Assembly: GCF_910589745.1 (NCBI RefSeq)
Contig: NZ_OU342399.1
Span: 1,178,001 to 1,242,000, forward strand
DNA length: 64,000 nt
DNA from: Candidatus Arcticimaribacter forsetii
GTDB lineage: Bacteria; Bacteroidota; Bacteroidia; Flavobacteriales; Flavobacteriaceae
Direction: 5' to 3'
Shown: piece after piece, positions 1-64,000 of the stretch
Layout of the letters: the number at the start of each line of letters is the position of its first letter
How positions within the stretch are numbered: position 1 is the first letter of the stretch
The notes under the pieces: model-generated
What the model was told of the DNA's origin: nothing
What the model saw: only the letters and a program-made list of their open reading frames with translations
The model's database searches: none
Program-made: the position numbers and the translations under genes

Positions 1-366
1 ACCGAATTCAGAATTTAAAGTAATAACCCAATGATCTTCCTCAGGAACTGCATAGACTCTATATTTTCCAGCGGGTAGTGGACGACCTGCAAAACTGACT
101 TCCTTATTTGTTTCAAATGTTGTAGCGAAATTCGCTCCTAAACGCCAGTATTTTCCATAAGGAACCAATGCACCGTCTGCAGCTGTACCAAAAATTAGAC
201 GATCTTTTTTATACGGTCTGCTATAATCTACCGATAGTACCAGGTCATCTTTTTCGTAGGCAGCAGAATCAAATGGACTTTTGGGATTTATAAAAGTCCC
301 GTATACTAAATATCCTGCGATAACCAGAATAATTGCTAAAACACTAATAACTATTTTTTTTATCAT
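1..366 (-). CDS. DUF2911 domain protein, membrane-anchored (3' end beyond window)
   Basis: The first 122 codons are visible from the ATG at 366, and the gene runs off the left edge. Residues 1-25 form one hydrophobic segment after a MIKK start, so the product is probably exported or membrane-anchored. The stretch around LVPYGKYWRLGAN, then ATTFE and a PLPAGKY turn, is what I know from the DUF2911 family of Bacteroidetes, whose function is unknown. A TAnnTTTG promoter box lies 22 bases upstream. The family call is fairly secure; no function can be given. Confidence 0.85.
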   Translation of the reverse strand, partial: MIKKIVISVLAIILVIAGYLVYGTFINPKSPFDSAAYEKDDLVLSVDYSRPYKKDRLIFGTAADGALVPYGKYWRLGANFATTFETNKEVSFAGRPLPAGKYRVYAVPEEDHWVITLNSEFG

Positions 367-702
367 CTTTTTGTTTTTTGGTTATTTCAAATATATAAAT
401 TAAGATCAGAGGAGAAGTATGTTTAATTCTAAAATATTTATTTTACATAATATTAATTATAGATAAAATGAATTAGTCTTAAAACTTACATATCAGAATC
501 TTACATTTTAATAATGATTTCTTTGAATAAAATTTTTAAAATAATGTTCTCAAAATCATAACATAGAATCTATTACAGGAACATTAAAAAATAAAAACTA
601 AAATGAATGACAAATTAAGGTCAAGAAAAAAATAAAGAAAATATTGATGGTTCTCTTGAGTATTGGTTAATTTTAAAAAGAGTTGATTAATTCAAGTTAT
701 CT
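367..702. other. Divergent intergenic region, AT-rich
   Basis: These 336 bases separate two divergent genes. They hold a candidate promoter for the left gene (box at 388-395). The rest is very AT-rich, with no coding frame longer than about 10 codons and no convincing hairpin. I see no clear TAnnTTTG box for the right-hand gene. Confidence 0.6.
388..395 (-). promoter_or_regulatory. Candidate -7 promoter box for the DUF2911 gene
   Basis: The minus strand reads TATATTTG, a full match to the flavobacterial -7 consensus TAnnTTTG, 22 bases before the ATG at 366. No clear -33 TTG was found, so this is a motif match only. Confidence 0.4.
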
Positions 703-1674
703 ATGATCACAAAAAAAAACATGTATTCAAGAAGAGCCTTTGCTAAAATTTCTGCTCTTGGAGTTGCATCAACGCCATTACTGGGGCTTGCATCAGAAAT
801 CAAAACAGAATTATTTTCTGGTAATTCTAGCAATTTAGAGGTGTATTTGTTCTCCAAACATCTACAATTTTTGGATTATAACGCTATGTCTTCTGCAGCT
901 GCAGCGATGGGTTTTGATGGTTTAGATTTGACGGTACGAAGAAAAGGACATGTGCTCCCGGAACGTGTTTTAACAGATCTACCAAAAGCAACTGAAGCGA
1001 TGCTTAACCATGGACTTAAACCCAAAATGATGTCTACCAATGTTTGGGATGCTACTAATTCGACCCATAAAAGGGTTCTTGAAACAGCTGCTAGTCTCGG
1101 ATTTACGCACTACAGAACGGATTGGCTTAAATATCCCGAAGATAAATCCCTTGTTGTCTCACAATTGATTTATGCGAAACAAGCACAGGAATTAGAACAA
1201 TTAAATCAACAACTGGGTCTCATTGCTGGGTATCAAAATCATTCTGGCAAATATGTTGGAGCTCCTATTTGGGACTTACTCCCTATTTTAGAAGCAACAA
1301 AAGGGAGTCATATAGGTAGTCAATACGATATACGCCATGCGGTTGCAGAGGGCGGTAATAGTTGGGAACTCGGGCTTAGACGAATCCTACCCTTCATTAA
1401 CTCAATCTGTATCAAAGATTTTAAATGGGGAAAAGTTAACGGGAAATGGAAACCTATCAATGTTCCCATGGGAGAAGGAATGGTTGATTTTAAAAAATAT
1501 TTTTCTATACTTAAAAAACATAAAATTACTGTTCCAGTATCACTTCATGTGGAGCATGATTTAGGAGGAGCAGAAAAAGGCGCTAGTTCAATAAAAATAT
1601 CAGAACATGAGGTGTTTACTCGTATTAAGAATGATTTAGATTACTTGAAAACGGCATGGGAAAGCTCTGAATAA
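703..1674 (+). CDS. Tat-exported sugar phosphate isomerase/epimerase-like TIM-barrel protein
   Basis: A 323-residue protein. The N-terminus carries a twin-arginine motif (SRRAFAKIS, residues 9-17) followed by a hydrophobic stretch with an alanine-rich end, so export by the Tat route is likely. The body resembles the xylose-isomerase-like AP endonuclease 2 fold: GFDGLDLTVR near residue 70, a HSGKY loop, a QYDIRHA strand, and a late KDFKWGK/HVEHD segment that would supply metal ligands. Such proteins in Bacteroidetes are usually annotated as sugar phosphate isomerase/epimerase without a known substrate. Start could be Met7 (721), which would still keep the Tat motif. It meets the next gene tail-to-tail with 4 bases between. 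Confidence 0.8.
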   Translation: MITKKNMYSRRAFAKISALGVASTPLLGLASEIKTELFSGNSSNLEVYLFSKHLQFLDYNAMSSAAAAMGFDGLDLTVRRKGHVLPERVLTDLPKATEAMLNHGLKPKMMSTNVWDATNSTHKRVLETAASLGFTHYRTDWLKYPEDKSLVVSQLIYAKQAQELEQLNQQLGLIAGYQNHSGKYVGAPIWDLLPILEATKGSHIGSQYDIRHAVAEGGNSWELGLRRILPFINSICIKDFKWGKVNGKWKPINVPMGEGMVDFKKYFSILKKHKITVPVSLHVEHDLGGAEKGASSIKISEHEVFTRIKNDLDYLKTAWESSE

Positions 1675-1678
1675 AAAC

Positions 1679-2122
1679 CTACCTACATTGTTTAGTTGCC
1701 GTATCTGACAATTCGGTTATAAGCCATGTGGTTCCGTCCCAAAACAGCTGAAGTGCATTGAATCCACAATGACTTAATTCACCATCTAGATAAAAGCTAA
1801 AAGGGACCCAAATTTGAGCTAAATTTTGATGCTGACTCACAATTGGAACCCCCAACTCCTCTTTCCAAACTGGAGTCTCAGGTCTTGAACTTACTACTTT
1901 AATAAAATTAGTCATCGACATTTCCTGTCTTTTAGGAATACCATCTTTGGAATTTCCTGTTCTGAAAAGTTTTGCATCCAATGACAGTACACTTTTAATC
2001 TTAAGGCTATCTCGATTATGAAATCCTTCAAAAAATATATTCAATGATTTGATAGGATCAGTTTGCTGTGCATAGCATAAACTACCAAAAAGAGATATTA
2101 GTATTAAGAGTGTGTGTTTCAT
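1679..2122 (-). CDS. Secreted NTF2-like / SnoaL-like protein
   Basis: A 147-residue product from the ATG at 2122, which begins a clear signal peptide (MKHTLLILISLFGSLCYAQ). An upstream ATG at 2155 would put 11 unrelated residues before that signal, so I prefer the shorter form. After the signal, FFEGFHNRDSLKIKSVLS, a central basic segment, VPFSFYLDGELSHCG and the LFWDGTTWLITELSDT end look like the NTF2/lumazine-binding cone fold common in Bacteroidetes secreted proteins. No catalytic role can be inferred. Confidence 0.75.
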   Translation of the reverse strand: MKHTLLILISLFGSLCYAQQTDPIKSLNIFFEGFHNRDSLKIKSVLSLDAKLFRTGNSKDGIPKRQEMSMTNFIKVVSSRPETPVWKEELGVPIVSQHQNLAQIWVPFSFYLDGELSHCGFNALQLFWDGTTWLITELSDTATKQCR

Positions 2123-2216
2123 TTGATAAATTGATGTTAACAAAGCTGTGGACAATCTACTTAAAACATCGATTTATTCAAACCTTTTTAAGATTAACTT
2201 TATAAAAACTATAGTT

Positions 2217-2639
2217 ATGAACGATAGACCCAACGACCTGCTAAGAATACGCCCTGAGATAAAAAAAACGAAACAATTTGATTCTATGAGTTCAGAAGAG
2301 CGTTTTCAAAATGGAACCCTCCGCCCTATTCTTAAACTACAAAACCCTCTTTTGGTTGCTTTTTTTCAAAGTTATATTGAAGAAAGAAAAGGGGTTTTCT
2401 ATGATTTAGGTATTCCTAAAAAACTTGATTATATAGAAAGTGCATTAACCAAAGATCAAAAATTACGTAATTCTGTAAAGGGCATAATCGTAGGACAATT
2501 TACCGTTAAAGAATACATAGAATATAACACCAATGCTTCTGCTTTCAACAAACGCATCATGAGTATGCTTATTGAACGATTAAAGGATCAAGTACAATTG
2601 TTTGAAAAAGAATTCCTAGTAGCTGCTGTTGCAGTTTAG
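2217..2639 (+). CDS. Conserved hypothetical protein, cytoplasmic
   Basis: A 140-residue protein beginning MNDRPNDLLRIRPEI at the ATG at 2217. A longer reading from 2148 would start inside the divergent leader and adds residues without coding character. It has no signal peptide and no membrane segment, and is mainly helical by eye. I recall similar proteins in Flavobacteriia, sometimes loosely labelled glyoxalase, but I see no glyoxalase metal-ligand pattern. Its stop overlaps the stop of the convergent DUF6428 gene by 4 bases. Function unknown. Confidence 0.75.
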   Translation: MNDRPNDLLRIRPEIKKTKQFDSMSSEERFQNGTLRPILKLQNPLLVAFFQSYIEERKGVFYDLGIPKKLDYIESALTKDQKLRNSVKGIIVGQFTVKEYIEYNTNASAFNKRIMSMLIERLKDQVQLFEKEFLVAAVAV

Positions 2640-3082
2640 CAACAACCCGAACCCGGTGCACAGCTGTTTACTGTTTCTACTTTAGCTTCGGGGATACCAC
2701 AGGCATCCTCAGCTAAACAAGCAGTTTGTTTTCTAGTTAACAGATAATTTTGTCCTTTAATGTCTAAACCAAATTTTTGAATTGTGTCTCCTTGATACTC
2801 AACTTCAATCTCCAAGTCTTTCAGATTGAATGCTTTTTCTGAAAGTAAAAGGATGTCTAAAAATTTTTGTGGATGCAATCGATGGTCGTAATCATCTGCT
2901 TCCCATAATTGGAGGCTAACAACTTCTTCTTTTCTTATAACACCACCACAATCAATAAAATGCTTGGTAACCCTCCCTACTTCAGTAACATGGAAATGAT
3001 TGGGTACCAAATCACCAGAAGGCAATTCAAATGATAGAGAAGTTTGTTTTTGTAATTGAAATTTTAATTCGTTTAAAGTCAT
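2636..3082 (-). CDS. DUF6428 family protein with Cys-rich tail
   Basis: A 148-residue protein. The conserved parts are the N-terminal helix, the FHVTEVGRVTKHFIDCGG strand with a histidine and a cysteine, the LQLWEADDYDHRLHP segment, and a tail ending CAPGSGCC. This arrangement matches DUF6428, often found near arsenic-resistance genes in Bacteroidetes. No other arsenic gene is adjacent here; an ArsC-family protein lies far away at 49783. The His and Cys pattern suggests metal or metalloid binding, which is inference. It follows the DUF2461 gene by 4 bases on the same strand and is probably cotranscribed. Confidence 0.8.
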   Translation of the reverse strand: MTLNELKFQLQKQTSLSFELPSGDLVPNHFHVTEVGRVTKHFIDCGGVIRKEEVVSLQLWEADDYDHRLHPQKFLDILLLSEKAFNLKDLEIEVEYQGDTIQKFGLDIKGQNYLLTRKQTACLAEDACGIPEAKVETVNSCAPGSGCC

Positions 3083-3086
3083 GCTA

Positions 3087-3764
3087 TTATTTTTCTAGGA
3101 GTGAGACTCCGTTTAAGTCTGTAGTTAAAACACTGCTCATATAATCTAAAAAAGGACGAACCGTAATAAAATCCTGAGCAACTTGATCTATGAAATTTGA
3201 AGCCAATATTTCAGTGTCAGTATATTTCTTTTTGAAAAGAAACATTTTTTTACGGATTAAATCAATATTAGGATCTTCTTTTGAAAAACCTTTAGGAGCA
3301 GTTTTCAATTCTTCTCCCTCCAATAACCCCCAAACATTTTTAAATTTAGGTACTTCCATCAGTTCTCTAAATTCAGATGAATCTAATTCCAATTCTTTTC
3401 TAATTCTTAAAAGATCTTCTTTGTTTGGATTCCAAAAACCAACAGCTATAAAATTATCATTGGGTTTAAGGTGAACGTAGTAACCTCCCCTATACTCAGG
3501 CTTCTGGCGATGAAATGAAAGTCCAAAATGGGTTTTGTAAGGCGTTTTATTTTTAGAAAAACGAACGTCTCTATAGACCCTAAACAGTTTAAATTCATCA
3601 ACCTTTTCTGATGATTCTAATACATTCTTAAGGTTTTCTCCAAATACTTTTACTTGAGATTCTATATTTTTAAATTGTGGCTTATTGTCATTAAACCACT
3701 CTCGGTTATTATTATTTTCAAGTTTTTTGAAGAAGGAAAAAAGTTCTTTTGGTAATGAAGACAT
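3087..3764 (-). CDS. DUF2461 domain-containing protein (TIGR02453 type)
   Basis: A 225-residue protein starting MSSLPKELFSFFKKLENNN. The diagnostic features are NNREWFNDNKPQF near residue 20, FRVYRDVRFSKNKTPYKTHFG around residues 62-82, and YVHLKPNDNFIAVGFW. These are the conserved blocks of DUF2461, a widespread soluble family of unknown function. It lies 60 bases after hisIE on the same strand, so it could be read through from the his operon. A weaker box (TATTTTTA) just upstream may give it its own promoter. Confidence 0.88.
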   Translation of the reverse strand: MSSLPKELFSFFKKLENNNNREWFNDNKPQFKNIESQVKVFGENLKNVLESSEKVDEFKLFRVYRDVRFSKNKTPYKTHFGLSFHRQKPEYRGGYYVHLKPNDNFIAVGFWNPNKEDLLRIRKELELDSSEFRELMEVPKFKNVWGLLEGEELKTAPKGFSKEDPNIDLIRKKMFLFKKKYTDTEILASNFIDQVAQDFITVRPFLDYMSSVLTTDLNGVSLLEK

Positions 3765-3824
3765 CTTTAGTTTTTATTATTGTAAAAATACGAAATTAAG
3801 ATTTCATAAAAACAAAGGTAAGTA

Positions 3825-4421
3825 CTACTTCTTTCTTTGTTCCAAAGCAGCAACAATATCGTCTAATTTGAATCCTTTTGCTTGCAATAAAATTAGATAG
3901 TGAAACAACAAATCTGCACTTTCATATAGAAATAATTCATCATTAGAGTCTAAGGCTTCAATTACAGTTTCAACAGCCTCCTCACCCACTTTTTGAGCTA
4001 TTTTATTGATTCCTTTATCAAATAATGAAGCTACATAACTGGAGTCTTTATCAGCGCTTTTACGCTCAGTAATGGTTTGTTCTAACTCAGATAGAAAACC
4101 ATAGCTGGTTGTATTTTTATCATTCCAACAGGTGTCAGAACCTGTATGGCAGGTAGGACCCACCGGATTTACCTGAAACAATAAAGTATCTTGATCACAA
4201 TCAAGCGAATAGCTCACCAATTTGAGGAAATTACCACTTTCTTCACCCTTCGTCCATAAGCGATTTTTAGTACGACTATAAAAAGTTACTTTCCCTGTAG
4301 TTTGAGTTTTTTCAAATGCTTCTTCGTTCATATAACCCAACATTAAAACAGTTTTTGTTTTTGCATCTTGAATTATTGCAGGAACTAGTCCGTCTGAATT
4401 CTTATTAAAATCTATTTTCAT
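3825..4421 (-). CDS. hisIE: Bifunctional phosphoribosyl-AMP cyclohydrolase / phosphoribosyl-ATP pyrophosphatase
   Basis: A 198-residue fusion that carries out steps 2 and 3 of histidine synthesis. The N-terminal HisI part has VLMLGYMNEEAFEKT, VTFYSRTKNRLWTKGEESGN and CDQDTLLFQVNPVGPTCHTGSDTCW, which contain the zinc and magnesium ligands. The HisE part (from about residue 110) has KIAQKVGEEAVETVIEAL and the ESADLLFHYLILL helix. It is the last his gene, 8 bases downstream of hisF. Confidence 0.97.
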   Translation of the reverse strand: MKIDFNKNSDGLVPAIIQDAKTKTVLMLGYMNEEAFEKTQTTGKVTFYSRTKNRLWTKGEESGNFLKLVSYSLDCDQDTLLFQVNPVGPTCHTGSDTCWNDKNTTSYGFLSELEQTITERKSADKDSSYVASLFDKGINKIAQKVGEEAVETVIEALDSNDELFLYESADLLFHYLILLQAKGFKLDDIVAALEQRKK

Positions 4422-4429
4422 AAGCTTAT

Positions 4430-5185
4430 TTATAATCTTACAGCAATGTGCTGCTTCTTGAGTTCTTTTTTTAGTTCTGGTACTGCTACTTCTCCAAAAT
4501 GAAAAATACTAGCTGCGAGTGCTGCATCAGCTTTTCCGTTATTAAAAGTATCTATAAAATGTTTAGTATTCCCGGCGCCACCAGAAGCTATAAGTGGAAT
4601 ATTTACTTCTTTCGATATTCGAGCAAGGGCCTCATTTGCAAATCCATCTTTAGTGCCATCGTTGTCCATTGAAGTAAATAAAATTTCCCCAGCTCCTCTT
4701 TGCTCCACTTCTATTGCCCAATCAAAAAGATCAATTTCCGTTGGGACTTTCCCACCCACTAAATGAACTTTCCAATGGCCATTTACTTGTTTTGCATCTA
4801 TAGCCACCACGATACACTGGCTTCCAAATTTAGAGGATAATTCGTTGATTAAATCTGGACGCTTAACGGCTGCTGAATTTATAGACACTTTGTCTGCTCC
4901 ATTTTTTAATAATACTTCTACATCTTCAATGGAACTGATTCCCCCTCCTACTGTAAAAGGTATATCAATAGCCTGTGCTACTTTTTGAACTAAATCGGCT
5001 AATGTTTTTCTTTTCTGTTCAGTGGCAGAAATATCTAAAAAAACAAGTTCATCAGCATTTTGATCCGCGTATTTTTTTGCTAATTCAACTGGATCTCCAG
5101 CGTCTATAAGGTTAACAAAATTAACACCTTTGACTGTTCTACCGTCTTTTACATCTAAACACGGAATGATACGTTTGGTTAACAT
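4430..5185 (-). CDS. hisF: Imidazole glycerol phosphate synthase cyclase subunit
   Basis: A 251-residue TIM barrel that takes ammonia from HisH and converts PRFAR to imidazole glycerol phosphate and AICAR. The start [23 protein letters not shown] holds the catalytic Asp11. [28 protein letters not shown] and [12 protein letters not shown] are the two phosphate-binding half-barrel motifs, and the second catalytic Asp lies in [12 protein letters not shown]. The start codon follows the DinB-like gene's stop with a 1-base gap. Confidence 0.97.
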
Positions 5186-5186
5186 C

Positions 5187-5696
5187 CTAGTTGTTTTTTA
5201 TTGTTAAATCTTGACCAGAATAAAAACCAAGATCTTCGTTTGTTAATACTTTTATCCAAAATGCTATTTGACCTGTATGATATGAAAAATGTTCCACAGC
5301 ATGTAAGGTAACTCCTATTCCGGAAAGTTCGAACCCTTGAACCGTTCGAATTCGTTCAAAATCCTCAGAAGTAGTTTCATTAATAACAGCCTGAGATTTT
5401 GAAACAGTATTGGAAAGCATTGATAACAGTTCTTTTTTATTTGATGTTCCAGTAGCTGAAAACTCAAGTTCTCGTTCTCTTTGATCTACGGTGTTTCCCA
5501 GAGAACTAATGATATATTGAGTCATGTTTCCACAGGAATGTAACAACTGATTCCCTAAGGCCATGCCGTTCTCTGTAGGTCGTTTCCAAAGAAATTCGTC
5601 AGTTACTTTTGAAAAAGCAATATTTATCATTCGGAGACTCTCAGAGAGTCTGTAGATTGCGTTTCGTTTGAATTCATTTAAAATTATTTCATTCAT
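5187..5696 (-). CDS. DinB-like four-helix protein inside the his operon
   Basis: A 169-residue protein of the DinB/YfiT-like fold. The expected metal-binding histidines are present: LLHSCGN around residue 53 and the pair in [14 protein letters not shown] near residues 130-143. The family includes thiol-dependent transferases (mycothiol or bacillithiol dependent) and many members with no known job. Its ATG overlaps the hisA stop by 4 bases and hisF starts 1 base after its stop, so it is translationally woven into the his operon. No histidine-pathway reaction is known for this family, so its role here is open. Confidence 0.85.
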
Positions 5697-6418
5697 GACT
5701 GCAAGATAAATTTTTCAAGCTCTTTCAATGAAATTCTATTTTCATAGATGGCTTTCCCTATTATAGTTCCTTCACATCCTAATTGTTTTAATTTAGGCAG
5801 TTCATCAAATTCAGAAATACCACCAGATGCTATTAATTTGATACCCGGTTGTTGTTCTAATAAATTTTGATAAACCTCAAAAGAAGGACCTGCTAACATA
5901 CCATCTTTACTTATGTCTGTACAAATAACATAGGCAATTCCTTTTTTTTGGTAGTCGTTTACAAAATCAACCAAACGATGCTCTGAAGTTTCAAGCCATC
6001 CGTTAGTGGCAATTCGATCACCTTGAACATCTGCTCCTAAAATAATTTTATCTTGCCCATAGGCTGAAATCCAACGTTCAAATAATTCAGGTTCCTTAAC
6101 CGCGATACTACCTCCGGTAATTTGATTTGCACCACAGTCAAAAGCGATTTTCAAATCTTCATCAGACTTTAACCCACCTCCAAAATCAATTTTAAGACTC
6201 GTTTTAGAGGCTATTTCCTCTAAAACCTTATGATTTACTATGTGTTTAGACTTAGCTCCGTCAAGATCAACTAAATGTAAATACTCGATTCCATGAGCTT
6301 CAAATTCTTTAGCAACCTCAATTGGATGTTCATTATAGGTTTTTTGGGTAGCGTAATCTCCTTTTGATAGTCGAACACACTTTCCATCTATTAAATCTAT
6401 TGCGGGTATAATTCTCAT
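5693..6418 (-). CDS. hisA: ProFAR isomerase (5-ProFAR to PRFAR)
   Basis: A 241-residue TIM barrel performing the Amadori rearrangement of ProFAR. The start [22 protein letters not shown] supplies the N-terminal catalytic Asp8. [28 protein letters not shown] and [15 protein letters not shown] are the duplicated phosphate sites, and [14 protein letters not shown] carries the second catalytic Asp. It is distinguished from HisF by the IPAID start and the TDISKDG motif. The hisH stop lies 1 base upstream. Confidence 0.97.
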
Positions 6419-6419
6419 A

Positions 6420-7001
6420 TTAAAGTTCTAAAAAATTAGTTAGAATTTTACTTCCTGCTTTACTACTCTTCTCAGGATGAAATTGTACTCCATAGAAATT
6501 ATCTTTTTGTAAAGCAGAACTATAAGCAATTCCGTAATTAGTTTGAGCGATTGTATGTTTACATAAAGCCGCATAGAAACTATGAACAGAATACATATAG
6601 ATTCCTGAATCAAGGTTATTAAATAAAGGAGAATTCAACTCTTCTAAAGTATTCCAACCCATTTGGGGAACTTTTAAATCCGAATTGAAACGTTTTACTG
6701 AAACGTCAAAAATATTCAATCCCTGAGTAGATCCCTCTTCAGTTTTAGAACACATGAGTTGCATTCCAAGACAAATCCCTAGGACCGGATTTTTAAGATT
6801 CGGAATAATAATATCCAAACCAGATTCTTTTAATTTCTGCATGGCACTACTCGCCTCACCAACTCCTGGAAATATAACTTTATCTGCTTGCTTTATTTCT
6901 TCTGGATTGGAGCTTAAAACACCTTCAACACCCAAACGTTCTAGAGCAAACTGAAGACTTTTAATGTTTCCAGCACCATAATCTATAAGAACTACTTTCA
7001 T
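6420..7001 (-). CDS. hisH: Imidazole glycerol phosphate synthase glutaminase subunit
   Basis: A 193-residue class I glutamine amidotransferase that supplies ammonia to His[18 protein letters not shown] is the usual start, [18 protein letters not shown] near residue 72 holds the nucleophilic cysteine, and [14 protein letters not shown] near the C-terminus holds the His and Glu of the catalytic triad. It sits 15 bases after hisB, the widest internal gap in the operon. Confidence 0.97.
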
Positions 7002-7016
7002 TTTTTTTATTTAATC

Positions 7017-8147
7017 TTAGAGACTTCCTTTTGTACTGGGTAAAATCATTTTATTAGGATCTCGCTTCACAGCTACTTTAATGGCCTTGGCAAATACTTT
7101 AAAAATGGACTCTATCTTGTGGTGTTCATTTTCACCTTCAGCTTTTATATTTAAATTGGCTTTAGCACCGTCTGTGAATGATTTGAAAAAGTGAAAAAAC
7201 ATTTCTGTTGGCATCTTGCCAATCATTTCACGCTTAAATTCAGCATCCCAAACCAGCCAGTTTCTTCCACCAAAATCAATTGATGCTTGAGCGAGACAAT
7301 CGTCCATTGGCAAACAAAATCCATAACGTTCTATTCCAAGTTTATTCCCTAAAGCCTCTGCAAAAGCTTCTCCTAGGACAATAGCTGTATCTTCAATCGT
7401 ATGGTGCTCATCTACCTCTAAATCCCCTTTTACCGTCAGATTTAAGTCCATGTTACCGTGTCGAGCAATTTGATCTAACATATGATCAAAAAAGGCAATC
7501 CCAGTATCGATTGTACTCTTCCCAGTTCCATCTAGATTGAGTTCTAATTTAATATCGGTTTCGTTGGTGGTTCTTTTCTGAATTACAATACGTTGCTCTA
7601 ATTTTAAAAACTCATAAATACGCTTCCATTCAGTTGTTTTAAGGGCAATTGTTGAACTAAAGTCTGTCCCTGATACTTCGTTAGATCCAAGTTCTTCATC
7701 GTTTGCGATGAATATTCCTTTTGCTTTTAAGTTGAAGGCGAGCTCTATATCGGTTATGCGATCTCCAATTACAAAAGAGTTTTTAAGATCATATATATCT
7801 TCATTTAAATAAGGAGTTAACATTCCTGTCCTAGGTTTGCGTGTAGGAGCATTGTCTTCTGGAAGACTTTTATCAATCAGAATCTCATCAAATTTTACTC
7901 CCTCATTCTCGAACGTTTTTAAAAGAAAATTGTGTGTAGGCCAGAAAGTATCTTCTGGAAAGGAACTAGTTCCAAGACCATCTTGGTTGGTTACCATAAC
8001 TAATTCGTAGTCTAACTCGGTTGCTATTTTTCTTAAATAAGTAAAAACTTCCGGGTAAAATTCTAATTTTTCAATAGCATCCAACTGATAATCTGCTGGT
8101 TCCAGGGCTAAAGTTCCATCACGGTCTATAAAGAGTACTTTTTTCAT
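7017..8147 (-). CDS. hisB: Bifunctional histidinol-phosphatase / imidazoleglycerol-phosphate dehydratase
   Basis: A 376-residue fusion. The N-terminal HAD phosphatase has the nucleophile motif [10 protein letters not shown] (residues 8-17), the [10 protein letters not shown] motif II and [15 protein letters not shown] motif IV. The C-terminal dehydratase (from about residue 185) has [29 protein letters not shown] and a HHKIESIFK block, which carry the manganese-binding histidines. The fused form is also seen in Enterobacteria and many Bacteroidetes. The downstream hisH and upstream hisC are close and codirectional. Confidence 0.97.
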
Positions 8148-8157
8148 ACTAATATTT

Positions 8158-9210
8158 TTATTGATCCATTGCTTTTAAAGCGGTAATCAAAGCTGTATTT
8201 TCAATTTCTGTCCCTATTGTTATTCTGAGCGTATTCTCGCAAGAAATTTGTTTCGACGGGTTGCGAACTACAATTCCTTTTTGAATTAATTGATTGTATC
8301 GAAGCGAACTATCGTCTACACGGATTAAAATAAAATTTGCATCGGAAGGGAATATTTTTTTTACAAAACTTAAATCTTCCAAAGCTTTTATTAAGGTTTG
8401 TTTATACCCAATTAACAAACGTACTTCTTGAGCTACCTGACCCGCTTGATCTAAACGATCCATGACTGCCTGTTGAGAAAGAACATTAAGGTTGTAAGGA
8501 GCTTTTATTGTATTTAAAACATCTATTATTTCATCTTTAGCAAATGCCATTCCTACTCGTGCCCCTGCCAGACCCTGAGCTTTAGAAAAAGTTTGTAGCA
8601 CCACAATATTTTCATATTGATCAAGCCAATCAATAGCAGTTTCTCCGGGTGAAAACTCAGCATAGGCTTCGTCTATAATAACAAGACCAGGAAAATTTTT
8701 AGCGATGTGCTCTAAATCACTCAAAGGAAAGCGGTTTGCAGTCGGATTGTTTGGTGTAGGGATGAAAATCATTTTAGTCTTGTCGGACGCACGAGCAAGT
8801 ATTCTGTCAACATCCAGTTGAAATGCATCAATAAGCGGAACTTCTACTACATGAACACCGTTTAAATTTGCAGAAACTTGATACATTCCAAAAGTTGGGG
8901 GAACAATCATAATTTCTTCCTCTTTAGGTTCACAAAAGGCAACCATTAAAAGACTAATCAATTCGTCACTCCCATTGGCTAGAAATAAAGATGAACTCGA
9001 AACTCCTTTGATAGCTGCAAGACGATTCTTTAATTCTGTTTGAAAAGGATCCGGATAGCGATTTAATCCCGTTTCAAATGGATTTTCGTTTGCATCTAAC
9101 AAAATCATTTTACGATCAGAACCAACAAATTCTTGACGAGCTGACTTATAGGATTTCAAATCCTTTATTACAGGTCGTACTAGTTTGTTTATGTCAATCC
9201 TTCTATTCAT
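8158..9210 (-). CDS. hisC: Histidinol-phosphate aminotransferase
   Basis: A 350-residue PLP-dependent class I/II aminotransferase that converts imidazole acetol phosphate to histidinol phosphate. Visible landmarks are [18 protein letters not shown] near the N-terminus, [38 protein letters not shown], and [17 protein letters not shown], where the lysine forms the Schiff base. Its start overlaps the hisD end by 8 bases, so the two are translationally coupled. Confidence 0.97.
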
Positions 9211-10492
9211 CTTTTAAATCGTTTAAACGTAAGGTGACCGCATTTTTATGTGCCTGAAGCCCTTCTGATTCAGCCATAAGCTCTATAGCTGGTCCAATGT
9301 TTTGAATTCCTTTACTCGATATTTTCTGAAAAGTCATTTGTTTTAAATAACTATCTAAATTAACACCACTGTATTGTTTTGCGTAGCCATTTGTGGGTAA
9401 GGTATGATTGGTTCCAGAAGCATAGTCTCCGGCACTTTCTGGAGTATAATTACCTATAAAAACTGAACCTGCATTTGTAATTTGATCAATGTAGAGTTGT
9501 TCCTCTTTCACACAAATAATATAATGCTCAGGACCGTATTGATTGATAAAGTCTATGGATTCTTCATTAGTTTCGAAAAATATCATTCTAGAATTATCCA
9601 TTGCTTTTTCAGCAATTTCTTTTCTTGGAAGTAAATTCAATTGAATTTCAATTTCTTGTTTAACAAGTTCCAACATTGGAGCGTAGGTTGTTACTAAAAT
9701 CACCTGACTGTCAGCTCCGTGTTCCGCCTGTGAAAGTAAATCTGATGCCACATATGCTGGATTTGCCGTCTCATCAGCTACAACTAACAATTCACTTGGT
9801 CCAGCAGGCATATCTATTGAAACCTGATATTGTGTAGCAATTTGTTTAGCAACTGTTACGTACTGATTTCCAGGCCCGAATATCTTATATACTTTTGGAA
9901 CAGTTTCCGTTCCAAAAGTCATTGCTGCAATTGCCTGAATTCCTCCTAGTTTAAAAATCTGGCTCAATCCACATAACTTAGCAGTATATAAAATTACATC
10001 GGGAATTGCTCCATTTTGATTTGGAGGGGTACACAATACAATTTCTTTACAACCTGCGATTTGAGCCGGTATTGCGAGCATTAATAAGGTAGAAAACAAA
10101 GGTGCTGAACCTCCAGGAATATATAAACCCACTTTTTCAATCGGTCTTTTTTCTTGCCAACACAAAACTCCCGGCTGTGTTTCAATTGAAACAGAAGGTG
10201 TTTTTTGTGCTTTATGAAACGCTTCTATATTACTTTTCGCTAATTGAATGGCTTCTTTTAATTTCTTCGAAACTTTATTTTCTGCTTCTAAAAAGTCTGC
10301 TTCAGTTACACTGAAAGAATCTAAAGATACCCCATCAAACTTTTGAGTATATGCTTTCAAAGCTTCATCACCTTTGGATTGAACCTCAGAAAAAACATCC
10401 TCAACAACAGGTTCTAAATCTTTAAAACTAGCTGTAGGACGGCTCAATATTGAATTCCAAACCAACGGTTTAGGTTGAATAAACTGCTTCAT
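9203..10492 (-). CDS. hisD: Histidinol dehydrogenase
   Basis: A 429-residue zinc enzyme that oxidises histidinol to histidine in two NAD-dependent steps. VGLYIPGGSAPLFSTLLMLAIPA, KIFGPGNQYVTVAKQIA and IDMPAGPSELLVVADETANP are the family signature regions. LLSQAEHGADSQVILVT holds the Gln/His zinc ligands, and the GPEHYI segment carries the catalytic Glu-His pair. Its ATG overlaps the last base of hisG by 1 nucleotide. Confidence 0.97.
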   Translation of the reverse strand: MKQFIQPKPLVWNSILSRPTASFKDLEPVVEDVFSEVQSKGDEALKAYTQKFDGVSLDSFSVTEADFLEAENKVSKKLKEAIQLAKSNIEAFHKAQKTPSVSIETQPGVLCWQEKRPIEKVGLYIPGGSAPLFSTLLMLAIPAQIAGCKEIVLCTPPNQNGAIPDVILYTAKLCGLSQIFKLGGIQAIAAMTFGTETVPKVYKIFGPGNQYVTVAKQIATQYQVSIDMPAGPSELLVVADETANPAYVASDLLSQAEHGADSQVILVTTYAPMLELVKQEIEIQLNLLPRKEIAEKAMDNSRMIFFETNEESIDFINQYGPEHYIICVKEEQLYIDQITNAGSVFIGNYTPESAGDYASGTNHTLPTNGYAKQYSGVNLDSYLKQMTFQKISSKGIQNIGPAIELMAESEGLQAHKNAVTLRLNDLKDE

Positions 10493-11343
10493 TAACGCAC
10501 CATTTTTTCAATTGGACATACCAAAATATCTTCAGCACCTGCTGCTTTTAACTGATCAATAACCTCCCAAAAATCACCTGAATTTATAACCGAATGAATT
10601 GAACTCCACCCTTCTTGTGCTAAAGGCAATACTGTAGGACTCTTCAGAACAGGTAAAATTTTTGAAACTGAATCAATTTGTTCATTAGGAACGTTTAACA
10701 AGATATAGCGGGATTGTTTTGCTCGCAGAACTGCTTGGATTCTAAACTGAATCTTTTCAATTAATAAAATTTGCTCTTCGTTCAAATTAGGAGCCTGTAC
10801 TAAAACAGCTTCCGACGTTAATATCTCAATTACTTCTTTTAAGTTGTTCTTAAATAAAGTGCTACCACTTGAAACAATGTCACAAATTGCATCTGCAAGA
10901 CCGATATTAGGAGCAATTTCTACAGAGCCACTAATCACGTGAATATCTGCCTCTACACCTTTTTCTTTAAGAAATTGATTGACCGTATTTGGATAGGAAG
11001 TTGCTATTTTCTTTCCTGCTAAGTCTGAAACTCCAGAAAAAGAATTCTCCTTGGGAATTGCAATTGAAACTTTACACTTAGAAAATCCTAAAGATTCTAT
11101 AACCTCCAGATCTGTCCCCTTTTCTACCAAAAGATTACTTCCAACAATGGCAAGATCTACCACGCCGTCTCTAAGATATTGAGGGATGTCTCCATTTCTC
11201 AAAAAGAAAACCTCTAAAGGAAAATTCCTTGCTTTTGCTTTAAGTTGGTCTTTCCCATTATCAACAGTTATACCGCAGCTTTTTAATAAAGCTAAAGAAT
11301 CTGTATTTAATCTACCAGATTTTTGAATTGCTATTCTAATCAT
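10492..11343 (-). CDS. hisG: ATP phosphoribosyltransferase, long form
   Basis: A 283-residue protein catalysing the first, committed step of histidine synthesis. It starts MIRIAIQKSGRLNTDSLALLKSCG and has GSNLLVEKGTDLEVIESLGFSKCKVSIAIP in the periplasmic-binding-like catalytic domain, plus ADAICDIVSSGSTLFKNNLKEVI for PRPP binding. Residues after about 210 form the ACT-like regulatory domain of the long form, so it should be feedback-inhibited by histidine and not need HisZ. It is the first structural gene after the attenuator, whose U-run ends about 10 bases before this ATG. Confidence 0.97.
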   Translation of the reverse strand: MIRIAIQKSGRLNTDSLALLKSCGITVDNGKDQLKAKARNFPLEVFFLRNGDIPQYLRDGVVDLAIVGSNLLVEKGTDLEVIESLGFSKCKVSIAIPKENSFSGVSDLAGKKIATSYPNTVNQFLKEKGVEADIHVISGSVEIAPNIGLADAICDIVSSGSTLFKNNLKEVIEILTSEAVLVQAPNLNEEQILLIEKIQFRIQAVLRAKQSRYILLNVPNEQIDSVSKILPVLKSPTVLPLAQEGWSSIHSVINSGDFWEVIDQLKAAGAEDILVCPIEKMVR

Positions 11344-11350
11344 ATTTTTA

Positions 11351-11385
11351 AAATAAAAAAACCCGCTTGAATATTCAAACGGGTT
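11351..11385 (-). terminator. hisG: Attenuator terminator of the his operon
   Basis: On the minus strand AACCCGTTTGAA and TTCAAGCGGGTT form an almost perfect palindromic stem (11360-11385, one G-U pair) followed at once by a run of U (11354-11360). It sits between the His-rich leader peptide and hisG, 8-40 bases upstream of the hisG ATG. The 5' arm can instead pair with leader sequence at 11419-11425, so termination is conditional. Confidence 0.85.
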
Positions 11386-11410
11386 CTATGAGTTGTATAT
11401 ACACCAACCT

Positions 11411-11467
11411 TTAGATCTCGCTTGAGTCTGAAGTATGATGGTGGGTATGTAAATTTGTTTTAATCAT
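11411..11467 (-). CDS. hisL: his operon leader peptide
   Basis: An 18-codon reading frame from the ATG at 11467 to the TAA at 11411, encoding MIKTNLHTHHHTSDSSEI. Four of five consecutive residues at positions 7-11 are histidine (H-T-H-H-H). It is directly followed by the attenuator hairpin and hisG, the classic arrangement for transcription attenuation by charged tRNA-His. The -7 promoter box ends only 7 bases before the ATG, so the transcript may be leaderless. The antiterminator segment TCAAGCG lies within codons 14-16, just beyond the His codons. Confidence 0.85.
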   Translation of the reverse strand: MIKTNLHTHHHTSDSSEI

Positions 11468-11474
11468 TAAAGTG

Positions 11475-11482
11475 CAAATATA
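11475..11482 (-). promoter_or_regulatory. Candidate -7 box of the his operon promoter
   Basis: The minus strand reads TATATTTG, matching TAnnTTTG, immediately upstream of the leader peptide ATG with 7 bases between. This would place the transcription start at or within a few bases of the start codon. No obvious -33 TTG is present. Confidence 0.5.
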
Positions 11483-11557
11483 TTGATTTTATTTGAAATC
11501 ATAAAAACACATTGAATAAATAATATTTGAATTCTAAAAATAAATTTATAAAATATG

Positions 11558-11585
11558 AAACCCAAACCTGAGGAGGTTTGGGTTT
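11558..11585 (-). terminator. Strong terminator after the lpx-efp-sucD-fabG-prohibitin run
   Basis: Perfect 12-bp inverted repeat (AAACCCAAACCT and its complement) with a 4-base loop, 33 bases past the prohibitin stop codon. On the minus strand it is followed by a T-rich stretch. It separates this operon from the his promoter. Confidence 0.85.
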
Positions 11586-11617
11586 ATAAAATATTTCATT
11601 AATAAAAATTCTTATTC

Positions 11618-12436
11618 TTACTGATTTCCTAAGATAATAGGTAATCCAGATTCTCCGCTCCCAATTACAATTACTTTAGAGTTGTTTGATTCAGACAATT
11701 TAATCGTAGCCTCAATTCCTTTTTCTTGAAGAATTTTATCAGTCAACGAAGCACTTAGAATCCGGTTAGCAGTTGCTTTACCTTCAGCATCAATACGCTG
11801 ACGTTCAGCTTCTTGTTTTGCTTTTTCAATTCTAAACTCATATTCTAAAGCTTCTTGTTCTTGATTTAATTTTCGTTCAATAGCTTCACGAATTGCAATT
11901 GGTAAAGTTACATCACGAACTAAAACTGCATTGAGTTGAACGTGTTGGTTTTCAACTACTTTTTTAGTTTCTTCAAAAATTTCGTTTTGAATCGCATCTC
12001 TTTTTGTAGAGTATAATTGCTCTGGAGTATAACGTCCAACAACAGAACGAGCTACAGCTCTAATTTGAGGAATGATAATTATATTTAAATAATTTTCACC
12101 TTTTGTCTTGTGTAGTAATCCAAGTTCAGCAATAAGCGGTTGATAAAGAACAGAAATATCTAATGAAATTTCTAGTCCATTTGAAGATAAAACTTGCATT
12201 TTACTTTCAAATACTTCTTGTTGCTTTACATTATAAACATAAACCTTGTTCCAAGGCGCAATGATATGAAAACCTTCTCCTAAGACTGGTTCATCAACAA
12301 CAACACCGCCTCCGAAAGTTTTAAATAAAACTCCAGCTTCTCCGTATCCAATGTTAATTGAAGACTTTGAGATGAAAATAAATAAAATAAAAATTCCTGC
12401 GATTACAGGTAGGCCAATTTTGGGTAATTTTTCCAT
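11618..12436 (-). CDS. Prohibitin-like SPFH/Band 7 membrane protein
   Basis: A 272-residue protein with one N-terminal membrane segment (residues 9-27, PVIAGIFILFIFISKS) followed by an SPFH domain: GYGEAGVLFKTFGGG, GEGFHIIAPWNKVYVYNVKQQE, and RAVARSVVGRYTPEQLYSTKRD. A charged helical region (residues about 195-235, RKLNQEQEALEYEFRIEKAKQEAERQR) would form the coiled coil used for ring assembly. Prohibitin-like proteins form membrane rings that can control proteases such as FtsH; that role is not shown here. It is the last gene of the run, 12 bases after fabG. Confidence 0.88.
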   Translation of the reverse strand: MEKLPKIGLPVIAGIFILFIFISKSSINIGYGEAGVLFKTFGGGVVVDEPVLGEGFHIIAPWNKVYVYNVKQQEVFESKMQVLSSNGLEISLDISVLYQPLIAELGLLHKTKGENYLNIIIIPQIRAVARSVVGRYTPEQLYSTKRDAIQNEIFEETKKVVENQHVQLNAVLVRDVTLPIAIREAIERKLNQEQEALEYEFRIEKAKQEAERQRIDAEGKATANRILSASLTDKILQEKGIEATIKLSESNNSKVIVIGSGESGLPIILGNQ

Positions 12437-12448
12437 GATTATTTTTAA

Positions 12449-13195
12449 TTAAGTTAACATTCCACCATCAACGTTCATTACTTGACCGGTGATGTAATTT
12501 GATAAATCTGATCCAAGAAATACACATGCGTTAGCAATATCTTCTGGAGATCCACCTCTTTTCAAAGGTATACCATTTCTCCAACCTTGCACGACTTCTT
12601 CAGATAATTTTGCAGTCATTTCTGTTTCAATAAATCCAGGAGCAATTACGTTAGATCTTATATTTCTTGATCCTAACTCTAAAGCAACAGACTTAGAAAA
12701 ACCAATAATACCAGCTTTTGAAGCTGCATAATTAGCTTGACCAGCATTTCCTTTAACACCCACAACAGAACTCATGTGGATTATAGATCCTTTGCGCTGT
12801 TTTAAGAAAGTACGTTGAACCGCTTTAGTCATGTTAAAAACAGACTTAAGATTTACTTCAATTACTTGATCGAAGTCCTCCTCTCCCATTCTCATTAATA
12901 AGTTGTCTTTAGTAATTCCAGCATTATTAATAAGGATATCTAACCCATCAAAATCTTTAGCTACATCTTCAACAAGAGTGTGTGCTTGCTCGAAACTTGC
13001 TGCATTGCTTTGATATCCCTTAGCTTTAACACCAAAAGCTTTCAATTCAGATTCTAATGCTTTAGCAGCATCAACAGAACTGCTATAGGTAAAAGCTACA
13101 TCACATCCGTGTTGAGCGAACACAAGTGCAATTCCTCTTCCAATACCCCTGCTAGCTCCAGTAATTATTGCAGTTTTTCCATCTAAAAGTTTCAT
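12449..13195 (-). CDS. fabG: 3-oxoacyl-[acyl-carrier-protein] reductase
   Basis: A 248-residue short-chain dehydrogenase reducing beta-ketoacyl-ACP with NADPH in fatty acid synthesis. Visible are the cofactor motif TGASRGIGRGIA (residues 13-24), the NNAG motif, the catalytic Ser in HMSSVVGVKGNAGQ, the YAASK Tyr/Lys pair and the VNVDGGM C-terminal sequence. These are the features expected for FabG rather than a generic SDR. It is 11 bases after sucD. Confidence 0.92.
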   Translation of the reverse strand: MKLLDGKTAIITGASRGIGRGIALVFAQHGCDVAFTYSSSVDAAKALESELKAFGVKAKGYQSNAASFEQAHTLVEDVAKDFDGLDILINNAGITKDNLLMRMGEEDFDQVIEVNLKSVFNMTKAVQRTFLKQRKGSIIHMSSVVGVKGNAGQANYAASKAGIIGFSKSVALELGSRNIRSNVIAPGFIETEMTAKLSEEVVQGWRNGIPLKRGGSPEDIANACVFLGSDLSNYITGQVMNVDGGMLT

Positions 13196-13206
13196 ATATA
13201 CTTTTT

Positions 13207-14079
13207 TTAGTTAAGAATTTCGGCTACTTTTTTACCAATTGCCGCTGGGGAATCTACAACATGTATTCCACATTCAGACATAATTCTTTTTTTAGCTTCT
13301 GCGGTGTCATCAGCTCCACCAACAATTGCTCCAGCGTGCCCCATAGTTCTTCCAGCAGGAGCAGTTTCACCAGCGATGAAACCAATAACTGGTTTTTTGT
13401 TTCCAGTTTCTTTAACATACTTGGCAGCTTCCGCTTCTAATTGCCCTCCTATTTCACCAATCATTACGATTGCTTCAGTTTCAGGGTCATTTAAAAATAA
13501 TTCAACAGCATCGCGCGTTGTAGTTCCAATGATAGGGTCTCCTCCAATACCAATTGCAGTTGAAATCCCAAAACCTTCTCGAACTACTTGATCAGCAGCT
13601 TCATAAGTAAGGGTTCCTGACTTAGATATAATTCCAATATTTCCTTTTTTGAATACAAAACCAGGCATAATTCCAACCTTAGCTTCGCCGGGAGTAATAA
13701 CACCTGGGCAGTTTGGACCTATTAATCTACAATCTTTATCCGCAATATAATTAGAAGCTTTCACCATATCAGCGACAGGAATCCCTTCTGTAATAGTGAT
13801 GATTACTTTAATTCCTGCATCTGCAGCTTCCATTATTGCATCAGCTGCAAAAGCTGGTGGTACAAATATGATTGTTGTATTTGCCTGTGCTTTTTCTACT
13901 GCTTCAGCAACCGTATTAAAAACAGGACGGTCAAGATGAATTTGCCCTCCTTTTCCTGGAGTTACACCTCCAACAACATTGCTTCCGTATTCAATCATTT
14001 GAGTAGCATGGAAAGTTCCTTCACTACCTGTAAACCCTTGTACTATTATATTAGAATCTTTGTTAACTAAAACACTCAT
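13207..14079 (-). CDS. sucD: Succinyl-CoA ligase (ADP-forming) alpha subunit
   Basis: A 290-residue subunit of the TCA-cycle enzyme making succinate and ATP/GTP from succinyl-CoA. [31 protein letters not shown] is the CoA-binding start, [19 protein letters not shown] follows, and [13 protein letters not shown] carries the phosphorylated active-site histidine. The beta subunit gene sucC is not in this window, which is common in Flavobacteriia. It lies 52 bases after efp. Confidence 0.96.
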
Positions 14080-14131
14080 TCGGTATTGTATTAAATATTA
14101 ATGATTACTTATTATTAATTCAAATATTGAA

Positions 14132-14698
14132 TTATTCTTTTATTCGTTCTTGGTAAGTTCCTTTTTCTGTTTCAATTTTTATTTTATCACCCTCATTAAT
14201 GAATAAAGGCACATTAACTCGAGCTCCTGTTTCTACAGTTGCTGGTTTAGTTGCATTGGTTGCAGTATTTCCTTTAACCCCAGGCTCTGTATGTGTAACT
14301 TCTAATACAACACTCAAAGGCATGTCTACAGATAGTGGCATTCCATCTTCTGTATTGATGGATATTGAAACTATTTCACCTTCTTTCATCAATTCAGGAG
14401 AATCGAGTATGTTTTTTTCAATCGCAATTTGATTGTAATCTTCTTGATTCATGAAGTTGTAAGTATCTCCTTCATTATATAGAAATTGAAACTTATTAGT
14501 TTCAACTCGAATATCTTCAATTTTATGACCTGCAGAAAAAGTATTGTCTAAAATTTTACCCGTAGTTACACTTTTAAGTTTTGTTCTTACGAAAGCTGGA
14601 CCTTTTCCAGGTTTAACATGTAAAAACTCAATAATTTTGTAAATATCATTACTATGCTTGATACATAGTCCCTTTCTAATATCAGAAGTAGATGCCAT
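14132..14698 (-). CDS. efp: Elongation factor P
   Basis: A 188-residue translation factor that rescues ribosomes stalled at polyproline. It has the KOW-like N-terminal domain with VKPGKGPAFVRTKLKSV, whose tip lysine is the usual site of modification, and two OB domains, ending with the signature GDKIKIETEKGTYQERIKE. Typical full length. It is 9 bases downstream of lpxA, so translation and lipid A genes share a transcript. Confidence 0.96.
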   Translation of the reverse strand: MASTSDIRKGLCIKHSNDIYKIIEFLHVKPGKGPAFVRTKLKSVTTGKILDNTFSAGHKIEDIRVETNKFQFLYNEGDTYNFMNQEDYNQIAIEKNILDSPELMKEGEIVSISINTEDGMPLSVDMPLSVVLEVTHTEPGVKGNTATNATKPATVETGARVNVPLFINEGDKIKIETEKGTYQERIKE

Positions 14699-14707
14699 AA
14701 TTTTATA

Positions 14708-15493
14708 TTAATTTTTTTGAAAATATCCTTTCATTATTCCACGTTGTGAATCTTTTATAAACTGTAAAATTTCGTCACGCTCTGGAGTTACTTCCATTTC
14801 AGCCTCTAAAATCTCAGCGGCTTGAGTGGTATTATAATTTTTCTGATACAATGTTCTATATATATCTTGAATTTCACGAATTTTCTCTGCAGAAAATCCA
14901 CGACGTCTTAATCCTACTGAATTAATTCCAACATACGAAAGTGGTTCACGTGCTGCTTTTACGTAGGGAGGTACATCTTTACGAACTAGAGATCCTCCAG
15001 AAATAAATGCATGATCTCCAACAGAGCAAAACTGATGAATTGCGGTCATACCAGCCAGAATTACATAATCTCCAATTGTTATGTGTCCTGCTAAAGTACT
15101 GTTATTAGAAAATACACAATAATTTCCAACCTTACAATCATGAGCAATATGAGAATAAGCCATAATTAAACAATTAGAACCAATTGAAGTTTGCATACGA
15201 TCCGTAGTTCCACGGTTAATTGTTACGCACTCTCTTATGGTAGTATTGTCACCAACTATTGTCAGAGTTTCTTCACCTGAGTATTTTAAATCTTGAGGGG
15301 GTGCAGAAATAACTGCTCCGGGATAAATATTACAGTTTTTACCAATTCGAGCACCTTCCATAATAGTAACATTGGAACCAATCCAAGAACCTTCTCCGAT
15401 GATTACATTGTTACTTATAGTAACAAAAGGTTCGATTACAACATTATTTGCAATTTTTGCACCGGGATGAACGTAAGCTAAAGGTTGATTCAT
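14708..15493 (-). CDS. lpxA: UDP-N-acetylglucosamine acyltransferase
   Basis: A 261-residue left-handed beta-helix enzyme, first step of lipid A synthesis. Hexapeptide repeats run from VHPGAKIANNVVIEPFVTI to about residue 190. The catalytic histidine lies in IMAYSHIAHDCKVGN, and GHITIGDYVILAGMTAIHQFCSVGDHAFISGG is the family core. The C-terminal helical domain starts near VGLRRRGFSAEKIREIQD. Its start overlaps the lpxC-fabZ stop by 4 bases. Confidence 0.96.
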   Translation of the reverse strand: MNQPLAYVHPGAKIANNVVIEPFVTISNNVIIGEGSWIGSNVTIMEGARIGKNCNIYPGAVISAPPQDLKYSGEETLTIVGDNTTIRECVTINRGTTDRMQTSIGSNCLIMAYSHIAHDCKVGNYCVFSNNSTLAGHITIGDYVILAGMTAIHQFCSVGDHAFISGGSLVRKDVPPYVKAAREPLSYVGINSVGLRRRGFSAEKIREIQDIYRTLYQKNYNTTQAAEILEAEMEVTPERDEILQFIKDSQRGIMKGYFQKN

Positions 15494-16896
15494 ATGCTAT
15501 CTTTTCTGACTATTTGAGCCATTAATTCTCCTTCAGTGGTTATTTTGCCATTTGCAAAAGTATACCCTTTCATATGGCAAATTCCTCTTCTGATTGGAGT
15601 TATTAATTCTAGTTTAAATATAAGAGTATCCCCAGGATTAACTGGGGTTTTAAATTTAACGTTATCAATTTTCATGAATAAGGTTAAATAGTTTTCAGGA
15701 TCTGGAACTGTATTTAAAACCAAAACACCACCTACCTGTGCCATTGCTTCAACTTGAAGAACGCCTGGCATCACTGGTGCTCCTGGGAAATGACCAACAA
15801 AGAAGGGTTCGTTCATTGTTACATTCTTTAGTCCAATGACATGTGTTTTCGATAATTCAAAAATTTTATCAACCAATAAAAAAGGAGGTCTGTGAGGTAA
15901 CATTTTCATGATGTCATTAACATTCATGAGTGGTGGTTGATTGATGTCTATGTTAGGAGCATTTAAACGTTTTTCTTGTTTAATTATTTTTGATAATTTT
16001 CTTGCAAAATCGATGTTTACCTTATGCCCGGGCTTTCTTGCGATTACTTTACCTCTAATTCTTTTACCAACTAAAGCTAAATCTCCAATAACATCCAATA
16101 ATTTATGACGGGCAGCTTCATTAGGATAATGAAGTGATAAATTATCGAGAATTCCATTGGGTTGAACGGTTATTTTAGTTTTGTTGAATGCTTTTTTTAA
16201 ATTATCCATTGTTTCGTCAGACAAAGGTTTGTCTACATAAACAATTGCATTATTTAGGTCTCCTCCTTGAATTAAACCATTTTCAAGAAGCATTTCTAAT
16301 TCGTGTAAAAAACTAAACGTACGTGAAGATGAAATTTCTTCCACATAATCGTCCAAATGTTCCAAGGTAGCATTTTGAGTTCCCAAAACTTTAGTGCCAA
16401 AATCAACCATAGTGGTTACTTGGTAGTTATCCCATGGTATTAATGTCATTTCACTTCCAGACTCTTCGTCTCTGTAGTGAATAATTTCTTTTACAATATA
16501 TTCATCGCGTTCTTCAGAAAGTTCAACTTTTCCAGCTTTCTGAAGTGCTTCGACAAAGAATTTTGATGAACCATCCATAATAGGGGGTTCAGGAGCACTC
16601 AATTCAATTAAACAATTGTCAATTTCAAGTCCAACAAGTGCAGATAAGACATGTTCTGAAGTATGAATTTTAACTTCATTTTTAACTAAATTAGTTCCAC
16701 GCTGAGTATCATTGACGTACTGAACATCAGCTTCTATAGTTGGTTCTCCTTCGAGATCAGTTCTTTTAAAAACATAACCCGTGTTAGCAGCTGCCGGATT
16801 GAATGTAAGTACAACGTTTTTACCCGTATGAAGTCCTACTCCTTCAAGTGTAACTTTGTTTGCTATGGTTGTTTGTAAAACAGGTTTATTTTCCAT
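15490..16896 (-). CDS. lpxC/fabZ: Bifunctional LpxC deacetylase / FabZ dehydratase
   Basis: A 468-residue fusion typical of Bacteroidetes. Residues 1 to about 305 are UDP-3-O-acyl-GlcNAc deacetylase: TLEGVGLHTGKNV, the zinc-binding HTSEHVLSALVGLEIDNC, and HKLLDVIGDLALVGKRIRG with further ligands. Residues from about 315 are 3-hydroxyacyl-ACP dehydratase: MKMLPHRPPFLLVDKI and GHFPGAPVMPGVLQVEAMAQ with the catalytic His and Glu. The fusion ties the committed lipid A step to fatty acid dehydration. It overlaps lpxD by 11 bases and lpxA by 4. Confidence 0.96.
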   Translation of the reverse strand: MENKPVLQTTIANKVTLEGVGLHTGKNVVLTFNPAAANTGYVFKRTDLEGEPTIEADVQYVNDTQRGTNLVKNEVKIHTSEHVLSALVGLEIDNCLIELSAPEPPIMDGSSKFFVEALQKAGKVELSEERDEYIVKEIIHYRDEESGSEMTLIPWDNYQVTTMVDFGTKVLGTQNATLEHLDDYVEEISSSRTFSFLHELEMLLENGLIQGGDLNNAIVYVDKPLSDETMDNLKKAFNKTKITVQPNGILDNLSLHYPNEAARHKLLDVIGDLALVGKRIRGKVIARKPGHKVNIDFARKLSKIIKQEKRLNAPNIDINQPPLMNVNDIMKMLPHRPPFLLVDKIFELSKTHVIGLKNVTMNEPFFVGHFPGAPVMPGVLQVEAMAQVGGVLVLNTVPDPENYLTLFMKIDNVKFKTPVNPGDTLIFKLELITPIRRGICHMKGYTFANGKITTEGELMAQIVRKDSI

Positions 16897-17911
16897 GTTG
16901 TTCTTTTTCTATTTGATCGAGGCGTTTTATAATTTTTGGTAGATTTTTAAAATGTATATATGACTTACTGTAGCTCTTAAAGTCAAAAGCAGGTGTCCCT
17001 TGGAGAATTGCATTATCTTTAATGTTTCGAGTAACTCCAGTTTTACCTTGCACTTGTACTCCATTACCAATTGTTAGATGACCGGCAAAACCTGCTTGAC
17101 CTCCAATTACACAAGATTTTCCAATTTTTGTAGACCCTGCAATCCCTACTTGAGCTGCAATTACTGTATTTTCTCCTATTTCAACGTTATGAGCAATTTG
17201 AATTTGATTGTCTAGTTTAACTCCATTATTAATTATTGTGGCCCCAAGCGTTGCTTTATCTATAGTTGAATTAGCTCCAATATCGACATTATTCCCGATT
17301 CTTACAATACCCGTTTGAGGAACTTTCTTGTAGGTTCCGTCTGGTTGTGGTGCAAAACCAAAACCTTCTGAGCCAATAACACATCCAGAATGAATTATAC
17401 AATTTTCTCCGATTATTGTACCCGATAAAATACGTGTCCCAGAATGTATTTTAGTCCCTGATCCTATAGTTACATCTTTTCCTATATAACATTGAGAGTC
17501 GATCTTTACATGATCTCCAAGAGATACATTTTGCTTAATTACAGTAAATTCACCAACATAGCATGAACTATTAATTCGAACAGATTTGTCAATGGAAACA
17601 GGTTCCATGATGCCCTCTTGATTGTCGTCAATTTGATTATAAAATTCCAAAAGGGTAGAAAAAGCCTGATAGGCATCTTTAACTCTAATTAAAGTTGGCG
17701 CAACCTCTTTATCCAAGACAAGATCATTATTGACAATAACAATTGAGGCTCCAGTTTTATATATAAAAGGGTTATACTTTTTATTAGCTAAAAAAGATAT
17801 AGAGCCAAGTTCCCCCTCTTCAATTTTGGAGAGTTGATGGACTTCTGTCTCTGGGTTACCTTCTACAGTTCCGTCCAAAATACCAGCAATTTGTTTAGCG
17901 GTAAATTTCAT
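16886..17911 (-). CDS. lpxD: UDP-3-O-(3-hydroxyacyl)glucosamine N-acyltransferase
   Basis: A 341-residue acyltransferase, third step of lipid A synthesis. The N-terminal uridine-binding domain starts MKFTAKQIAGILDGTVEGNPE, and left-handed helix repeats follow. The catalytic histidine is in LDNQIQIAHNVEIGENTVIAAQVGIAGS, and GGQAGFAGHLTIGNGVQVQGKTGVT follows. It starts 24 bases after the HD-domain gene on the same strand. Confidence 0.96.
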   Translation of the reverse strand: MKFTAKQIAGILDGTVEGNPETEVHQLSKIEEGELGSISFLANKKYNPFIYKTGASIVIVNNDLVLDKEVAPTLIRVKDAYQAFSTLLEFYNQIDDNQEGIMEPVSIDKSVRINSSCYVGEFTVIKQNVSLGDHVKIDSQCYIGKDVTIGSGTKIHSGTRILSGTIIGENCIIHSGCVIGSEGFGFAPQPDGTYKKVPQTGIVRIGNNVDIGANSTIDKATLGATIINNGVKLDNQIQIAHNVEIGENTVIAAQVGIAGSTKIGKSCVIGGQAGFAGHLTIGNGVQVQGKTGVTRNIKDNAILQGTPAFDFKSYSKSYIHFKNLPKIIKRLDQIEKEQHGK

Positions 17912-17935
17912 TGGTGCAAAAGTATAAAAATTAGC

Positions 17936-19159
17936 TTAGAATATTGGCTTTGCAAAGCAGAGATAAAATTTAGATTCCATGTTTGAAAATGAGTTGCCTA
18001 CAAATAATTCAGAATGACGTTGTAATGAATTGACTTCTCCTGATTTGGTTAAGATCATTATCGTCTTAATATCAGGTACATAGGCTTGGTTTGAGATTTC
18101 TCCTGTAAACACATAATTACCCATATCCGACTCTTTGATTCCAGCTGATGACAGTAATTCAATCTTTTCGTTTATCTGTTTTTGGGTAAAAGGATTATTC
18201 TGAATCCTAATTTTAAGTAGATTCCGGTTTAAAATTCTACTTGAAAGATCACTTAAAACAAAGTCTGAATGATTTTGCCATTCTTTTAATGAGGAAACAA
18301 TATCATAATCATCTAATAAAGCAAATCTTTTAAGTAGATCTAATGAATTTATATCGTTTGAATCTCTATTTAAAAAGTAGGACAAAGAGTTTGAGGTTTT
18401 TAAAACTTCACCTTTTGAAGTAAGAATTCTAGCGTGTTTTAAAAGTCTTTCTAAAAGAAGTTCTGCAACCAAACTTGTTTTATGTAAATATACTTGCCAA
18501 TACATCAGTCTCCTTGCTATTAAGAATTTTTCAACAGAGTGCATTCCCTTTTCCTCAATAACCAACTGATCATCAACAACATTGAACATCGTTATAATTC
18601 TTTCTGAATTTATATTGCCCTCCGTAGCAGCTGTATAAAAACTATCACGCTTTAGATAGTCCATACGATCTAAGTCTATTTGACCCGATACTAACTGATA
18701 CATAAACTTTCGTTTGTATTGATTTTGAAAAATTGAAATTGCAAGAGTCAGCTGTCCTTCAAACTCATTATTTAAAGCATTCATGAATTTCAATGAGAGA
18801 GATTCATGATGTACTCCCTCCACTATACTATTTTCCATTGCATGAGAAAATGGACCATGACCAATGTCATGAAGTAGTATTGCAATCTGCATACCAATTG
18901 ACTCTTCATCAGTAATAGCAATTCCTTTTGTTCTTAATATAGAAATTGTTTTCTGCATTAGATGGACACAACCTAATGCATGCTCAAAACGACTGTGTCT
19001 TGCCCCAGGATATACCAAAGAAGACAGTCCCATTTGAGAAATCCTTCTTAATCTTTGAAAAAAAGGATGCTCTAATAATTTAAATATTATAGGCTCATGA
19101 ATATGAATAAATCCGTAAATTGGATCGTTTAACAAGGTCAGTTTCTGATTGTTTTTCAA
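17936..19159 (-). CDS. HD-domain phosphohydrolase
   Basis: A protein of about 407 residues from a TTG at 19159. The HD metal motif is complete: HSRFEHALGCVHLM (first His), LLHDIGHGPFSHAMEN (HD pair), and a later GQIDLDRMDYLKRD. This is the dNTPase/SpoT-like HD superfamily, and the exact substrate is not known for this subgroup. An ATG at 19198 would add 13 residues but overlaps porX by 16 bases and lies upstream of a good promoter (TTTG-N18-TATATTTG, 19175-19204). The TTG start gives NDPIYGF about 10 residues in, as I remember for relatives. It leads the lpx run. Confidence 0.85.
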   Translation of the reverse strand: MKNNQKLTLLNDPIYGFIHIHEPIIFKLLEHPFFQRLRRISQMGLSSLVYPGARHSRFEHALGCVHLMQKTISILRTKGIAITDEESIGMQIAILLHDIGHGPFSHAMENSIVEGVHHESLSLKFMNALNNEFEGQLTLAISIFQNQYKRKFMYQLVSGQIDLDRMDYLKRDSFYTAATEGNINSERIITMFNVVDDQLVIEEKGMHSVEKFLIARRLMYWQVYLHKTSLVAELLLERLLKHARILTSKGEVLKTSNSLSYFLNRDSNDINSLDLLKRFALLDDYDIVSSLKEWQNHSDFVLSDLSSRILNRNLLKIRIQNNPFTQKQINEKIELLSSAGIKESDMGNYVFTGEISNQAYVPDIKTIMILTKSGEVNSLQRHSELFVGNSFSNMESKFYLCFAKPIF

Positions 19160-19174
19160 AGTGCTGATTTTTAA

Positions 19175-19204
19175 CAAATATAATGAATCCAAAGCCAATA
19201 CAAA
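19175..19204 (-). promoter_or_regulatory. Promoter of the HD-domain/lpx run
   Basis: On the minus strand TTTG (19201-19204), an 18-base spacer and TATATTTG (19175-19182) match the flavobacterial -33/-7 consensus well. The spacer overlaps the first codons of the divergent porX gene. Transcription would begin near 19169, downstream of the ATG at 19198. Confidence 0.6.
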
Positions 19205-20745
19205 TATTGTGGGTAGATGATGAAGTAGACCTTCTAAAGCCTCACATACTCTTCCTTTCTAACAAAGGCTATGAGGTTGTCCCCTGTAATAATGGATTGG
19301 AAGCTATTGAACTACTGGATTCCACTAATTTTCAAGCGGTTCTACTCGATGAAAATATGCCTGGATTAGACGGTTTAGAAACTCTTTCTTTGCTTAAAAA
19401 CAAACTCCCTAACCTACCTGTAATAATGGTTACTAAAAATGAAGAGGAGCACATCATGGAAGATGCAATTGGATCTAAAATTTCAGATTATCTAATAAAA
19501 CCAGTCAATCCAAATCAAATTCTACTTTCGCTCAAAAAAAATCTTCAACAAGGAGATTTAATTGCTGAAAAAACAACTCGAAATTACCAAAAAGAATTTC
19601 GTAAAATCAGCTTGGAACTAATTGATCTCGATGATGCTCCTGCCTGGCAGAATTTTTATTTAAAAATGATTCATTGGGAACTCCAACTTGAATCACTTTC
19701 AGATCCTGGAATGATGGATATATTTGAAAGTCAATTGAAAGAAGCAAATAACCTTTTTTCTAGGTTTATTTCTAGATCCTATGAAGAATGGATTCAGAAT
19801 CAATCTAATGCGCCTGAATTATCACATACCTTATTTAAAAATAAAGTAAAACCATTACTTAAAAATAACCAACCCACTCTTTTTTTGGTTATTGATAATT
19901 TAAGAATGGATCAATGGAAAACAATCGAACCCATAATACTAGATTTTTATAATAAAGAAATTGAGGAAAGCTATTTCAGTATTCTTCCTACAGCAACACA
20001 GTATGCTCGAAACTCCCTTTTTTCAGGACTCACACCTTTAGATATTTCCAAAAAACATCCAGAATTATGGAAATATGATAATGAAGAAGGAGGTAAAAAC
20101 AGTAATGAAAAAGAACTTCTTGAGAATCAGATGAAAAGACTTGGTATTGACGGAAAGATGAGTTATCACAAGATAACCAATCTAAAGAGTGGAAAACAAT
20201 TAGCCAAATACTTAACAAATCATAAAAAAGAAAAATTAACGACTGTAGTATATAACTTTGTAGATATGATTTCACACGCTAAGTCTGAAATGGAAATCAT
20301 CAAGGAATTAGCTCCAGACAATAAGGCATATAGATCACTAACTTCAAGCTGGTTCAAGAATTCTCCTCTCCTAGAAATACTTTTAGAAGCTAAAAGACTT
20401 AACTTTCAACTCATCTTAACAACAGATCATGGAACTATAAATGTTACTCAACCCGTAGAGGTTGTTGCTGATAAAGAAACAAGTTCTAATCTTAGATACA
20501 AGACCGGAAGAAGCTTAACTTTCCCATCAAACAAAGTGTATAAAGTAGATGAACCTTCTCGAATTGGTCTTCCTCAAGCGGGGTTTAATCATAAATATAT
20601 TTTTGGTTTGGATTATAATTACTTTGTATATCCTCAAAATTATAACCATTTTGCTACTCTTTATAACAACTCCTACCAACATGGTGGTATTTCTTTAGAA
20701 GAAATAATAATTCCTTTTGTAGTTTTGCAACCCAAAAGCAAGTAA
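19183..20745 (+). CDS. porX: PorX-type response regulator with PglZ domain
   Basis: A 520-residue two-domain regulator. Residues 1-120 are a CheY-like receiver with acidic pair D12/D13, phospho-acceptor D56 in LLDENMPG, T84 and K106. Residues from about 200 are an alkaline-phosphatase-superfamily (PglZ) domain: LFLVIDNLRMDQW, SILPTATQYARNSLFSG, VVYNFVDMISHAKSEME and LILTTDHGTINV supply metal ligands. PorX with the kinase PorY controls type IX secretion genes, and structural work on the family reports nucleotide phosphodiesterase activity. It is divergent from the HD gene, with tsaE 4 bases downstream. Confidence 0.95.
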   Translation: MNPKPIQILWVDDEVDLLKPHILFLSNKGYEVVPCNNGLEAIELLDSTNFQAVLLDENMPGLDGLETLSLLKNKLPNLPVIMVTKNEEEHIMEDAIGSKISDYLIKPVNPNQILLSLKKNLQQGDLIAEKTTRNYQKEFRKISLELIDLDDAPAWQNFYLKMIHWELQLESLSDPGMMDIFESQLKEANNLFSRFISRSYEEWIQNQSNAPELSHTLFKNKVKPLLKNNQPTLFLVIDNLRMDQWKTIEPIILDFYNKEIEESYFSILPTATQYARNSLFSGLTPLDISKKHPELWKYDNEEGGKNSNEKELLENQMKRLGIDGKMSYHKITNLKSGKQLAKYLTNHKKEKLTTVVYNFVDMISHAKSEMEIIKELAPDNKAYRSLTSSWFKNSPLLEILLEAKRLNFQLILTTDHGTINVTQPVEVVADKETSSNLRYKTGRSLTFPSNKVYKVDEPSRIGLPQAGFNHKYIFGLDYNYFVYPQNYNHFATLYNNSYQHGGISLEEIIIPFVVLQPKSK

Positions 20746-20749
20746 TTAA

Positions 20750-21157
20750 ATGAGACAGAGTTTTACATTAGAAAACCTTGGTGCCTTAGCTAAAGAAATT
20801 AAGTCCAAACTAAAACATACTGTTTTAGTTTTTGAAGGGTCAATGGGAGTTGGGAAAACTACATTAATTCATGCATTGTGTAAAGAATTAGAGATTTTAG
20901 ATACTGTTAGCAGCCCTACTTTTTCTTTAATTAATGAATATAAAACAAAAAACGGCAAAAGTATTTATCACTTTGATTGTTACCGATTAGAAACAGAAGA
21001 GGAAGCTTTTGATTTTGGAGCTGAAGAATATATTGATTCTGGTAGTTTGTGTTTAATAGAATGGCCTGATAGAATTTCTAGTCTTTTACCTTCTAAATAT
21101 CATCGTGTTAAACTAGATCATGTTAACCAAAATACTAGAATAATAGACTTTATTTAG
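20750..21157 (+). CDS. tsaE: tRNA threonylcarbamoyladenosine biosynthesis ATPase
   Basis: A 135-residue P-loop protein that works with TsaB, TsaC and TsaD to make t6A37 in tRNA. The Walker A loop is GSMGVGKTT (residues 30-38), SPTFSLINEY is the family switch segment, and YHFDCYRLETEEEAFDFGAEEYI and LIEWPDRI complete the signature. It follows porX by 4 bases, so the two are likely cotranscribed. Confidence 0.95.
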   Translation: MRQSFTLENLGALAKEIKSKLKHTVLVFEGSMGVGKTTLIHALCKELEILDTVSSPTFSLINEYKTKNGKSIYHFDCYRLETEEEAFDFGAEEYIDSGSLCLIEWPDRISSLLPSKYHRVKLDHVNQNTRIIDFI

Positions 21158-21188
21158 TCCAATAATATTATTTATAAAATAATTAATA

Positions 21189-21557
21189 ATGAGTTTTCTT
21201 AAAAGATTAGGGTATTATTTAGGTGGATTTTCAATTGGTTTAGTTTTTCTATTTTATTTTTTAGATGGAAAAAAAACAGAATTTAACTACAGTCCAGATG
21301 CGAGAGTATTGAATAATTTGTCTAAGAAAGAATGGATCTACAAATCGGGGGTTTCTCAAAGTTTACAACTAGATTCTTTAACTGTAGCAGAAATAATTAG
21401 ACGAGGTGATATTGATTTTGGATTGAGCGATACAAAAAGAGACAGCTGCAGATTGTATTTAGTTGAAACTAAAATTGGTATTAAAGAATATAATTTAGAA
21501 GTGGAAAATTGTAACAAAAAGGTAAAAGTACTTTCAGTTGAAATTTTAAATGAATAA
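21189..21557 (+). CDS. DUF4258-like membrane-anchored protein
   Basis: A 122-residue protein with an N-terminal membrane segment (LGYYLGGFSIGLVFLFYFL, residues 7-25) and a small exposed domain that includes SLTVAEIIRRGDIDFGLSDTKRDSCRLYLVE and a final YNLEVENCNKKVKVLSVE. The layout fits DUF4258 proteins of Flavobacteriaceae. Two cysteines (in DSCR and ENCN) are conserved in my memory of the family, but their role is unknown. It lies 31 bases after tsaE. Confidence 0.75.
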   Translation: MSFLKRLGYYLGGFSIGLVFLFYFLDGKKTEFNYSPDARVLNNLSKKEWIYKSGVSQSLQLDSLTVAEIIRRGDIDFGLSDTKRDSCRLYLVETKIGIKEYNLEVENCNKKVKVLSVEILNE

Positions 21558-21690
21558 AACAAAAAAAGCAGCTGAAAAAAATTGAACTGCTCTTTCATAA
21601 ATAATAATAGTGTTTTATTAATTTAGAGCTCTACAAACATAGACAATTAATTAACACAAACAACATAATCAACTATAAAAACATAAATCA

Positions 21691-22758
21691 ATGAAATCCA
21701 TTACTGCAAAGGGCTACAACGTTGAATTCTCTGAAAAACAGTATACTATATTAAATGATTTTATAGTTGTAAAGGATTATTCTTCTATTTTTATTCTTGT
21801 TGATGAAAATACGGAGCATAATTGTCTTCCTATTTTTCTAAGTAATTTCTCAAATGAATTAAATATTGAAATTATCTCTATTGTAGCCGGAGAAGAAAAT
21901 AAACATATTGAAACCTGCTTAGGTGTATGGGAAGCGCTATCTGAACTTGGAGCAGATCGTAAAAGCCTGCTGATTAACTTAGGAGGTGGAGTTGTTACCG
22001 ATCTTGGTGGGTTTGTTGCTTCTACTTTTAAAAGAGGTATTGACTTTATTAACATCCCTACTACTCTACTATCCATGGTAGATGCTTCTGTTGGAGGAAA
22101 AACAGGTGTTGACTTAGGAGTACTCAAAAATCAGGTTGGTGTAATTATAAACCCTAAGATGGTTTTAGTAGATCAGCACTACTTGAAAACATTACCTGCT
22201 GAAGAATACAGAAGTGGTTATGCTGAAATGCTAAAACACGGATTAATAGAAGATGAAGCATATTGGAAAACACTTTCTAACTTTAAAAACATATCTACTG
22301 AAGAGATCGCGAGCTTTATTCATCATTCTGTAAATATTAAAAACAATGTTGTTCTTGAAGACCCTTACGAACATGGATTAAGAAAGATATTGAACTTTGG
22401 ACACACATTGGGGCATGCGATAGAGTCTTATTGTTTAACAAACGAAAACAAGAAAACCCTACTTCACGGAGAAGCTATTGCCATTGGGATGATTTTAGAA
22501 GCTTTTTTGGCTAAAGAACTTACTCAATTAAGTAGCGAGGAATGCGATGAAATAAAAACAGTCTTCAATTCAATTTATCCAGTAGTTAAATTCTCACCTA
22601 AAGAGATTAATGAGATTATCGAACTTCTTCAATACGATAAGAAAAACAGTCACGGAAAAATAAAATTTGTTCTTTTGGAATCAATTGGCAAAGCAATTAT
22701 AGACATAGAAGTTTCTAATGAACTACTATTGTCTTCCTTCGAATATTACAGCAAGTAG
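21691..22758 (+). CDS. aroB: 3-dehydroquinate synthase
   Basis: A 355-residue NAD- and zinc-dependent enzyme, second step of the shikimate pathway. Motifs: LGGGVVTDLGGFVAST (about 97-112), IPTTLLSMVDASVGGKTGVD (122-141), EYRSGYAEMLKHGLI with a zinc-ligand Glu, and LNFGHTLGHAIES and LLHGEAIAIGM with the His ligands. Full length. The stop is only 3 bases from the convergent ppc stop, inside a shared hairpin. Confidence 0.96.
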   Translation: MKSITAKGYNVEFSEKQYTILNDFIVVKDYSSIFILVDENTEHNCLPIFLSNFSNELNIEIISIVAGEENKHIETCLGVWEALSELGADRKSLLINLGGGVVTDLGGFVASTFKRGIDFINIPTTLLSMVDASVGGKTGVDLGVLKNQVGVIINPKMVLVDQHYLKTLPAEEYRSGYAEMLKHGLIEDEAYWKTLSNFKNISTEEIASFIHHSVNIKNNVVLEDPYEHGLRKILNFGHTLGHAIESYCLTNENKKTLLHGEAIAIGMILEAFLAKELTQLSSEECDEIKTVFNSIYPVVKFSPKEINEIIELLQYDKKNSHGKIKFVLLESIGKAIIDIEVSNELLLSSFEYYSK

Positions 22759-22782
22759 AAATTAACAGGAATTTCTACTTGC
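22751..22782. terminator. Shared hairpin spanning the aroB and ppc stop codons
   Basis: A perfect 13-bp inverted repeat (GCAAGTAGAAATT and its complement, 6-base loop) covers the last codons and stops of both convergent genes. There is no strong T-run on either side, so it may block exonucleases or transcription collision rather than act as a standard terminator. Confidence 0.65.
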
Positions 22783-25350
22783 ATTAATGTTTCCAAATAA
22801 AGATCGAGTTACTAATTTTTCATAAATTTCTAATTGATCTTCATTAAGGTCTTTAGATTCTTTAAGTTCATGAATAGAACTCAATGCATATTGTTGAATT
22901 GTCAATAAGGGCTGAACTATAGCTTCACGCATTTCAATGGAATGCTTCCCTGCGGGCTGATCTTCCATTAATTCTGTATATCCAGTTAATCTCAATAACA
23001 TTTCTTTAGTCAAGAGATATTCATCATGTATGATATTCCAAAATTCACCATATTCTTTATCTTTTCCAATATGAGCGGTAAGTTTAAAGAAAGACTTCGT
23101 TAAACTCATCATACTATTTGCAATTAAAGTTCTAAAGAACGCTGAATTTTCATATAACGAAGAAACTTTATCGAATTCGCCTAGATCGTCAAATGTCTTG
23201 ATTGCTGTACCTACCCCATAGAAACCAGGAACATTTTGCTTAGATTGACTCCAACTACCTACAAAGGGTATAGCTCTTAAGTCAGAAAAATTAAGTTCTT
23301 TAGAATTTCCTCTTTTTGAAGGTCTACTTCCAATATTTGTTTTGGAATAGTACTGTAACGTACTCATATTTTCTAGATATGGGACGAATTTTGAATGAGA
23401 TTTAAAATCACTATAAGATTGATAACTAATGTCTGCAAGTTTTTGCATGGTTTCTCTATCCTTATCAGCTAAATGGTTGTTGTCATTTTTAAAGACCTGA
23501 TTCGAAATTCCAGAACTTAATAGTTGTTCAAAATTAAACTGACTTGAATCTAAAGTTCCGAAATTAGAACTAATTGTTTGTCCCTGAACAGTTAACTGAA
23601 TATCATCTGCTTTTATACGATCTCCCATGGAAGCATAGAATTGATGAGTATTTCCACCACCACGTGCAGGTGGTCCTCCTCTACCGTCAAAAAATGCAAC
23701 AGCTACACCAAAGTCATTAGAAACGTCAGAAAGCTCCTCTTTGGCTTTATAAATACTCCAGTTTGCCATGAAATATCCCCCATCTTTTGTACCATCCGAA
23801 AAACCAAGCATAATGGTTTGCTTCATGTTTCGAGTTTTAAGGTGTTCACTATAAACTGGATTCGTATATAGGTTATGCATTATTTCTTGGGAAACTTGTA
23901 AATCATCTACAGTTTCAAATAATGGAATTAAATCAACTGTAGGCTTTTCCCAACCACATATTCTGTGAAGAGCAAATAGTTGAAGCATATTTTCTATACT
24001 CTGACAGTTACTAATAATGTATCTGTGACATCCTCTCTCTCCATTACTTTCTTGAATTGACTTCATGGCATATATAGACCCAAGGGTATGTTTTACTATG
24101 TCGTCTTCAAAAATATCAGCAGGTACATTACCCGTTAATTTAGGTAATATCAATAAACGCTCTTTTAAACTTAAATCCAAGTAATTTTCGGGTAACCCAG
24201 TGATATAATCTTGAATTTTTGGGTGTGAAACGATCGTTTCAAAAACTTTATTATGAACTCTTGAATCCTGTCGGATATCAAGTGATGCAAAATGAAATCC
24301 AAATAATTTAACTTTATTTCTTAGATCTACGATTTCGTTAACATATATGCTCTGATGACGTGTTCTTAAAATCGACTCAATTTGATTTAACTCATCTATG
24401 ACATAATCAGCATCAATTTGTGTAATTTTAGAGGGATGAAAAAGCGTATTGTATAGTTTAGATTCTAAATCTGTAATCATCTGATCAACTTGGTCAAATG
24501 TTATTTTTCTTTTCAACATCCTTAGATCTCTGTAGTAGTTTCTCAGAATGTTAAAACGTAGTTTTTTAGCTGTTTCTAAAGTTATTTCGGGAGTAACAAA
24601 TGGATTTCCATCTCTATCACCACCTGGCCAGAAACCAAAATCAAAAATTGAGTTATCAATAGTCTTCCCTTCAAAAATATGCTGTTCTAAATAATTATAA
24701 ATAACGGAGGCTGATTTATAAAAGACATTCTCTAGAAACCACATCAAACTAACAGCTTCATCTAAAGGAGAAGGTTTAGTTTTATTAAAGAAACGAGTCT
24801 TTCCAAGTTGAGTTAGTAAAATATTGATTTTCTCTAAATCATCATTTTTTAATGCCTCTGAAAGATCAGTAATAATTCCTAAAACAGGTCCTGGATAAAA
24901 TTGAGTTGGATGTGCTGTGAGCACTATTCTTACTTTAAATCTATTCAAATACTCTTTAAGCTCAGTGAAATTATTATTGGTTTTAGCAACTTCTTTAATA
25001 TAACGAAGCGTCCCTCTACCGTGCATGTTATTTACATAAGAAAAACCAGCATCTTCAATAGCATCAAATAACACAATTTGTCTTTCGATGTACTTTAGAA
25101 AACTAAATAAAAGATCGTGTTTATTTTGACCTTCCATTCCTTGAGCAAAATTTTTGAAAAACTGGTTTACAATTTCTTTTGGCGAAAGATCTGCTTGATA
25201 TCCTTTTGCACAAAAATCAGAAAACAAAGGTAATAGTAACGAGGTTTGAGGAATTGAATCGAATGGTAATTTTAAAAAAAGGCTGTTGTAAATTTCAAAT
25301 TTTGATACAACGTAATCGTTAAACCTCTCTGCTTTTGTCTTTCTTGCCAT
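22762..25350 (-). CDS. ppc: Phosphoenolpyruvate carboxylase
   Basis: An 862-residue enzyme that carboxylates PEP to oxaloacetate and replenishes the TCA cycle. Catalytic His147 sits in VLTAHPTQFYPG, a variant of the usual TAHPTE. FWPGGDRDGNPFVTPE, FHFASLDIRQDSRVH, MLGFSDGTKDGGYF and FFDGRGGPPARGGG are the substrate and phosphate loops. The chain ends RNSC instead of the more common RNTG. It starts 17 bases after the Lrp-type regulator, which may control it. Confidence 0.94.
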   Translation of the reverse strand: MARKTKAERFNDYVVSKFEIYNSLFLKLPFDSIPQTSLLLPLFSDFCAKGYQADLSPKEIVNQFFKNFAQGMEGQNKHDLLFSFLKYIERQIVLFDAIEDAGFSYVNNMHGRGTLRYIKEVAKTNNNFTELKEYLNRFKVRIVLTAHPTQFYPGPVLGIITDLSEALKNDDLEKINILLTQLGKTRFFNKTKPSPLDEAVSLMWFLENVFYKSASVIYNYLEQHIFEGKTIDNSIFDFGFWPGGDRDGNPFVTPEITLETAKKLRFNILRNYYRDLRMLKRKITFDQVDQMITDLESKLYNTLFHPSKITQIDADYVIDELNQIESILRTRHQSIYVNEIVDLRNKVKLFGFHFASLDIRQDSRVHNKVFETIVSHPKIQDYITGLPENYLDLSLKERLLILPKLTGNVPADIFEDDIVKHTLGSIYAMKSIQESNGERGCHRYIISNCQSIENMLQLFALHRICGWEKPTVDLIPLFETVDDLQVSQEIMHNLYTNPVYSEHLKTRNMKQTIMLGFSDGTKDGGYFMANWSIYKAKEELSDVSNDFGVAVAFFDGRGGPPARGGGNTHQFYASMGDRIKADDIQLTVQGQTISSNFGTLDSSQFNFEQLLSSGISNQVFKNDNNHLADKDRETMQKLADISYQSYSDFKSHSKFVPYLENMSTLQYYSKTNIGSRPSKRGNSKELNFSDLRAIPFVGSWSQSKQNVPGFYGVGTAIKTFDDLGEFDKVSSLYENSAFFRTLIANSMMSLTKSFFKLTAHIGKDKEYGEFWNIIHDEYLLTKEMLLRLTGYTELMEDQPAGKHSIEMREAIVQPLLTIQQYALSSIHELKESKDLNEDQLEIYEKLVTRSLFGNINASRNSC

Positions 25351-25367
25351 GGTGTATTGGAGTTATT

Positions 25368-25847
25368 CTATAATTCGTTAAAAATGGTATGCATCAATCG
25401 TTTTTTATCATTGATACTTTCCTCCAGAGATATCATTGTCTCTGTTCTTAGTATCCCAGGGATGTCATCAATCATGAAAATAATATCTTTTGCATGCTTC
25501 GTGTCTCGAGCTCTAACCTTGCAGAAAATATTAAATTTTCCAGTAGTAATGTGAGCAACTGTTACGAAAGGTATATTTTTTAAATCCTCCAGAGCTTTCT
25601 GTGTCATATTATTTTTCTCAAGAAAAATTCCAACATAGGCAATGAAAGAATATCCAAGTTTTTCATAATCAACATTCAGTGATGAACCCTTTATGATTCC
25701 TGCATCTTCCATTTTTTTGACTCGAACATGAACTGTTCCAGCAGAAATAAGAAGTTTTTTTGAAATATCGGTAAATGGAACTCGAGTATTGTCAATTAAA
25801 ATATCTAAAATTTGGTGATCGACTTCGTCTAGCTTAAATTTTGGCAT
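25368..25847 (-). CDS. Lrp/AsnC family transcriptional regulator
   Basis: A 159-residue regulator. Residues about 6-60 form the winged HTH (LDEVDHQILDILIDNTRVPFTDISKKL, then SAGTVHVRVKKMEDAGII). Residues from about 70 form the RAM ligand-binding domain (FIAYVGIFLEKNN, VTVAHITTGKFNIFCKVRARD). Lrp-type proteins bind amino acids and form octamers on DNA. A TAnnTTTG box and a 16-bp palindrome lie just upstream, which suggests autoregulation. ppc follows by 17 bases and is a natural target. Confidence 0.94.
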   Translation of the reverse strand: MPKFKLDEVDHQILDILIDNTRVPFTDISKKLLISAGTVHVRVKKMEDAGIIKGSSLNVDYEKLGYSFIAYVGIFLEKNNMTQKALEDLKNIPFVTVAHITTGKFNIFCKVRARDTKHAKDIIFMIDDIPGILRTETMISLEESINDKKRLMHTIFNEL

Positions 25848-25870
25848 ATCATTATTTTTAATAATTATAG

Positions 25871-25878
25871 CAAAATTA
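25871..25878 (-). promoter_or_regulatory. Candidate -7 box of the lrp-type gene
   Basis: TAATTTTG on the minus strand, matching TAnnTTTG, ends 23 bases before the ATG at 25847. The upstream palindrome at 25893-25908 covers roughly the -25 to -40 region. Confidence 0.4.
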
Positions 25879-25892
25879 ATGAAAACACTATC

Positions 25893-25908
25893 AATTCTAT
25901 ATAGAATT
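25893..25908. promoter_or_regulatory. 16-bp palindrome upstream of the lrp-type gene
   Basis: AATTCTATATAGAATT is a perfect palindrome that overlaps the stop codon of the upstream M14 peptidase gene and lies about 15 bases upstream of the -7 box of the Lrp-type gene. It is a plausible operator for that regulator. Confidence 0.45.
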
Positions 25909-27022
25909 AAGGGATTTGATGAAAATTTAACAAAGAAATGGTTTTTGTTAAATTTGAAATTAAATCTTCTTCACTCTCAAAAATTAAATCCTTAAACACC
26001 TTATGTTCTTGAAAATCAATTTTTTGAAGTCCTTTTAATTCCTTCGAGAAAGAATCTATTTGAGGAATAAATTTAACATGATCTTCAAATTTCTCCTCTT
26101 TAAATTGAAATATAAAAGTCTGTAATAAATTCGAATTGCTACTTAAAGAAGTGTTTACATTACAAAGTTCGACATCTCTAAGATTTTTATAGTTCTCCGG
26201 GATATCAAAATACGAATCAATTGGAAAAGATTTCAGCGTATCTGAAGCAATAACTTCACACATGGATATAATTGATTTAAAAATCATTTGACGCGCAACT
26301 GTTCTCCCGTAATCGTTTTTATAATGACCAGCCTCAAAAAGAATCGTAGGTGTGTTTTTGGAAGTAAAGTAATCTCCAACACAATTAATATTAAAACCGT
26401 CATCATAACGTCCTACTGCTTCAGGGATAAATTCTTGAATGGTATTATTAGCGGCTACTATTAAGCGCATCGCATCTTTTCTAGCTGAGGTAATAGATCT
26501 TTCGGCGTCTGCAGAAGGAGCTAAAAAAGAAACAGTGGCAGGTATATGAGTATCTCCTGCGCTAAAAATAGTGCGTTGACCATGAAGGTTAAAGCAATAA
26601 TCTGGTGAAAATTCATCAAAAACAGTTCGAAGTAATTGACTTTCTGGTTGACTGAGCTCAACAGCATCTCGGTTTAGGTCGATATTATTAGCGTTTTGTC
26701 TAGTATATTCATGAGAACCGTCAGGGTTTAACTGTGGAATCATATAAAAAGTACATGAACTTAATAAATATGAAGCCTCTGGAGTGTTTAAATAAGCCCA
26801 AAAATCAATAAGAGACTTAGTTGTTGTAGATTCATTTCCGTGCATCTGAGACCACATCAGTACCTTTTTTGGACCAGTTCCTATGTGAGCGGAATAAATA
26901 GATCTTCCTTGAACTGAAGTACCAATAGTCTTAACCAGGTAAAATAAATCATTCTCTTCAAGGTATTTTTTTAATGTAGCCGGAGTCAATAAACGATTCT
27001 CGTTTAAATCTATTTTTTTCAT
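25907..27022 (-). CDS. M14 family zinc carboxypeptidase
   Basis: A 371-residue enzyme from the ATG at 27022 (MKKIDLNENRLL). Zinc ligands are visible in MWSQMHGNESTTTKSLIDF (H and E), with the third His in FNLHGQRTIF. PQLNPDGSHEYTRQNANNIDLNRDA is the substrate-binding block with the arginines, and FEAGHYKNDYG contains the catalytic Glu-type region. No signal peptide is evident. A longer form from 27040 would begin upstream of the probable transcription start. It is divergent from an XRE regulator with a shared repeat. Confidence 0.88.
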   Translation of the reverse strand: MKKIDLNENRLLTPATLKKYLEENDLFYLVKTIGTSVQGRSIYSAHIGTGPKKVLMWSQMHGNESTTTKSLIDFWAYLNTPEASYLLSSCTFYMIPQLNPDGSHEYTRQNANNIDLNRDAVELSQPESQLLRTVFDEFSPDYCFNLHGQRTIFSAGDTHIPATVSFLAPSADAERSITSARKDAMRLIVAANNTIQEFIPEAVGRYDDGFNINCVGDYFTSKNTPTILFEAGHYKNDYGRTVARQMIFKSIISMCEVIASDTLKSFPIDSYFDIPENYKNLRDVELCNVNTSLSSNSNLLQTFIFQFKEEKFEDHVKFIPQIDSFSKELKGLQKIDFQEHKVFKDLIFESEEDLISNLTKTISLLNFHQIP

Positions 27023-27027
27023 GTGTA

Positions 27028-27035
27028 CAAATGTA
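27028..27035 (-). promoter_or_regulatory. Candidate -7 box of the M14 peptidase gene
   Basis: TACATTTG on the minus strand matches TAnnTTTG and lies 5 bases before the ATG at 27022. A TTG stands 16 bases upstream of the box. The message may be leaderless. The candidate operator at 27047-27062 lies over the -33 side. Confidence 0.5.
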
Positions 27036-27046
27036 AACACAAATAG

Positions 27047-27062
27047 GTTTACAATGTTAAAC
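27047..27062. promoter_or_regulatory. Candidate XRE operator, copy 1
   Basis: GTTTACAATGTTAAAC has GTTTA/TAAAC inverted ends around a 6-base centre. A 14-base core (TTACAATGTTAAAC) recurs at 27271-27284 over the XRE start codon. Copy 1 sits at the -33 side of the M14 promoter. Confidence 0.5.
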
Positions 27063-27269
27063 AGTAAAAGGTTACAATTGTATCTCTATTGTTTTACAAA
27101 CGTCAACATTTTAACCACGAGTAAGCGTGTTTTATTGAAATTAATAATATTTAAATTGCTAATCAGTGATTTATGGTTATTTAATGAAGTAATAGTTTAA
27201 TAATATTGGGCTTCATTTGTATAATTTCGTTTAATAAAATTCTTTATATTGCATTGAATTAAACAGATA

Positions 27270-27284
27270 GTTACAATGTTAAAC
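27270..27284. promoter_or_regulatory. Candidate XRE operator, copy 2
   Basis: GTTACAATGTTAAAC repeats the 14-base core of copy 1 and includes the XRE ATG at 27276. A regulator bound here would block its own transcription start or translation entry. Part of the sequence also encodes MLN, so chance cannot be excluded. Confidence 0.45.
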
Positions 27285-27686
27285 TACGAAGGGATTGTTT
27301 TACGGATCAAAAAAATTATTGAAAATAATGAGTTAAATGCAGCAAGTTTTGCAGAGAAAATCGGAGTACAACGCTCTGGTATTTCTCATATTTTGTCTGG
27401 AAGAAATAAACCAAGCCTTGAATTTCTTTCAAAAATTCAACACACATTTAAAGAAGTAGAATATGATTGGCTTCTTTTAGGTATAGAAAACTCAAAAAAA
27501 GAAGCTCCTACTCTATTTTCAGAAAAAATAGAACCACAAGTACAATCTGATTCTATAATTGATGATGGATCTATTAAAAAGCAAATTGAGCCTCTCTCAC
27601 AAAATTTAGACGATGCACAAGAAATAAATAAAATTATTTTCATCTATACAGATGGTAGCTTTAAGATAATTGACAAAAAATATTAG
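27276..27686 (+). CDS. XRE-family helix-turn-helix regulator
   Basis: A 136-residue DNA-binding protein. Residues 7-62 are a lambda-repressor-like HTH (RIKKIIENNELNAASFAEKIGVQRSGISHILSGRNKPSLEFLSKI). A linker of about 45 polar residues and a short C-terminal strand (IIFIYTDGSFKII) follow, an architecture common in Flavobacteriia. It is divergent from the M14 peptidase gene across about 250 bases. A lipoprotein gene starts 18 bases after its stop. Confidence 0.9.
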   Translation: MLNYEGIVLRIKKIIENNELNAASFAEKIGVQRSGISHILSGRNKPSLEFLSKIQHTFKEVEYDWLLLGIENSKKEAPTLFSEKIEPQVQSDSIIDDGSIKKQIEPLSQNLDDAQEINKIIFIYTDGSFKIIDKKY

Positions 27687-27694
27687 TATTTTTG
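27687..27694 (+). promoter_or_regulatory. Candidate -7 box of the lipoprotein gene
   Basis: TATTTTTG matches TAnnTTTG and ends 10 bases before the ATG at 27705. A TTG lies at 27670-27672, a shorter spacer than usual. The box overlaps the stop of the XRE gene. Confidence 0.45.
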
Positions 27695-27704
27695 TAAAAA
27701 AAAC

Positions 27705-28082
27705 ATGAGAATATTCTTAACGCTAGCCGTATTTATTTTTCTAAGCTCATGTTATACTAACGAAAGGTCTTGCGACCAGTTTCATACAGGTACTTTTGAA
27801 TTTAATACTATTGTTGGTGATAAAATGCTTCGGTCAACTTTCAAGAGAGATGAGTTATATGAAGTTGAGACTTTTGAAGGAAAAATAGATTCTGCTAGGA
27901 TTCGATGGATTAATCCTTGCGAATGTATTTTAACAAAACTACATCCTACTTCTAACCAAGACAAAAGACCACTTTCGATTAAAATTCTTACTACTAAAAA
28001 TAATCAATATGAATTTGAGTATTCTTTAGTAGGAGACAACAAAAATAAAAAACGAGGAACCGTAACCAAATTAAATAATTAA
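27705..28082 (+). CDS. Small lipoprotein of unknown function
   Basis: A 125-residue protein with a lipoprotein signal: hydrophobic core followed by LSSC, so Cys16 would be lipidated. The mature part has four cysteines (in YTNERSCDQ and INPCECILT among them), a GTFEF strand and an FEYSLVGDNKNKKRGTV end, an all-beta pattern. Homologues next to the topoisomerase gene are sometimes labelled DNA topoisomerase IV in databases, which looks like label transfer from the neighbouring gene. Its stop directly precedes the terC ATG. Confidence 0.8.
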   Translation: MRIFLTLAVFIFLSSCYTNERSCDQFHTGTFEFNTIVGDKMLRSTFKRDELYEVETFEGKIDSARIRWINPCECILTKLHPTSNQDKRPLSIKILTTKNNQYEFEYSLVGDNKNKKRGTVTKLNN

Positions 28083-28853
28083 ATGGATTTTATCTTTAGT
28101 TCAGAGGCTATCAGTGCTTTGATAACCCTCACTTTTCTTGAAATCGTATTGGGAATTGATAATTTACTTTTCATTTCAATTATAACACAAAAACTAGCAT
28201 TAAACCAACAAAAACTGGCTTCTAATATTGGATTATTTCTCGCAATGTTACTTAGGATTGTTTTATTATTTGGGATTAGTGTTGTTGTCCAAATGCAAAG
28301 TTCATTTATTTCCATTAATAACTCTTGGTTAAAAACCGAAATCAATGGACAAGCAATAATACTTGTTCTAGGAGGTTTATTTTTACTATATAAAAGCACG
28401 CATGAAATTTTTGAAAAAATTGAGAATGACTCCTCAGATGACAAAAAATCAACTGTCAAAATTTCCTTATCTAAAGCTATAACTCAAATTACAATTTTAA
28501 ATATTGTGTTTTCTTTTGATTCAATTTTAACAGCTGTTGGAATGACAAATGGAATTCCAAACGCGTTACCTATTATGATTATATCGATACTTGTATCAGT
28601 TGGAATCATGATGGTTTTCATGAAATCTGTTTCAGATTTTATACAGAAACATCCTTCACTTCAAATTCTAGGACTATCGTTTCTAATATTAATTGGATTT
28701 ATGCTTATAACAGAAGGTGCTCATATTTCTCAAACCATAATATTTGATAATGAAGTGGGAACCATACCCAAAGGTTATTTATACTTTGCTATTAGTTTTT
28801 CATTAGGAATTGAATTCCTAAATATGAAAATGAAAAAAAAGAAATTGAATTAA
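28083..28853 (+). CDS. TerC family integral membrane protein
   Basis: A 256-residue membrane protein with about seven hydrophobic segments. The TerC signature is present twice: LTFLEIVLGIDNLLFISIITQKL near residue 15 and TILNIVFSFDSILTAVGMTN near residue 140, both with the acidic residue inside the membrane that suggests metal ion transport, as shown for manganese exporters of this family. It begins at the stop of the lipoprotein and ends 4 bases into the convergent parC stop. Confidence 0.92.
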   Translation: MDFIFSSEAISALITLTFLEIVLGIDNLLFISIITQKLALNQQKLASNIGLFLAMLLRIVLLFGISVVVQMQSSFISINNSWLKTEINGQAIILVLGGLFLLYKSTHEIFEKIENDSSDDKKSTVKISLSKAITQITILNIVFSFDSILTAVGMTNGIPNALPIMIISILVSVGIMMVFMKSVSDFIQKHPSLQILGLSFLILIGFMLITEGAHISQTIIFDNEVGTIPKGYLYFAISFSLGIEFLNMKMKKKKLN

Positions 28854-31444
28854 AGTTCTAATTTAGTTTGAGTGTCGTTTGAATCAGAATCATTAATTTG
28901 ATTTGCATCTATAACATCTAAATTTTCTAGAGGTTCTTCTTTAGGTTCTTCATATGGCAATGAATCTGATAAAATAACCTCTTTGATTTTTGTTGTAGTT
29001 AATTGATTTCCAATTGCTTTAAAACCTTTAATACTTATAAAGTCTTCAACATTAATAGACTTATTTGGAAGCGGATCTCCACCTCTTGGTTTAACAAATA
29101 CCAATTCAATCACAGGTCTCCACTCAGAAGAAACAAAAATCAGCTTTGCATTATCTCCAATGAAATTATCTTCTTTATTTTTGTTTTCTATTAAAAATCG
29201 CTTGATGAAGTATCGATCTTTTTCAGAGTCAAAATAAACAGCGGTAATCGGTCTCTCTTGAACCCAACGTTCCATTATTAAAGGAATTATATCAAAATGT
29301 AAGCTTAAGTCGGGGACTACTGTCTTTGCTACACCTTTCTCATCTACTAGTAAAAGTTTATCATCTCCTCTAAAAGCGCCCAATAAATTTCCTCGTTCAT
29401 CTACATTCAGCTTTTGTACCGTTGGATCAAACCATATCTTTCTTGGTTTAAGTGTAGAAACTCCTTTTTCTTTGAGCTCAACTCTAAGGATATTGTATTT
29501 AGAAACTATGTTCCCTTTAACTCCTCTCCCTTTGATCTGAAGATCAGCAAAATCTAATTCCCATTTTAACTTTTTAACGGTGCCTGTATTCCGTAATAAA
29601 ACAGTGATGGTTTCAGCTTCTCCATTAGGATTTGCAGAAAAATATAAAATTTCTGATCCTGATTTACCCTGTGTTAAATTATATGGCTTGTCACGAGTAA
29701 CCCCTGTGACTGCAAACCTTTTTATATAGGAAGTACCGCCTTTACCGTCTTTATAAACTAGGTTGTAAATTGTTCTTTGATCTTTTTTCTTAAATACAGC
29801 TGCATAGATAATATCTTTTTCAATAAAGACTTTACTATCTACCTTTACTACCTGCATAATTCCACTCTTAGTAAATACAATGATGTCATCTATATCGGCA
29901 CAATCACATACATATTCATCTTTCTTGAGCGAAGTTCCAATAAACCCTTCTTCTTTATTGACATAAAGTTTTAAATTTCTTACAACCACCTTTGTAGCGT
30001 CAACATCATCAAAAACTCTTATTTCAGACAAACGATCTTTATCTTTGCCGTATTCCTTTTTTAGATGAGTAAAATAGTCAATCGCATACTCAATTAAATT
30101 ATCGAGATTGTTTCTAACTTCTTTAATTTCACCTTCTAAAGCATCTATTCTTTGTTGTGCTTTATCTATATCAAATTTAGAAATTCTCTTAATTTTAATT
30201 TCGGTTAAACGTACTAAATCATCCTCTACAACAGGACGCTTTAATACTTTGACAAATGGTTTTAATCCTTCATCTATAGCGGTTAAGACACCTTCCCAAG
30301 TTTCTTGATCTTCGATTAATCTGTAAACTTTATTTTCAATAAAAATACGTTCAAGAGATGCAAAATGCCATTGATTTTCAAGCTCATTCAACTTAACTTC
30401 AAGTTCTTTTTTGAGTGTATGAACAGTAGAATCAGTCGAAATACGAAGCATATCAGAAACTCCAATAAAATGTGGTTTATGATCAACAATTACACATCCT
30501 AAAGGAGAGATTGAGGTTTCGCAAGCAGTAAATGCATATAGTGCATCAATTGTTTTATCTGGAGAAATTCCAGCTGGTAAATGAATTAAAATTTCAACAT
30601 TAGCTGCTGTATTGTCTTCAATTTTTTTTATTCTAATTTTACCTTTCTCATTTGCTTTAAGAATTGATTCTATCAAAGAAGAAGTAGTCGTGCTAAAAGG
30701 AATTTCTGTAATTACGAGGGTGCTTTTGTCTTGTGCACTAATTTTGGCACGAACACGAACTTTGCCTCCTCGCATTCCATCGTTATAATTCTGTACATCG
30801 ATTATTCCGCCGGTTTGAAAATCAGGTAATAAGATGAATTTCTTTCCCTTTAAATATGCAATGCTTGCTTGAATTAATTCATTAAAGTTATGTGGTAAAA
30901 TCTTTGTAGATAAACCTACAGCAATACCCTCTGCACCTTGAGCTAAAAGAAGTGGAAATTTAACAGGTAAGTATACGGGTTCTTTCTTTCGACCATCGTA
31001 AGAAAGTTGCCAGTTAGTTACCTTAGGACTGAAAACAACTTCTAATGCAAATTTAGAGAGTCTAGCTTCAATATAACGGGATGCTGCAGCTCGGTCTCCA
31101 GTAAGGATATTCCCCCAGTTTCCTTGCATATCAATCATTAGATCTTTTTGACCAATTTGCACCATAGCATCAGCAATACTTGCATCTCCATGGGGATGAT
31201 ACTGCATTGTATGTCCAACGATATTAGCTACCTTGTTATAACGACCATCATCTAAATCTTTCATAGAATGAAGAATACGTCGCTGAACAGGCTTTAATCC
31301 ATCTGATATGGCAGGAACAGCTCGCTCTAGAATAACATAAGATGCATAATCAAGGAACCAATCCTTGTACATACCCGTTACTTTAATTAAAGTATCTGAA
31401 GTTGCAGCACCTGTGTTTTCTTCGTAGAAATGTTTTTCTTCCAT
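28850..31444 (-). CDS. parC: DNA topoisomerase IV subunit A
   Basis: An 864-residue type IIA topoisomerase breakage-reunion subunit. The catalytic region has YASYVILERAVPAISDGLKPVQRRIL (residues about 34-59), HPHGDASIADAMVQIGQKD and AAASRYIEARLSKFA with the active-site tyrosine. FTACETSISPLGCVIVD marks the tower end, and a C-terminal beta-propeller of GyrA-like repeats follows from about residue 500. The chain is typical of Bacteroidetes ParC/GyrA-like proteins. It follows parE by 2 bases, which supports the topo IV assignment over gyrase. Confidence 0.93.
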   Translation of the reverse strand: MEEKHFYEENTGAATSDTLIKVTGMYKDWFLDYASYVILERAVPAISDGLKPVQRRILHSMKDLDDGRYNKVANIVGHTMQYHPHGDASIADAMVQIGQKDLMIDMQGNWGNILTGDRAAASRYIEARLSKFALEVVFSPKVTNWQLSYDGRKKEPVYLPVKFPLLLAQGAEGIAVGLSTKILPHNFNELIQASIAYLKGKKFILLPDFQTGGIIDVQNYNDGMRGGKVRVRAKISAQDKSTLVITEIPFSTTTSSLIESILKANEKGKIRIKKIEDNTAANVEILIHLPAGISPDKTIDALYAFTACETSISPLGCVIVDHKPHFIGVSDMLRISTDSTVHTLKKELEVKLNELENQWHFASLERIFIENKVYRLIEDQETWEGVLTAIDEGLKPFVKVLKRPVVEDDLVRLTEIKIKRISKFDIDKAQQRIDALEGEIKEVRNNLDNLIEYAIDYFTHLKKEYGKDKDRLSEIRVFDDVDATKVVVRNLKLYVNKEEGFIGTSLKKDEYVCDCADIDDIIVFTKSGIMQVVKVDSKVFIEKDIIYAAVFKKKDQRTIYNLVYKDGKGGTSYIKRFAVTGVTRDKPYNLTQGKSGSEILYFSANPNGEAETITVLLRNTGTVKKLKWELDFADLQIKGRGVKGNIVSKYNILRVELKEKGVSTLKPRKIWFDPTVQKLNVDERGNLLGAFRGDDKLLLVDEKGVAKTVVPDLSLHFDIIPLIMERWVQERPITAVYFDSEKDRYFIKRFLIENKNKEDNFIGDNAKLIFVSSEWRPVIELVFVKPRGGDPLPNKSINVEDFISIKGFKAIGNQLTTTKIKEVILSDSLPYEEPKEEPLENLDVIDANQINDSDSNDTQTKLEL

Positions 31445-31446
31445 AG

Positions 31447-33306
31447 CTAGTTTGCCGGTTCTGCTAAATCTAACTCTACTTTTAGATTATTAATAATAAA
31501 TTCTTGACGGTCTTGGGTGTTTTTACCCATATAGAATTGCAGTAATTCTTCTATTGTAGTTGATTTATCTAACATAATTGGATCTAAACGTATGTCTTCT
31601 CCTATAAAATGTTTGAATTCGTCAGGAGAAATCTCTCCTAAACCTTTAAATCGAGTTATTTCTTCTTTTCCCTTTAAAGCTGAAATTGCATTGATGCGTT
31701 CTTCTTCCGAGTAACAATAAAAAGTTTGCTTCTTATCACGAACACGATATAATGGTGTTTGTAAAATGTATAAATGACCTTCTTTTATAAGCTCCGGAAA
31801 AAACTGTAAAAAGAACGTGATTAAAAGAAGACGAATATGCATACCATCAACGTCTGCATCTGTTGCAATTACAATATTGTTGTATCTCAAATCAGCTAAG
31901 CTATCTTCGATATTCAGTGCGGCTTGTAATAAGTTAAATTCTTCATTTTCATAAACGATTTTCTTTGTCATACCATAGGTATTCAATGGTTTTCCTCGAA
32001 GACTAAAAACAGCTTGAGTGTTTACATCTCGTGACTTTGTAATGGAACCACTAGCAGAGTCTCCCTCGGTTATAAAAATTGTTGAATCTAAACGTCTGTC
32101 TTTCTTAAGATCACCTAAATGAACACGACAATCGCGTAATTTCTTGTTATGTAGACTAGCTTTCTTAGCACGATCACGGGCAAGTTTTCGAATCCCAGAA
32201 AGTTCCTTGCGTTCCTTTTCAGCTTGCATAATTTTCCGCTGAATTTTCTCTGCAGTTTCTGGGTTTTTATGAAGGTAATTATCTAATTGAGTACCTAAAA
32301 AATCATTGATATAAGATCGAACCGTAGGCATCTTCTCCCCCATTTCGGTAGAGCCCAGTTTTGTTTTAGTTTGAGATTCAAAAACAGGTTCCATAACCTT
32401 AATACTAACAGCGGCTATAACGGATTTTCTTATATCAGAGGCATCATAATTCTTGCCAAAAAATTCACGAATAGTCTTAACTAAACCTTCTCTAAAAGCA
32501 GCTAAATGGGTTCCACCTTGTGTTGTGTTTTGACCGTTTACAAAAGAGTGATATTCTTCGCTATATTGGGTTCTACTGTGTGTTAAAGCGACTTCAATAT
32601 CGTTTCCTCTAAGATGAATAATCGGATAAAGTAAATCAGTTTCATTAACAAGGTCTTCTAGTAAATCTTTGAGACCATTTTCAGAGTAATATTTTTCACC
32701 ATTAAAATCTATTGTTAAACCTGGATTAAGATATACATAATTCTTAATCATTTTTACAATGTATTCAGTGCGGTAACGGAAATTCTTAAATATGGAATTG
32801 TCTGGCGTAAAGGAGACTTTGGTTCCTTTACGTTTAGAACTTTCTATTGGAGTAGTCTCTTCTATTAGATTCCCTGCTTCAAACGTAGCAGATTTAGTTT
32901 GATTATCTCGATTTGATTCTACTTTAAATGAAGAGGAAAGCGCATTTACTGCTTTAGTACCAACTCCATTAAGTCCAACTGATTTTTTAAAAGCACGGGA
33001 GTCGTACTTCCCTCCAGTATTCATTTTAGAAACTACATCGACAACTTTTCCTAAAGGAATTCCTCGACCGTAGTCTCTAACACTAACTTCTTGTTCTCTT
33101 ATAACAATCTCAATGGTCTTTCCAGCACCCATTACAAATTCATCGATACAATTGTCAAGAACTTCTTTAAGAAGGATGTAGATACCATCATCTGGCGAAG
33201 AACCATCTCCTAACTTACCAATATACATACCAGGACGCATTCGGATGTGTTCTTTCCAGTCGAGTGATCGTATATTATCTTCAGTATATTGTACGTTTTC
33301 TGCCAT
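31447..33306 (-). CDS. parE: DNA topoisomerase IV subunit B
   Basis: A 619-residue ATPase subunit. The GHKL motifs are visible: [51 protein letters not shown] and the [10 protein letters not shown] transducer loop. The TOPRIM domain has [17 protein letters not shown] and [17 protein letters not shown] with Glu and DxD metal ligands, and [13 protein letters not shown] follows. There is no insertion of the GyrB type. A TTCCAA/TTGGAA inverted repeat lies in the 140-base leader. Confidence 0.94.
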
Positions 33307-33445
33307 AAGAGATATCTGCTAATATAATAGTTCCAAACAAAAAGTTGGAATATTGCGCATTAAAAAAATTAACAAAAAACGTTAAGAACTATTAAGTAGT
33401 TGTGCAATAATGAGTTTAAACAAAAAAAGATTAAAAAAGTATTCT

Positions 33446-34393
33446 TTACCTGTTCTCTAAATAGGTTAAAATATTAGTTTCAATTCTATCCTCGATAGTT
33501 GATACATCTGCTTTTATAAATTCTTTTCCCGTAATATGTTCGTATAATTCAATGTAACGATCAGAAACTTCTTTGATATATTCATCACTCATTTCAGGAA
33601 TCTGCTGACCATCAAGCCCTTGAAATCCATTAGTAATAAGCCATTGACGAACAAATTCTTTAGAAAGTTGTTTTTGATTTTCTCCTTTTGCTTGTCGTTC
33701 TTCATAACCCTCTTGATAAAAATATCGAGAGGAATCGGGTGTATGGATTTCATCAATCAAAACAATTGTGCCCTCAGAAGTTTTTCCAAATTCATATTTA
33801 GTGTCTACTAAAATCAATCCTTTGTCAGCAGCAAGTTTAGTTCCACGTTCAAACAAAGCTTTTGTATATTCTTCTAAAACCATATAGTCCGCTTCAGAAA
33901 CTATTCCTTGTTTAATTATCTCTTCTCGTGAAATGTCTTCATCATGCCCCTCTTCTGCTTTGGTTGCTGGAGTTATGATCGGTTCAGGAAAACGATCATT
34001 TTCTTTCATTCCATCGGGCATAGATACTCCACAGATCAAACGTTTTCCTAATTTATACTCTCGAGCAGCATGTCCAGAAAGATAACCTCGTATTACCATT
34101 TCAACTTTAAAAGGATCGCATTTTTTACCTATTGCAACTGAAGGGTCTGGTGTAGCTTCTAACCAATTTGGAACTATATCTTTGGTTGCATCCATCATGT
34201 GGGTAGCAATCTGATTTAATATTTGTCCTTTGTAGGGTATTCCTTTGGGCATTACGACATCAAATGCTGATAGTTTATCTGTTGCAATCATAACCAACAA
34301 ATCGTTATCAAGACTAATTACTTCTCGAACTTTACCAATATATTTAGATTGTTGACCAGGAAGTGAAAAAGAGGATGCTAAAAGTGTATTCAT
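33446..34393 (-). CDS. purC: SAICAR synthase (phosphoribosylaminoimidazole-succinocarboxamide synthase)
   Basis: A 315-residue purine-synthesis enzyme joining CAIR and aspartate. [54 protein letters not shown], and [33 protein letters not shown] hold the ATP and substrate motifs. The longer, fungal-like length is normal in Bacteroidetes. It lies 9 bases after phoH. Confidence 0.96.
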
Positions 34394-34402
34394 TTTTACG
34401 TA

Positions 34403-35362
34403 TTAATTTGTGTGCTCTATATTTTTATAAGCTTCTATTACTTTTCTAACTAATTTGTGACGAATAACGTCTTTATCATCTAAATAAATCATTCCAATAC
34501 CTTCTGTTTCTTTTAATACAAGCAAGGCTTCTTTTAAACCAGAAATTATTCTTCTAGGAAGATCAATTTGCCCAGGATCACCCGTAATGATAAATTTTGC
34601 ATGAGTACCCATTCGCGTTAAAAACATTTTCATTTGAGCATGAGTCGTGTTTTGAGCTTCATCTAAAATTACGAAAGCATGGTCAAGAGTTCTACCTCGC
34701 ATAAAAGCAAGGGGAGCAATCTGTATGGTTCCTTTTTCAATATAAGAACTTAAACGTTCGGCTGGAATCATATCTCTTAACGCATCGTAGAGAGGCTGCA
34801 TATACGGGTCTAGTTTTTCTTTCATGTCGCCGGGTAAAAAACCTAAATTTTCTCCTGCCTCGACTGCTGGACGAGTTAGAATGATACGTTTAACTTGCTT
34901 TTCTTTAAGAGCTTTGACAGCTAAAGCAACAGAGGTATATGTTTTACCTGTTCCTGCTGGACCAACTGCAAAAAGCATATCATTTTTTTTGCTTAATTGA
35001 ACCAAACGCTGCTGGTTTATGGTCTGAGCTTTTATTGTTCTTCCGCCCACTCCATGTACAATAAATGAATCTTTATCGTCGATGGTTTCAATTCCTTTAG
35101 ACGGATCTGCGGTTAATATATTTTCTAGAGTGGCTTGGTCTAATTTGTTATACTTTCTAAAATGACTAATCAATAAGTCGATTCGCATTTCAAATTCATC
35201 TAAAACAGCTTCTTCTCCAAAAGCTTTTAGTTTACTCCCTCTAGCAACAATTTTGAGTTTTGGAAAATACGATCGTAAAAGTTCTACATTAGAATTTTGA
35301 TCACCAAAAAGCTCTCTTGGATTTACATCTTGTAACTGAATTTCTATCTCATTCAAAAGCAC
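34403..35362 (-). CDS. phoH: PhoH-family ATPase
   Basis: A 319-residue P-loop ATPase. Walker A is GPAGTGKT (residues 134-141), Walker B AFVILDEAQNTT (about 230), and RPAVEAGENLGFLPGDMKEKLDPYMQPLYDAL and TRMGTHAKFIITGDPGQIDLP complete the PhoH/YbeZ signature. YbeZ-type proteins partner with the rRNA endonuclease YbeY in other bacteria; ybeY is not in this window. It heads a two-gene unit with purC. Confidence 0.93.
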   Translation of the reverse strand: MLLNEIEIQLQDVNPRELFGDQNSNVELLRSYFPKLKIVARGSKLKAFGEEAVLDEFEMRIDLLISHFRKYNKLDQATLENILTADPSKGIETIDDKDSFIVHGVGGRTIKAQTINQQRLVQLSKKNDMLFAVGPAGTGKTYTSVALAVKALKEKQVKRIILTRPAVEAGENLGFLPGDMKEKLDPYMQPLYDALRDMIPAERLSSYIEKGTIQIAPLAFMRGRTLDHAFVILDEAQNTTHAQMKMFLTRMGTHAKFIITGDPGQIDLPRRIISGLKEALLVLKETEGIGMIYLDDKDVIRHKLVRKVIEAYKNIEHTN

Positions 35363-35396
35363 AGAAGTTTTAAGGTTATATTATAATTAGGATTTG

Positions 35397-35404
35397 TAAA
35401 TTTG
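35397..35404 (+). promoter_or_regulatory. Candidate -7 box of the SAM-hydrolase/gld unit
   Basis: TAAATTTG matches TAnnTTTG, 54 bases before the ATG at 35459. It lies nearly back to back with the phoH box. There is no clear -33 element. Confidence 0.3.
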
Positions 35405-35409
35405 TAATT

Positions 35410-35417
35410 CAAAATTA
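35410..35417 (-). promoter_or_regulatory. Candidate -7 box of phoH
   Basis: TAATTTTG on the minus strand, matching TAnnTTTG, 47 bases before the phoH ATG. No clear -33 element was found. Confidence 0.35.
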
Positions 35418-35458
35418 CAGATTTAGTTTAAATAACTTTTAAAATATATAACTTCTTT

Positions 35459-36289
35459 ATGTCAATAGTAAGCCTGACTACCGATTTTGGACTAAAGGAT
35501 TACTTTGTAGCCGCAATTAAAGCTGAATTATATGTAGAAATAGCAGATGTTAATATAATAGACATTACCCATCAAGTAAGTCCTTTTAACCACACCGAAG
35601 CTGCATATATTCTTAAAAATGCCTGCAAAGCTTTCCCTAAAGGTAGTATACATATTATTGGTGTAGACTCTGAATTTTCTCCTGAGAACTCACATATTGT
35701 AATGCTTTTAGATGGTCATTACTTTATTGGAGCTAACAATGGAGTTCTTTCTTTGATTAAAGAAGATCGAATACCGGATCAAATTGTAGAGATCAATATC
35801 CATAATAACATCACTTCTTCTTTTCCTGTCTTAGATGTATTTATTAAAGTTGCTGGACATATTTCTAGAAAAGGAAATTTAGCAGTTATTGGTAAGCCCA
35901 TAAATTCAATAAAAGAAGTAACAGACGTTAGACCTGTTATTAACTCAGCTGAAAATCAAATCCTTGGAAGTGTTATATATATTGACAATTTTGGAAATGT
36001 TATAACTAATATCACTAAAAAGATTTTTAAAGAATATCAAAAAGGGAGATCTTTTGTTATTTCTGCAAGGCATGAAAAATTTGATGTAATTTATAATTCC
36101 TATACAGAAGCAATTAACTTTAATATACCAAAAGAAAATAGAGATGAGGACGGAAAAAAAATTGCACTTTTTAATGCGGCAGGACACTTAGAACTTTCAA
36201 TCTATAAAAGTAATCCACATACTATTGGTAGTGCAAATAGTTTATTTGGTTTAGAATTCAGGGATACCATAACGATTAAATTCTATTAA
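35459..36289 (+). CDS. SAM hydrolase / SAM-dependent chlorinase-fluorinase family protein (DUF62)
   Basis: A 276-residue protein of the DUF62 family, whose ordinary members hydrolyse S-adenosylmethionine to adenosine and methionine using water. SLTTDFGLKDYFVAAIKAEL is the start signature, with ITHQVSPFNHTEAAYILKNA, GANNGVLSLI and YIDNFGNVITNI as further conserved blocks. I see no reason to propose halogenase activity. It is followed by gldF with one base between, an arrangement that recurs in gliding Flavobacteriia. Confidence 0.92.
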   Translation: MSIVSLTTDFGLKDYFVAAIKAELYVEIADVNIIDITHQVSPFNHTEAAYILKNACKAFPKGSIHIIGVDSEFSPENSHIVMLLDGHYFIGANNGVLSLIKEDRIPDQIVEINIHNNITSSFPVLDVFIKVAGHISRKGNLAVIGKPINSIKEVTDVRPVINSAENQILGSVIYIDNFGNVITNITKKIFKEYQKGRSFVISARHEKFDVIYNSYTEAINFNIPKENRDEDGKKIALFNAAGHLELSIYKSNPHTIGSANSLFGLEFRDTITIKFY

Positions 36290-36290
36290 T

Positions 36291-37022
36291 ATGTGGGCAT
36301 TAGTTAAAAGAGAATTGTTATCGTTTTTTACAACACCACTGGGTTATATTATTTTAGGTGTATTTTTTATTGTAAACGGTTTATTACTTTGGATTTTTGA
36401 TAATGGGTTTAATATTATAGATTCTGGTTTTGCAGATTTAAATTTATACTTTGAATTAATGCCTTGGCTCTTTTTATTTCTTATTCCCGCAATTGGAATG
36501 AAATCATTTTCTGAGGAAATTAAATCTGGGACAATTTCATTACTATTTTCAAAACCAATTTCATTATGGGAATTAATTTTAGGTAAATTTCTCGGAATAT
36601 TGTCATTAGTTAGCTCCAGCTTATTAACCTCTTTTATTTACTTATATGCTATTTTAAATTTAAAACTTGAAACGGATGTTTTTGATTGGGGAGCTTTTTG
36701 GGGATCCTTTATTGGGTTAATTGCCTTAATATCAGTGTTCATTTCAATTACTATAGTCAGTTCTTGTTTTTTTAAAAATCAGGTACTATCCTTTCTTATT
36801 GCTGTTTTAATTTCCTTTTTTCATTACTATGGATGGAGTGAAATTGCTCTTTATTTCACTAATAATTCTTTGTATTTATTTACTGATGCTATCGGTATTC
36901 GTTCTCATTACAATCAAATGAGTAAGGGTATTATCGACTCCAAAGATTTAATTTATTTCGCTGGTCAGCTTTTCTTATTCTTATTCATTGCAGTTAATCA
37001 ACTAAAAAAAATAAAGCAATAA
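36291..37022 (+). CDS. gldF: Gliding motility ABC transporter permease GldF
   Basis: A 243-residue membrane protein with about six transmembrane segments, starting MWALVKRELLSFFTTPLGYIILGVFFIVNG. FLIPAIGMKSFSEEIKSGTISLLFSKPISLWELILGKFLG is the ABC-2 permease core. GldF with GldG and the ATPase GldA is required for gliding in Flavobacterium johnsoniae. GldA is not in this window. Its last base is the first base of the gldG ATG. Confidence 0.93.
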   Translation: MWALVKRELLSFFTTPLGYIILGVFFIVNGLLLWIFDNGFNIIDSGFADLNLYFELMPWLFLFLIPAIGMKSFSEEIKSGTISLLFSKPISLWELILGKFLGILSLVSSSLLTSFIYLYAILNLKLETDVFDWGAFWGSFIGLIALISVFISITIVSSCFFKNQVLSFLIAVLISFFHYYGWSEIALYFTNNSLYLFTDAIGIRSHYNQMSKGIIDSKDLIYFAGQLFLFLFIAVNQLKKIKQ

Positions 37023-38683
37023 TGAAAAACAATATTTCTTTTAGAATATTAATCGTTTGTATTACAATTTTAGTAATTCAATTAATTGCTTCATCCTACT
37101 CTTTCCGTGTCGATCTTACTGCAGACCAACGATATTCTTTGTCAGAATCTACAAAAGATTTTATAAAATCAGTTGAACAGCCTCTTCGAATTGATGTGTT
37201 TTTAAGCGGGAAATTACCACAAGATTACCAACGTTTGAGAACTGAGACTGAAGTTCTACTTCAAAGTCTTGAGTCTGTAAACGATCGGTTTTATTTTGAA
37301 TTTATTGATCCCTTTGAAGGTTCAGAAAATACAGATCAATTATTTGAAGAAATGAGTGGTTATGGATTAGACCCTGAATTAGTTGTTCAGCGTGAAAACC
37401 AAGCTGTAGAGCAATCCTACGTATTTCCTTGGATGATGATTAGTTATGAAGGAAAATCTGTTCGAGTTCCTTTGCTTCAAAAAAATTTAGGAGACACACA
37501 AGAACAAAGAATTCTTCAGTCAATTCAACAATTAGAATATGCTGTTGTAGACGGGATCTTTAAAATTTTATTGAAAAAGAAAAAGAAGATAGCGGTTTTA
37601 AGCTCACATAATACTTCTGAAGATATCTTAATTACAAATTTTCTTCAAGACCTTCTACCTTATTATAATCTAGCCGCATTTGACTTAAAAGCATTCCCTA
37701 AAAATCCATCAAAAACACTTGAAAACTTAAATCGTTTTGACTTATTTTTAGTTTCTAACCCAAAGGAACGTTTTTCAAATTCAGAGAAATTTATATTAGA
37801 TCAATACACTCAGCAAGGAGGAAACAGCTTGTATTTAATAGACCCTGTTCGTATAGATAAGGATAGTTTGTTTTCAATAGCTGGAAAAACAGTTAGTTAT
37901 GGGAACGAATTAGACCTAGATGAATTGTTTTTTAAATACGGATTTAGACTTCGCAAAGAATTAGTAAAAGACCTTTATAGTGCTCCAATTGTCCTTGCTC
38001 ATGGAAATCAAAACAATTCTCAGTACAACCCATATCCTTGGACCTATCATCCACTTTCAAAACCAAATCAAGCTCATCCAATTGGCTCTGCAGTTGGTTC
38101 TGTTTTTTTCAGATTCGGAAGCCCTATTGATGTATTAAAAACAGACTTAAAAACTACTGAACTAATAAAATCTTCCCCCTTAAGTAAAATCGAAAGAATT
38201 CCCTCAATTATATCTATTTCTGAAGCCACACAACCAATAAAACCAGCTACTTTTAACGATACTAGTCAAACACTGGGCTTATTACTAGAAGGTAGTTTTA
38301 GCTCGTTGTACACAAATAGAATAAAACCATTTAAAGTAGATGTGAAGGAAAATAAACCTGCAAGAATGGCGATTTTTGCTGATGGAAATCTTATTGAAAA
38401 TCAAATTGACAAAGGTCAACCACTAGAATTAGGCTATGATAAATGGACCAATAATTTTTACAGTAACAAACAATTTTTCAAGAATACGGTACACTATCTA
38501 ATTGGTGAAAATAAATTTTTAGATTTAAGAACTAAAGAAGTCAAAATAGCAATGATTGATTCCGAAATTGAACAAGGAAAGGTTCAATATTGGCTTTATT
38601 TTTCTGTCATAGCTCCTCTTTTCATACTCTTGATAATCGGCTTTATTTTCAATAGATATCGTTTAAAAAGTTATCGTCAATAA
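37022..38683 (+). CDS. gldG: Gliding motility-associated ABC transporter substrate-binding protein GldG
   Basis: A 553-residue protein with an N-terminal membrane anchor (ILIVCITILVIQLIASS, residues 9-25), the SFRVDLTADQRYSLSESTKDFI start of the ABC-type uncharacterised transport domain, and a C-terminal transmembrane helix (about residues 525-545, YFSVIAPLFILLIIGFIF). The periplasmic part has VAVLSSHN-like and DLFLVSNPKERFSNSEKFILDQY segments. Translationally coupled to gldF. Part of the gliding/T9SS context shared with porX. Confidence 0.93.
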   Translation: MKNNISFRILIVCITILVIQLIASSYSFRVDLTADQRYSLSESTKDFIKSVEQPLRIDVFLSGKLPQDYQRLRTETEVLLQSLESVNDRFYFEFIDPFEGSENTDQLFEEMSGYGLDPELVVQRENQAVEQSYVFPWMMISYEGKSVRVPLLQKNLGDTQEQRILQSIQQLEYAVVDGIFKILLKKKKKIAVLSSHNTSEDILITNFLQDLLPYYNLAAFDLKAFPKNPSKTLENLNRFDLFLVSNPKERFSNSEKFILDQYTQQGGNSLYLIDPVRIDKDSLFSIAGKTVSYGNELDLDELFFKYGFRLRKELVKDLYSAPIVLAHGNQNNSQYNPYPWTYHPLSKPNQAHPIGSAVGSVFFRFGSPIDVLKTDLKTTELIKSSPLSKIERIPSIISISEATQPIKPATFNDTSQTLGLLLEGSFSSLYTNRIKPFKVDVKENKPARMAIFADGNLIENQIDKGQPLELGYDKWTNNFYSNKQFFKNTVHYLIGENKFLDLRTKEVKIAMIDSEIEQGKVQYWLYFSVIAPLFILLIIGFIFNRYRLKSYRQ

Positions 38684-38722
38684 GTGTTAATAAGTTTCTT
38701 TCCATTTTAAAATCATTTAAAA

Positions 38723-38730
38723 TATCTTTG
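38723..38730 (+). promoter_or_regulatory. Candidate -7 box of dnaN
   Basis: TATCTTTG matches TAnnTTTG, 19 bases before the dnaN ATG at 38750. This suggests dnaN has its own promoter after gldG. Confidence 0.45.
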
Positions 38731-38749
38731 AATAAAACCTACCCAAAAT

Positions 38750-39868
38750 ATGAAATTCATTGTATCAAGTAATCAACTGCTTAAACAACTACAAATTCTT
38801 GGTGGAGTTATAAATAACTCAAATACATTACCAATACTAGATAATTTTTTATTTGAGTTACAAACTGATCGTTTAACTCTCACAGCTTCTGATTTAGAGA
38901 CTAGTATGTCTTCAAGCATTTCTGTAGAGTCAGATTCAAGTGGAACAATAGCTCTTCCTGCGCGTTTACTATTAGATACGCTTAAAACCTTTCCTGAACA
39001 ACCCTTAACTTTTGTGGTTCTAGAAAATAATACGGTGGAGATAAATGCAAATAATGGAAAATATGCTCTTGCCTTTGTATCGGGTGATGAATTTCCAAAA
39101 GCGATTCACATCAAAGATCCAAGCAAAACAGTTCTCATGGCTGATATTCTTGCTACAGCTATCAATGCAACTTTATTTGCTTCAGGAAATGATGATCTCA
39201 GGCCTGTAATGAGTGGTGTCTTTTTTCAATTTTCAACTGAATCCTTAACATTTGTTGCCACGGACGCACACAAACTTGTGAAATATTCACGTACTGACCT
39301 TAAAGCAGATAGTACAGCTGAATTTATTATGCCAAAAAAGGCACTTCAAATCTTAAAAGGAATTTTATTAGGAAGTGAGGAGGATATTACTATTGAATAC
39401 AACGACACAAATGCACAATTCACTTTTGGAAACACTACTTTAAGTTGCCGCTTAATTGAAGGTAAATACCCTAACTACGAAGCTGTAATTCCTAAGGAAA
39501 ACCCGAATGTAATGACTGTCTCACGAGAGCCATTCTTAAACTCACTCCGACGTGTTAGTATCTTCTCGAATAAAACAACACATCAAATTAGATTAAAAAT
39601 TGCGGGTGCTGAATTAAATATTTCAGCAGAAGATTTTGATTTCAGTAATAAAGCTGAAGAACGTTTAAACTGTCAATATCAAGGAGATGATTTACAAATT
39701 GGGTTTAATTCTAGATTCATCATTGAAATGCTAAACAACCTTTCAGTTGACGAAATTTCTTTAGCAATGTCTTTACCTAATCGAGCTGGAATAATAACAC
39801 CAATAGACGGAACAGAGGAGGGAGAACAAGTTACAATGCTTGTTATGCCAGTAATGCTTAACGATTAA
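38750..39868 (+). CDS. dnaN: DNA polymerase III beta sliding clamp
   Basis: A 372-residue processivity clamp made of three similar domains. MKFIVSSNQLLKQLQILGGVI, LPILDNFLFEL, TLTASDLETSM and RLIEGKYPNYEAVIP are typical; the C-terminus ends VTMLVMPVMLND where the usual PMRL-like clamp end is. It has its own candidate promoter and a strong terminator downstream. It is far from dnaA here. Confidence 0.96.
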   Translation: MKFIVSSNQLLKQLQILGGVINNSNTLPILDNFLFELQTDRLTLTASDLETSMSSSISVESDSSGTIALPARLLLDTLKTFPEQPLTFVVLENNTVEINANNGKYALAFVSGDEFPKAIHIKDPSKTVLMADILATAINATLFASGNDDLRPVMSGVFFQFSTESLTFVATDAHKLVKYSRTDLKADSTAEFIMPKKALQILKGILLGSEEDITIEYNDTNAQFTFGNTTLSCRLIEGKYPNYEAVIPKENPNVMTVSREPFLNSLRRVSIFSNKTTHQIRLKIAGAELNISAEDFDFSNKAEERLNCQYQGDDLQIGFNSRFIIEMLNNLSVDEISLAMSLPNRAGIITPIDGTEEGEQVTMLVMPVMLND

Positions 39869-39888
39869 GTGTTAAAATAACTAATAAC

Positions 39889-39923
39889 AAAAGCCGTTTA
39901 AGTAAATTTAAACGGCTTTTTTT
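39889..39923. terminator. Bidirectional terminator after dnaN
   Basis: A perfect 13-bp inverted repeat (AAAAGCCGTTTAA and its complement) with a 6-base loop and T-runs on both outer sides. It separates dnaN from the convergent frameshifted aminotransferase gene and can serve both. Confidence 0.9.
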
Positions 39924-39943
39924 ATTTTATAAAATTAAAGTAT

Positions 39944-41196
39944 TTAAGAAGCTTTAATTCCTGCTGACATGCGTTTGTATATTCCACCATCTAAACGCTC
40001 TCTTATAGCGTCGAAAGCGTCTAAGGTAAGTGAAACATCCTCAAGCGTATGTGAAGTGGTAGGAATAAGCCTAAGAAGTATAATTCCTTTGGGTATCACC
40101 GGATAAACTACAATAGAGCAAAATACATTATGATTTTCTCTGAGGTCTTTTACCAAAACCATAGCTTCAGGAATGCTACCCTTTAAATAAACGGGAGTAA
40201 CACAACTTTGTGTAGATCCAATATCAAAACCTCGAGTTTTTAATCGGATTGAAGTGCGTTCACATTTTCCCAAAGTTTATCTTTTAACTCAGGCATATTA
40301 CGTAGCATTTCTAAGCGTTTTAATGCTCCAGAGACGAGAACTGATTGTAATGATTTTGCAAACATTTGAGAACGCATATTATACTTCATAAAGTCAATAA
40401 TCTCTTTATCGGCGGCAATAAAAGCACCTGTAGAAGCCATTGACTTTGCAAATGTTGCAAAATAAACATCTATTTCATCTTGAACTCCCTGCTCTTCTCC
40501 GGCTCCAGCTCCAGTTTTCCCTAAGGTACCGAAACCATGAGCATCGTCTACTAAAAAGCGAAAACTATATTTTGATTTTAAAGCTACTATTTCTTTTAAA
40601 CGACCTTGTTCACCACGCATCCCAAAAACACCTTCTGAAATCACTAGAATTCCTCCTCCAGTTTTTTCAGCTATTTTCGTAGCTCGTTCTAGGTTTACTT
40701 CTAAACTTTCAATATCATTATGCTTATAAGTAAATCTTTTCCCAGGATGTAGACGAACCCCGTCTATAATACAAGCATGAGCATCTACATCATATACGAT
40801 CACGTCATTTTTAGAAACTAATGTATCAATTGTAGATAAAATCCCTTGATAACCAAAGTTTAAAACATAGGCAGCTTCTTTATTCACAAAATCTGCTAAT
40901 TCTTTTTCTAATTGTTCGTGTAGATCTGTGTGACCAGACATCATTCTAGCTCCCATAGGATAAGCAGAACCGTATTCAGTAGCAGCTTCTGCATCAACTT
41001 TGCGTACTTCAGGATGGTTTGCGAGTCCTAAATAATCATTCACACTCCAGGTTATGACCTCTTTTCCTTTGAATTTCATTCTATTTGAAATAGGTCCTTC
41101 TAGTTTTGGAAAAACAAAATAACCTTCAGCAACAGAAGCCCATTTCCCTAGAGGTCCTTTATTGGCGGTAATTCTATCAAATAAATCGTTTATCAT
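39944..41196 (-). pseudogene. Alpha-oxoamine synthase-type aminotransferase split by a -1 frameshift
   Basis: Two overlapping frames make up one gene. The first (41196-40240) encodes 318 residues: NDYLGLANHPEVRK, ARMMSGHTDLHEQLE, VLNFGYQGILSTIDTLVS, VDDAHGFGTLGKTG, and FATFAKSMASTGAF with the PLP lysine. It stops at TAA right after NALQSD. The second (to 39944) continues with KTRGFDIGSTQSCVTPVYLKGSIPEAM and the normal C-terminus. Adding one base near 40247-40250 restores about 417 residues, the usual length. The family includes serine palmitoyltransferase and KBL; here a sphingolipid role is likely but unproven. It may be a real mutation or an assembly error. Confidence 0.8.
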
Positions 41197-41216
41197 ATTA
41201 TAAAATGTAAATGTTG

Positions 41217-42257
41217 TTATTTTATGTATTCAATCTTTTTTGGGTTTTTTATGTGATCATTATCAAAAAAACCTTGTTCATTCATCCATTGATCAGAATA
41301 AATTTTGCTCATATAACGAGAGCCATGATCTGGAAAAATTGCAACTACATTACTCTTTTCATCAAAAATATTATTTTCATGAAGTTGTTTTATAGCTTGA
41401 AAAACGGCTCCGCAGGTGTAGCCTACAAACATACCTTCGGTTAGCGAAATTTCTCTTGCTGTGTGAGCACTAGCCTCATCAGTTACTTTTTCAAATAAAT
41501 CAATTATTTCAAAGTTAGTTGAACTTGGAATCATATTCTTGCCAATCCCTTCAATTCTGTATGGATAAATCTCATCTAGATCTAATTCTTGAGTCTCGTG
41601 ATACTTTTTTAATACTGAACCGTAAGCATCGACTGCAATAACCTGTATATCCGGATTTTGTTCCTTTAAAAACTTCCCACTACCTGAAATAGTTCCCCCT
41701 GTTCCGCTGCAAGCAACTAAATGGGTAATTTGACCATTGGTTTGATTCCATATTTCTGGCCCGGTAGTTTTATAATGAGCAAGTGCGTTTAATTCATTGA
41801 AATATTGGTTTATATAAATTGAATTTGCAGTTTCTTTCTGTAAACGTTTTGCAACTTCGTAGTAAGAACGAGGATCATCTGCTTTAACATTTGCCGGACA
41901 AACATAAACCTCTGCTCCCATAGCCCGTAACATATTAATCTTATCCTGTGATGATTTTGAGCTCACAGCCAAAATACATTTATATCCTTTTATTAATGAA
42001 ACCATTGCGAGGCTAAAACCTGTATTACCAGAGGTTGTTTCAATAATAACACTGTCTTTATTGATCAATCCTTTTTTTTCGGCTTCTTCAATTATAAATA
42101 GTGCAATTCTATCCTTATTAGAATGTCCTGGGTTTGAACCTTCCCATTTTGCATAAAAGGATCCAGATAGGTCTTTTGCTATTTTACCAAGCTTAATAAG
42201 TGGGGTGTTTCCTATTAGACTCAGGATATTATCTGAATATTTAAATTTATTTTTCAT
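41217..42257 (-). CDS. Cysteine synthase / cystathionine beta-synthase-like PLP enzyme
   Basis: A 346-residue fold-type II PLP enzyme. [36 protein letters not shown] (Schiff-base Lys in the NKDR), [20 protein letters not shown] and [18 protein letters not shown] are the key motifs. The usual NPGGSVKDR or NPTGSFKDR loop is changed to NPGHSNKDR, which sets this subgroup apart. There is no CBS domain. A cysteine synthase-like or beta-cystathionine role is likely, but the substrate is unresolved. It lies 20 bases upstream of the frameshifted aminotransferase. Confidence 0.85.
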
Positions 42258-42278
42258 AGGTTTTTGAATTAGAAATAA

Positions 42279-44330
42279 TCAAATTTGGTTCTCTAAATCA
42301 AGTATAAAAGCATATTTCTTTGCGGTTTCATGAAGCGCATCAAATCTTCCTGATGCTCCACCATGACCAGCTTGCATATTCGTGTCTAAATATAATTGTT
42401 TTTTATTTGTCTTTAAATCTCTTAGCCTTGCTACCCATTTAGCAGGCTCCCAATATTGAACTTGAGAGTCATGTAATCCTGTGGTTACAAGTATATTTGG
42501 ATAATCTTGTGCTACAACATTGTCATAAGGAGAATATGATTTTATATAATCATAGTATTCTTTATCGTTTGGGTTCCCCCATTCGTCATACTCCGATGTG
42601 GTTAATGGAATCGTTTCATCTAACATCGTTGTCACCACATCTACAAACGGGACTGCACTAATAACTCCATTGTAAAGTTCAGGGGCATCATTAACAATTA
42701 CTCCCATCAACAAACCTCCTGCTGAACCGCCATACGCATATAAGTGATCTGGAGAGGTATATCCTTCCTTTATTAAAAACTTAGAACAGCTTATAAAATC
42801 TGAAAAAGTATTTTTCTTTTTAAATAACTTCCCGTCTTCATACCAATTTCTTCCCATATATTCTCCCCCTCGAACATGCGCAATTGCAAATACAAAACCA
42901 CGGTCTAATAAACTCAACCTTGTAGTTGAGAAATTAGGATCTATAGTAGAACCATAAGACCCATAGGCATATTGAAGAATTGGAGTGCTTGGTCTTAAGT
43001 TAGTTTTCTTATGGTACACAATAGAAATTGGTACTTTTACACCATCGTCTGCAGTTGCCCAAAGTCGCTTTGAAACATAATTTTCTTTATTAAAATCACC
43101 CAAAACCTCTTGCTCTTTAAGAATAAACTTTTCTCCTGTTTCCATATCATATTCTAATACAGAAGATGGATTTGTTAGAGAATTGAATACATATCTGAGT
43201 TTTGTTGTATTAAAATCTACATTTGTTGAGGTGTACAAGGTATAGGTTTCTCCATCTACAGGTAAATAAAAATCTTTTGTTCCATCCCAAGATTGAATTC
43301 TAATTCTAGAAAGTCCATTTTCTCTTTCTGTTAGAACCATATATTCATTAAAAATCTCAAGGTCTTCCAACAAAACCGATGATCTGTGAGGAATAAAATC
43401 TTTCCAGTTGGAACGATCCGTTTTGTTAACCGGAGTTTTCATTACTTTATAGTTATAAGCATCATCAGCATTTGTAAAAACATAGAAAAAATCATTGTAA
43501 TGAGAAATACTATACTCTAACCCCCTTTCTCGTTTATGTATATACTTAAAATCACTCGATGGCTCATCTGACTTTATATATTGAAACTCAGTAGTCAGTG
43601 TACTATAGGAAGAAATAAAAATATATTCCTCGGATTTAGAATCCATTACATAAACACTAAAAGTATCGTCTTTTTCTTCATAAACTAGGGTTCTAGTATC
43701 AGATCCTGAATTAATATCATGCTTATATATAGCTTCTGACCTAAGGGTTTGTGTATTTTTTTGGGTGTAAAACAAAGTTGCATTATCCTTTGCCCACACA
43801 CTTCCACCCGTAGTATTTTCAATAGAAGTTGATAAAAATTCACCTGTTACTAAATCTTTAACCTTCATGGTGTATAATCTTCTCGAAACTGTATCGATAG
43901 AAAAAGCTGCTTTAGTGTTATCGGGACTTATACTTATTCCCACTAATCGGAAATAATCGTGTCCTTTTGCCATTTCATTACAATCAAAAAGTATTTCTTC
44001 GTTTGCTTCTAAATTTTCTTTTTTTCTAGTATATATTGGATATTCTTTTCCAATTTCATAACGGCTAATGTACCAATAGCCATTGTAGAAATAAGGTGCA
44101 GAGCTGTCATCTTCCTTTATTCTAGATTTCATTTCATCAAAAAGACTATTTTGAAAAACCTTTGTATGAGCAGTAGACTTTGAGTAATAGTCATTTTCTC
44201 GTTCTAAATAATCAATAACTTCTGGATTATCTCTCTGATTTAACCAAAAATATTCATCAATCCGTATGTCATTATGTTTATTATGTTGATGTTCTTTTTT
44301 TTCAACCTTAGGAGGGTAAAGATCGTTCAT
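42279..44330 (-). CDS. S9 family prolyl oligopeptidase (oligopeptidase B-like)
   Basis: A 683-residue serine peptidase. Residues 1 to about 400 form the beta-propeller, starting with PKVEKKEHQHNKHNDIRIDEYFWL. The C-terminal alpha/beta hydrolase domain has YAYGSYGSTIDPNFS, AIAHVRGGEYMGRNWYEDGK, the nucleophile motif YGGSAGGLLMGV, an Asp in LVTTGLHDSQVQYWEP and the His in NMQAGHGGASGRF. Oligopeptidase B cleaves after basic residues in small peptides. No signal peptide, so probably cytoplasmic. Monocistronic-looking with 87 bases before the next gene. Confidence 0.92.
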   Translation of the reverse strand: MNDLYPPKVEKKEHQHNKHNDIRIDEYFWLNQRDNPEVIDYLERENDYYSKSTAHTKVFQNSLFDEMKSRIKEDDSSAPYFYNGYWYISRYEIGKEYPIYTRKKENLEANEEILFDCNEMAKGHDYFRLVGISISPDNTKAAFSIDTVSRRLYTMKVKDLVTGEFLSTSIENTTGGSVWAKDNATLFYTQKNTQTLRSEAIYKHDINSGSDTRTLVYEEKDDTFSVYVMDSKSEEYIFISSYSTLTTEFQYIKSDEPSSDFKYIHKRERGLEYSISHYNDFFYVFTNADDAYNYKVMKTPVNKTDRSNWKDFIPHRSSVLLEDLEIFNEYMVLTERENGLSRIRIQSWDGTKDFYLPVDGETYTLYTSTNVDFNTTKLRYVFNSLTNPSSVLEYDMETGEKFILKEQEVLGDFNKENYVSKRLWATADDGVKVPISIVYHKKTNLRPSTPILQYAYGSYGSTIDPNFSTTRLSLLDRGFVFAIAHVRGGEYMGRNWYEDGKLFKKKNTFSDFISCSKFLIKEGYTSPDHLYAYGGSAGGLLMGVIVNDAPELYNGVISAVPFVDVVTTMLDETIPLTTSEYDEWGNPNDKEYYDYIKSYSPYDNVVAQDYPNILVTTGLHDSQVQYWEPAKWVARLRDLKTNKKQLYLDTNMQAGHGGASGRFDALHETAKKYAFILDLENQI

Positions 44331-44417
44331 AGGGATTGAATTCTGATTCGTTTTTGAGATTGAACGAAAATAACACCAAAAATTAAAATTATGACCGTTT
44401 TGGATGTTATTTTTAAT

Positions 44418-45455
44418 TTAAAGTTCACGTTCTAAGTTTATTTTGTTTAAGGTTTCTAAAACATATTCATGTTGTAGTTGAGTATAGTCTCTATGGGTTA
44501 CCATTCTATGTTTTCCTTGACCCATAGATATATATCGAATATTGAAATCATTTAATTTGTTATTAAATTCATTAATATCTATTGATTTCTGAAGATTAAA
44601 GATCACAATGTTAGTATCTACTGGTTCTACCTTTTCAATAAAGTATGAGGCTTCTAAAATTGCTTTTAACTCTTTTGCTTTTCGGTGATCTTCTTCTAAT
44701 GAATTCCATTGATTATCAATTGCGTAACTCGCTGCTTCTGCTAAGAAACCTGCTTGTCGCATTCCACCACCTAAAACTTTACGTACCCTAAGTGCCGAAT
44801 GTATATCTTTTTTACTTCCTATCAATGCCGAGCCAACAGGAGCACCCAATCCCTTGCTAAAACATACCGATAATGTATCAAATAAATGCCCGTAATCTTT
44901 AGGGTTTTGTTTAGAGGCTATAAGTGCATTCCATATTCGAGCCCCATCCAAATGAAGTGCAAGTTTATGTTCATTACATACGGTTCTAATTTTTCCTATC
45001 TCTTTTATGTCATAAAAGGCTCCACCCCCTTTATTTGTTGTGTTTTCAAGACAAACTAAAGTAGTTAAAGGGGAATGATAAAAATCTGGAGGATTGATTT
45101 TAGAAGCTACTTGACTAGCTGAAATTCGACCTCGATCTCCTTCCACTAAAGCACAAGAAACTCCACTGTTAAAACTAACTCCCCCTCCTTCATAATTATA
45201 CACATGGGCATAATGATCGCAAATTAATTGTTCTCCTGGGTTGGTATGAATTTTTATTGCGGTTTGATTAGCCATTGTTCCGGAAGGAAAAAATAAGGCA
45301 GCTTCTTTACCAAATAACTGGGCTACTTTTTCTTCTAATGCATTAACAGAAGGATCTTCTTTAAACACATCATCTCCGACTTTAGCTTTGAGCATAGTAT
45401 CTAACATACCCTCAGAAGGAACGGTAACCGTATCACTAATTAAATTTACTTCCAC
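44418..45455 (-). CDS. Threonine aldolase, GntG-like PLP-dependent aldolase
   Basis: A 345-residue fold-type I PLP enzyme. LISDTVTVPSEGMLDTMLKAKVGDDVFKEDPSVNALEEKVA, LFFPSGTMANQTAI, DHYAHVYNYEGGG, LHLDGARIWNALIAS and CFSKGLGAPVGSALIGSKKDI (Schiff-base Lys) match low-specificity L-threonine aldolases. The ATG at 45455 starts MEVNLISDTV. The zinc protease gene ends 33 bases upstream, so the two may be cotranscribed. Confidence 0.9.
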   Translation of the reverse strand: MEVNLISDTVTVPSEGMLDTMLKAKVGDDVFKEDPSVNALEEKVAQLFGKEAALFFPSGTMANQTAIKIHTNPGEQLICDHYAHVYNYEGGGVSFNSGVSCALVEGDRGRISASQVASKINPPDFYHSPLTTLVCLENTTNKGGGAFYDIKEIGKIRTVCNEHKLALHLDGARIWNALIASKQNPKDYGHLFDTLSVCFSKGLGAPVGSALIGSKKDIHSALRVRKVLGGGMRQAGFLAEAASYAIDNQWNSLEEDHRKAKELKAILEASYFIEKVEPVDTNIVIFNLQKSIDINEFNNKLNDFNIRYISMGQGKHRMVTHRDYTQLQHEYVLETLNKINLEREL

Positions 45456-45488
45456 AATTTTTTCAAATATTTATAATTGATGTTAATG

Positions 45489-47951
45489 TTATAAAATTGG
45501 TTGAGAACAAAAAATTTCTGTGCCAATTGGTGAACCATCCGGAAGTACAGGTGTTTGCTGAACTTCATAGGAGTCTCGATTTTCTAAAAAACGTCTGATT
45601 TTGCTAATGTAATAGGAATTATCACCTTTTGACTTTTTTAAACTGGTTTCCAATTCTTTAATTAAGTTGAAGCTTGTTACTTTAACAGTAGCTGAAGTAT
45701 TTGTGTTTGCATGTAAATCAAATAATGCATTCAGATAATTCTCCTTTAGACTTTGTTGAATTGCTTGGTGATAAGTATCCTTGTATTTATTATTAAAAAT
45801 TTTATCTTTCAATTGCGTTGCAACATCTTTAAAAGATAATTGATTGAAGTCCAATGCCTTTTGCTGAACTAGTCTAGAAACTCTCTGGGGATTCAAAATC
45901 ATTTGAATGATTACTTTACTCATTGAGGCAGGTGCCCCTAAAACATCAAAGACCCTACCTGTTTGTGATCTAAAACTTTCTCTTGAAGGAGAAAAACCAT
46001 AGGCAGCTGGAGGTAATTGTTTAATTAGTTTTTTAGGAATTGCGAGAGTTTCGGGAGACAATGATTTAATCATTGCTGATAATGCTTGTTGTTGAGTATC
46101 TTTTGATACAGTTGAAATCTTAAAAGGAATGGGGCCTTTAACTCCATAAGAATAATCGACACCTCCAATTAATTTAACGATTGCTTCAACTTGGTATCGA
46201 TGTAAAAAATATATAGGAACAAGTCGATCGTTTAATAAAGAATAAGGCTCTCCAACTCTTAGTTGATTTTCTGAAAAATTATTTAATGCAAGAGAACGAA
46301 CTTTTAGAAGGTGTTTATATTCTTCTATTGCACTTGATCCATTATCCCAAAGATGCGCATAGGGATGTGCACTTCCAACTGGACGTGCATCTTGGTCCGA
46401 TATAAATCGACTCCCTTGTTTTATACTTTGCTCTAAAATAGTATTGAGTGCTTTTGTTTCGTCAGTTCCTTCCGGAAAATCACTGTAGGAATATTGTACA
46501 GAAGTCTTATCCCAAACTCCAATTCCTTCAGCATATGCGTTTTCTAATGAAATTGCTCCATCCCTAATTTCAAGTGTTGGATGTGGATAATCCATTACAG
46601 AAGCTCTTCCTTTTGTACTTGCTGCAAAGTTATGAGCAAAACCAAGTGTATGACCAATTTCATGAGCAGAAAGTTGACGAATTCGAGCAATAGCCATTGC
46701 AGACATCTTCGACTCATCAGTACTACCATTAGCATATGGATCTTTTGTTAGTCCTTGAGCAATCATAAAATCTTGCCTAATCCTGAGACTCCCAAGACTT
46801 ACGTGACCTTTAAGAATTTCACCTGATCTTGGATCTTTTACACTTGCCCCATAGCTCCAACCTCTTGTGGATCGATGAACCCATTGAATTACATTATATC
46901 GAATATCTAATGGATCTGCATCGTCCGGAAGCATTTTAATTTGAAAAGCATCTATATAACCCGCTGCTTCAAAAGCTTGATTCCACCAGATTCCTCCTTC
47001 CAATAAAGCAGATCGAACTGGCTCAGGTGTACCATTATCTAAATAATATATTATGGGTTCTTTAGCCTTGCTCTGTTCTGCATTTGGATTAACTTTTTCA
47101 AGTCGATGACGGGTTACAAAAACTTGACGGGTTGAAGTTTCTATTGGTGTAGAATAATCATAATAAGAAAACGGAATAGCTCCACTTCTAGGATCAAATT
47201 TACGAGGCGTTAGTGGAGTTTCTGGAAGCTCTATAAAAGAATGATGCTGTTTTACACTTACACTATTTGAAGTTGGAGTAACAGAACGAATCCAACGGCC
47301 GGAAGCTTGACCTCCAAAAGTTAAAAGGATATCAAATTCAATGTTTTTAGGAAATGCTTTAGTTCGATCTAAGGAAACCGCTGAGCGTGATTTGTCTAAT
47401 TTATAGTTCCCTTGATTAGTTTGTTTAAGGCGCTGGGAAACACCGTGTGCGTCTTGCATTAAAAAAGGCGTTAGTTCAATTAGATAGTCAGAATCTGTAG
47501 TTTCTATGATAGGAAATCCAAATAAAACAGATTCAGCAAAAGCCTCTTTTACAGATTGCTTCTCTAAATAATTTTTTGTACTCGCTCTGTAATCTAAATT
47601 GGGTTGAATTAATAAGAGTTTATTACCAGCTTTGCTGAAATATACCAACCTTTGGTCACCTAGTTGACCACGATCTAGACCGATATCATTACTTCCTATT
47701 CCAGAACTTAAACTGTTTACATAAAGAAACTCTTTGTTTATTTGACTCTCTTTAGAAACTTTTAAGAAAACTTTACCCGTATGATCTTCATAATAAAAGT
47801 CAAAAAAACCTTGGAATTCATGTGCCTTTGAATTTAACGAAGTTATCTTCGAATCTTTAGAACTAAATTTTTGTTTTTTTGTTCGCTGAGCATTAGTTGC
47901 CACAGAAGTAATTAAGAATAAAATAAGTACGAGTTTATACATCAATTTCAT
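45489..47951 (-). CDS. Secreted zinc metalloprotease (DUF4953/DUF5117 type)
   Basis: An 820-residue protein with a signal peptide (MYKLVLILFLITSVATNAQ after a short MKL extension). The layout SLSSGIGSNDIGLDRGQLGDQRLVYF and FPKNIEFDILLTFGG fits the DUF5117 region of this family in Bacteroidetes. The active site is HEIGHTLGFAHN (HExxHxxGxxH) followed by ASVMDYPHP, a metzincin-type Met-turn region. Substrate unknown. The second possible start is Met4 at 47942. It is divergent from prfB with 88 bases between. Confidence 0.88.
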   Translation of the reverse strand: MKLMYKLVLILFLITSVATNAQRTKKQKFSSKDSKITSLNSKAHEFQGFFDFYYEDHTGKVFLKVSKESQINKEFLYVNSLSSGIGSNDIGLDRGQLGDQRLVYFSKAGNKLLLIQPNLDYRASTKNYLEKQSVKEAFAESVLFGFPIIETTDSDYLIELTPFLMQDAHGVSQRLKQTNQGNYKLDKSRSAVSLDRTKAFPKNIEFDILLTFGGQASGRWIRSVTPTSNSVSVKQHHSFIELPETPLTPRKFDPRSGAIPFSYYDYSTPIETSTRQVFVTRHRLEKVNPNAEQSKAKEPIIYYLDNGTPEPVRSALLEGGIWWNQAFEAAGYIDAFQIKMLPDDADPLDIRYNVIQWVHRSTRGWSYGASVKDPRSGEILKGHVSLGSLRIRQDFMIAQGLTKDPYANGSTDESKMSAMAIARIRQLSAHEIGHTLGFAHNFAASTKGRASVMDYPHPTLEIRDGAISLENAYAEGIGVWDKTSVQYSYSDFPEGTDETKALNTILEQSIKQGSRFISDQDARPVGSAHPYAHLWDNGSSAIEEYKHLLKVRSLALNNFSENQLRVGEPYSLLNDRLVPIYFLHRYQVEAIVKLIGGVDYSYGVKGPIPFKISTVSKDTQQQALSAMIKSLSPETLAIPKKLIKQLPPAAYGFSPSRESFRSQTGRVFDVLGAPASMSKVIIQMILNPQRVSRLVQQKALDFNQLSFKDVATQLKDKIFNNKYKDTYHQAIQQSLKENYLNALFDLHANTNTSATVKVTSFNLIKELETSLKKSKGDNSYYISKIRRFLENRDSYEVQQTPVLPDGSPIGTEIFCSQPIL

Positions 47952-48039
47952 TTAAATAAGTTTTGTATTAAATTAAAAAAATAATGCCAAAAAAAGAGAA
48001 AATTGTAGTTTAATTATACATTTACATAAAATATAAAAT

Positions 48040-49138
48040 ATGATAACTACAGATCAGCAAAAGACTCTATTAGAACGCCTAGGTGGTTTAAGACGGTATC
48101 TTTGACGTTGATGCAAAACATATAGAAATACGTAATCAAGAGGAAGTTACTCTTGATCCTGACTTTTGGAATAATCCAACCCAAGCGGAAGTTCATATGA
48201 AAACACTCCGTACTTTAAAAAAATGGGTTTCAGATTATGACAAATTAATTTCTCAATACGATGATTTAGAAGTATTGCTAGAGTTTTTTAAAACAGGTGA
48301 TGTTTCAGAAAACGAAGTAATGGAGGTTTATCATGCTCTACTTAATGACCTTGAAGATATAGAATTTCGAAACATGCTTTCCGATGAAGGTGATTCTTTA
48401 AGTGCCGTAATTCAAATTACTGCGGGTGCTGGTGGAACAGAAAGTTGTGATTGGGCAGAAATGTTAATGCGTATGTATCTGATGTGGGCCGAAAAACAAG
48501 GATTTAAAATTAAAGAATTAAACCATCAAGCTGGTGATGTTGCTGGAATTAAAACCGTTACTCTTGAAATTGATGGAGATTTTTCATTTGGATGGCTTAA
48601 AGGCGAAAATGGGGTTCATCGTTTAGTTCGAATATCCCCATTTGATAGTAATGCCAAAAGACACACCTCTTTTGCTTCTGTATATGTTTATCCTTTAGTT
48701 GATGAATCTATTGAAATAAACATAAATCCAGCTCATATTTCCTGGGAAACAATGCGTTCAAGTGGAGCTGGAGGACAGAATGTAAATAAAGTAGAAACTG
48801 CTGTGAGGTTAAGACATGAGCCCTCTGGTATTGTTATTGAAAATTCTGAAACTCGATCTCAATTAGACAATAAAACTAAAGCAATGCAGCTCTTAAAATC
48901 TCAATTATATGAGATTGAGCTGCAAAAGAAACTCTCTGCTAGAAAAGAAATTGAAGCTTCAAAGAAAAAGATCGAATGGGGATCTCAAATTCGTAATTAT
49001 GTTTTACACCCTTATAAATTAGCTAAAGATGTAAGAACACAGCATGAAACCGGAAATGTAGATGATGTTCTTAACGGTGGAATTGACCCATTCCTTAAGG
49101 CTTATTTAATGATGATGGGACAAAACGAAACTGAATAA
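48040..49138 (+). CDS. prfB: Peptide chain release factor 2, with programmed +1 frameshift
   Basis: A 365-residue release factor for UAA and UGA, read in two pieces. The first 21 codons (48040-48102) end at CTT followed by TGA. Skipping T48103 gives CTT then GAC and an uninterrupted frame through 49138. The downstream part has the SPF tripeptide (VRISPFDSN) and the GGQ motif (GAGGQNVNKVE). The frameshift site CTTTGAC is that of the known RF2 autoregulation, in which low RF2 favours the shift. A HAD gene follows 18 bases downstream. Confidence 0.95.
48100..48106 (+). promoter_or_regulatory. prfB: prfB programmed +1 frameshift site
   Basis: CTTTGAC: the UGA at 48103-48105 is in frame with the initiator and is bypassed by a +1 slip on CUU. 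An AGGTGG lies at 48081-48086, 13 bases upstream, much farther than the 3-base spacing of the E. coli signal. Confidence 0.9.
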
Positions 49139-49156
49139 AAACTTAAAGAAATTATT

Positions 49157-49780
49157 ATGAAAATAATACCGAATATAAAAAATGTGATTTTTGATTTAGG
49201 GGGTGTTCTTATAGATTGGAATCCTGACAAGGTTTACAAGGAGGTTTTTAAAAATGATACAGAACGCATGAATCATTTTTATAATGAAATTTGTACACAA
49301 GATTGGAATGAAAATCAAGATGCCGGATACCCAATGGCTAAAGCTACAGAAGAGCGAATTGCTTTATTCCCAGAATTTGAGGAAGAAATTAAGATGTTTT
49401 ACGGACGGTGGGACGACATGCTTGGAGACCAAATCCAAGGTACAGTAGATATTTTAAAAAAGCTAACGGATAATCCTTCAATTAAGGTTGTTGCGTTAAC
49501 GAATTGGAGTCATGAAACTTTTCCTAGAGCAATTGCAAAATTTGAGTTTTTGCAGTGGTTTGAAGGAATTATTGTTTCTGGTCAAGAGAAAACAAGAAAA
49601 CCTTTCCCTGAAATTTATCAGCTTACTTTAAGTCGTTTTAATTTAAAAGCGGAGGAATCTCTTTTTATAGATGATAATCTAAGAAACATAGAAGCTGCTC
49701 GTGAACTTGGAATTCAATCAATCCATTTTGAAAACCCTGATCAATTGGAAGAAGTAATAAAAAACTATATAAATAATTAA
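49157..49780 (+). CDS. HAD family hydrolase (YihX/haloacid-dehalogenase-like)
   Basis: A 207-residue HAD-superfamily hydrolase. Motif I is VIFDLGGVLIDWNPD (nucleophile Asp near residue 13), motif II VVALTNWSHE, motif III the lysine in KTRKPFPEIYQ, and motif IV LFIDDNLRNIEAARELG. YihX-like members dephosphorylate small sugar phosphates or nucleotides; the substrate is unknown here. It lies between prfB and an ArsC-family gene with 2 bases to the next start. Confidence 0.9.
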   Translation: MKIIPNIKNVIFDLGGVLIDWNPDKVYKEVFKNDTERMNHFYNEICTQDWNENQDAGYPMAKATEERIALFPEFEEEIKMFYGRWDDMLGDQIQGTVDILKKLTDNPSIKVVALTNWSHETFPRAIAKFEFLQWFEGIIVSGQEKTRKPFPEIYQLTLSRFNLKAEESLFIDDNLRNIEAARELGIQSIHFENPDQLEEVIKNYINN

Positions 49781-49782
49781 AT

Positions 49783-50142
49783 ATGAAATTAAAAGTATAC
49801 CATAATTCTAGATGTAGAAAGTCAAGGGAAGCTGTTGAATATTTAAACACAAAAGGAATTGATTTAGACATTATAGAATATTTGAAATCCCCTGTATCCC
49901 TAAAAGAATTAAAGGGTTTAATTCAATTATTAAATATAAAGCCAATAGAATTGGTTCGGAAAAATGAAACGATTTGGAAAGAAAATTACAAAGGAAAAAC
50001 ACTAACAGACTCTGAAGTTATTGATGCATTATTAGAACATCCAAAACTAATTGAAAGGCCTATTGTTTCTAGTGTAACAAAAGCAGTAATTGGTAGACCA
50101 ATAGATAATTTAATTGAATTTGTAAATTCGATTAAACCTTAA
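49783..50142 (+). CDS. ArsC family arsenate reductase-like protein
   Basis: A 119-residue thioredoxin-fold protein. YHNSRCRKSREAVEYL places the redox Cys at residue 11, and Arg residues near VRKNE, IERPIV and VIGRPID correspond to the substrate-binding arginines of ArsC of the glutaredoxin-coupled type. The family also includes YffB/Spx-like proteins, so arsenate reduction is likely but not certain. No other arsenic genes are adjacent. Confidence 0.85.
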   Translation: MKLKVYHNSRCRKSREAVEYLNTKGIDLDIIEYLKSPVSLKELKGLIQLLNIKPIELVRKNETIWKENYKGKTLTDSEVIDALLEHPKLIERPIVSSVTKAVIGRPIDNLIEFVNSIKP

Positions 50143-50174
50143 CAACTATATATAGTCTAACAAGAAAAAACTTA

Positions 50175-52637
50175 ATGAAATTATTTTCTAAAAAATTTAA
50201 ACTCCAATTATTGAGTTTAATCCTACTATTTTCAAATTCACTATTAGCCCAAAGACCAACTCAAAGTTTTCAAAAATTAATTATAACAGGAACTGTTCTT
50301 GATCAAGAAACACAAGAGCCCCTTGAATATGCTACTATTACTTTTAAAAATGAAAGAAGGCCAAAATTACTACAAGGAGGAATTACCAATCAAGAAGGTA
50401 AATTTTCAATAGAAGTTTTTCCAGGTAGATACAATATCAGTACTGAATACATTTCATTTAAGACCATTACACAGAATAATGTCATGATCCGTTCTAATCA
50501 GGATCTTGGTATAATTAATATGGAAATAGAAGCTTCTAATTTAGATGAAGTTGAATTAGTTGGAGAACGAACAACGGTCGAAATTAAATTAGATAAACGT
50601 ATTTATAACGTAGGAAAAGACATTACAGTTCGAGGAGGTAGTGTGTCTGATGTTTTAGATAATGTACCCTCAGTTTCCGTTGATGTTGAGGGAATTGTAT
50701 CACTTCGTGGTAATGACAATGTTCGCATCCTCATCAATGGAAAACCTTCTGGATTAGTTGGTTTATCGGGGCCCGAAGGACTTAGACAGATACCTGCAGA
50801 ATCTATTGAAAAAGTAGAAGTTGTCACTTCGCCTTCAGCACGATATGATGCAGCTGGAACGGCAGGGATTCTAAATATTATATTGAAGAAAAATACCTTA
50901 GATGGATTTAATGGTTCTGTAGTTGTTAACGCAGGAGTTCCAAAAAACAACAGAGCAAGTGCATCCTTAAACTGGAGGTCTGAAAAAATAAATTTATTTA
51001 CCACAACAAACTATGGTGATTCTGAATCAGAAGGTGGTGGAATATTTAACAGCGAATATTACAATGGTTTAGATCCCAATACATTTTCAAATGAAAAAAG
51101 AGATTATTTCCGTAATCGCAGAAACTTTTTTACAAATGTTGGTGTAGAATACTTGTATGACGACAATACTTCATTAACACTTTCTGGATTTTACAGAAAG
51201 AGTAATAACTCAAGCCTAGCATCTACCTTCATAGAATCTATTACTCCAACAGTAACTCTCAATACAGACCGATTTGATGATGAAAAAGAACTAGATGAAA
51301 CAAAACAATTTAGTGTCAATTACACTAAAAAATTTGATGATAAAGGACATGAGCTAGTTGCAGAATTTCAATATGAAACAAGTATTGAAGATGAAGATTC
51401 TGATATTATTACCGCAATACCGGAGGAAGTTTTTACTGCAGAGTCACAAAAAAGAATTCTTTATCAGTTAGATTATGTTTGGCCTATTAACGATAATACA
51501 CAGTTTGAACTTGGCTACAGAGGAAATTTCAAAACCCAAGAAACAGACTATAATGTAGCAATACAAGAAAATAATGTTTTTGTCACAAACACAGATCTTT
51601 CAAATATTCTAGAATACACAGAAAACGTGAACGCTGCTTATACACAGTTTGGTCAAAAAATGGATAAATTCTCCTACCTGTTGGGTTTAAGAATGGAACA
51701 TTCAAATATCATAATTGATCAAAAAACGTTGAATACAAAAGTTAAGAAAGACTATGCTGATTGGTTTCCAACCGTTAATCTATCGTATGAGATAAATGAA
51801 AAAGACAATATAACTTTAGGGTTTAGTAGACGTATCAGAAGACCAAGAAGTAGATCTCTTAATCCGTTTCCATCACGATCTAGTGTTACATTCTTTAGAC
51901 AAGGAAACCCGGATTTAGATCCTTCGTATTCTAACACATTTGATTTAGGATATTTAAAGCGCTGGGAAAAATTTACATTCAATGGATCAGTATACTTCCA
52001 AAAAACAACACAAAATATAGAACGTATTACAGAGCAGACTGGAGAGTTAGTTGAAGTTCCAACAGAACAAGGGTCCAGTACTTTAGTTCCTGCCTTGCGA
52101 TCGATTACAGTAAATTTATCTGAGAATAATCGTATTGGTACAGAATTTACGCTTACCTATACTCCAAACAGAAACGTTAGAATCAGTGGTAATTTTAATA
52201 TCTTCAATTCAGAAACAATAGGTGCATATGAAGGTAGAGATTTTGGTGCCGAAATAGTGAGTTGGTTCAGTAGAATTAATGCCAGCATTAAGTTCCCTAA
52301 AGGCTTTAACACTCAAATAAGAGGTTTTTATTTTGGACCTAGAGCAAATGCACAAACAGAATCTAAAGGAATATTTACCTTATCTGGTGCTGTAAATAAA
52401 ACCGTTCTGAATAAAAAAGGAACTCTATCATTAAGAGCGAGTGATTTATTAAATTCAAGCAGAAGAAAAAGTACCACTACAAGTGAGAACTTTAATTCTT
52501 ACACCGAATTCCAGTGGAGAATACCGAGCTATGTTCTAACCTTTACTTATAAAATAAACGAAAGTAAAGCAGCCAAGAAAAGAAGAGCTTCAAGAAACCC
52601 AGGTGGTGGTGACGGAGGTGATGAATTCGATTTCTAA
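50175..52637 (+). CDS. TonB-dependent receptor-like outer membrane beta-barrel protein
   Basis: An 820-residue outer membrane protein. Residues 1-25 are a signal peptide (LLSLILLFSNSLLAQ). A carboxypeptidase-regulatory-like domain follows (ITGTVLDQETQEPLEYATI), then a plug region (GSVSDVLDNVPSVSVDVEGIVSLRGNDNVRILINGKPS). The rest is a beta-barrel of the OMP_b-brl_3 family that lacks the usual TonB box. The C-terminus is a Gly/Asp tail (NPGGGDGGDEFDF). Substrate unknown. A strong terminator follows the stop. Confidence 0.9.
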   Translation: MKLFSKKFKLQLLSLILLFSNSLLAQRPTQSFQKLIITGTVLDQETQEPLEYATITFKNERRPKLLQGGITNQEGKFSIEVFPGRYNISTEYISFKTITQNNVMIRSNQDLGIINMEIEASNLDEVELVGERTTVEIKLDKRIYNVGKDITVRGGSVSDVLDNVPSVSVDVEGIVSLRGNDNVRILINGKPSGLVGLSGPEGLRQIPAESIEKVEVVTSPSARYDAAGTAGILNIILKKNTLDGFNGSVVVNAGVPKNNRASASLNWRSEKINLFTTTNYGDSESEGGGIFNSEYYNGLDPNTFSNEKRDYFRNRRNFFTNVGVEYLYDDNTSLTLSGFYRKSNNSSLASTFIESITPTVTLNTDRFDDEKELDETKQFSVNYTKKFDDKGHELVAEFQYETSIEDEDSDIITAIPEEVFTAESQKRILYQLDYVWPINDNTQFELGYRGNFKTQETDYNVAIQENNVFVTNTDLSNILEYTENVNAAYTQFGQKMDKFSYLLGLRMEHSNIIIDQKTLNTKVKKDYADWFPTVNLSYEINEKDNITLGFSRRIRRPRSRSLNPFPSRSSVTFFRQGNPDLDPSYSNTFDLGYLKRWEKFTFNGSVYFQKTTQNIERITEQTGELVEVPTEQGSSTLVPALRSITVNLSENNRIGTEFTLTYTPNRNVRISGNFNIFNSETIGAYEGRDFGAEIVSWFSRINASIKFPKGFNTQIRGFYFGPRANAQTESKGIFTLSGAVNKTVLNKKGTLSLRASDLLNSSRRKSTTTSENFNSYTEFQWRIPSYVLTFTYKINESKAAKKRRASRNPGGGDGGDEFDF

Positions 52638-52663
52638 TCTTCCTTAAAATTAACAATAAAAAA

Positions 52664-52690
52664 AACCTCACAGATTGTGAGGTTTTTTTT
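52664..52690 (+). terminator. Terminator after the outer membrane receptor gene
   Basis: AACCTCAC and GTGAGGTT form an 8-bp stem with a 5-base loop, followed by eight T. It lies 27 bases past the stop and before the convergent small membrane gene. Confidence 0.9.
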
Positions 52691-52727
52691 ATGAATAAGC
52701 TATTAACTAGCTTTTATAATGAGAAGG

Positions 52728-52901
52728 TTATTCCTTAATCTCTGTGTTTTTAGCTTCTTTACGTTCTTTAAACCATTCTAATAAAGCACCAGTTAACCAG
52801 TAAGGAATTACAAAAGTTAATAAAAAAATCATTAACCAAAACCCAATAGTTAATATGGTTAAAAAAGAAAGAAAACCTAAATATTGATCGAATTCGAACA
52901 T
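52728..52901 (-). CDS. Small single-pass membrane protein (57 residues)
   Basis: A reading frame from the ATG at 52901 to the TAA at 52728, preceded by a TAATTTTG box. The product begins MFEFDQYLGFLSFLTILTIG, has a hydrophobic run to about residue 41 (FWLMIFLLTFVIPYWLTGA), and a basic, amphipathic tail (LEWFKERKEAKNTEIKE). Codon use looks like the neighbours. I do not recognise the family. It is divergent from fumC. Confidence 0.7.
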   Translation of the reverse strand: MFEFDQYLGFLSFLTILTIGFWLMIFLLTFVIPYWLTGALLEWFKERKEAKNTEIKE

Positions 52902-52918
52902 TGTTATAAAATTTTTAA

Positions 52919-52926
52919 CAAAATTA
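52919..52926 (-). promoter_or_regulatory. Candidate -7 box of the 57-residue membrane protein gene
   Basis: TAATTTTG on the minus strand matches TAnnTTTG, 17 bases before the ATG at 52901. There is no obvious -33 TTG. Confidence 0.4.
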
Positions 52927-53048
52927 AGTTTTTTATAATTCTAATCATAGTGATCTATTTATTTTTTTTGAGTCTGGATATAAAAATATATTCTCAATAA
53001 AAATCCCAATACCTTTAAACTTCATATGGCTCTAAAATAAAAATTAAG

Positions 53049-53056
53049 TATTTTTG
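53049..53056 (+). promoter_or_regulatory. Candidate -7 box of fumC
   Basis: TATTTTTG matches TAnnTTTG, 28 bases before the fumC ATG at 53085. No clear -33 element. Confidence 0.4.
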
Positions 53057-53084
53057 CAGAGTATAATTAAAAGCGAATAAAACA

Positions 53085-54479
53085 ATGGAATACCGCATAG
53101 AAAAAGACACTCTTGGAGAAGTTAAAGTTCCTGCAGACGTATACTGGGGGGCACAAACAGAACGTTCACGATCAAATTTCAAAATTGGATCTCCAGGGTC
53201 TATGCCAATCGAAATAATACATGGATTTGCTTATTTAAAAAAATCAGCTGCATACACAAACCATGAACTTGGTGTTCTAGATATTAATAAAAGAGATTTA
53301 ATTGCTCAAGTATGCGATGAAATTCTAGCGGGCAAGTTAGATGATCAATTCCCCTTGGTTATATGGCAAACCGGTTCAGGGACACAGAGTAACATGAATG
53401 TTAACGAGGTTATTGCAAATCGTGCACATGTACTAGCAGGAAATAAGCTTGGTGAAGGTGATAAAACACTTGCTCCAAATGATGATGTTAATAAATCACA
53501 ATCCTCTAATGATACGTTTCCGACTGGAATGCACATTGCAGCTTATAAAAAAATAATTGATGTAACTATTCCGGGTGTAACTCAACTCAGAGATGCATTG
53601 CAAGCCAAAGCCGATGCATTCAAATCCGTTGTTAAAATTGGACGTACTCATTTAATGGATGCCACTCCCCTAACTCTTGGTCAAGAATTTTCTGGATATG
53701 TTTCACAATTAGATCATGGTCTCGCAGCTTTAAACTTTACACTGACTCACCTATCAGAATTAGCACTTGGCGGAACAGCAGTAGGTACTGGTATTAATAC
53801 TCCTAAAGGATATTCAAAACGAGTTGCAGAATTTATTGCTGAATTTACTGGACTTCCTTTCATAACGGCTCACAATAAGTTCGAAGCTCTTGCTGCTCAT
53901 GATGCTATTGTAGAAACTCATGGGGCTTTAAAACAAATTGCCGTTTCGCTCAATAAAATTGCAAATGACATAAGAATGCTTTCTTCAGGTCCTCGATCTG
54001 GTATTGGTGAAATTACAATCCCAGCGAATGAACCAGGAAGCTCAATCATGCCAGGGAAAGTAAATCCTACGCAATGTGAAGCAATTACTATGGTATGTGC
54101 TCAAGTAATGGGAAATGACGTAACCATTACAGTCGCTGGAACTCAAGGTCATTATGAGTTAAACGTATTCAAGCCTGTTATGGCGGCAAACATTATAGAA
54201 TCTGCTCAGTTAATTGGAAATGCTTGTGAAAGTTTTACTGTTAACTGTGTAAATGGAATTGAAGCGAACCAAAAAAGGATTGATGAATTAGTTAACAATT
54301 CTTTAATGCTTGTAACTGCTCTAAATACTAAGATAGGATATTATAAGGCTGCAGAAATTGCAAATAAAGCTCACGAAGAAGGAACAACTCTTAAAGAAGC
54401 TGCTCTTGCGTTAGAATATGTTAGTGCAGAGGAATTTGATGCTTGGGTTATTCCTAAGGATATGACTGGTGAAAAATAG
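53085..54479 (+). CDS. fumC: Class II fumarate hydratase
   Basis: A 464-residue iron-independent fumarase, interconverting fumarate and malate. [64 protein letters not shown], and [20 protein letters not shown] are the fumarase motifs, and the mobile loop is [16 protein letters not shown]. Homotetramer. The GNAT gene starts 2 bases after its stop. Confidence 0.97.
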
Positions 54480-54481
54480 CT

Positions 54482-54940
54482 ATGGAAATTATTTCTTTTG
54501 ATCCTAAATACACAGAAGAATTTCGTCTGTTAAATGAAGCTTGGCTTAAGAAATATTTCGTTGTAGAGCCTTACGATTCTGAACTGCTAAGTAAATGTGA
54601 AGAATTCATTATAAAACCAGGTGGTTTCATTTTTTTTGTAAAAATTGATGAAACTATTGTTGGAACAGCTGCTTTTATTTATGTTTCAAAAGGGATTTAT
54701 GAACTTGGAAAAATGGCTGTAGACCCTACTTTTCAAGGACAAAAAATTGGGCAAAAACTACTAAAACATATGTTGGTTTTTGCTGATAAACACCACTGGA
54801 ATAAAATTATTTTATATTCTAGTAAATTATTGAAAAATGCACTTTACATATATCAAAAAAATGGATTTATTGAAGTGCCTTTAGAAAAGAATCTGCCCTA
54901 TGAAAGAGCTGATATAAAAATGGAATTAAACTTAAAATAG
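54482..54940 (+). CDS. GNAT family N-acetyltransferase
   Basis: A 152-residue GNAT enzyme using acetyl-CoA. FRLLNEAWLKKYFVVEPYD is the N-terminal part; ELGKMAVDPTFQGQKIGQKLL is motif A with the CoA pyrophosphate loop (Q/RxxGxG/A as QGQKIG), and ALYIYQKNGFIEVPLEK is motif B. Substrate unknown. It sits 2 bases after fumC and 5 bases before the next gene, so a short operon is likely. Confidence 0.88.
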   Translation: MEIISFDPKYTEEFRLLNEAWLKKYFVVEPYDSELLSKCEEFIIKPGGFIFFVKIDETIVGTAAFIYVSKGIYELGKMAVDPTFQGQKIGQKLLKHMLVFADKHHWNKIILYSSKLLKNALYIYQKNGFIEVPLEKNLPYERADIKMELNLK

Positions 54941-54945
54941 AAACA

Positions 54946-55563
54946 TTGAAAATTAATCATTTAGGTTTCCTTGGTCTTTTTATTGTGTTGAACATTTCTG
55001 TTTTACAAGCACAATCAAAAAATAGCACACCTAAATCTACTTTATTCGTTCCTCCGAAACAAGTGGTAACCATAGATTATCCTTATATGAAAGGTTATCA
55101 AGTGAAAATTTGGAATAAATCTAAACTTGAACTTGGAGTCTCCTCCAGAGATCATCAAACAGATACACTTACCAAAGGATTTGGCTTAAAAAAAGGAAGT
55201 TTTGAAACAATTCAAATCCAAGAAAAAAATTATCTACAGCTCGAAAATCGATTTATAGCGCCATTAAAAATTGAGTATTCTATATTTAAAGCTAAACCTG
55301 GAAAGAAAAAAATTAATCCTACTCGAAGAGCTGTTTTTTATCTATTAAACTCAACTGCTCAAAGCTTACCTATTATAATACCAGGTGTAATGAATCCTAA
55401 TCTATCTCCATTTTCTCGAAGTGGTGTAGATTTACCCTGGGGTCAAAAAATATATCTAAAGACTCCAGGTAAAAATTTATTAATTCTTACAGTTTCTGAC
55501 ACAATCAGAAAAGGATCTCAAATTGATGTAGCAGATTTAATAGACGCAGCTTTGAACAAATAA
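54946..55563 (+). CDS. Secreted protein of unknown function
   Basis: A 205-residue product from a TTG at 54946; no ATG occurs before residue 48. The first 22 residues (KINHLGFLGLFIVLNISVLQAQ) form a signal peptide ending at AQ. The mature part is rich in Lys and Ser with alternating hydrophobic strands (QVKIWNKSKLELGVSS, YLQLENRFIAPLKIEYSIF), probably beta. I do not recognise the family. The stop lies 7 bases from the convergent ettA stop. Confidence 0.7.
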   Translation: MKINHLGFLGLFIVLNISVLQAQSKNSTPKSTLFVPPKQVVTIDYPYMKGYQVKIWNKSKLELGVSSRDHQTDTLTKGFGLKKGSFETIQIQEKNYLQLENRFIAPLKIEYSIFKAKPGKKKINPTRRAVFYLLNSTAQSLPIIIPGVMNPNLSPFSRSGVDLPWGQKIYLKTPGKNLLILTVSDTIRKGSQIDVADLIDAALNK

Positions 55564-55570
55564 TAGTGTG

Positions 55571-57265
55571 CTAGTCTCTCGTTAACTTTCTATACTGAAT
55601 TCTCTTCGGCATGAGATCTTGACCAAGTCTCTTTTTCTTATTTTCCTCATAATCAGAATAAGAACCTTCATAAAAGTAAACTTGAGAATCTCCTTCAAAA
55701 GCCAAGATATGAGTACAAATACGATCTAAGAACCATCGGTCGTGAGAAATAACCACTGCACAACCTGCAAAATTCTCTAAACCTTCTTCTAATGCTCTTA
55801 AAGTATTAACATCAAGATCGTTTGTTGGCTCGTCTAAAAGCAATACATTTCCTTCTTCTTTAAGAGTCATTGCCAAGTGTAAACGGTTACGTTCACCTCC
55901 AGAAAGCGTTGAAACTTTCTTGTTTTGTTCACTCCCACTGAAATTAAATCGACTTAAAAAAGCTCTAGAATTAATCTGCCTACCTCCTAGCATAATTAAT
56001 TCTTGCTCGTCACTAAAATTAGACCAAATTGATTTGTCTAAATCAATATTTGAATGGGATTGATCTACATAGGCTAACTTTACTGTCTCACCAACAGAAA
56101 AACTTCCGTCGTCTGGAGTTTCTTCTCCCATTATCATTCTGAAAACCGTAGACTTACCAGCACCGTTCGGACCAATTACTCCAACAATTCCAGCCTGAGG
56201 AAGATTAAAAGAAAGATTATCGTATAAAAGTTTATCATCAAAAGCCTTCTTTACACTTTTGGCTTCAATTACATTTGTTCCAAGACGGGGTCCATTAGGA
56301 ATAAAAATTTCTAATTTTTCTTGAATTTTATTTTGATCTTGACTAGCTAATTTATCGTAATTAGATAAACGAGCTTTTTGTTTACTTTGACGTCCTTTGG
56401 GTGCCATTCGAACCCATTCTAGCTCACGTTCTAATGTTTTCTGACGTTTTGAAGCTGTTTTTTGCTCCTGTGCCATTCGTTTAGATTTTTGATCTAGCCA
56501 AGAAGAATAATTACCCTTCCAAGGGATACCCTCTCCCCGATCTAATTCAAGAATCCAACCCGCAACATTATCTAAAAAATATCTATCGTGAGTAACCGCA
56601 ATAACAGTCCCTTTATATTGTGCTAAATGATGCTCTAACCAATGAACAGACTCAGCATCTAAATGGTTGGTTGGCTCATCAAGTAAAAGAATATCTGGTT
56701 TTTGGAGTAACAGTCGACATAAAGCAACTCTACGGCGCTCTCCACCTGATAAAAATTCTATTTTTTGGTCTCCTGGAGGTGTTCTAAGAGCATCCATGGC
56801 AATTTCAAGCTGGGTGTCTAACTCCCAAGCATTTACTGCATCTATTTGATCTTGAAGAGCAGCTTGACGATCCATGAGTTGTTGCATTTTATCTGCATTC
56901 TCATAAACCTCAGGTAGTCCAAATTGATCATTAATCTGGTTGTATTCATCTAAAACTGCAACCGTTTCTGCTACTCCTTCTTTAACTATTTCAAGAACGG
57001 TTTTAGATTCATCCATCAAAGGTTCCTGTTCTAGATAGCCTACCTTATAGCCAGGTGAAAAGCTAACTTCTCCTTGATAATTTTTTTCAGTTCCAGCAAT
57101 AATTCTTAAAAGAGTAGATTTACCTGAACCGTTTAAACCTAAAATACCAATTTTAGCTCCATAAAAAAAACTCAAATAGATATCCTTCAACACTGGTTTA
57201 TTTCCTGATGGGTAAGTCTTTGAAACTCCCGACATCGAGAAAATTATTTTTTTATCATCTGACAT
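55571..57265 (-). CDS. ettA: Energy-dependent translational throttle protein EttA
   Basis: A 564-residue ABC-F ATPase without membrane segments. There are two nucleotide-binding domains with Walker A loops GLNGSGKST (residues 43-51) and GPNGAGKST, signature sequences LSGGERRRVAL and LSGGERNRLHL, and Walker B LLLDEPTNHLD and LLLDEPTNDLD. The linker (KRMAQEQKTASKRQKTLERELEWVRMAPKGRQ) is the EttA type. EttA binds the ribosomal E site and gates the first peptide bond by ATP/ADP level. It follows the small membrane gene by 2 bases. Confidence 0.93.
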   Translation of the reverse strand: MSDDKKIIFSMSGVSKTYPSGNKPVLKDIYLSFFYGAKIGILGLNGSGKSTLLRIIAGTEKNYQGEVSFSPGYKVGYLEQEPLMDESKTVLEIVKEGVAETVAVLDEYNQINDQFGLPEVYENADKMQQLMDRQAALQDQIDAVNAWELDTQLEIAMDALRTPPGDQKIEFLSGGERRRVALCRLLLQKPDILLLDEPTNHLDAESVHWLEHHLAQYKGTVIAVTHDRYFLDNVAGWILELDRGEGIPWKGNYSSWLDQKSKRMAQEQKTASKRQKTLERELEWVRMAPKGRQSKQKARLSNYDKLASQDQNKIQEKLEIFIPNGPRLGTNVIEAKSVKKAFDDKLLYDNLSFNLPQAGIVGVIGPNGAGKSTVFRMIMGEETPDDGSFSVGETVKLAYVDQSHSNIDLDKSIWSNFSDEQELIMLGGRQINSRAFLSRFNFSGSEQNKKVSTLSGGERNRLHLAMTLKEEGNVLLLDEPTNDLDVNTLRALEEGLENFAGCAVVISHDRWFLDRICTHILAFEGDSQVYFYEGSYSDYEENKKKRLGQDLMPKRIQYRKLTRD

Positions 57266-57267
57266 AA

Positions 57268-57456
57268 TTAAATTCTTCCTTTTAAAGCATTAAATGCCCA
57301 TGCAATTGCGTAAAACCCAACACCTGCAACACATAAACCAACAGCATATTCAGGGTAATCTGGATACAATATATATCCTATGACCAATAGAGCTGTTCCT
57401 AAGACCATGATTACTAATGCAGTATAACCAAATATTTTATTTTTGTTTAAGCTCAT
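57268..57456 (-). CDS. CAL67264-family small membrane protein
   Basis: A 62-residue protein from the ATG at 57456 (MSLNKNKIFGYTALVIMV). Two hydrophobic segments (YTALVIMVLGTALLVIGYIL and YAVGLCVAGVGFYAIAWAF) are separated by PDYPE, a helical hairpin. This matches my memory of the CAL67264 family, small membrane proteins found in Flavobacteriia, of unknown function. An ATG at 57483 would add nine residues without a clear role. It is cotranscribed with ettA. Confidence 0.8.
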   Translation of the reverse strand: MSLNKNKIFGYTALVIMVLGTALLVIGYILYPDYPEYAVGLCVAGVGFYAIAWAFNALKGRI

Positions 57457-57598
57457 TTGTGTGTTTTTAACATTGTGCAGCAAATATCGTTTATTTATTT
57501 TTAAAAATTAAAAACAACGAGTCAACATAACAAAGAAATCCTAGTTTGTTAAGCAATTAACCCTTCTATATTTTGTAATTTTATATCAAATTTGACGA

Positions 57599-59227
57599 AT
57601 GAATATTAGTTTCGATAAAAATGAAGATCACAACAAACTGCTGTGGTCAAATATTAGACAAAAATTTGCAACCATTTCGCTTGGAGGTGGTAAAAAACAA
57701 CTGCAAAAAATTAGAGATAAAGGCAAAATGACCGCAAGAGAGCGGGTAGCCTATCTTGTTGATTCTAATACTGAAGCATTAGAAATAGGTGGTTTTGCTG
57801 CATCAGGAATGTATGAAGAGTACGATGGATGTCCAGCAGCTGGGGTAATTGTGGTGCTAGGATATATACATAAAAGACTTTGTATAATTGTTGCTAATGA
57901 TGCTTCTGTTAAAGCAGGAGCTTGGTTTCCAATGAGTGGCAAAAAAAATCTTAGAGCGCAAGAAATTGCCTTAGAAAATAAAATTCCAATTATTTATTTA
58001 GTTGATAGTGCTGGGGTATTTTTACCCCTACAGGATGAAATTTTCCCTGACAAAGAACACTTTGGGCGTATATTTAGAAATAATGCAAGAATGAGCAGCA
58101 AAGGGATTCTCCAGATTGCTGCTGTAATGGGTAGCTGTGTTGCTGGAGGAGCCTACCTTCCTATTATGTCAGATGAATCTTTGATTGTGGATAAAACTGG
58201 AAGTATATTCTTGGCAGGAAGTTATCTTGTTAAAGCTGCTATTGGAGAAACAATTGATAATGAAACTCTAGGTGGTGCTACAACACATACAGAAATAAGT
58301 GGTGTAGCAGATTATAAGGTAAAAGACGATCCAGAAGCTTTAGAACATATCCGTGCCTTAATTCACAAAATTGGAACTCCAGAAACTGCAGGTTTCAATA
58401 GAATTGAATCAGTAGCTCCTAAACTTAATGAAGAGGAAATACTTGGCTTATTACCAGCTTCGAGAAACCAACCTTACGATACCTACCCAATACTCGAACG
58501 TTTAGTTGATAATTCGGAGCTACAGGAATATAAAAAAGGATACGGTAAAACCCTAATAACTGCTTATGCTCGTATTGATGGTTGGTCAGTAGGTATCATT
58601 GCTAATCAAAGAAAAATTGTTAAATCTGCTGATGGAGAAATGCAATTAGGAGGTGTTATTTATGGAGATGCAGCTGATAAAGCTACTCGTTTTATTGCTA
58701 ATTGTAATCAGAAAAAAATCCCTTTAGTCTTTTTGCAAGACGTAACCGGATTTATGGTCGGTAGTAAAGCAGAACATTCCGGAATTATTAAAGATGGAGC
58801 TAAAATGGTAAATGCTGTTTCGAATTCTGTAGTTCCAAAATTTACTGTAATTATGGGTAATTCATATGGTGCAGGTAATTATGCCATGTGTGGAAAAGCT
58901 TTTGACCCTAGATTAATTGTAGCTTGGCCTAGTGCAGAAATGGCAGTTATGGGGGGTTCACAGGCAGCTAAAGTGATTTCACAAATGGAAGCCTCTTCTC
59001 AAAAAAAGAAAGGAATTGAGATTGATGATGTTGCGCAAGAAAAGTTATTCAAGAAAATTAAAGAAGGATATGATCGACAAACGTCACCAATTTATGCAGC
59101 TTCTAGAATGTGGACGGATGCGATAATAAACCCTTTAAAAACTAGGGAGTGGATAAGTAAAGGTATTGAAGCTGCGAACCACGCTCCCATAACTGAAAAA
59201 TTTAATATGGGAGTTCTTCAAGTTTAG
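57599..59227 (+). CDS. Acyl-CoA carboxylase carboxyltransferase (beta) subunit
   Basis: A 542-residue biotin-dependent carboxyltransferase. MTARERVAYLVDSNTEALEIGGFA, the CoA-binding IIYLVDSAGVFLPLQDEIFPDKEHFGRIFRNNARMSSKGILQIA region and the second crotonase domain (VFLQDVTGFMVGSKAEHSGIIKDGAKMVNAVSNS, with MGNSYGAGNYAMCGKAFDPR) are clear. Methylcrotonyl-CoA or propionyl-CoA are likely substrates. No biotin carboxylase or BCCP gene is next to it. Its last 26 bases overlap the convergent menE stop. Confidence 0.9.
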   Translation: MNISFDKNEDHNKLLWSNIRQKFATISLGGGKKQLQKIRDKGKMTARERVAYLVDSNTEALEIGGFAASGMYEEYDGCPAAGVIVVLGYIHKRLCIIVANDASVKAGAWFPMSGKKNLRAQEIALENKIPIIYLVDSAGVFLPLQDEIFPDKEHFGRIFRNNARMSSKGILQIAAVMGSCVAGGAYLPIMSDESLIVDKTGSIFLAGSYLVKAAIGETIDNETLGGATTHTEISGVADYKVKDDPEALEHIRALIHKIGTPETAGFNRIESVAPKLNEEEILGLLPASRNQPYDTYPILERLVDNSELQEYKKGYGKTLITAYARIDGWSVGIIANQRKIVKSADGEMQLGGVIYGDAADKATRFIANCNQKKIPLVFLQDVTGFMVGSKAEHSGIIKDGAKMVNAVSNSVVPKFTVIMGNSYGAGNYAMCGKAFDPRLIVAWPSAEMAVMGGSQAAKVISQMEASSQKKKGIEIDDVAQEKLFKKIKEGYDRQTSPIYAASRMWTDAIINPLKTREWISKGIEAANHAPITEKFNMGVLQV

Positions 59228-60284
59228 AAAGAGTTTCTTTCCGTTTTAATTTTCCATTATCGGTATACTCAAATGATTCCAAATGATAGATTTTTTTTGG
59301 TATTTCATATTCCGTTAAAACACCTGATTCTCTGATTAAATCTATTATGCCAATGATGGGCTTTTTTTGTTCCACTACCAAAACAGATTGTTGACCTAAT
59401 TTTTCATCTGGAATTCCTCCAATAAAATAAGGAAAAGATAGTAATGAACTTATTTTACGCTCTATCGCTTCGGGTATGATTTTTATACCTCCAGAATTAA
59501 TTACAGTATCATTTCTTCCTAAAAGAAAAAATGAATTAGCTGTTTTTAATTCTACAATATCATTTGTAACAATGGGTTCCGTTTGGATATAGGGAACTTC
59601 AATATTCAAACAAGAACGATCATCTTTTGAAATGGTTACCCCCGGTAAAACATGATAAGAAGAATCGTTTGAAAAAATTGAACGAGAGGCTATATGAGTT
59701 AAAGTTTCGGTCATCCCGTAGGTAACAAAACTTTTAGTTTTTTTTGTTTTTAAAGATTCTAATAATGATTCCGAGGGTGCAGCTCCACCAATAATTAAGG
59801 TTTTAATTTGATTAATACTATTCAAACTATTCTCTGCTTGTAGAGGAACCATTGCTGCGAAATCATAAAGAGTTGATTTTCCGTCTAAAACATTACCGTT
59901 AGGAGGAAGAATATCTATTTCTAAACCTAAGATCATTGCCCGAACCAACATCATTTTTCCAGCAATAAAATCTGCTGACAAACAATGAAGAGCCCGATCA
60001 CCTATTTTCAATCCAAAATGATCACCTGTAGCTACTGCAGAATAAACCATAGCTTGTTTTGAATAACTTATTTTCTTTGGGGAACCGGTTGAACCAGAAG
60101 TTTTGACCTCGATTGAGTCTTTTGAATTAATCCAATCCATCAAAAAATCACCTATGGATTTTTCATGGGGTTTTCCTTCTTTTATAAAACTATAAGCAAC
60201 TACAAAAAGATCGTCATACGAATAGGCAATCCCATTCATTTTAAAACGATTATGAATATTTCTATAACTCGGTACTTGACTCAT
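59202..60284 (-). CDS. menE: O-succinylbenzoate-CoA ligase-like AMP-binding enzyme
   Basis: A 360-residue adenylate-forming enzyme, short for the family as is usual for Bacteroidetes MenE. The P-loop IEVKTSGSTGSPKKISYSKQAM (residues about 57-78), TYGMTETLTHIASRS, and the hinge LGRNDTVINSGGIKIIPEAIE are visible; the C-terminal Lys is in NGKLKRKETLSK. The step makes O-succinylbenzoyl-CoA in menaquinone synthesis. It overlaps the CPBP gene by 23 bases and belongs to the men cluster. Confidence 0.9.
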   Translation of the reverse strand: MSQVPSYRNIHNRFKMNGIAYSYDDLFVVAYSFIKEGKPHEKSIGDFLMDWINSKDSIEVKTSGSTGSPKKISYSKQAMVYSAVATGDHFGLKIGDRALHCLSADFIAGKMMLVRAMILGLEIDILPPNGNVLDGKSTLYDFAAMVPLQAENSLNSINQIKTLIIGGAAPSESLLESLKTKKTKSFVTYGMTETLTHIASRSIFSNDSSYHVLPGVTISKDDRSCLNIEVPYIQTEPIVTNDIVELKTANSFFLLGRNDTVINSGGIKIIPEAIERKISSLLSFPYFIGGIPDEKLGQQSVLVVEQKKPIIGIIDLIRESGVLTEYEIPKKIYHLESFEYTDNGKLKRKETLSKLEELPY

Positions 60285-61206
60285 ATATACGTGCAGTTAA
60301 TTTATGTTTCCAATTCGACCAACCGTATTTTTTTGCAAAAACCAATAATGAAAAAGGATATAAGACCAAAAATACTATCAGGATGTCTGGCATTAAAGAA
60401 GGTTCAGAAATAGACTTTAAAACAGAATATGTCTGTAAAGCAGTCCAATCAGAAGTTACTAACAATGCTATAATTAAATTATTAGCAATATGATAGCCTA
60501 AAGCCAATTCAATCCCTTCATCTAAAAGGGTAATTAGACCGAAGAAAAGTCCGGAACCTACATAAAAGATTAAAACTCCAAAACCTAGTTTATCAATTTC
60601 TGGATTGAAAATATGAAGAGAACCGAAAATTAAAGAAGTTAAAATTAAAGGGAGCCATCGCGTTTTGGTAAGTTTTGCAAAACCCTGCATCAAATACCCT
60701 CTAAATAAGAATTCTTCAAGTCCAGCTTGAAAAGGAATGAATATAACTGAAATCACCAGCAAGATCATAAAAGGTTTTAACTGAAAAGTTATTTCATAAT
60801 CTTCAGGGGCTAATAAATATCCAGTTCCCACGAGTAGAACAGAAATTATTGAACACAAGGTAAAAGCAAAAGTTACTCTTCTAAAATCAATCTTTTTTCT
60901 TGATGTAGTTACGCTACGTATACTTTGTTTGTGAATATTTAAGACAAAAAGAAAACCAAGAAATGCGATAAAAAAAGAAAACAATAACAGAAATAATGTC
61001 AAATTCTTGTCTAAATGATTAAACATGGACATCGGATTCTTCGGATCCATCATCGCTGTAGATTCTTCTGATATAAAAAATAACATGGGTACTTGACCCA
61101 CAAAACTAAATGTGATTACAATCATTGAACCTAATAGGTACCATGCAAACGGTAAACGTTTATTTATATCGACTTCAAGAAATTTATTTATTGAATTTCG
61201 CTCCAT
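60262..61206 (-). CDS. CPBP family intramembrane metalloprotease
   Basis: A 314-residue membrane protein with about eight hydrophobic segments. The CPBP (Abi/CAAX protease) motifs are GLEEFLFRGYLMQGF (EE..R), the LTSLIFGSLHIFNPE His motif and a LGYHIANNLIIALLV H-x3-N motif. Substrate unknown. It is inserted between menC and menE and overlaps both, so it is cotranscribed with menaquinone genes. A role in lipid-soluble product handling or envelope quality control would be a guess. Confidence 0.88.
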   Translation of the reverse strand: MERNSINKFLEVDINKRLPFAWYLLGSMIVITFSFVGQVPMLFFISEESTAMMDPKNPMSMFNHLDKNLTLFLLLFSFFIAFLGFLFVLNIHKQSIRSVTTSRKKIDFRRVTFAFTLCSIISVLLVGTGYLLAPEDYEITFQLKPFMILLVISVIFIPFQAGLEEFLFRGYLMQGFAKLTKTRWLPLILTSLIFGSLHIFNPEIDKLGFGVLIFYVGSGLFFGLITLLDEGIELALGYHIANNLIIALLVTSDWTALQTYSVLKSISEPSLMPDILIVFLVLYPFSLLVFAKKYGWSNWKHKLTARIYESSTEL

Positions 61207-62222
61207 TTTTTAAACTTATCATAAACAATATACCCATTTTTTACTTCTAAAGGGGAATCAATATTATTCGTGTATAAACTTCCTGTTCCCAAACCTTGAG
61301 GACCTGAGGGATTTAAGGTATAAGTCCATTGAGAAATAGCATTTAAACCAACATTACTCTCTAATGCACTCGTAACCCACCAACCTATATTATCACTTTC
61401 TGCTAGATTTATCCACTCCATGGAGCCTCTAAAACCTCCAATAAAGCTAGGTTTTAAAATTATATATTGAGGTTTAATTGCATCCAATAACAATTTCTTT
61501 TCCTCATATTCAAAAACACCAATTAATTCTTCATCTAGCGCAATAGGAATCGGAGTGTTTTTACATAAATAAGACATGGCTTCAATTTGCCCTTGTTTTA
61601 TTGGTTGTTCAATAGAATGGATTCCAAATTCTGACAATTTGTTAAGTTTTTCTAGTGCTTCAGCAAGTGTAAAAGCCCCATTAGCATCAACCCTAATTAC
61701 AATATCTTTAGGAGAAAACTTAGACCGTATAGCTTTTAAAACTTCTATTTCTTGTTTAAAATCTAAAGCACCTACTTTCATTTTGATGCATTTAAAACCA
61801 GCTGCCAATTTATCTTCCAGCTGTTTCATCATAAAGGACTTATCCCCCATCCAAATGAGTCCGTTTATTTCTATATTATCATTTGAGGATGTAAAATCTG
61901 AAGGAAAAATTAGGTAAGGATCTTCTGAGTTTATAGACAAAAAAGCTGTTTCTAATCCCATTTGAATCGAAGGAAACTCGATCATTTTGTGATATAAAAA
62001 ATCAAACCCTTGATCTATATTTTCACAAACCCATTTAAGCTTCTCTTCATAATCAATACGATCGTCGCAGCTCAAGCCTCTTAAAATACCGCACTCGCCA
62101 ATTCCCCTTTTACCATTGTTCTCAAGTTTAATAAACCAAGTTTCCTTTTGTATTAAAATACCTCGAGAAGTTCCGCTAGGTTGTTTAAAATCAAGAATAT
62201 ATCGATGATAGCTAGCTTTCAT
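61188..62222 (-). CDS. menC: o-Succinylbenzoate synthase
   Basis: A 344-residue enolase-superfamily enzyme that dehydrates SHCHC to o-succinylbenzoate. The barrel lysines lie in FKCIKMKVGALDF (KxK), followed by VIRVDANGAFTLAEALEKL, HSIEQPI, and IALDEELIG as metal-binding Asp/Glu/Asp positions; ILKPSFIGGF carries the second catalytic Lys. It overlaps the CPBP gene by 19 bases and starts 1 base from the menA stop. Confidence 0.91.
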   Translation of the reverse strand: MKASYHRYILDFKQPSGTSRGILIQKETWFIKLENNGKRGIGECGILRGLSCDDRIDYEEKLKWVCENIDQGFDFLYHKMIEFPSIQMGLETAFLSINSEDPYLIFPSDFTSSNDNIEINGLIWMGDKSFMMKQLEDKLAAGFKCIKMKVGALDFKQEIEVLKAIRSKFSPKDIVIRVDANGAFTLAEALEKLNKLSEFGIHSIEQPIKQGQIEAMSYLCKNTPIPIALDEELIGVFEYEEKKLLLDAIKPQYIILKPSFIGGFRGSMEWINLAESDNIGWWVTSALESNVGLNAISQWTYTLNPSGPQGLGTGSLYTNNIDSPLEVKNGYIVYDKFKKWSEIQ

Positions 62223-62223
62223 T

Positions 62224-63123
62224 TTATATATTTTGTCCTATTGAAAAAAGAAGAGCAAATAAGAACGTACACAATGCTAATCTCTTTAACTCTGGATCAA
62301 ATTCTTTTGGATCAGTATATCCTAAAACACGTCTTAAATGAATCATCAATAATAAAACGGCAATCATAAAAAGATAAGAAGGTTGACTCAATGTTTTAGA
62401 ATATAAAACAGATGTAAATACCGCTCCAATTAATAAAAAAGCATGGTAAATTTTAGAATAACTTGATCCTAAAAGAACCGCTATAGTAATCTTATTAGAT
62501 TTTTTATCAGTTTCAAGATCGCGCATATTATTTAAATTTAAAACACCAACACTTAATAATCCAATGGAGGTAGCCGGTAAAATTAATTCAATTGAAAAGG
62601 TATTATTTTGTAAAAAATAGGAACCTAAAACACTTACTCCTCCAAAAAACACAAAGACAAAAAAATCGCCAAAAGCTCGATAACCATATGCATTTTCGCC
62701 TACAGTATATTTAATAGCTGCATAAACAGAAGCAACGGCTAGAGCAACAAAAATTAAAACATACAGCAGTTCAGAAGAATCAAATGCAATTAATATTAGA
62801 GTGAATGATAAAATAAGCGAAGAAGCAACTGTGATTTGAATTCCTTTTTTCAGTTCCTTTCTAGAAAGTAATCCCTGCTGTAAAACTCTTGCAGGACCAA
62901 TTCTATCATTATTATCTGTTCCCTTTACACCATCACCATAATCATTAGCAAAATTTGATAAAATCTGAAATGCGATCGTAGTAGCTAAGGATAGTATTAA
63001 AATAGTTATCGAAAAACTAGGACTAGAATATGCAAGACCGTTACCAACAATTATTCCGGATAAAGAGAGTGGTAACGTTCTCAAACGAGCAGCCTCTAAC
63101 CAAACTTTAAATTTTGAATTCAT
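62224..63123 (-). CDS. menA: 1,4-Dihydroxy-2-naphthoate polyprenyltransferase
   Basis: A 299-residue membrane enzyme of the UbiA family joining the naphthoate ring to the polyprenyl tail. Motif 1 is NFANDYGDGVKGTDNNDRIGPARVLQQG near residue 60, and motif 2 is NLNNMRDLETDKKSNKITIAVLLG. About eight hydrophobic segments are seen. The start MNSKFKVWLEAARLRTLPLS is typical of MenA. The upstream gap to menB is 205 bases. Confidence 0.93.
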   Translation of the reverse strand: MNSKFKVWLEAARLRTLPLSLSGIIVGNGLAYSSPSFSITILILSLATTIAFQILSNFANDYGDGVKGTDNNDRIGPARVLQQGLLSRKELKKGIQITVASSLILSFTLILIAFDSSELLYVLIFVALAVASVYAAIKYTVGENAYGYRAFGDFFVFVFFGGVSVLGSYFLQNNTFSIELILPATSIGLLSVGVLNLNNMRDLETDKKSNKITIAVLLGSSYSKIYHAFLLIGAVFTSVLYSKTLSQPSYLFMIAVLLLMIHLRRVLGYTDPKEFDPELKRLALCTFLFALLFSIGQNI

Positions 63124-63328
63124 CTATTATTTTGTAATTCAATTCGTTTTATTTTAATAAACTACCCTATCCTAATACAGAATTAAAAAACAATTAAATA
63201 CATCTAAAAAAATAAAGATGCTTTTTTACAGTTTAATACTATTCTAATAAAACGGATGATCTATTTTTATTTTCTTGATTGTCCAATTTAAATAACCCTT
63301 TGCTGTGAAAGAAAGCAATAAGACTCTT

Positions 63329-64000
63329 TTATGGAAACTTAGGATACTGTTTAAAATTAGGGTCACGGCGTTCTAAAAATGCATTTTTACCCTCCTGAGC
63401 CTCATCCATTAAATAATACATTAAGGTTGCATCTCCAGCTAATTGCATTAATCCATGCTGCCCATCTAATTCAGCATTTAAACAGCGTTTAACCATTCTT
63501 AAAGCGAGCGGGCTTCTTTTTTGCATAATTTGACACCATTCAACTACAGTTTTTTCAAGATCTTCAAGGGGTACAACTTTATTTACCATACCCATTTCTT
63601 CCGCTTCTTTAGCAGAATATTGTTGACATAAGAACCAAATCTCACGTGCTTTTTTCTGACCAACGTGACGTGCTAAATAAGATGAACCAAATCCACCGTC
63701 GAAACTTCCAACTTTAGGACCTGTTTGTCCAAAAATTGCGTTATCGCTTGCTATTGTTAAATCACAAACAACATGTAAGACATGACCACCACCGATAGCA
63801 TAACCATTGACCATTGCAATAACTGGTTTAGGGATTTCTCTTATCTTTTTATGTAAATCAAGTACATTTAATCTGGGTACGCCATCTTCACCTACATAAC
63901 CCCCAACACCTTTAACATTTTGATCGCCTCCACTACAAAAAGCCTTGTCCCCCATTCCGGTAAAAACAATGATATCAATATCATTACGTTCACGACAAAC
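63329..64000 (-). CDS. menB: 1,4-Dihydroxy-2-naphthoyl-CoA synthase (5' end outside window)
   Basis: The last 223 residues of a crotonase-fold enzyme; the reading frame is open to the right edge, so the gene continues beyond it and the ATG at 63955 is internal. [20 protein letters not shown] is the CoA/oxyanion region, [50 protein letters not shown] is the MenB signature, and the C-terminus ends [13 protein letters not shown], diagnostic for MenB. It closes the ring in menaquinone synthesis. Confidence 0.95.

Follow-up and report, generated by a model that had tools for sequence, protein, structure and literature searches.

Attenuation in response to amino acid supply is a textbook mechanism, and most of what is known of it comes from Proteobacteria. 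The his attenuator of Escherichia coli and Salmonella (hisL; Rfam His_leader) encodes a peptide with a run of seven His and has, ahead of hisG, an antiterminator and an intrinsic terminator that exclude each other, while E. coli trpL follows a three-way logic in which RNA segments pair as 1:2, 2:3 and 3:4. Some attenuators have reportedly been predicted in Bacteroidetes as well, by Vitreschak et al. in 2004 and by Lopatovskaya et al. in 2010, the second of which PMC4833913 cites. In the excerpt of a Flavobacterium psychrophilum report used here, one sentence mentions "strong clues" for leader-peptide attenuation upstream of amino acid biosynthesis operons (PMC9723704), and an excerpt of a further paper cites Canestrari et al. 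2020 for poly-Cys leaderless small ORFs (sORFs) in mycobacteria (PMC9094748). Our literature search found no paper linking leaderless leader peptides to Bacteroidota, its one match dealing with nisin.

Here we describe the his leader of Candidatus Arcticimaribacter forsetii, located within a 64-kb window (the whole stretch of DNA that was analyzed). We estimate a probability of about 0.92 that this locus is a ribosome-mediated transcription attenuator sensing charged His-tRNA, and the proposed mechanism is the classical one of hisL and trpL. Like hisL, it combines a His-codon peptide with mutually exclusive antiterminator and terminator structures before hisG; unlike hisL, it has four His, fewer segments (approximately 130 nt from promoter box to U-run), an antiterminator arm within the end of the ORF and a predicted near-leaderless start, and it gives no match to the Rfam His_leader covariance model. 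With respect to trpL, the His-codon region corresponds to segment 1, an element that we call A to segment 2, and elements B and C to segments 3 and 4, whereas in the flavobacterial leader segment 2 occupies the final part of the reading frame and nearly duplicates segment 4. As in the leaderless regulatory sORFs of Actinobacteria, a leader ORF at or near the 5' end of the RNA would sense an amino acid, in this case in another phylum and for another amino acid. The F. psychrophilum report concerns the same bacterial family, and relative to its excerpted text the sequence anatomy, the A/B/C logic, the near-leaderless start and the spread of the element are given here only. The suggestion of the earlier note on this DNA that such an attenuator might be exceptional for Flavobacteriia was only partly right, the mechanism being classical and attenuation having already been noted in one Flavobacterium; what is new is an uncatalogued family-wide element with a predicted near-leaderless start.

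All features of the leader lie on the minus strand, in a layout that agrees to the base with the order given in the earlier note (box, seven bases, 18-codon HTHHH peptide, stop, intrinsic terminator, hisG). A sigma-A -7 box, TATATTTG (11475 to 11482), matches the Bacteroidota consensus TAnnTTTG exactly and is separated by a 7-nt spacer, CACTTTA, from the leader ATG at 11467; from this spacing we infer a transcription start at 11469 to 11470 and a 5' untranslated region (UTR) of 2 to 3 nt. The leader ORF (11411 to 11467; TAA at 11413 to 11411) encodes MIKTNLHTHHHTSDSSEI, in which His occupies codons 7, 9, 10 and 11, so that the regulatory codons CAT ACC CAC CAT CAT (11435 to 11449) read HTHHH, with four His in five. 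Element A, TCAAGCG (11419 to 11425, as previously noted), is an antiterminator arm within the end of the ORF that copies the 3' arm of the terminator, and it is separated from the stop codon by the five bases AGATC. Past the stop codon follows GGTTGGTGT (11401 to 11409), the partner of the His-codon region, and 27 nt separate the end of the ORF from element B, CCCGTTTGA (11375 to 11383), which is both the 5' arm of the terminator and the partner of A. An ATAT loop leads to element C, TCAAGCGGG (11370 to 11362), the 3' arm, which together with a run of eight T (11361 to 11354) makes up the stretch 11354 to 11370. An intrinsic terminator (11383 to 11354) thus lies between the leader ORF and the first structural gene, hisG (10492 to 11343; ATG at 11343; Pfam HisG and HisG_C), which starts 10 nt past the U-run.

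The remaining his operon (3825 to 10492, minus strand) consists of hisD, hisC, a bifunctional hisB, hisH, hisA, a DUF1572/DinB-like ORF, hisF and hisIE, where hisIE and DUF1572 were named by domain search and the others from reading the translations. The DUF1572/DinB-like protein is encoded between hisA and hisF (5187 to 5696, minus strand), and the beginning of its frame overlaps the 3' end of hisA. On the other side, a perfect 12-bp inverted repeat (11558 to 11585, minus strand) forms the terminator of an upstream SPFH-domain gene, and the his leader is therefore probably its own transcription unit. Across the window, the his leader is the sole ATG-initiated ORF of 8 to 30 amino acids with at least four His in five residues, and 20 simulated windows contained one such ORF in total.

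One alternative concerns the 5' end: the attenuator could be real and yet be transcribed from a promoter farther upstream, with a longer 5' UTR. Elsewhere in the phylum the box indeed lies 16 to 36 nt upstream, namely at Flavobacterium, Kordia and Chryseobacterium-like loci that keep the attenuator, and few mRNAs in Bacteroidota are leaderless: approximately 5.5% in F. psychrophilum, according to the excerpted text (PMC9723704), with 3.7% of 5' UTRs under 10 nt in Bacteroides thetaiotaomicron (PMC7366714) and 87% of leaders over 10 nt in a further study (PMC6847099). We nevertheless regard a distant promoter as unlikely for the window species, as the 91 nt from the terminator of the upstream gene to the leader ATG contain no exact TAnnTTTG other than TATATTTG, and the best TAnnTTTG-like box falls 3 to 8 nt before the start codon in 84 of 156 distinct leaders, compared to 26 of 855 random placements. 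Transcription starts in Flavobacterium johnsoniae lie 4 to 5 nt past the box (PMC6847099), and the F. psychrophilum excerpt places the box at -12 to -5 (PMC9723704). The spacing of 4 to 8 nt found in over half of the loci would imply a 5' UTR of roughly 0 to 4 nt, with 2 to 3 nt predicted for the window species and 0 nt for clades with 4-nt spacing, some of them GTG-starting. Because other genera keep the attenuator with distant boxes, the predicted near-leaderless start is a feature of the clade and not a requirement; the earlier description of the leader as near-leaderless is backed by the conserved box-to-start spacing in the clade, with the start itself being predicted from the promoter box. 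At five loci upstream of hisG (L049, L047, L050, L060 and L064), the leader ORFs begin with GTG 4 nt past TATATTTG, and for these we predict fully leaderless RNAs that start with GUG.

The leader is conserved throughout the family. From two sources we gathered 110 loci of close hisG relatives, and a script parsed the His leader, element A and terminator in 107 of these (100 distinct sequences); the remaining three encode an identical type of peptide when read by eye. All 40 further hisG upstream regions of the family, picked from a list with their sequence unseen, have the leader as well. In a wider parse of 189 loci, 17 were not parsed automatically, mostly very distant ones, and element A escaped automatic detection at L099, L062, L059 and L129, which were read by eye or omitted. 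Essentially all relatives thus have an ORF rich in codons for the amino acid made by its own operon, here His.

A covariance model built from 44 family leaders matches 129 of 149 family genomes, including every genome with hisG (123/123, E ≤ 2.1e-5). The model gave no match in 20 of the 26 hisG-negative genomes and weak matches only (E ≥ 2.6e-4) in five, whereas the remaining one (G027) has a strong match adjoining a truncated hisG start. In this last case (L295, G027:C11:14403-14521, minus strand), an intact-looking His leader is followed by only the first hisG codons, and the genome has no match to hisG; the attenuator is apparently a fossil that has outlasted the his operon. The matches away from hisG that we inspected (L294, L296 and L297) are terminator-like hairpins only, with no His leader. 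A separate observation concerns G349, a genome assigned to another family, in which contigs C76 and C57 carry two hisG genes, 89% and 65% identical to that of the window, probably reflecting a contaminated assembly or transfer.

Elements A and C both require element B, so that the A:B antiterminator and the B:C terminator exclude each other. Over 44 aligned family members, B:C is paired in 99.4% of cells, double changes included, and A:B in 95.7%, compared to 13 to 49% with slid partners; RNAalifold over the stretch from A to B returns the A:B helix as the sole consensus, and the inner hairpin between A and B, which varies in sequence, yields no consensus structure. Since B is almost invariant within the family, most changes in A are one-sided wobble changes (A/G or C/T), and nearly all of them preserve pairing (A/G opposite U; C/U opposite G). 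Matched changes are seen at L229 (A = TCAGGTG, B = CATCTGA) and at L097, where A, B and C are all altered together. Covariation of the loop base is modest in the family for the same reason (88 of 121 Watson-Crick versus 79.1 when shuffled, standard deviation 2.8), and the terminator-loop base adjacent to A is unpaired (C versus A) in the window species.

A stronger test comes from swapping arms across the phylum, where many other Bacteroidota have His-rich leaders with different terminator sequences; beyond the family these sequences are wholly different, and A tracks them. For 35 divergent leaders, the A:B duplex of each leader's own arms averages -14.7 kcal/mol compared to -9.6 kcal/mol for swapped arms (z = -9.3), and none of 5,000 permutations was as strong as the true pairing, a conservative result because many of the 35 leaders have a common CGTTTGA core that weakens the contrast. 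The contrast with shuffles at a single locus is modest (P = 0.05 in the window), and the case therefore rests on comparison. On this basis the proposal that TCAAGCG pairs with the 5' arm of the terminator and mimics its 3' arm holds up well, as do the His codons and both paired arms, the comparison with relatives having found the codons conserved and the arms conserved and covarying.

The sequence of element A also speaks to its role. A occurs as CTCAAACGAG, CTCAAGCGAGG and similar variants, and its reading frame varies, giving Ser-Asn-Glu (SNEL) in the clade of the window and Gln-Ala-Arg (AQAR) in most others, while at L004 and L107 the stop codon lies upstream of A. Because the core of A is read in differing frames, or past the stop, what is conserved in the C-terminal part is the RNA rather than the peptide, and A:B pairing is retained in approximately 96 to 100% of family members despite the shifting frame. 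At two loci upstream of hisG (L012 and L021), a CAG-to-TAG change puts the stop within element A, so that the peptide is shorter and the pairing is kept (G-U). These patterns make it very improbable that the terminator simply acts constitutively, as an attenuator or a boundary, next to an incidental His-rich ORF or one encoding a working peptide. A His-rich short ORF and a hairpin may arise separately, and the peptide is unannotated; against this, both the His codons and the A/B/C set are present at virtually every hisG of the family, and a working peptide is unlikely given that its C terminus switches frame over conserved RNA.

Control of the terminator by a T-box or ligand-binding riboswitch without translation, a reading suggested by the T-box control of his genes in some Gram-positive bacteria (PMC9413887), is more improbable still, as no Rfam family reached its gathering threshold in the 64-kb window (His_leader and T-box included), the low-scoring matches at the locus up to an E value of 5 mostly span the terminator and include neither His_leader nor T-box, and the leader lacks a long conserved 5' domain, the approximately 45 nt of transcript ahead of A being the ORF.

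The distances at the locus are in line with attenuation by a translating ribosome, whose footprint extends approximately 10 nt past the A-site codon. Element A begins mostly 8 to 15 nt past the last clustered His in the family (9 nt in the window, 14 nt in 71 of 121 loci) and lies 13 to 16 nt ahead of the end of the stop codon in most family loci. This geometry fits a ribosome that just frees A when awaiting His-tRNA and covers A when at the stop codon. When the RNA is folded from A onward, with the His-codon region occluded and before C is made, the A:B antiterminator forms in 118 of 118 loci (-16.3 kcal/mol in the window). Pairing between the His-codon region and the post-stop segment averages -11.45, compared to -6.67 for shuffled sequences, and is stronger than in the shuffles in 114 of 118 loci; this pairing encloses element A. 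Both proposals of the earlier note on these points, release and masking of A by the ribosome and pairing of the His-codon region past the stop, are supported by these distances and folds. Once the whole RNA is available, the terminator is the minimum-energy fold even with a stalled ribosome (-24.6 versus -16.3 kcal/mol), and the switch must therefore be kinetic, depending on co-transcriptional timing. Classical attenuators likewise depend on such timing.

Taken together, comparison of the leaders shows conserved His codons, terminator, A:B complementarity and ribosome geometry at the level of sequence, and the interpretation of the his leader as histidine attenuation is strongly supported; from it we infer stalling, kinetics and a histidine response as follows. 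Transcription would start 2 to 3 nt ahead of the leader AUG, and the ribosome would load at the extreme 5' end. With plentiful histidine, it would reach the stop and cover A, B:C would pair and the polymerase would terminate before hisG. If His-tRNA runs short, the ribosome would stall on HTHHH and leave A, 9 nt past the last His codon, free to pair with B via a long hairpin, so that C would be left unpartnered and the his operon would be transcribed. In a leader without a ribosome, the His-codon region would pair with the post-stop segment and hold A, favoring termination.

A second leader of this kind is predicted in the same genome. The 2.03-Mb genome contains 25 occurrences of the pattern TATATTTG-N(3-8)-ATG (12 for a reversed-pattern control), among them the his leader and one ahead of trpE. 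The latter (L211/L215; G000:C1:1661578-1661756, plus strand) consists of TATATTTG-ATCTA-ATG, the peptide MKRITNFTAWWNE followed by a stop, and a terminator (GGCTTGTC..GACAAGCC) before trpE, and would be a near-leaderless trp operon leader (WW) similar to that of his. Of 30 family loci, most have a Trp-rich leader (WW/WWW) ahead of trpE, and in nine the box spacing is 4 to 8 nt. A TCGTGA element, which lies upstream of the trp terminator in 23 of 25 loci and is located at or near the stop codon, can pair with TCACGA in the loop and 3' arm of the terminator, an antiterminator topology that differs from that of the his leader. Reading the region upstream of ilvD in this genome, we found no evident attenuator with branched-chain codons.

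We see somewhat better than even odds that Flavobacteriaceae, and probably much of Bacteroidota, regulate their his and trp operons through an uncatalogued class of compact attenuators, with leader peptides that many genera translate from RNAs that are leaderless or nearly so. In the his version of this class, the last part of the reading frame holds the antiterminator arm, which copies the 3' arm of the terminator. This provides a family-wide, fully resolved version of an attenuator in a phylum with few worked-out cis-regulatory RNAs and no Shine-Dalgarno sequences. The element is absent from Rfam and could become a ready-made histidine-responsive switch. It also predicts a regulatory use of leaderless initiation in a phylum whose mRNAs are seldom leaderless and, if true, ribosome loading at the 5' end without a Shine-Dalgarno sequence would tightly couple the ribosome to the polymerase.
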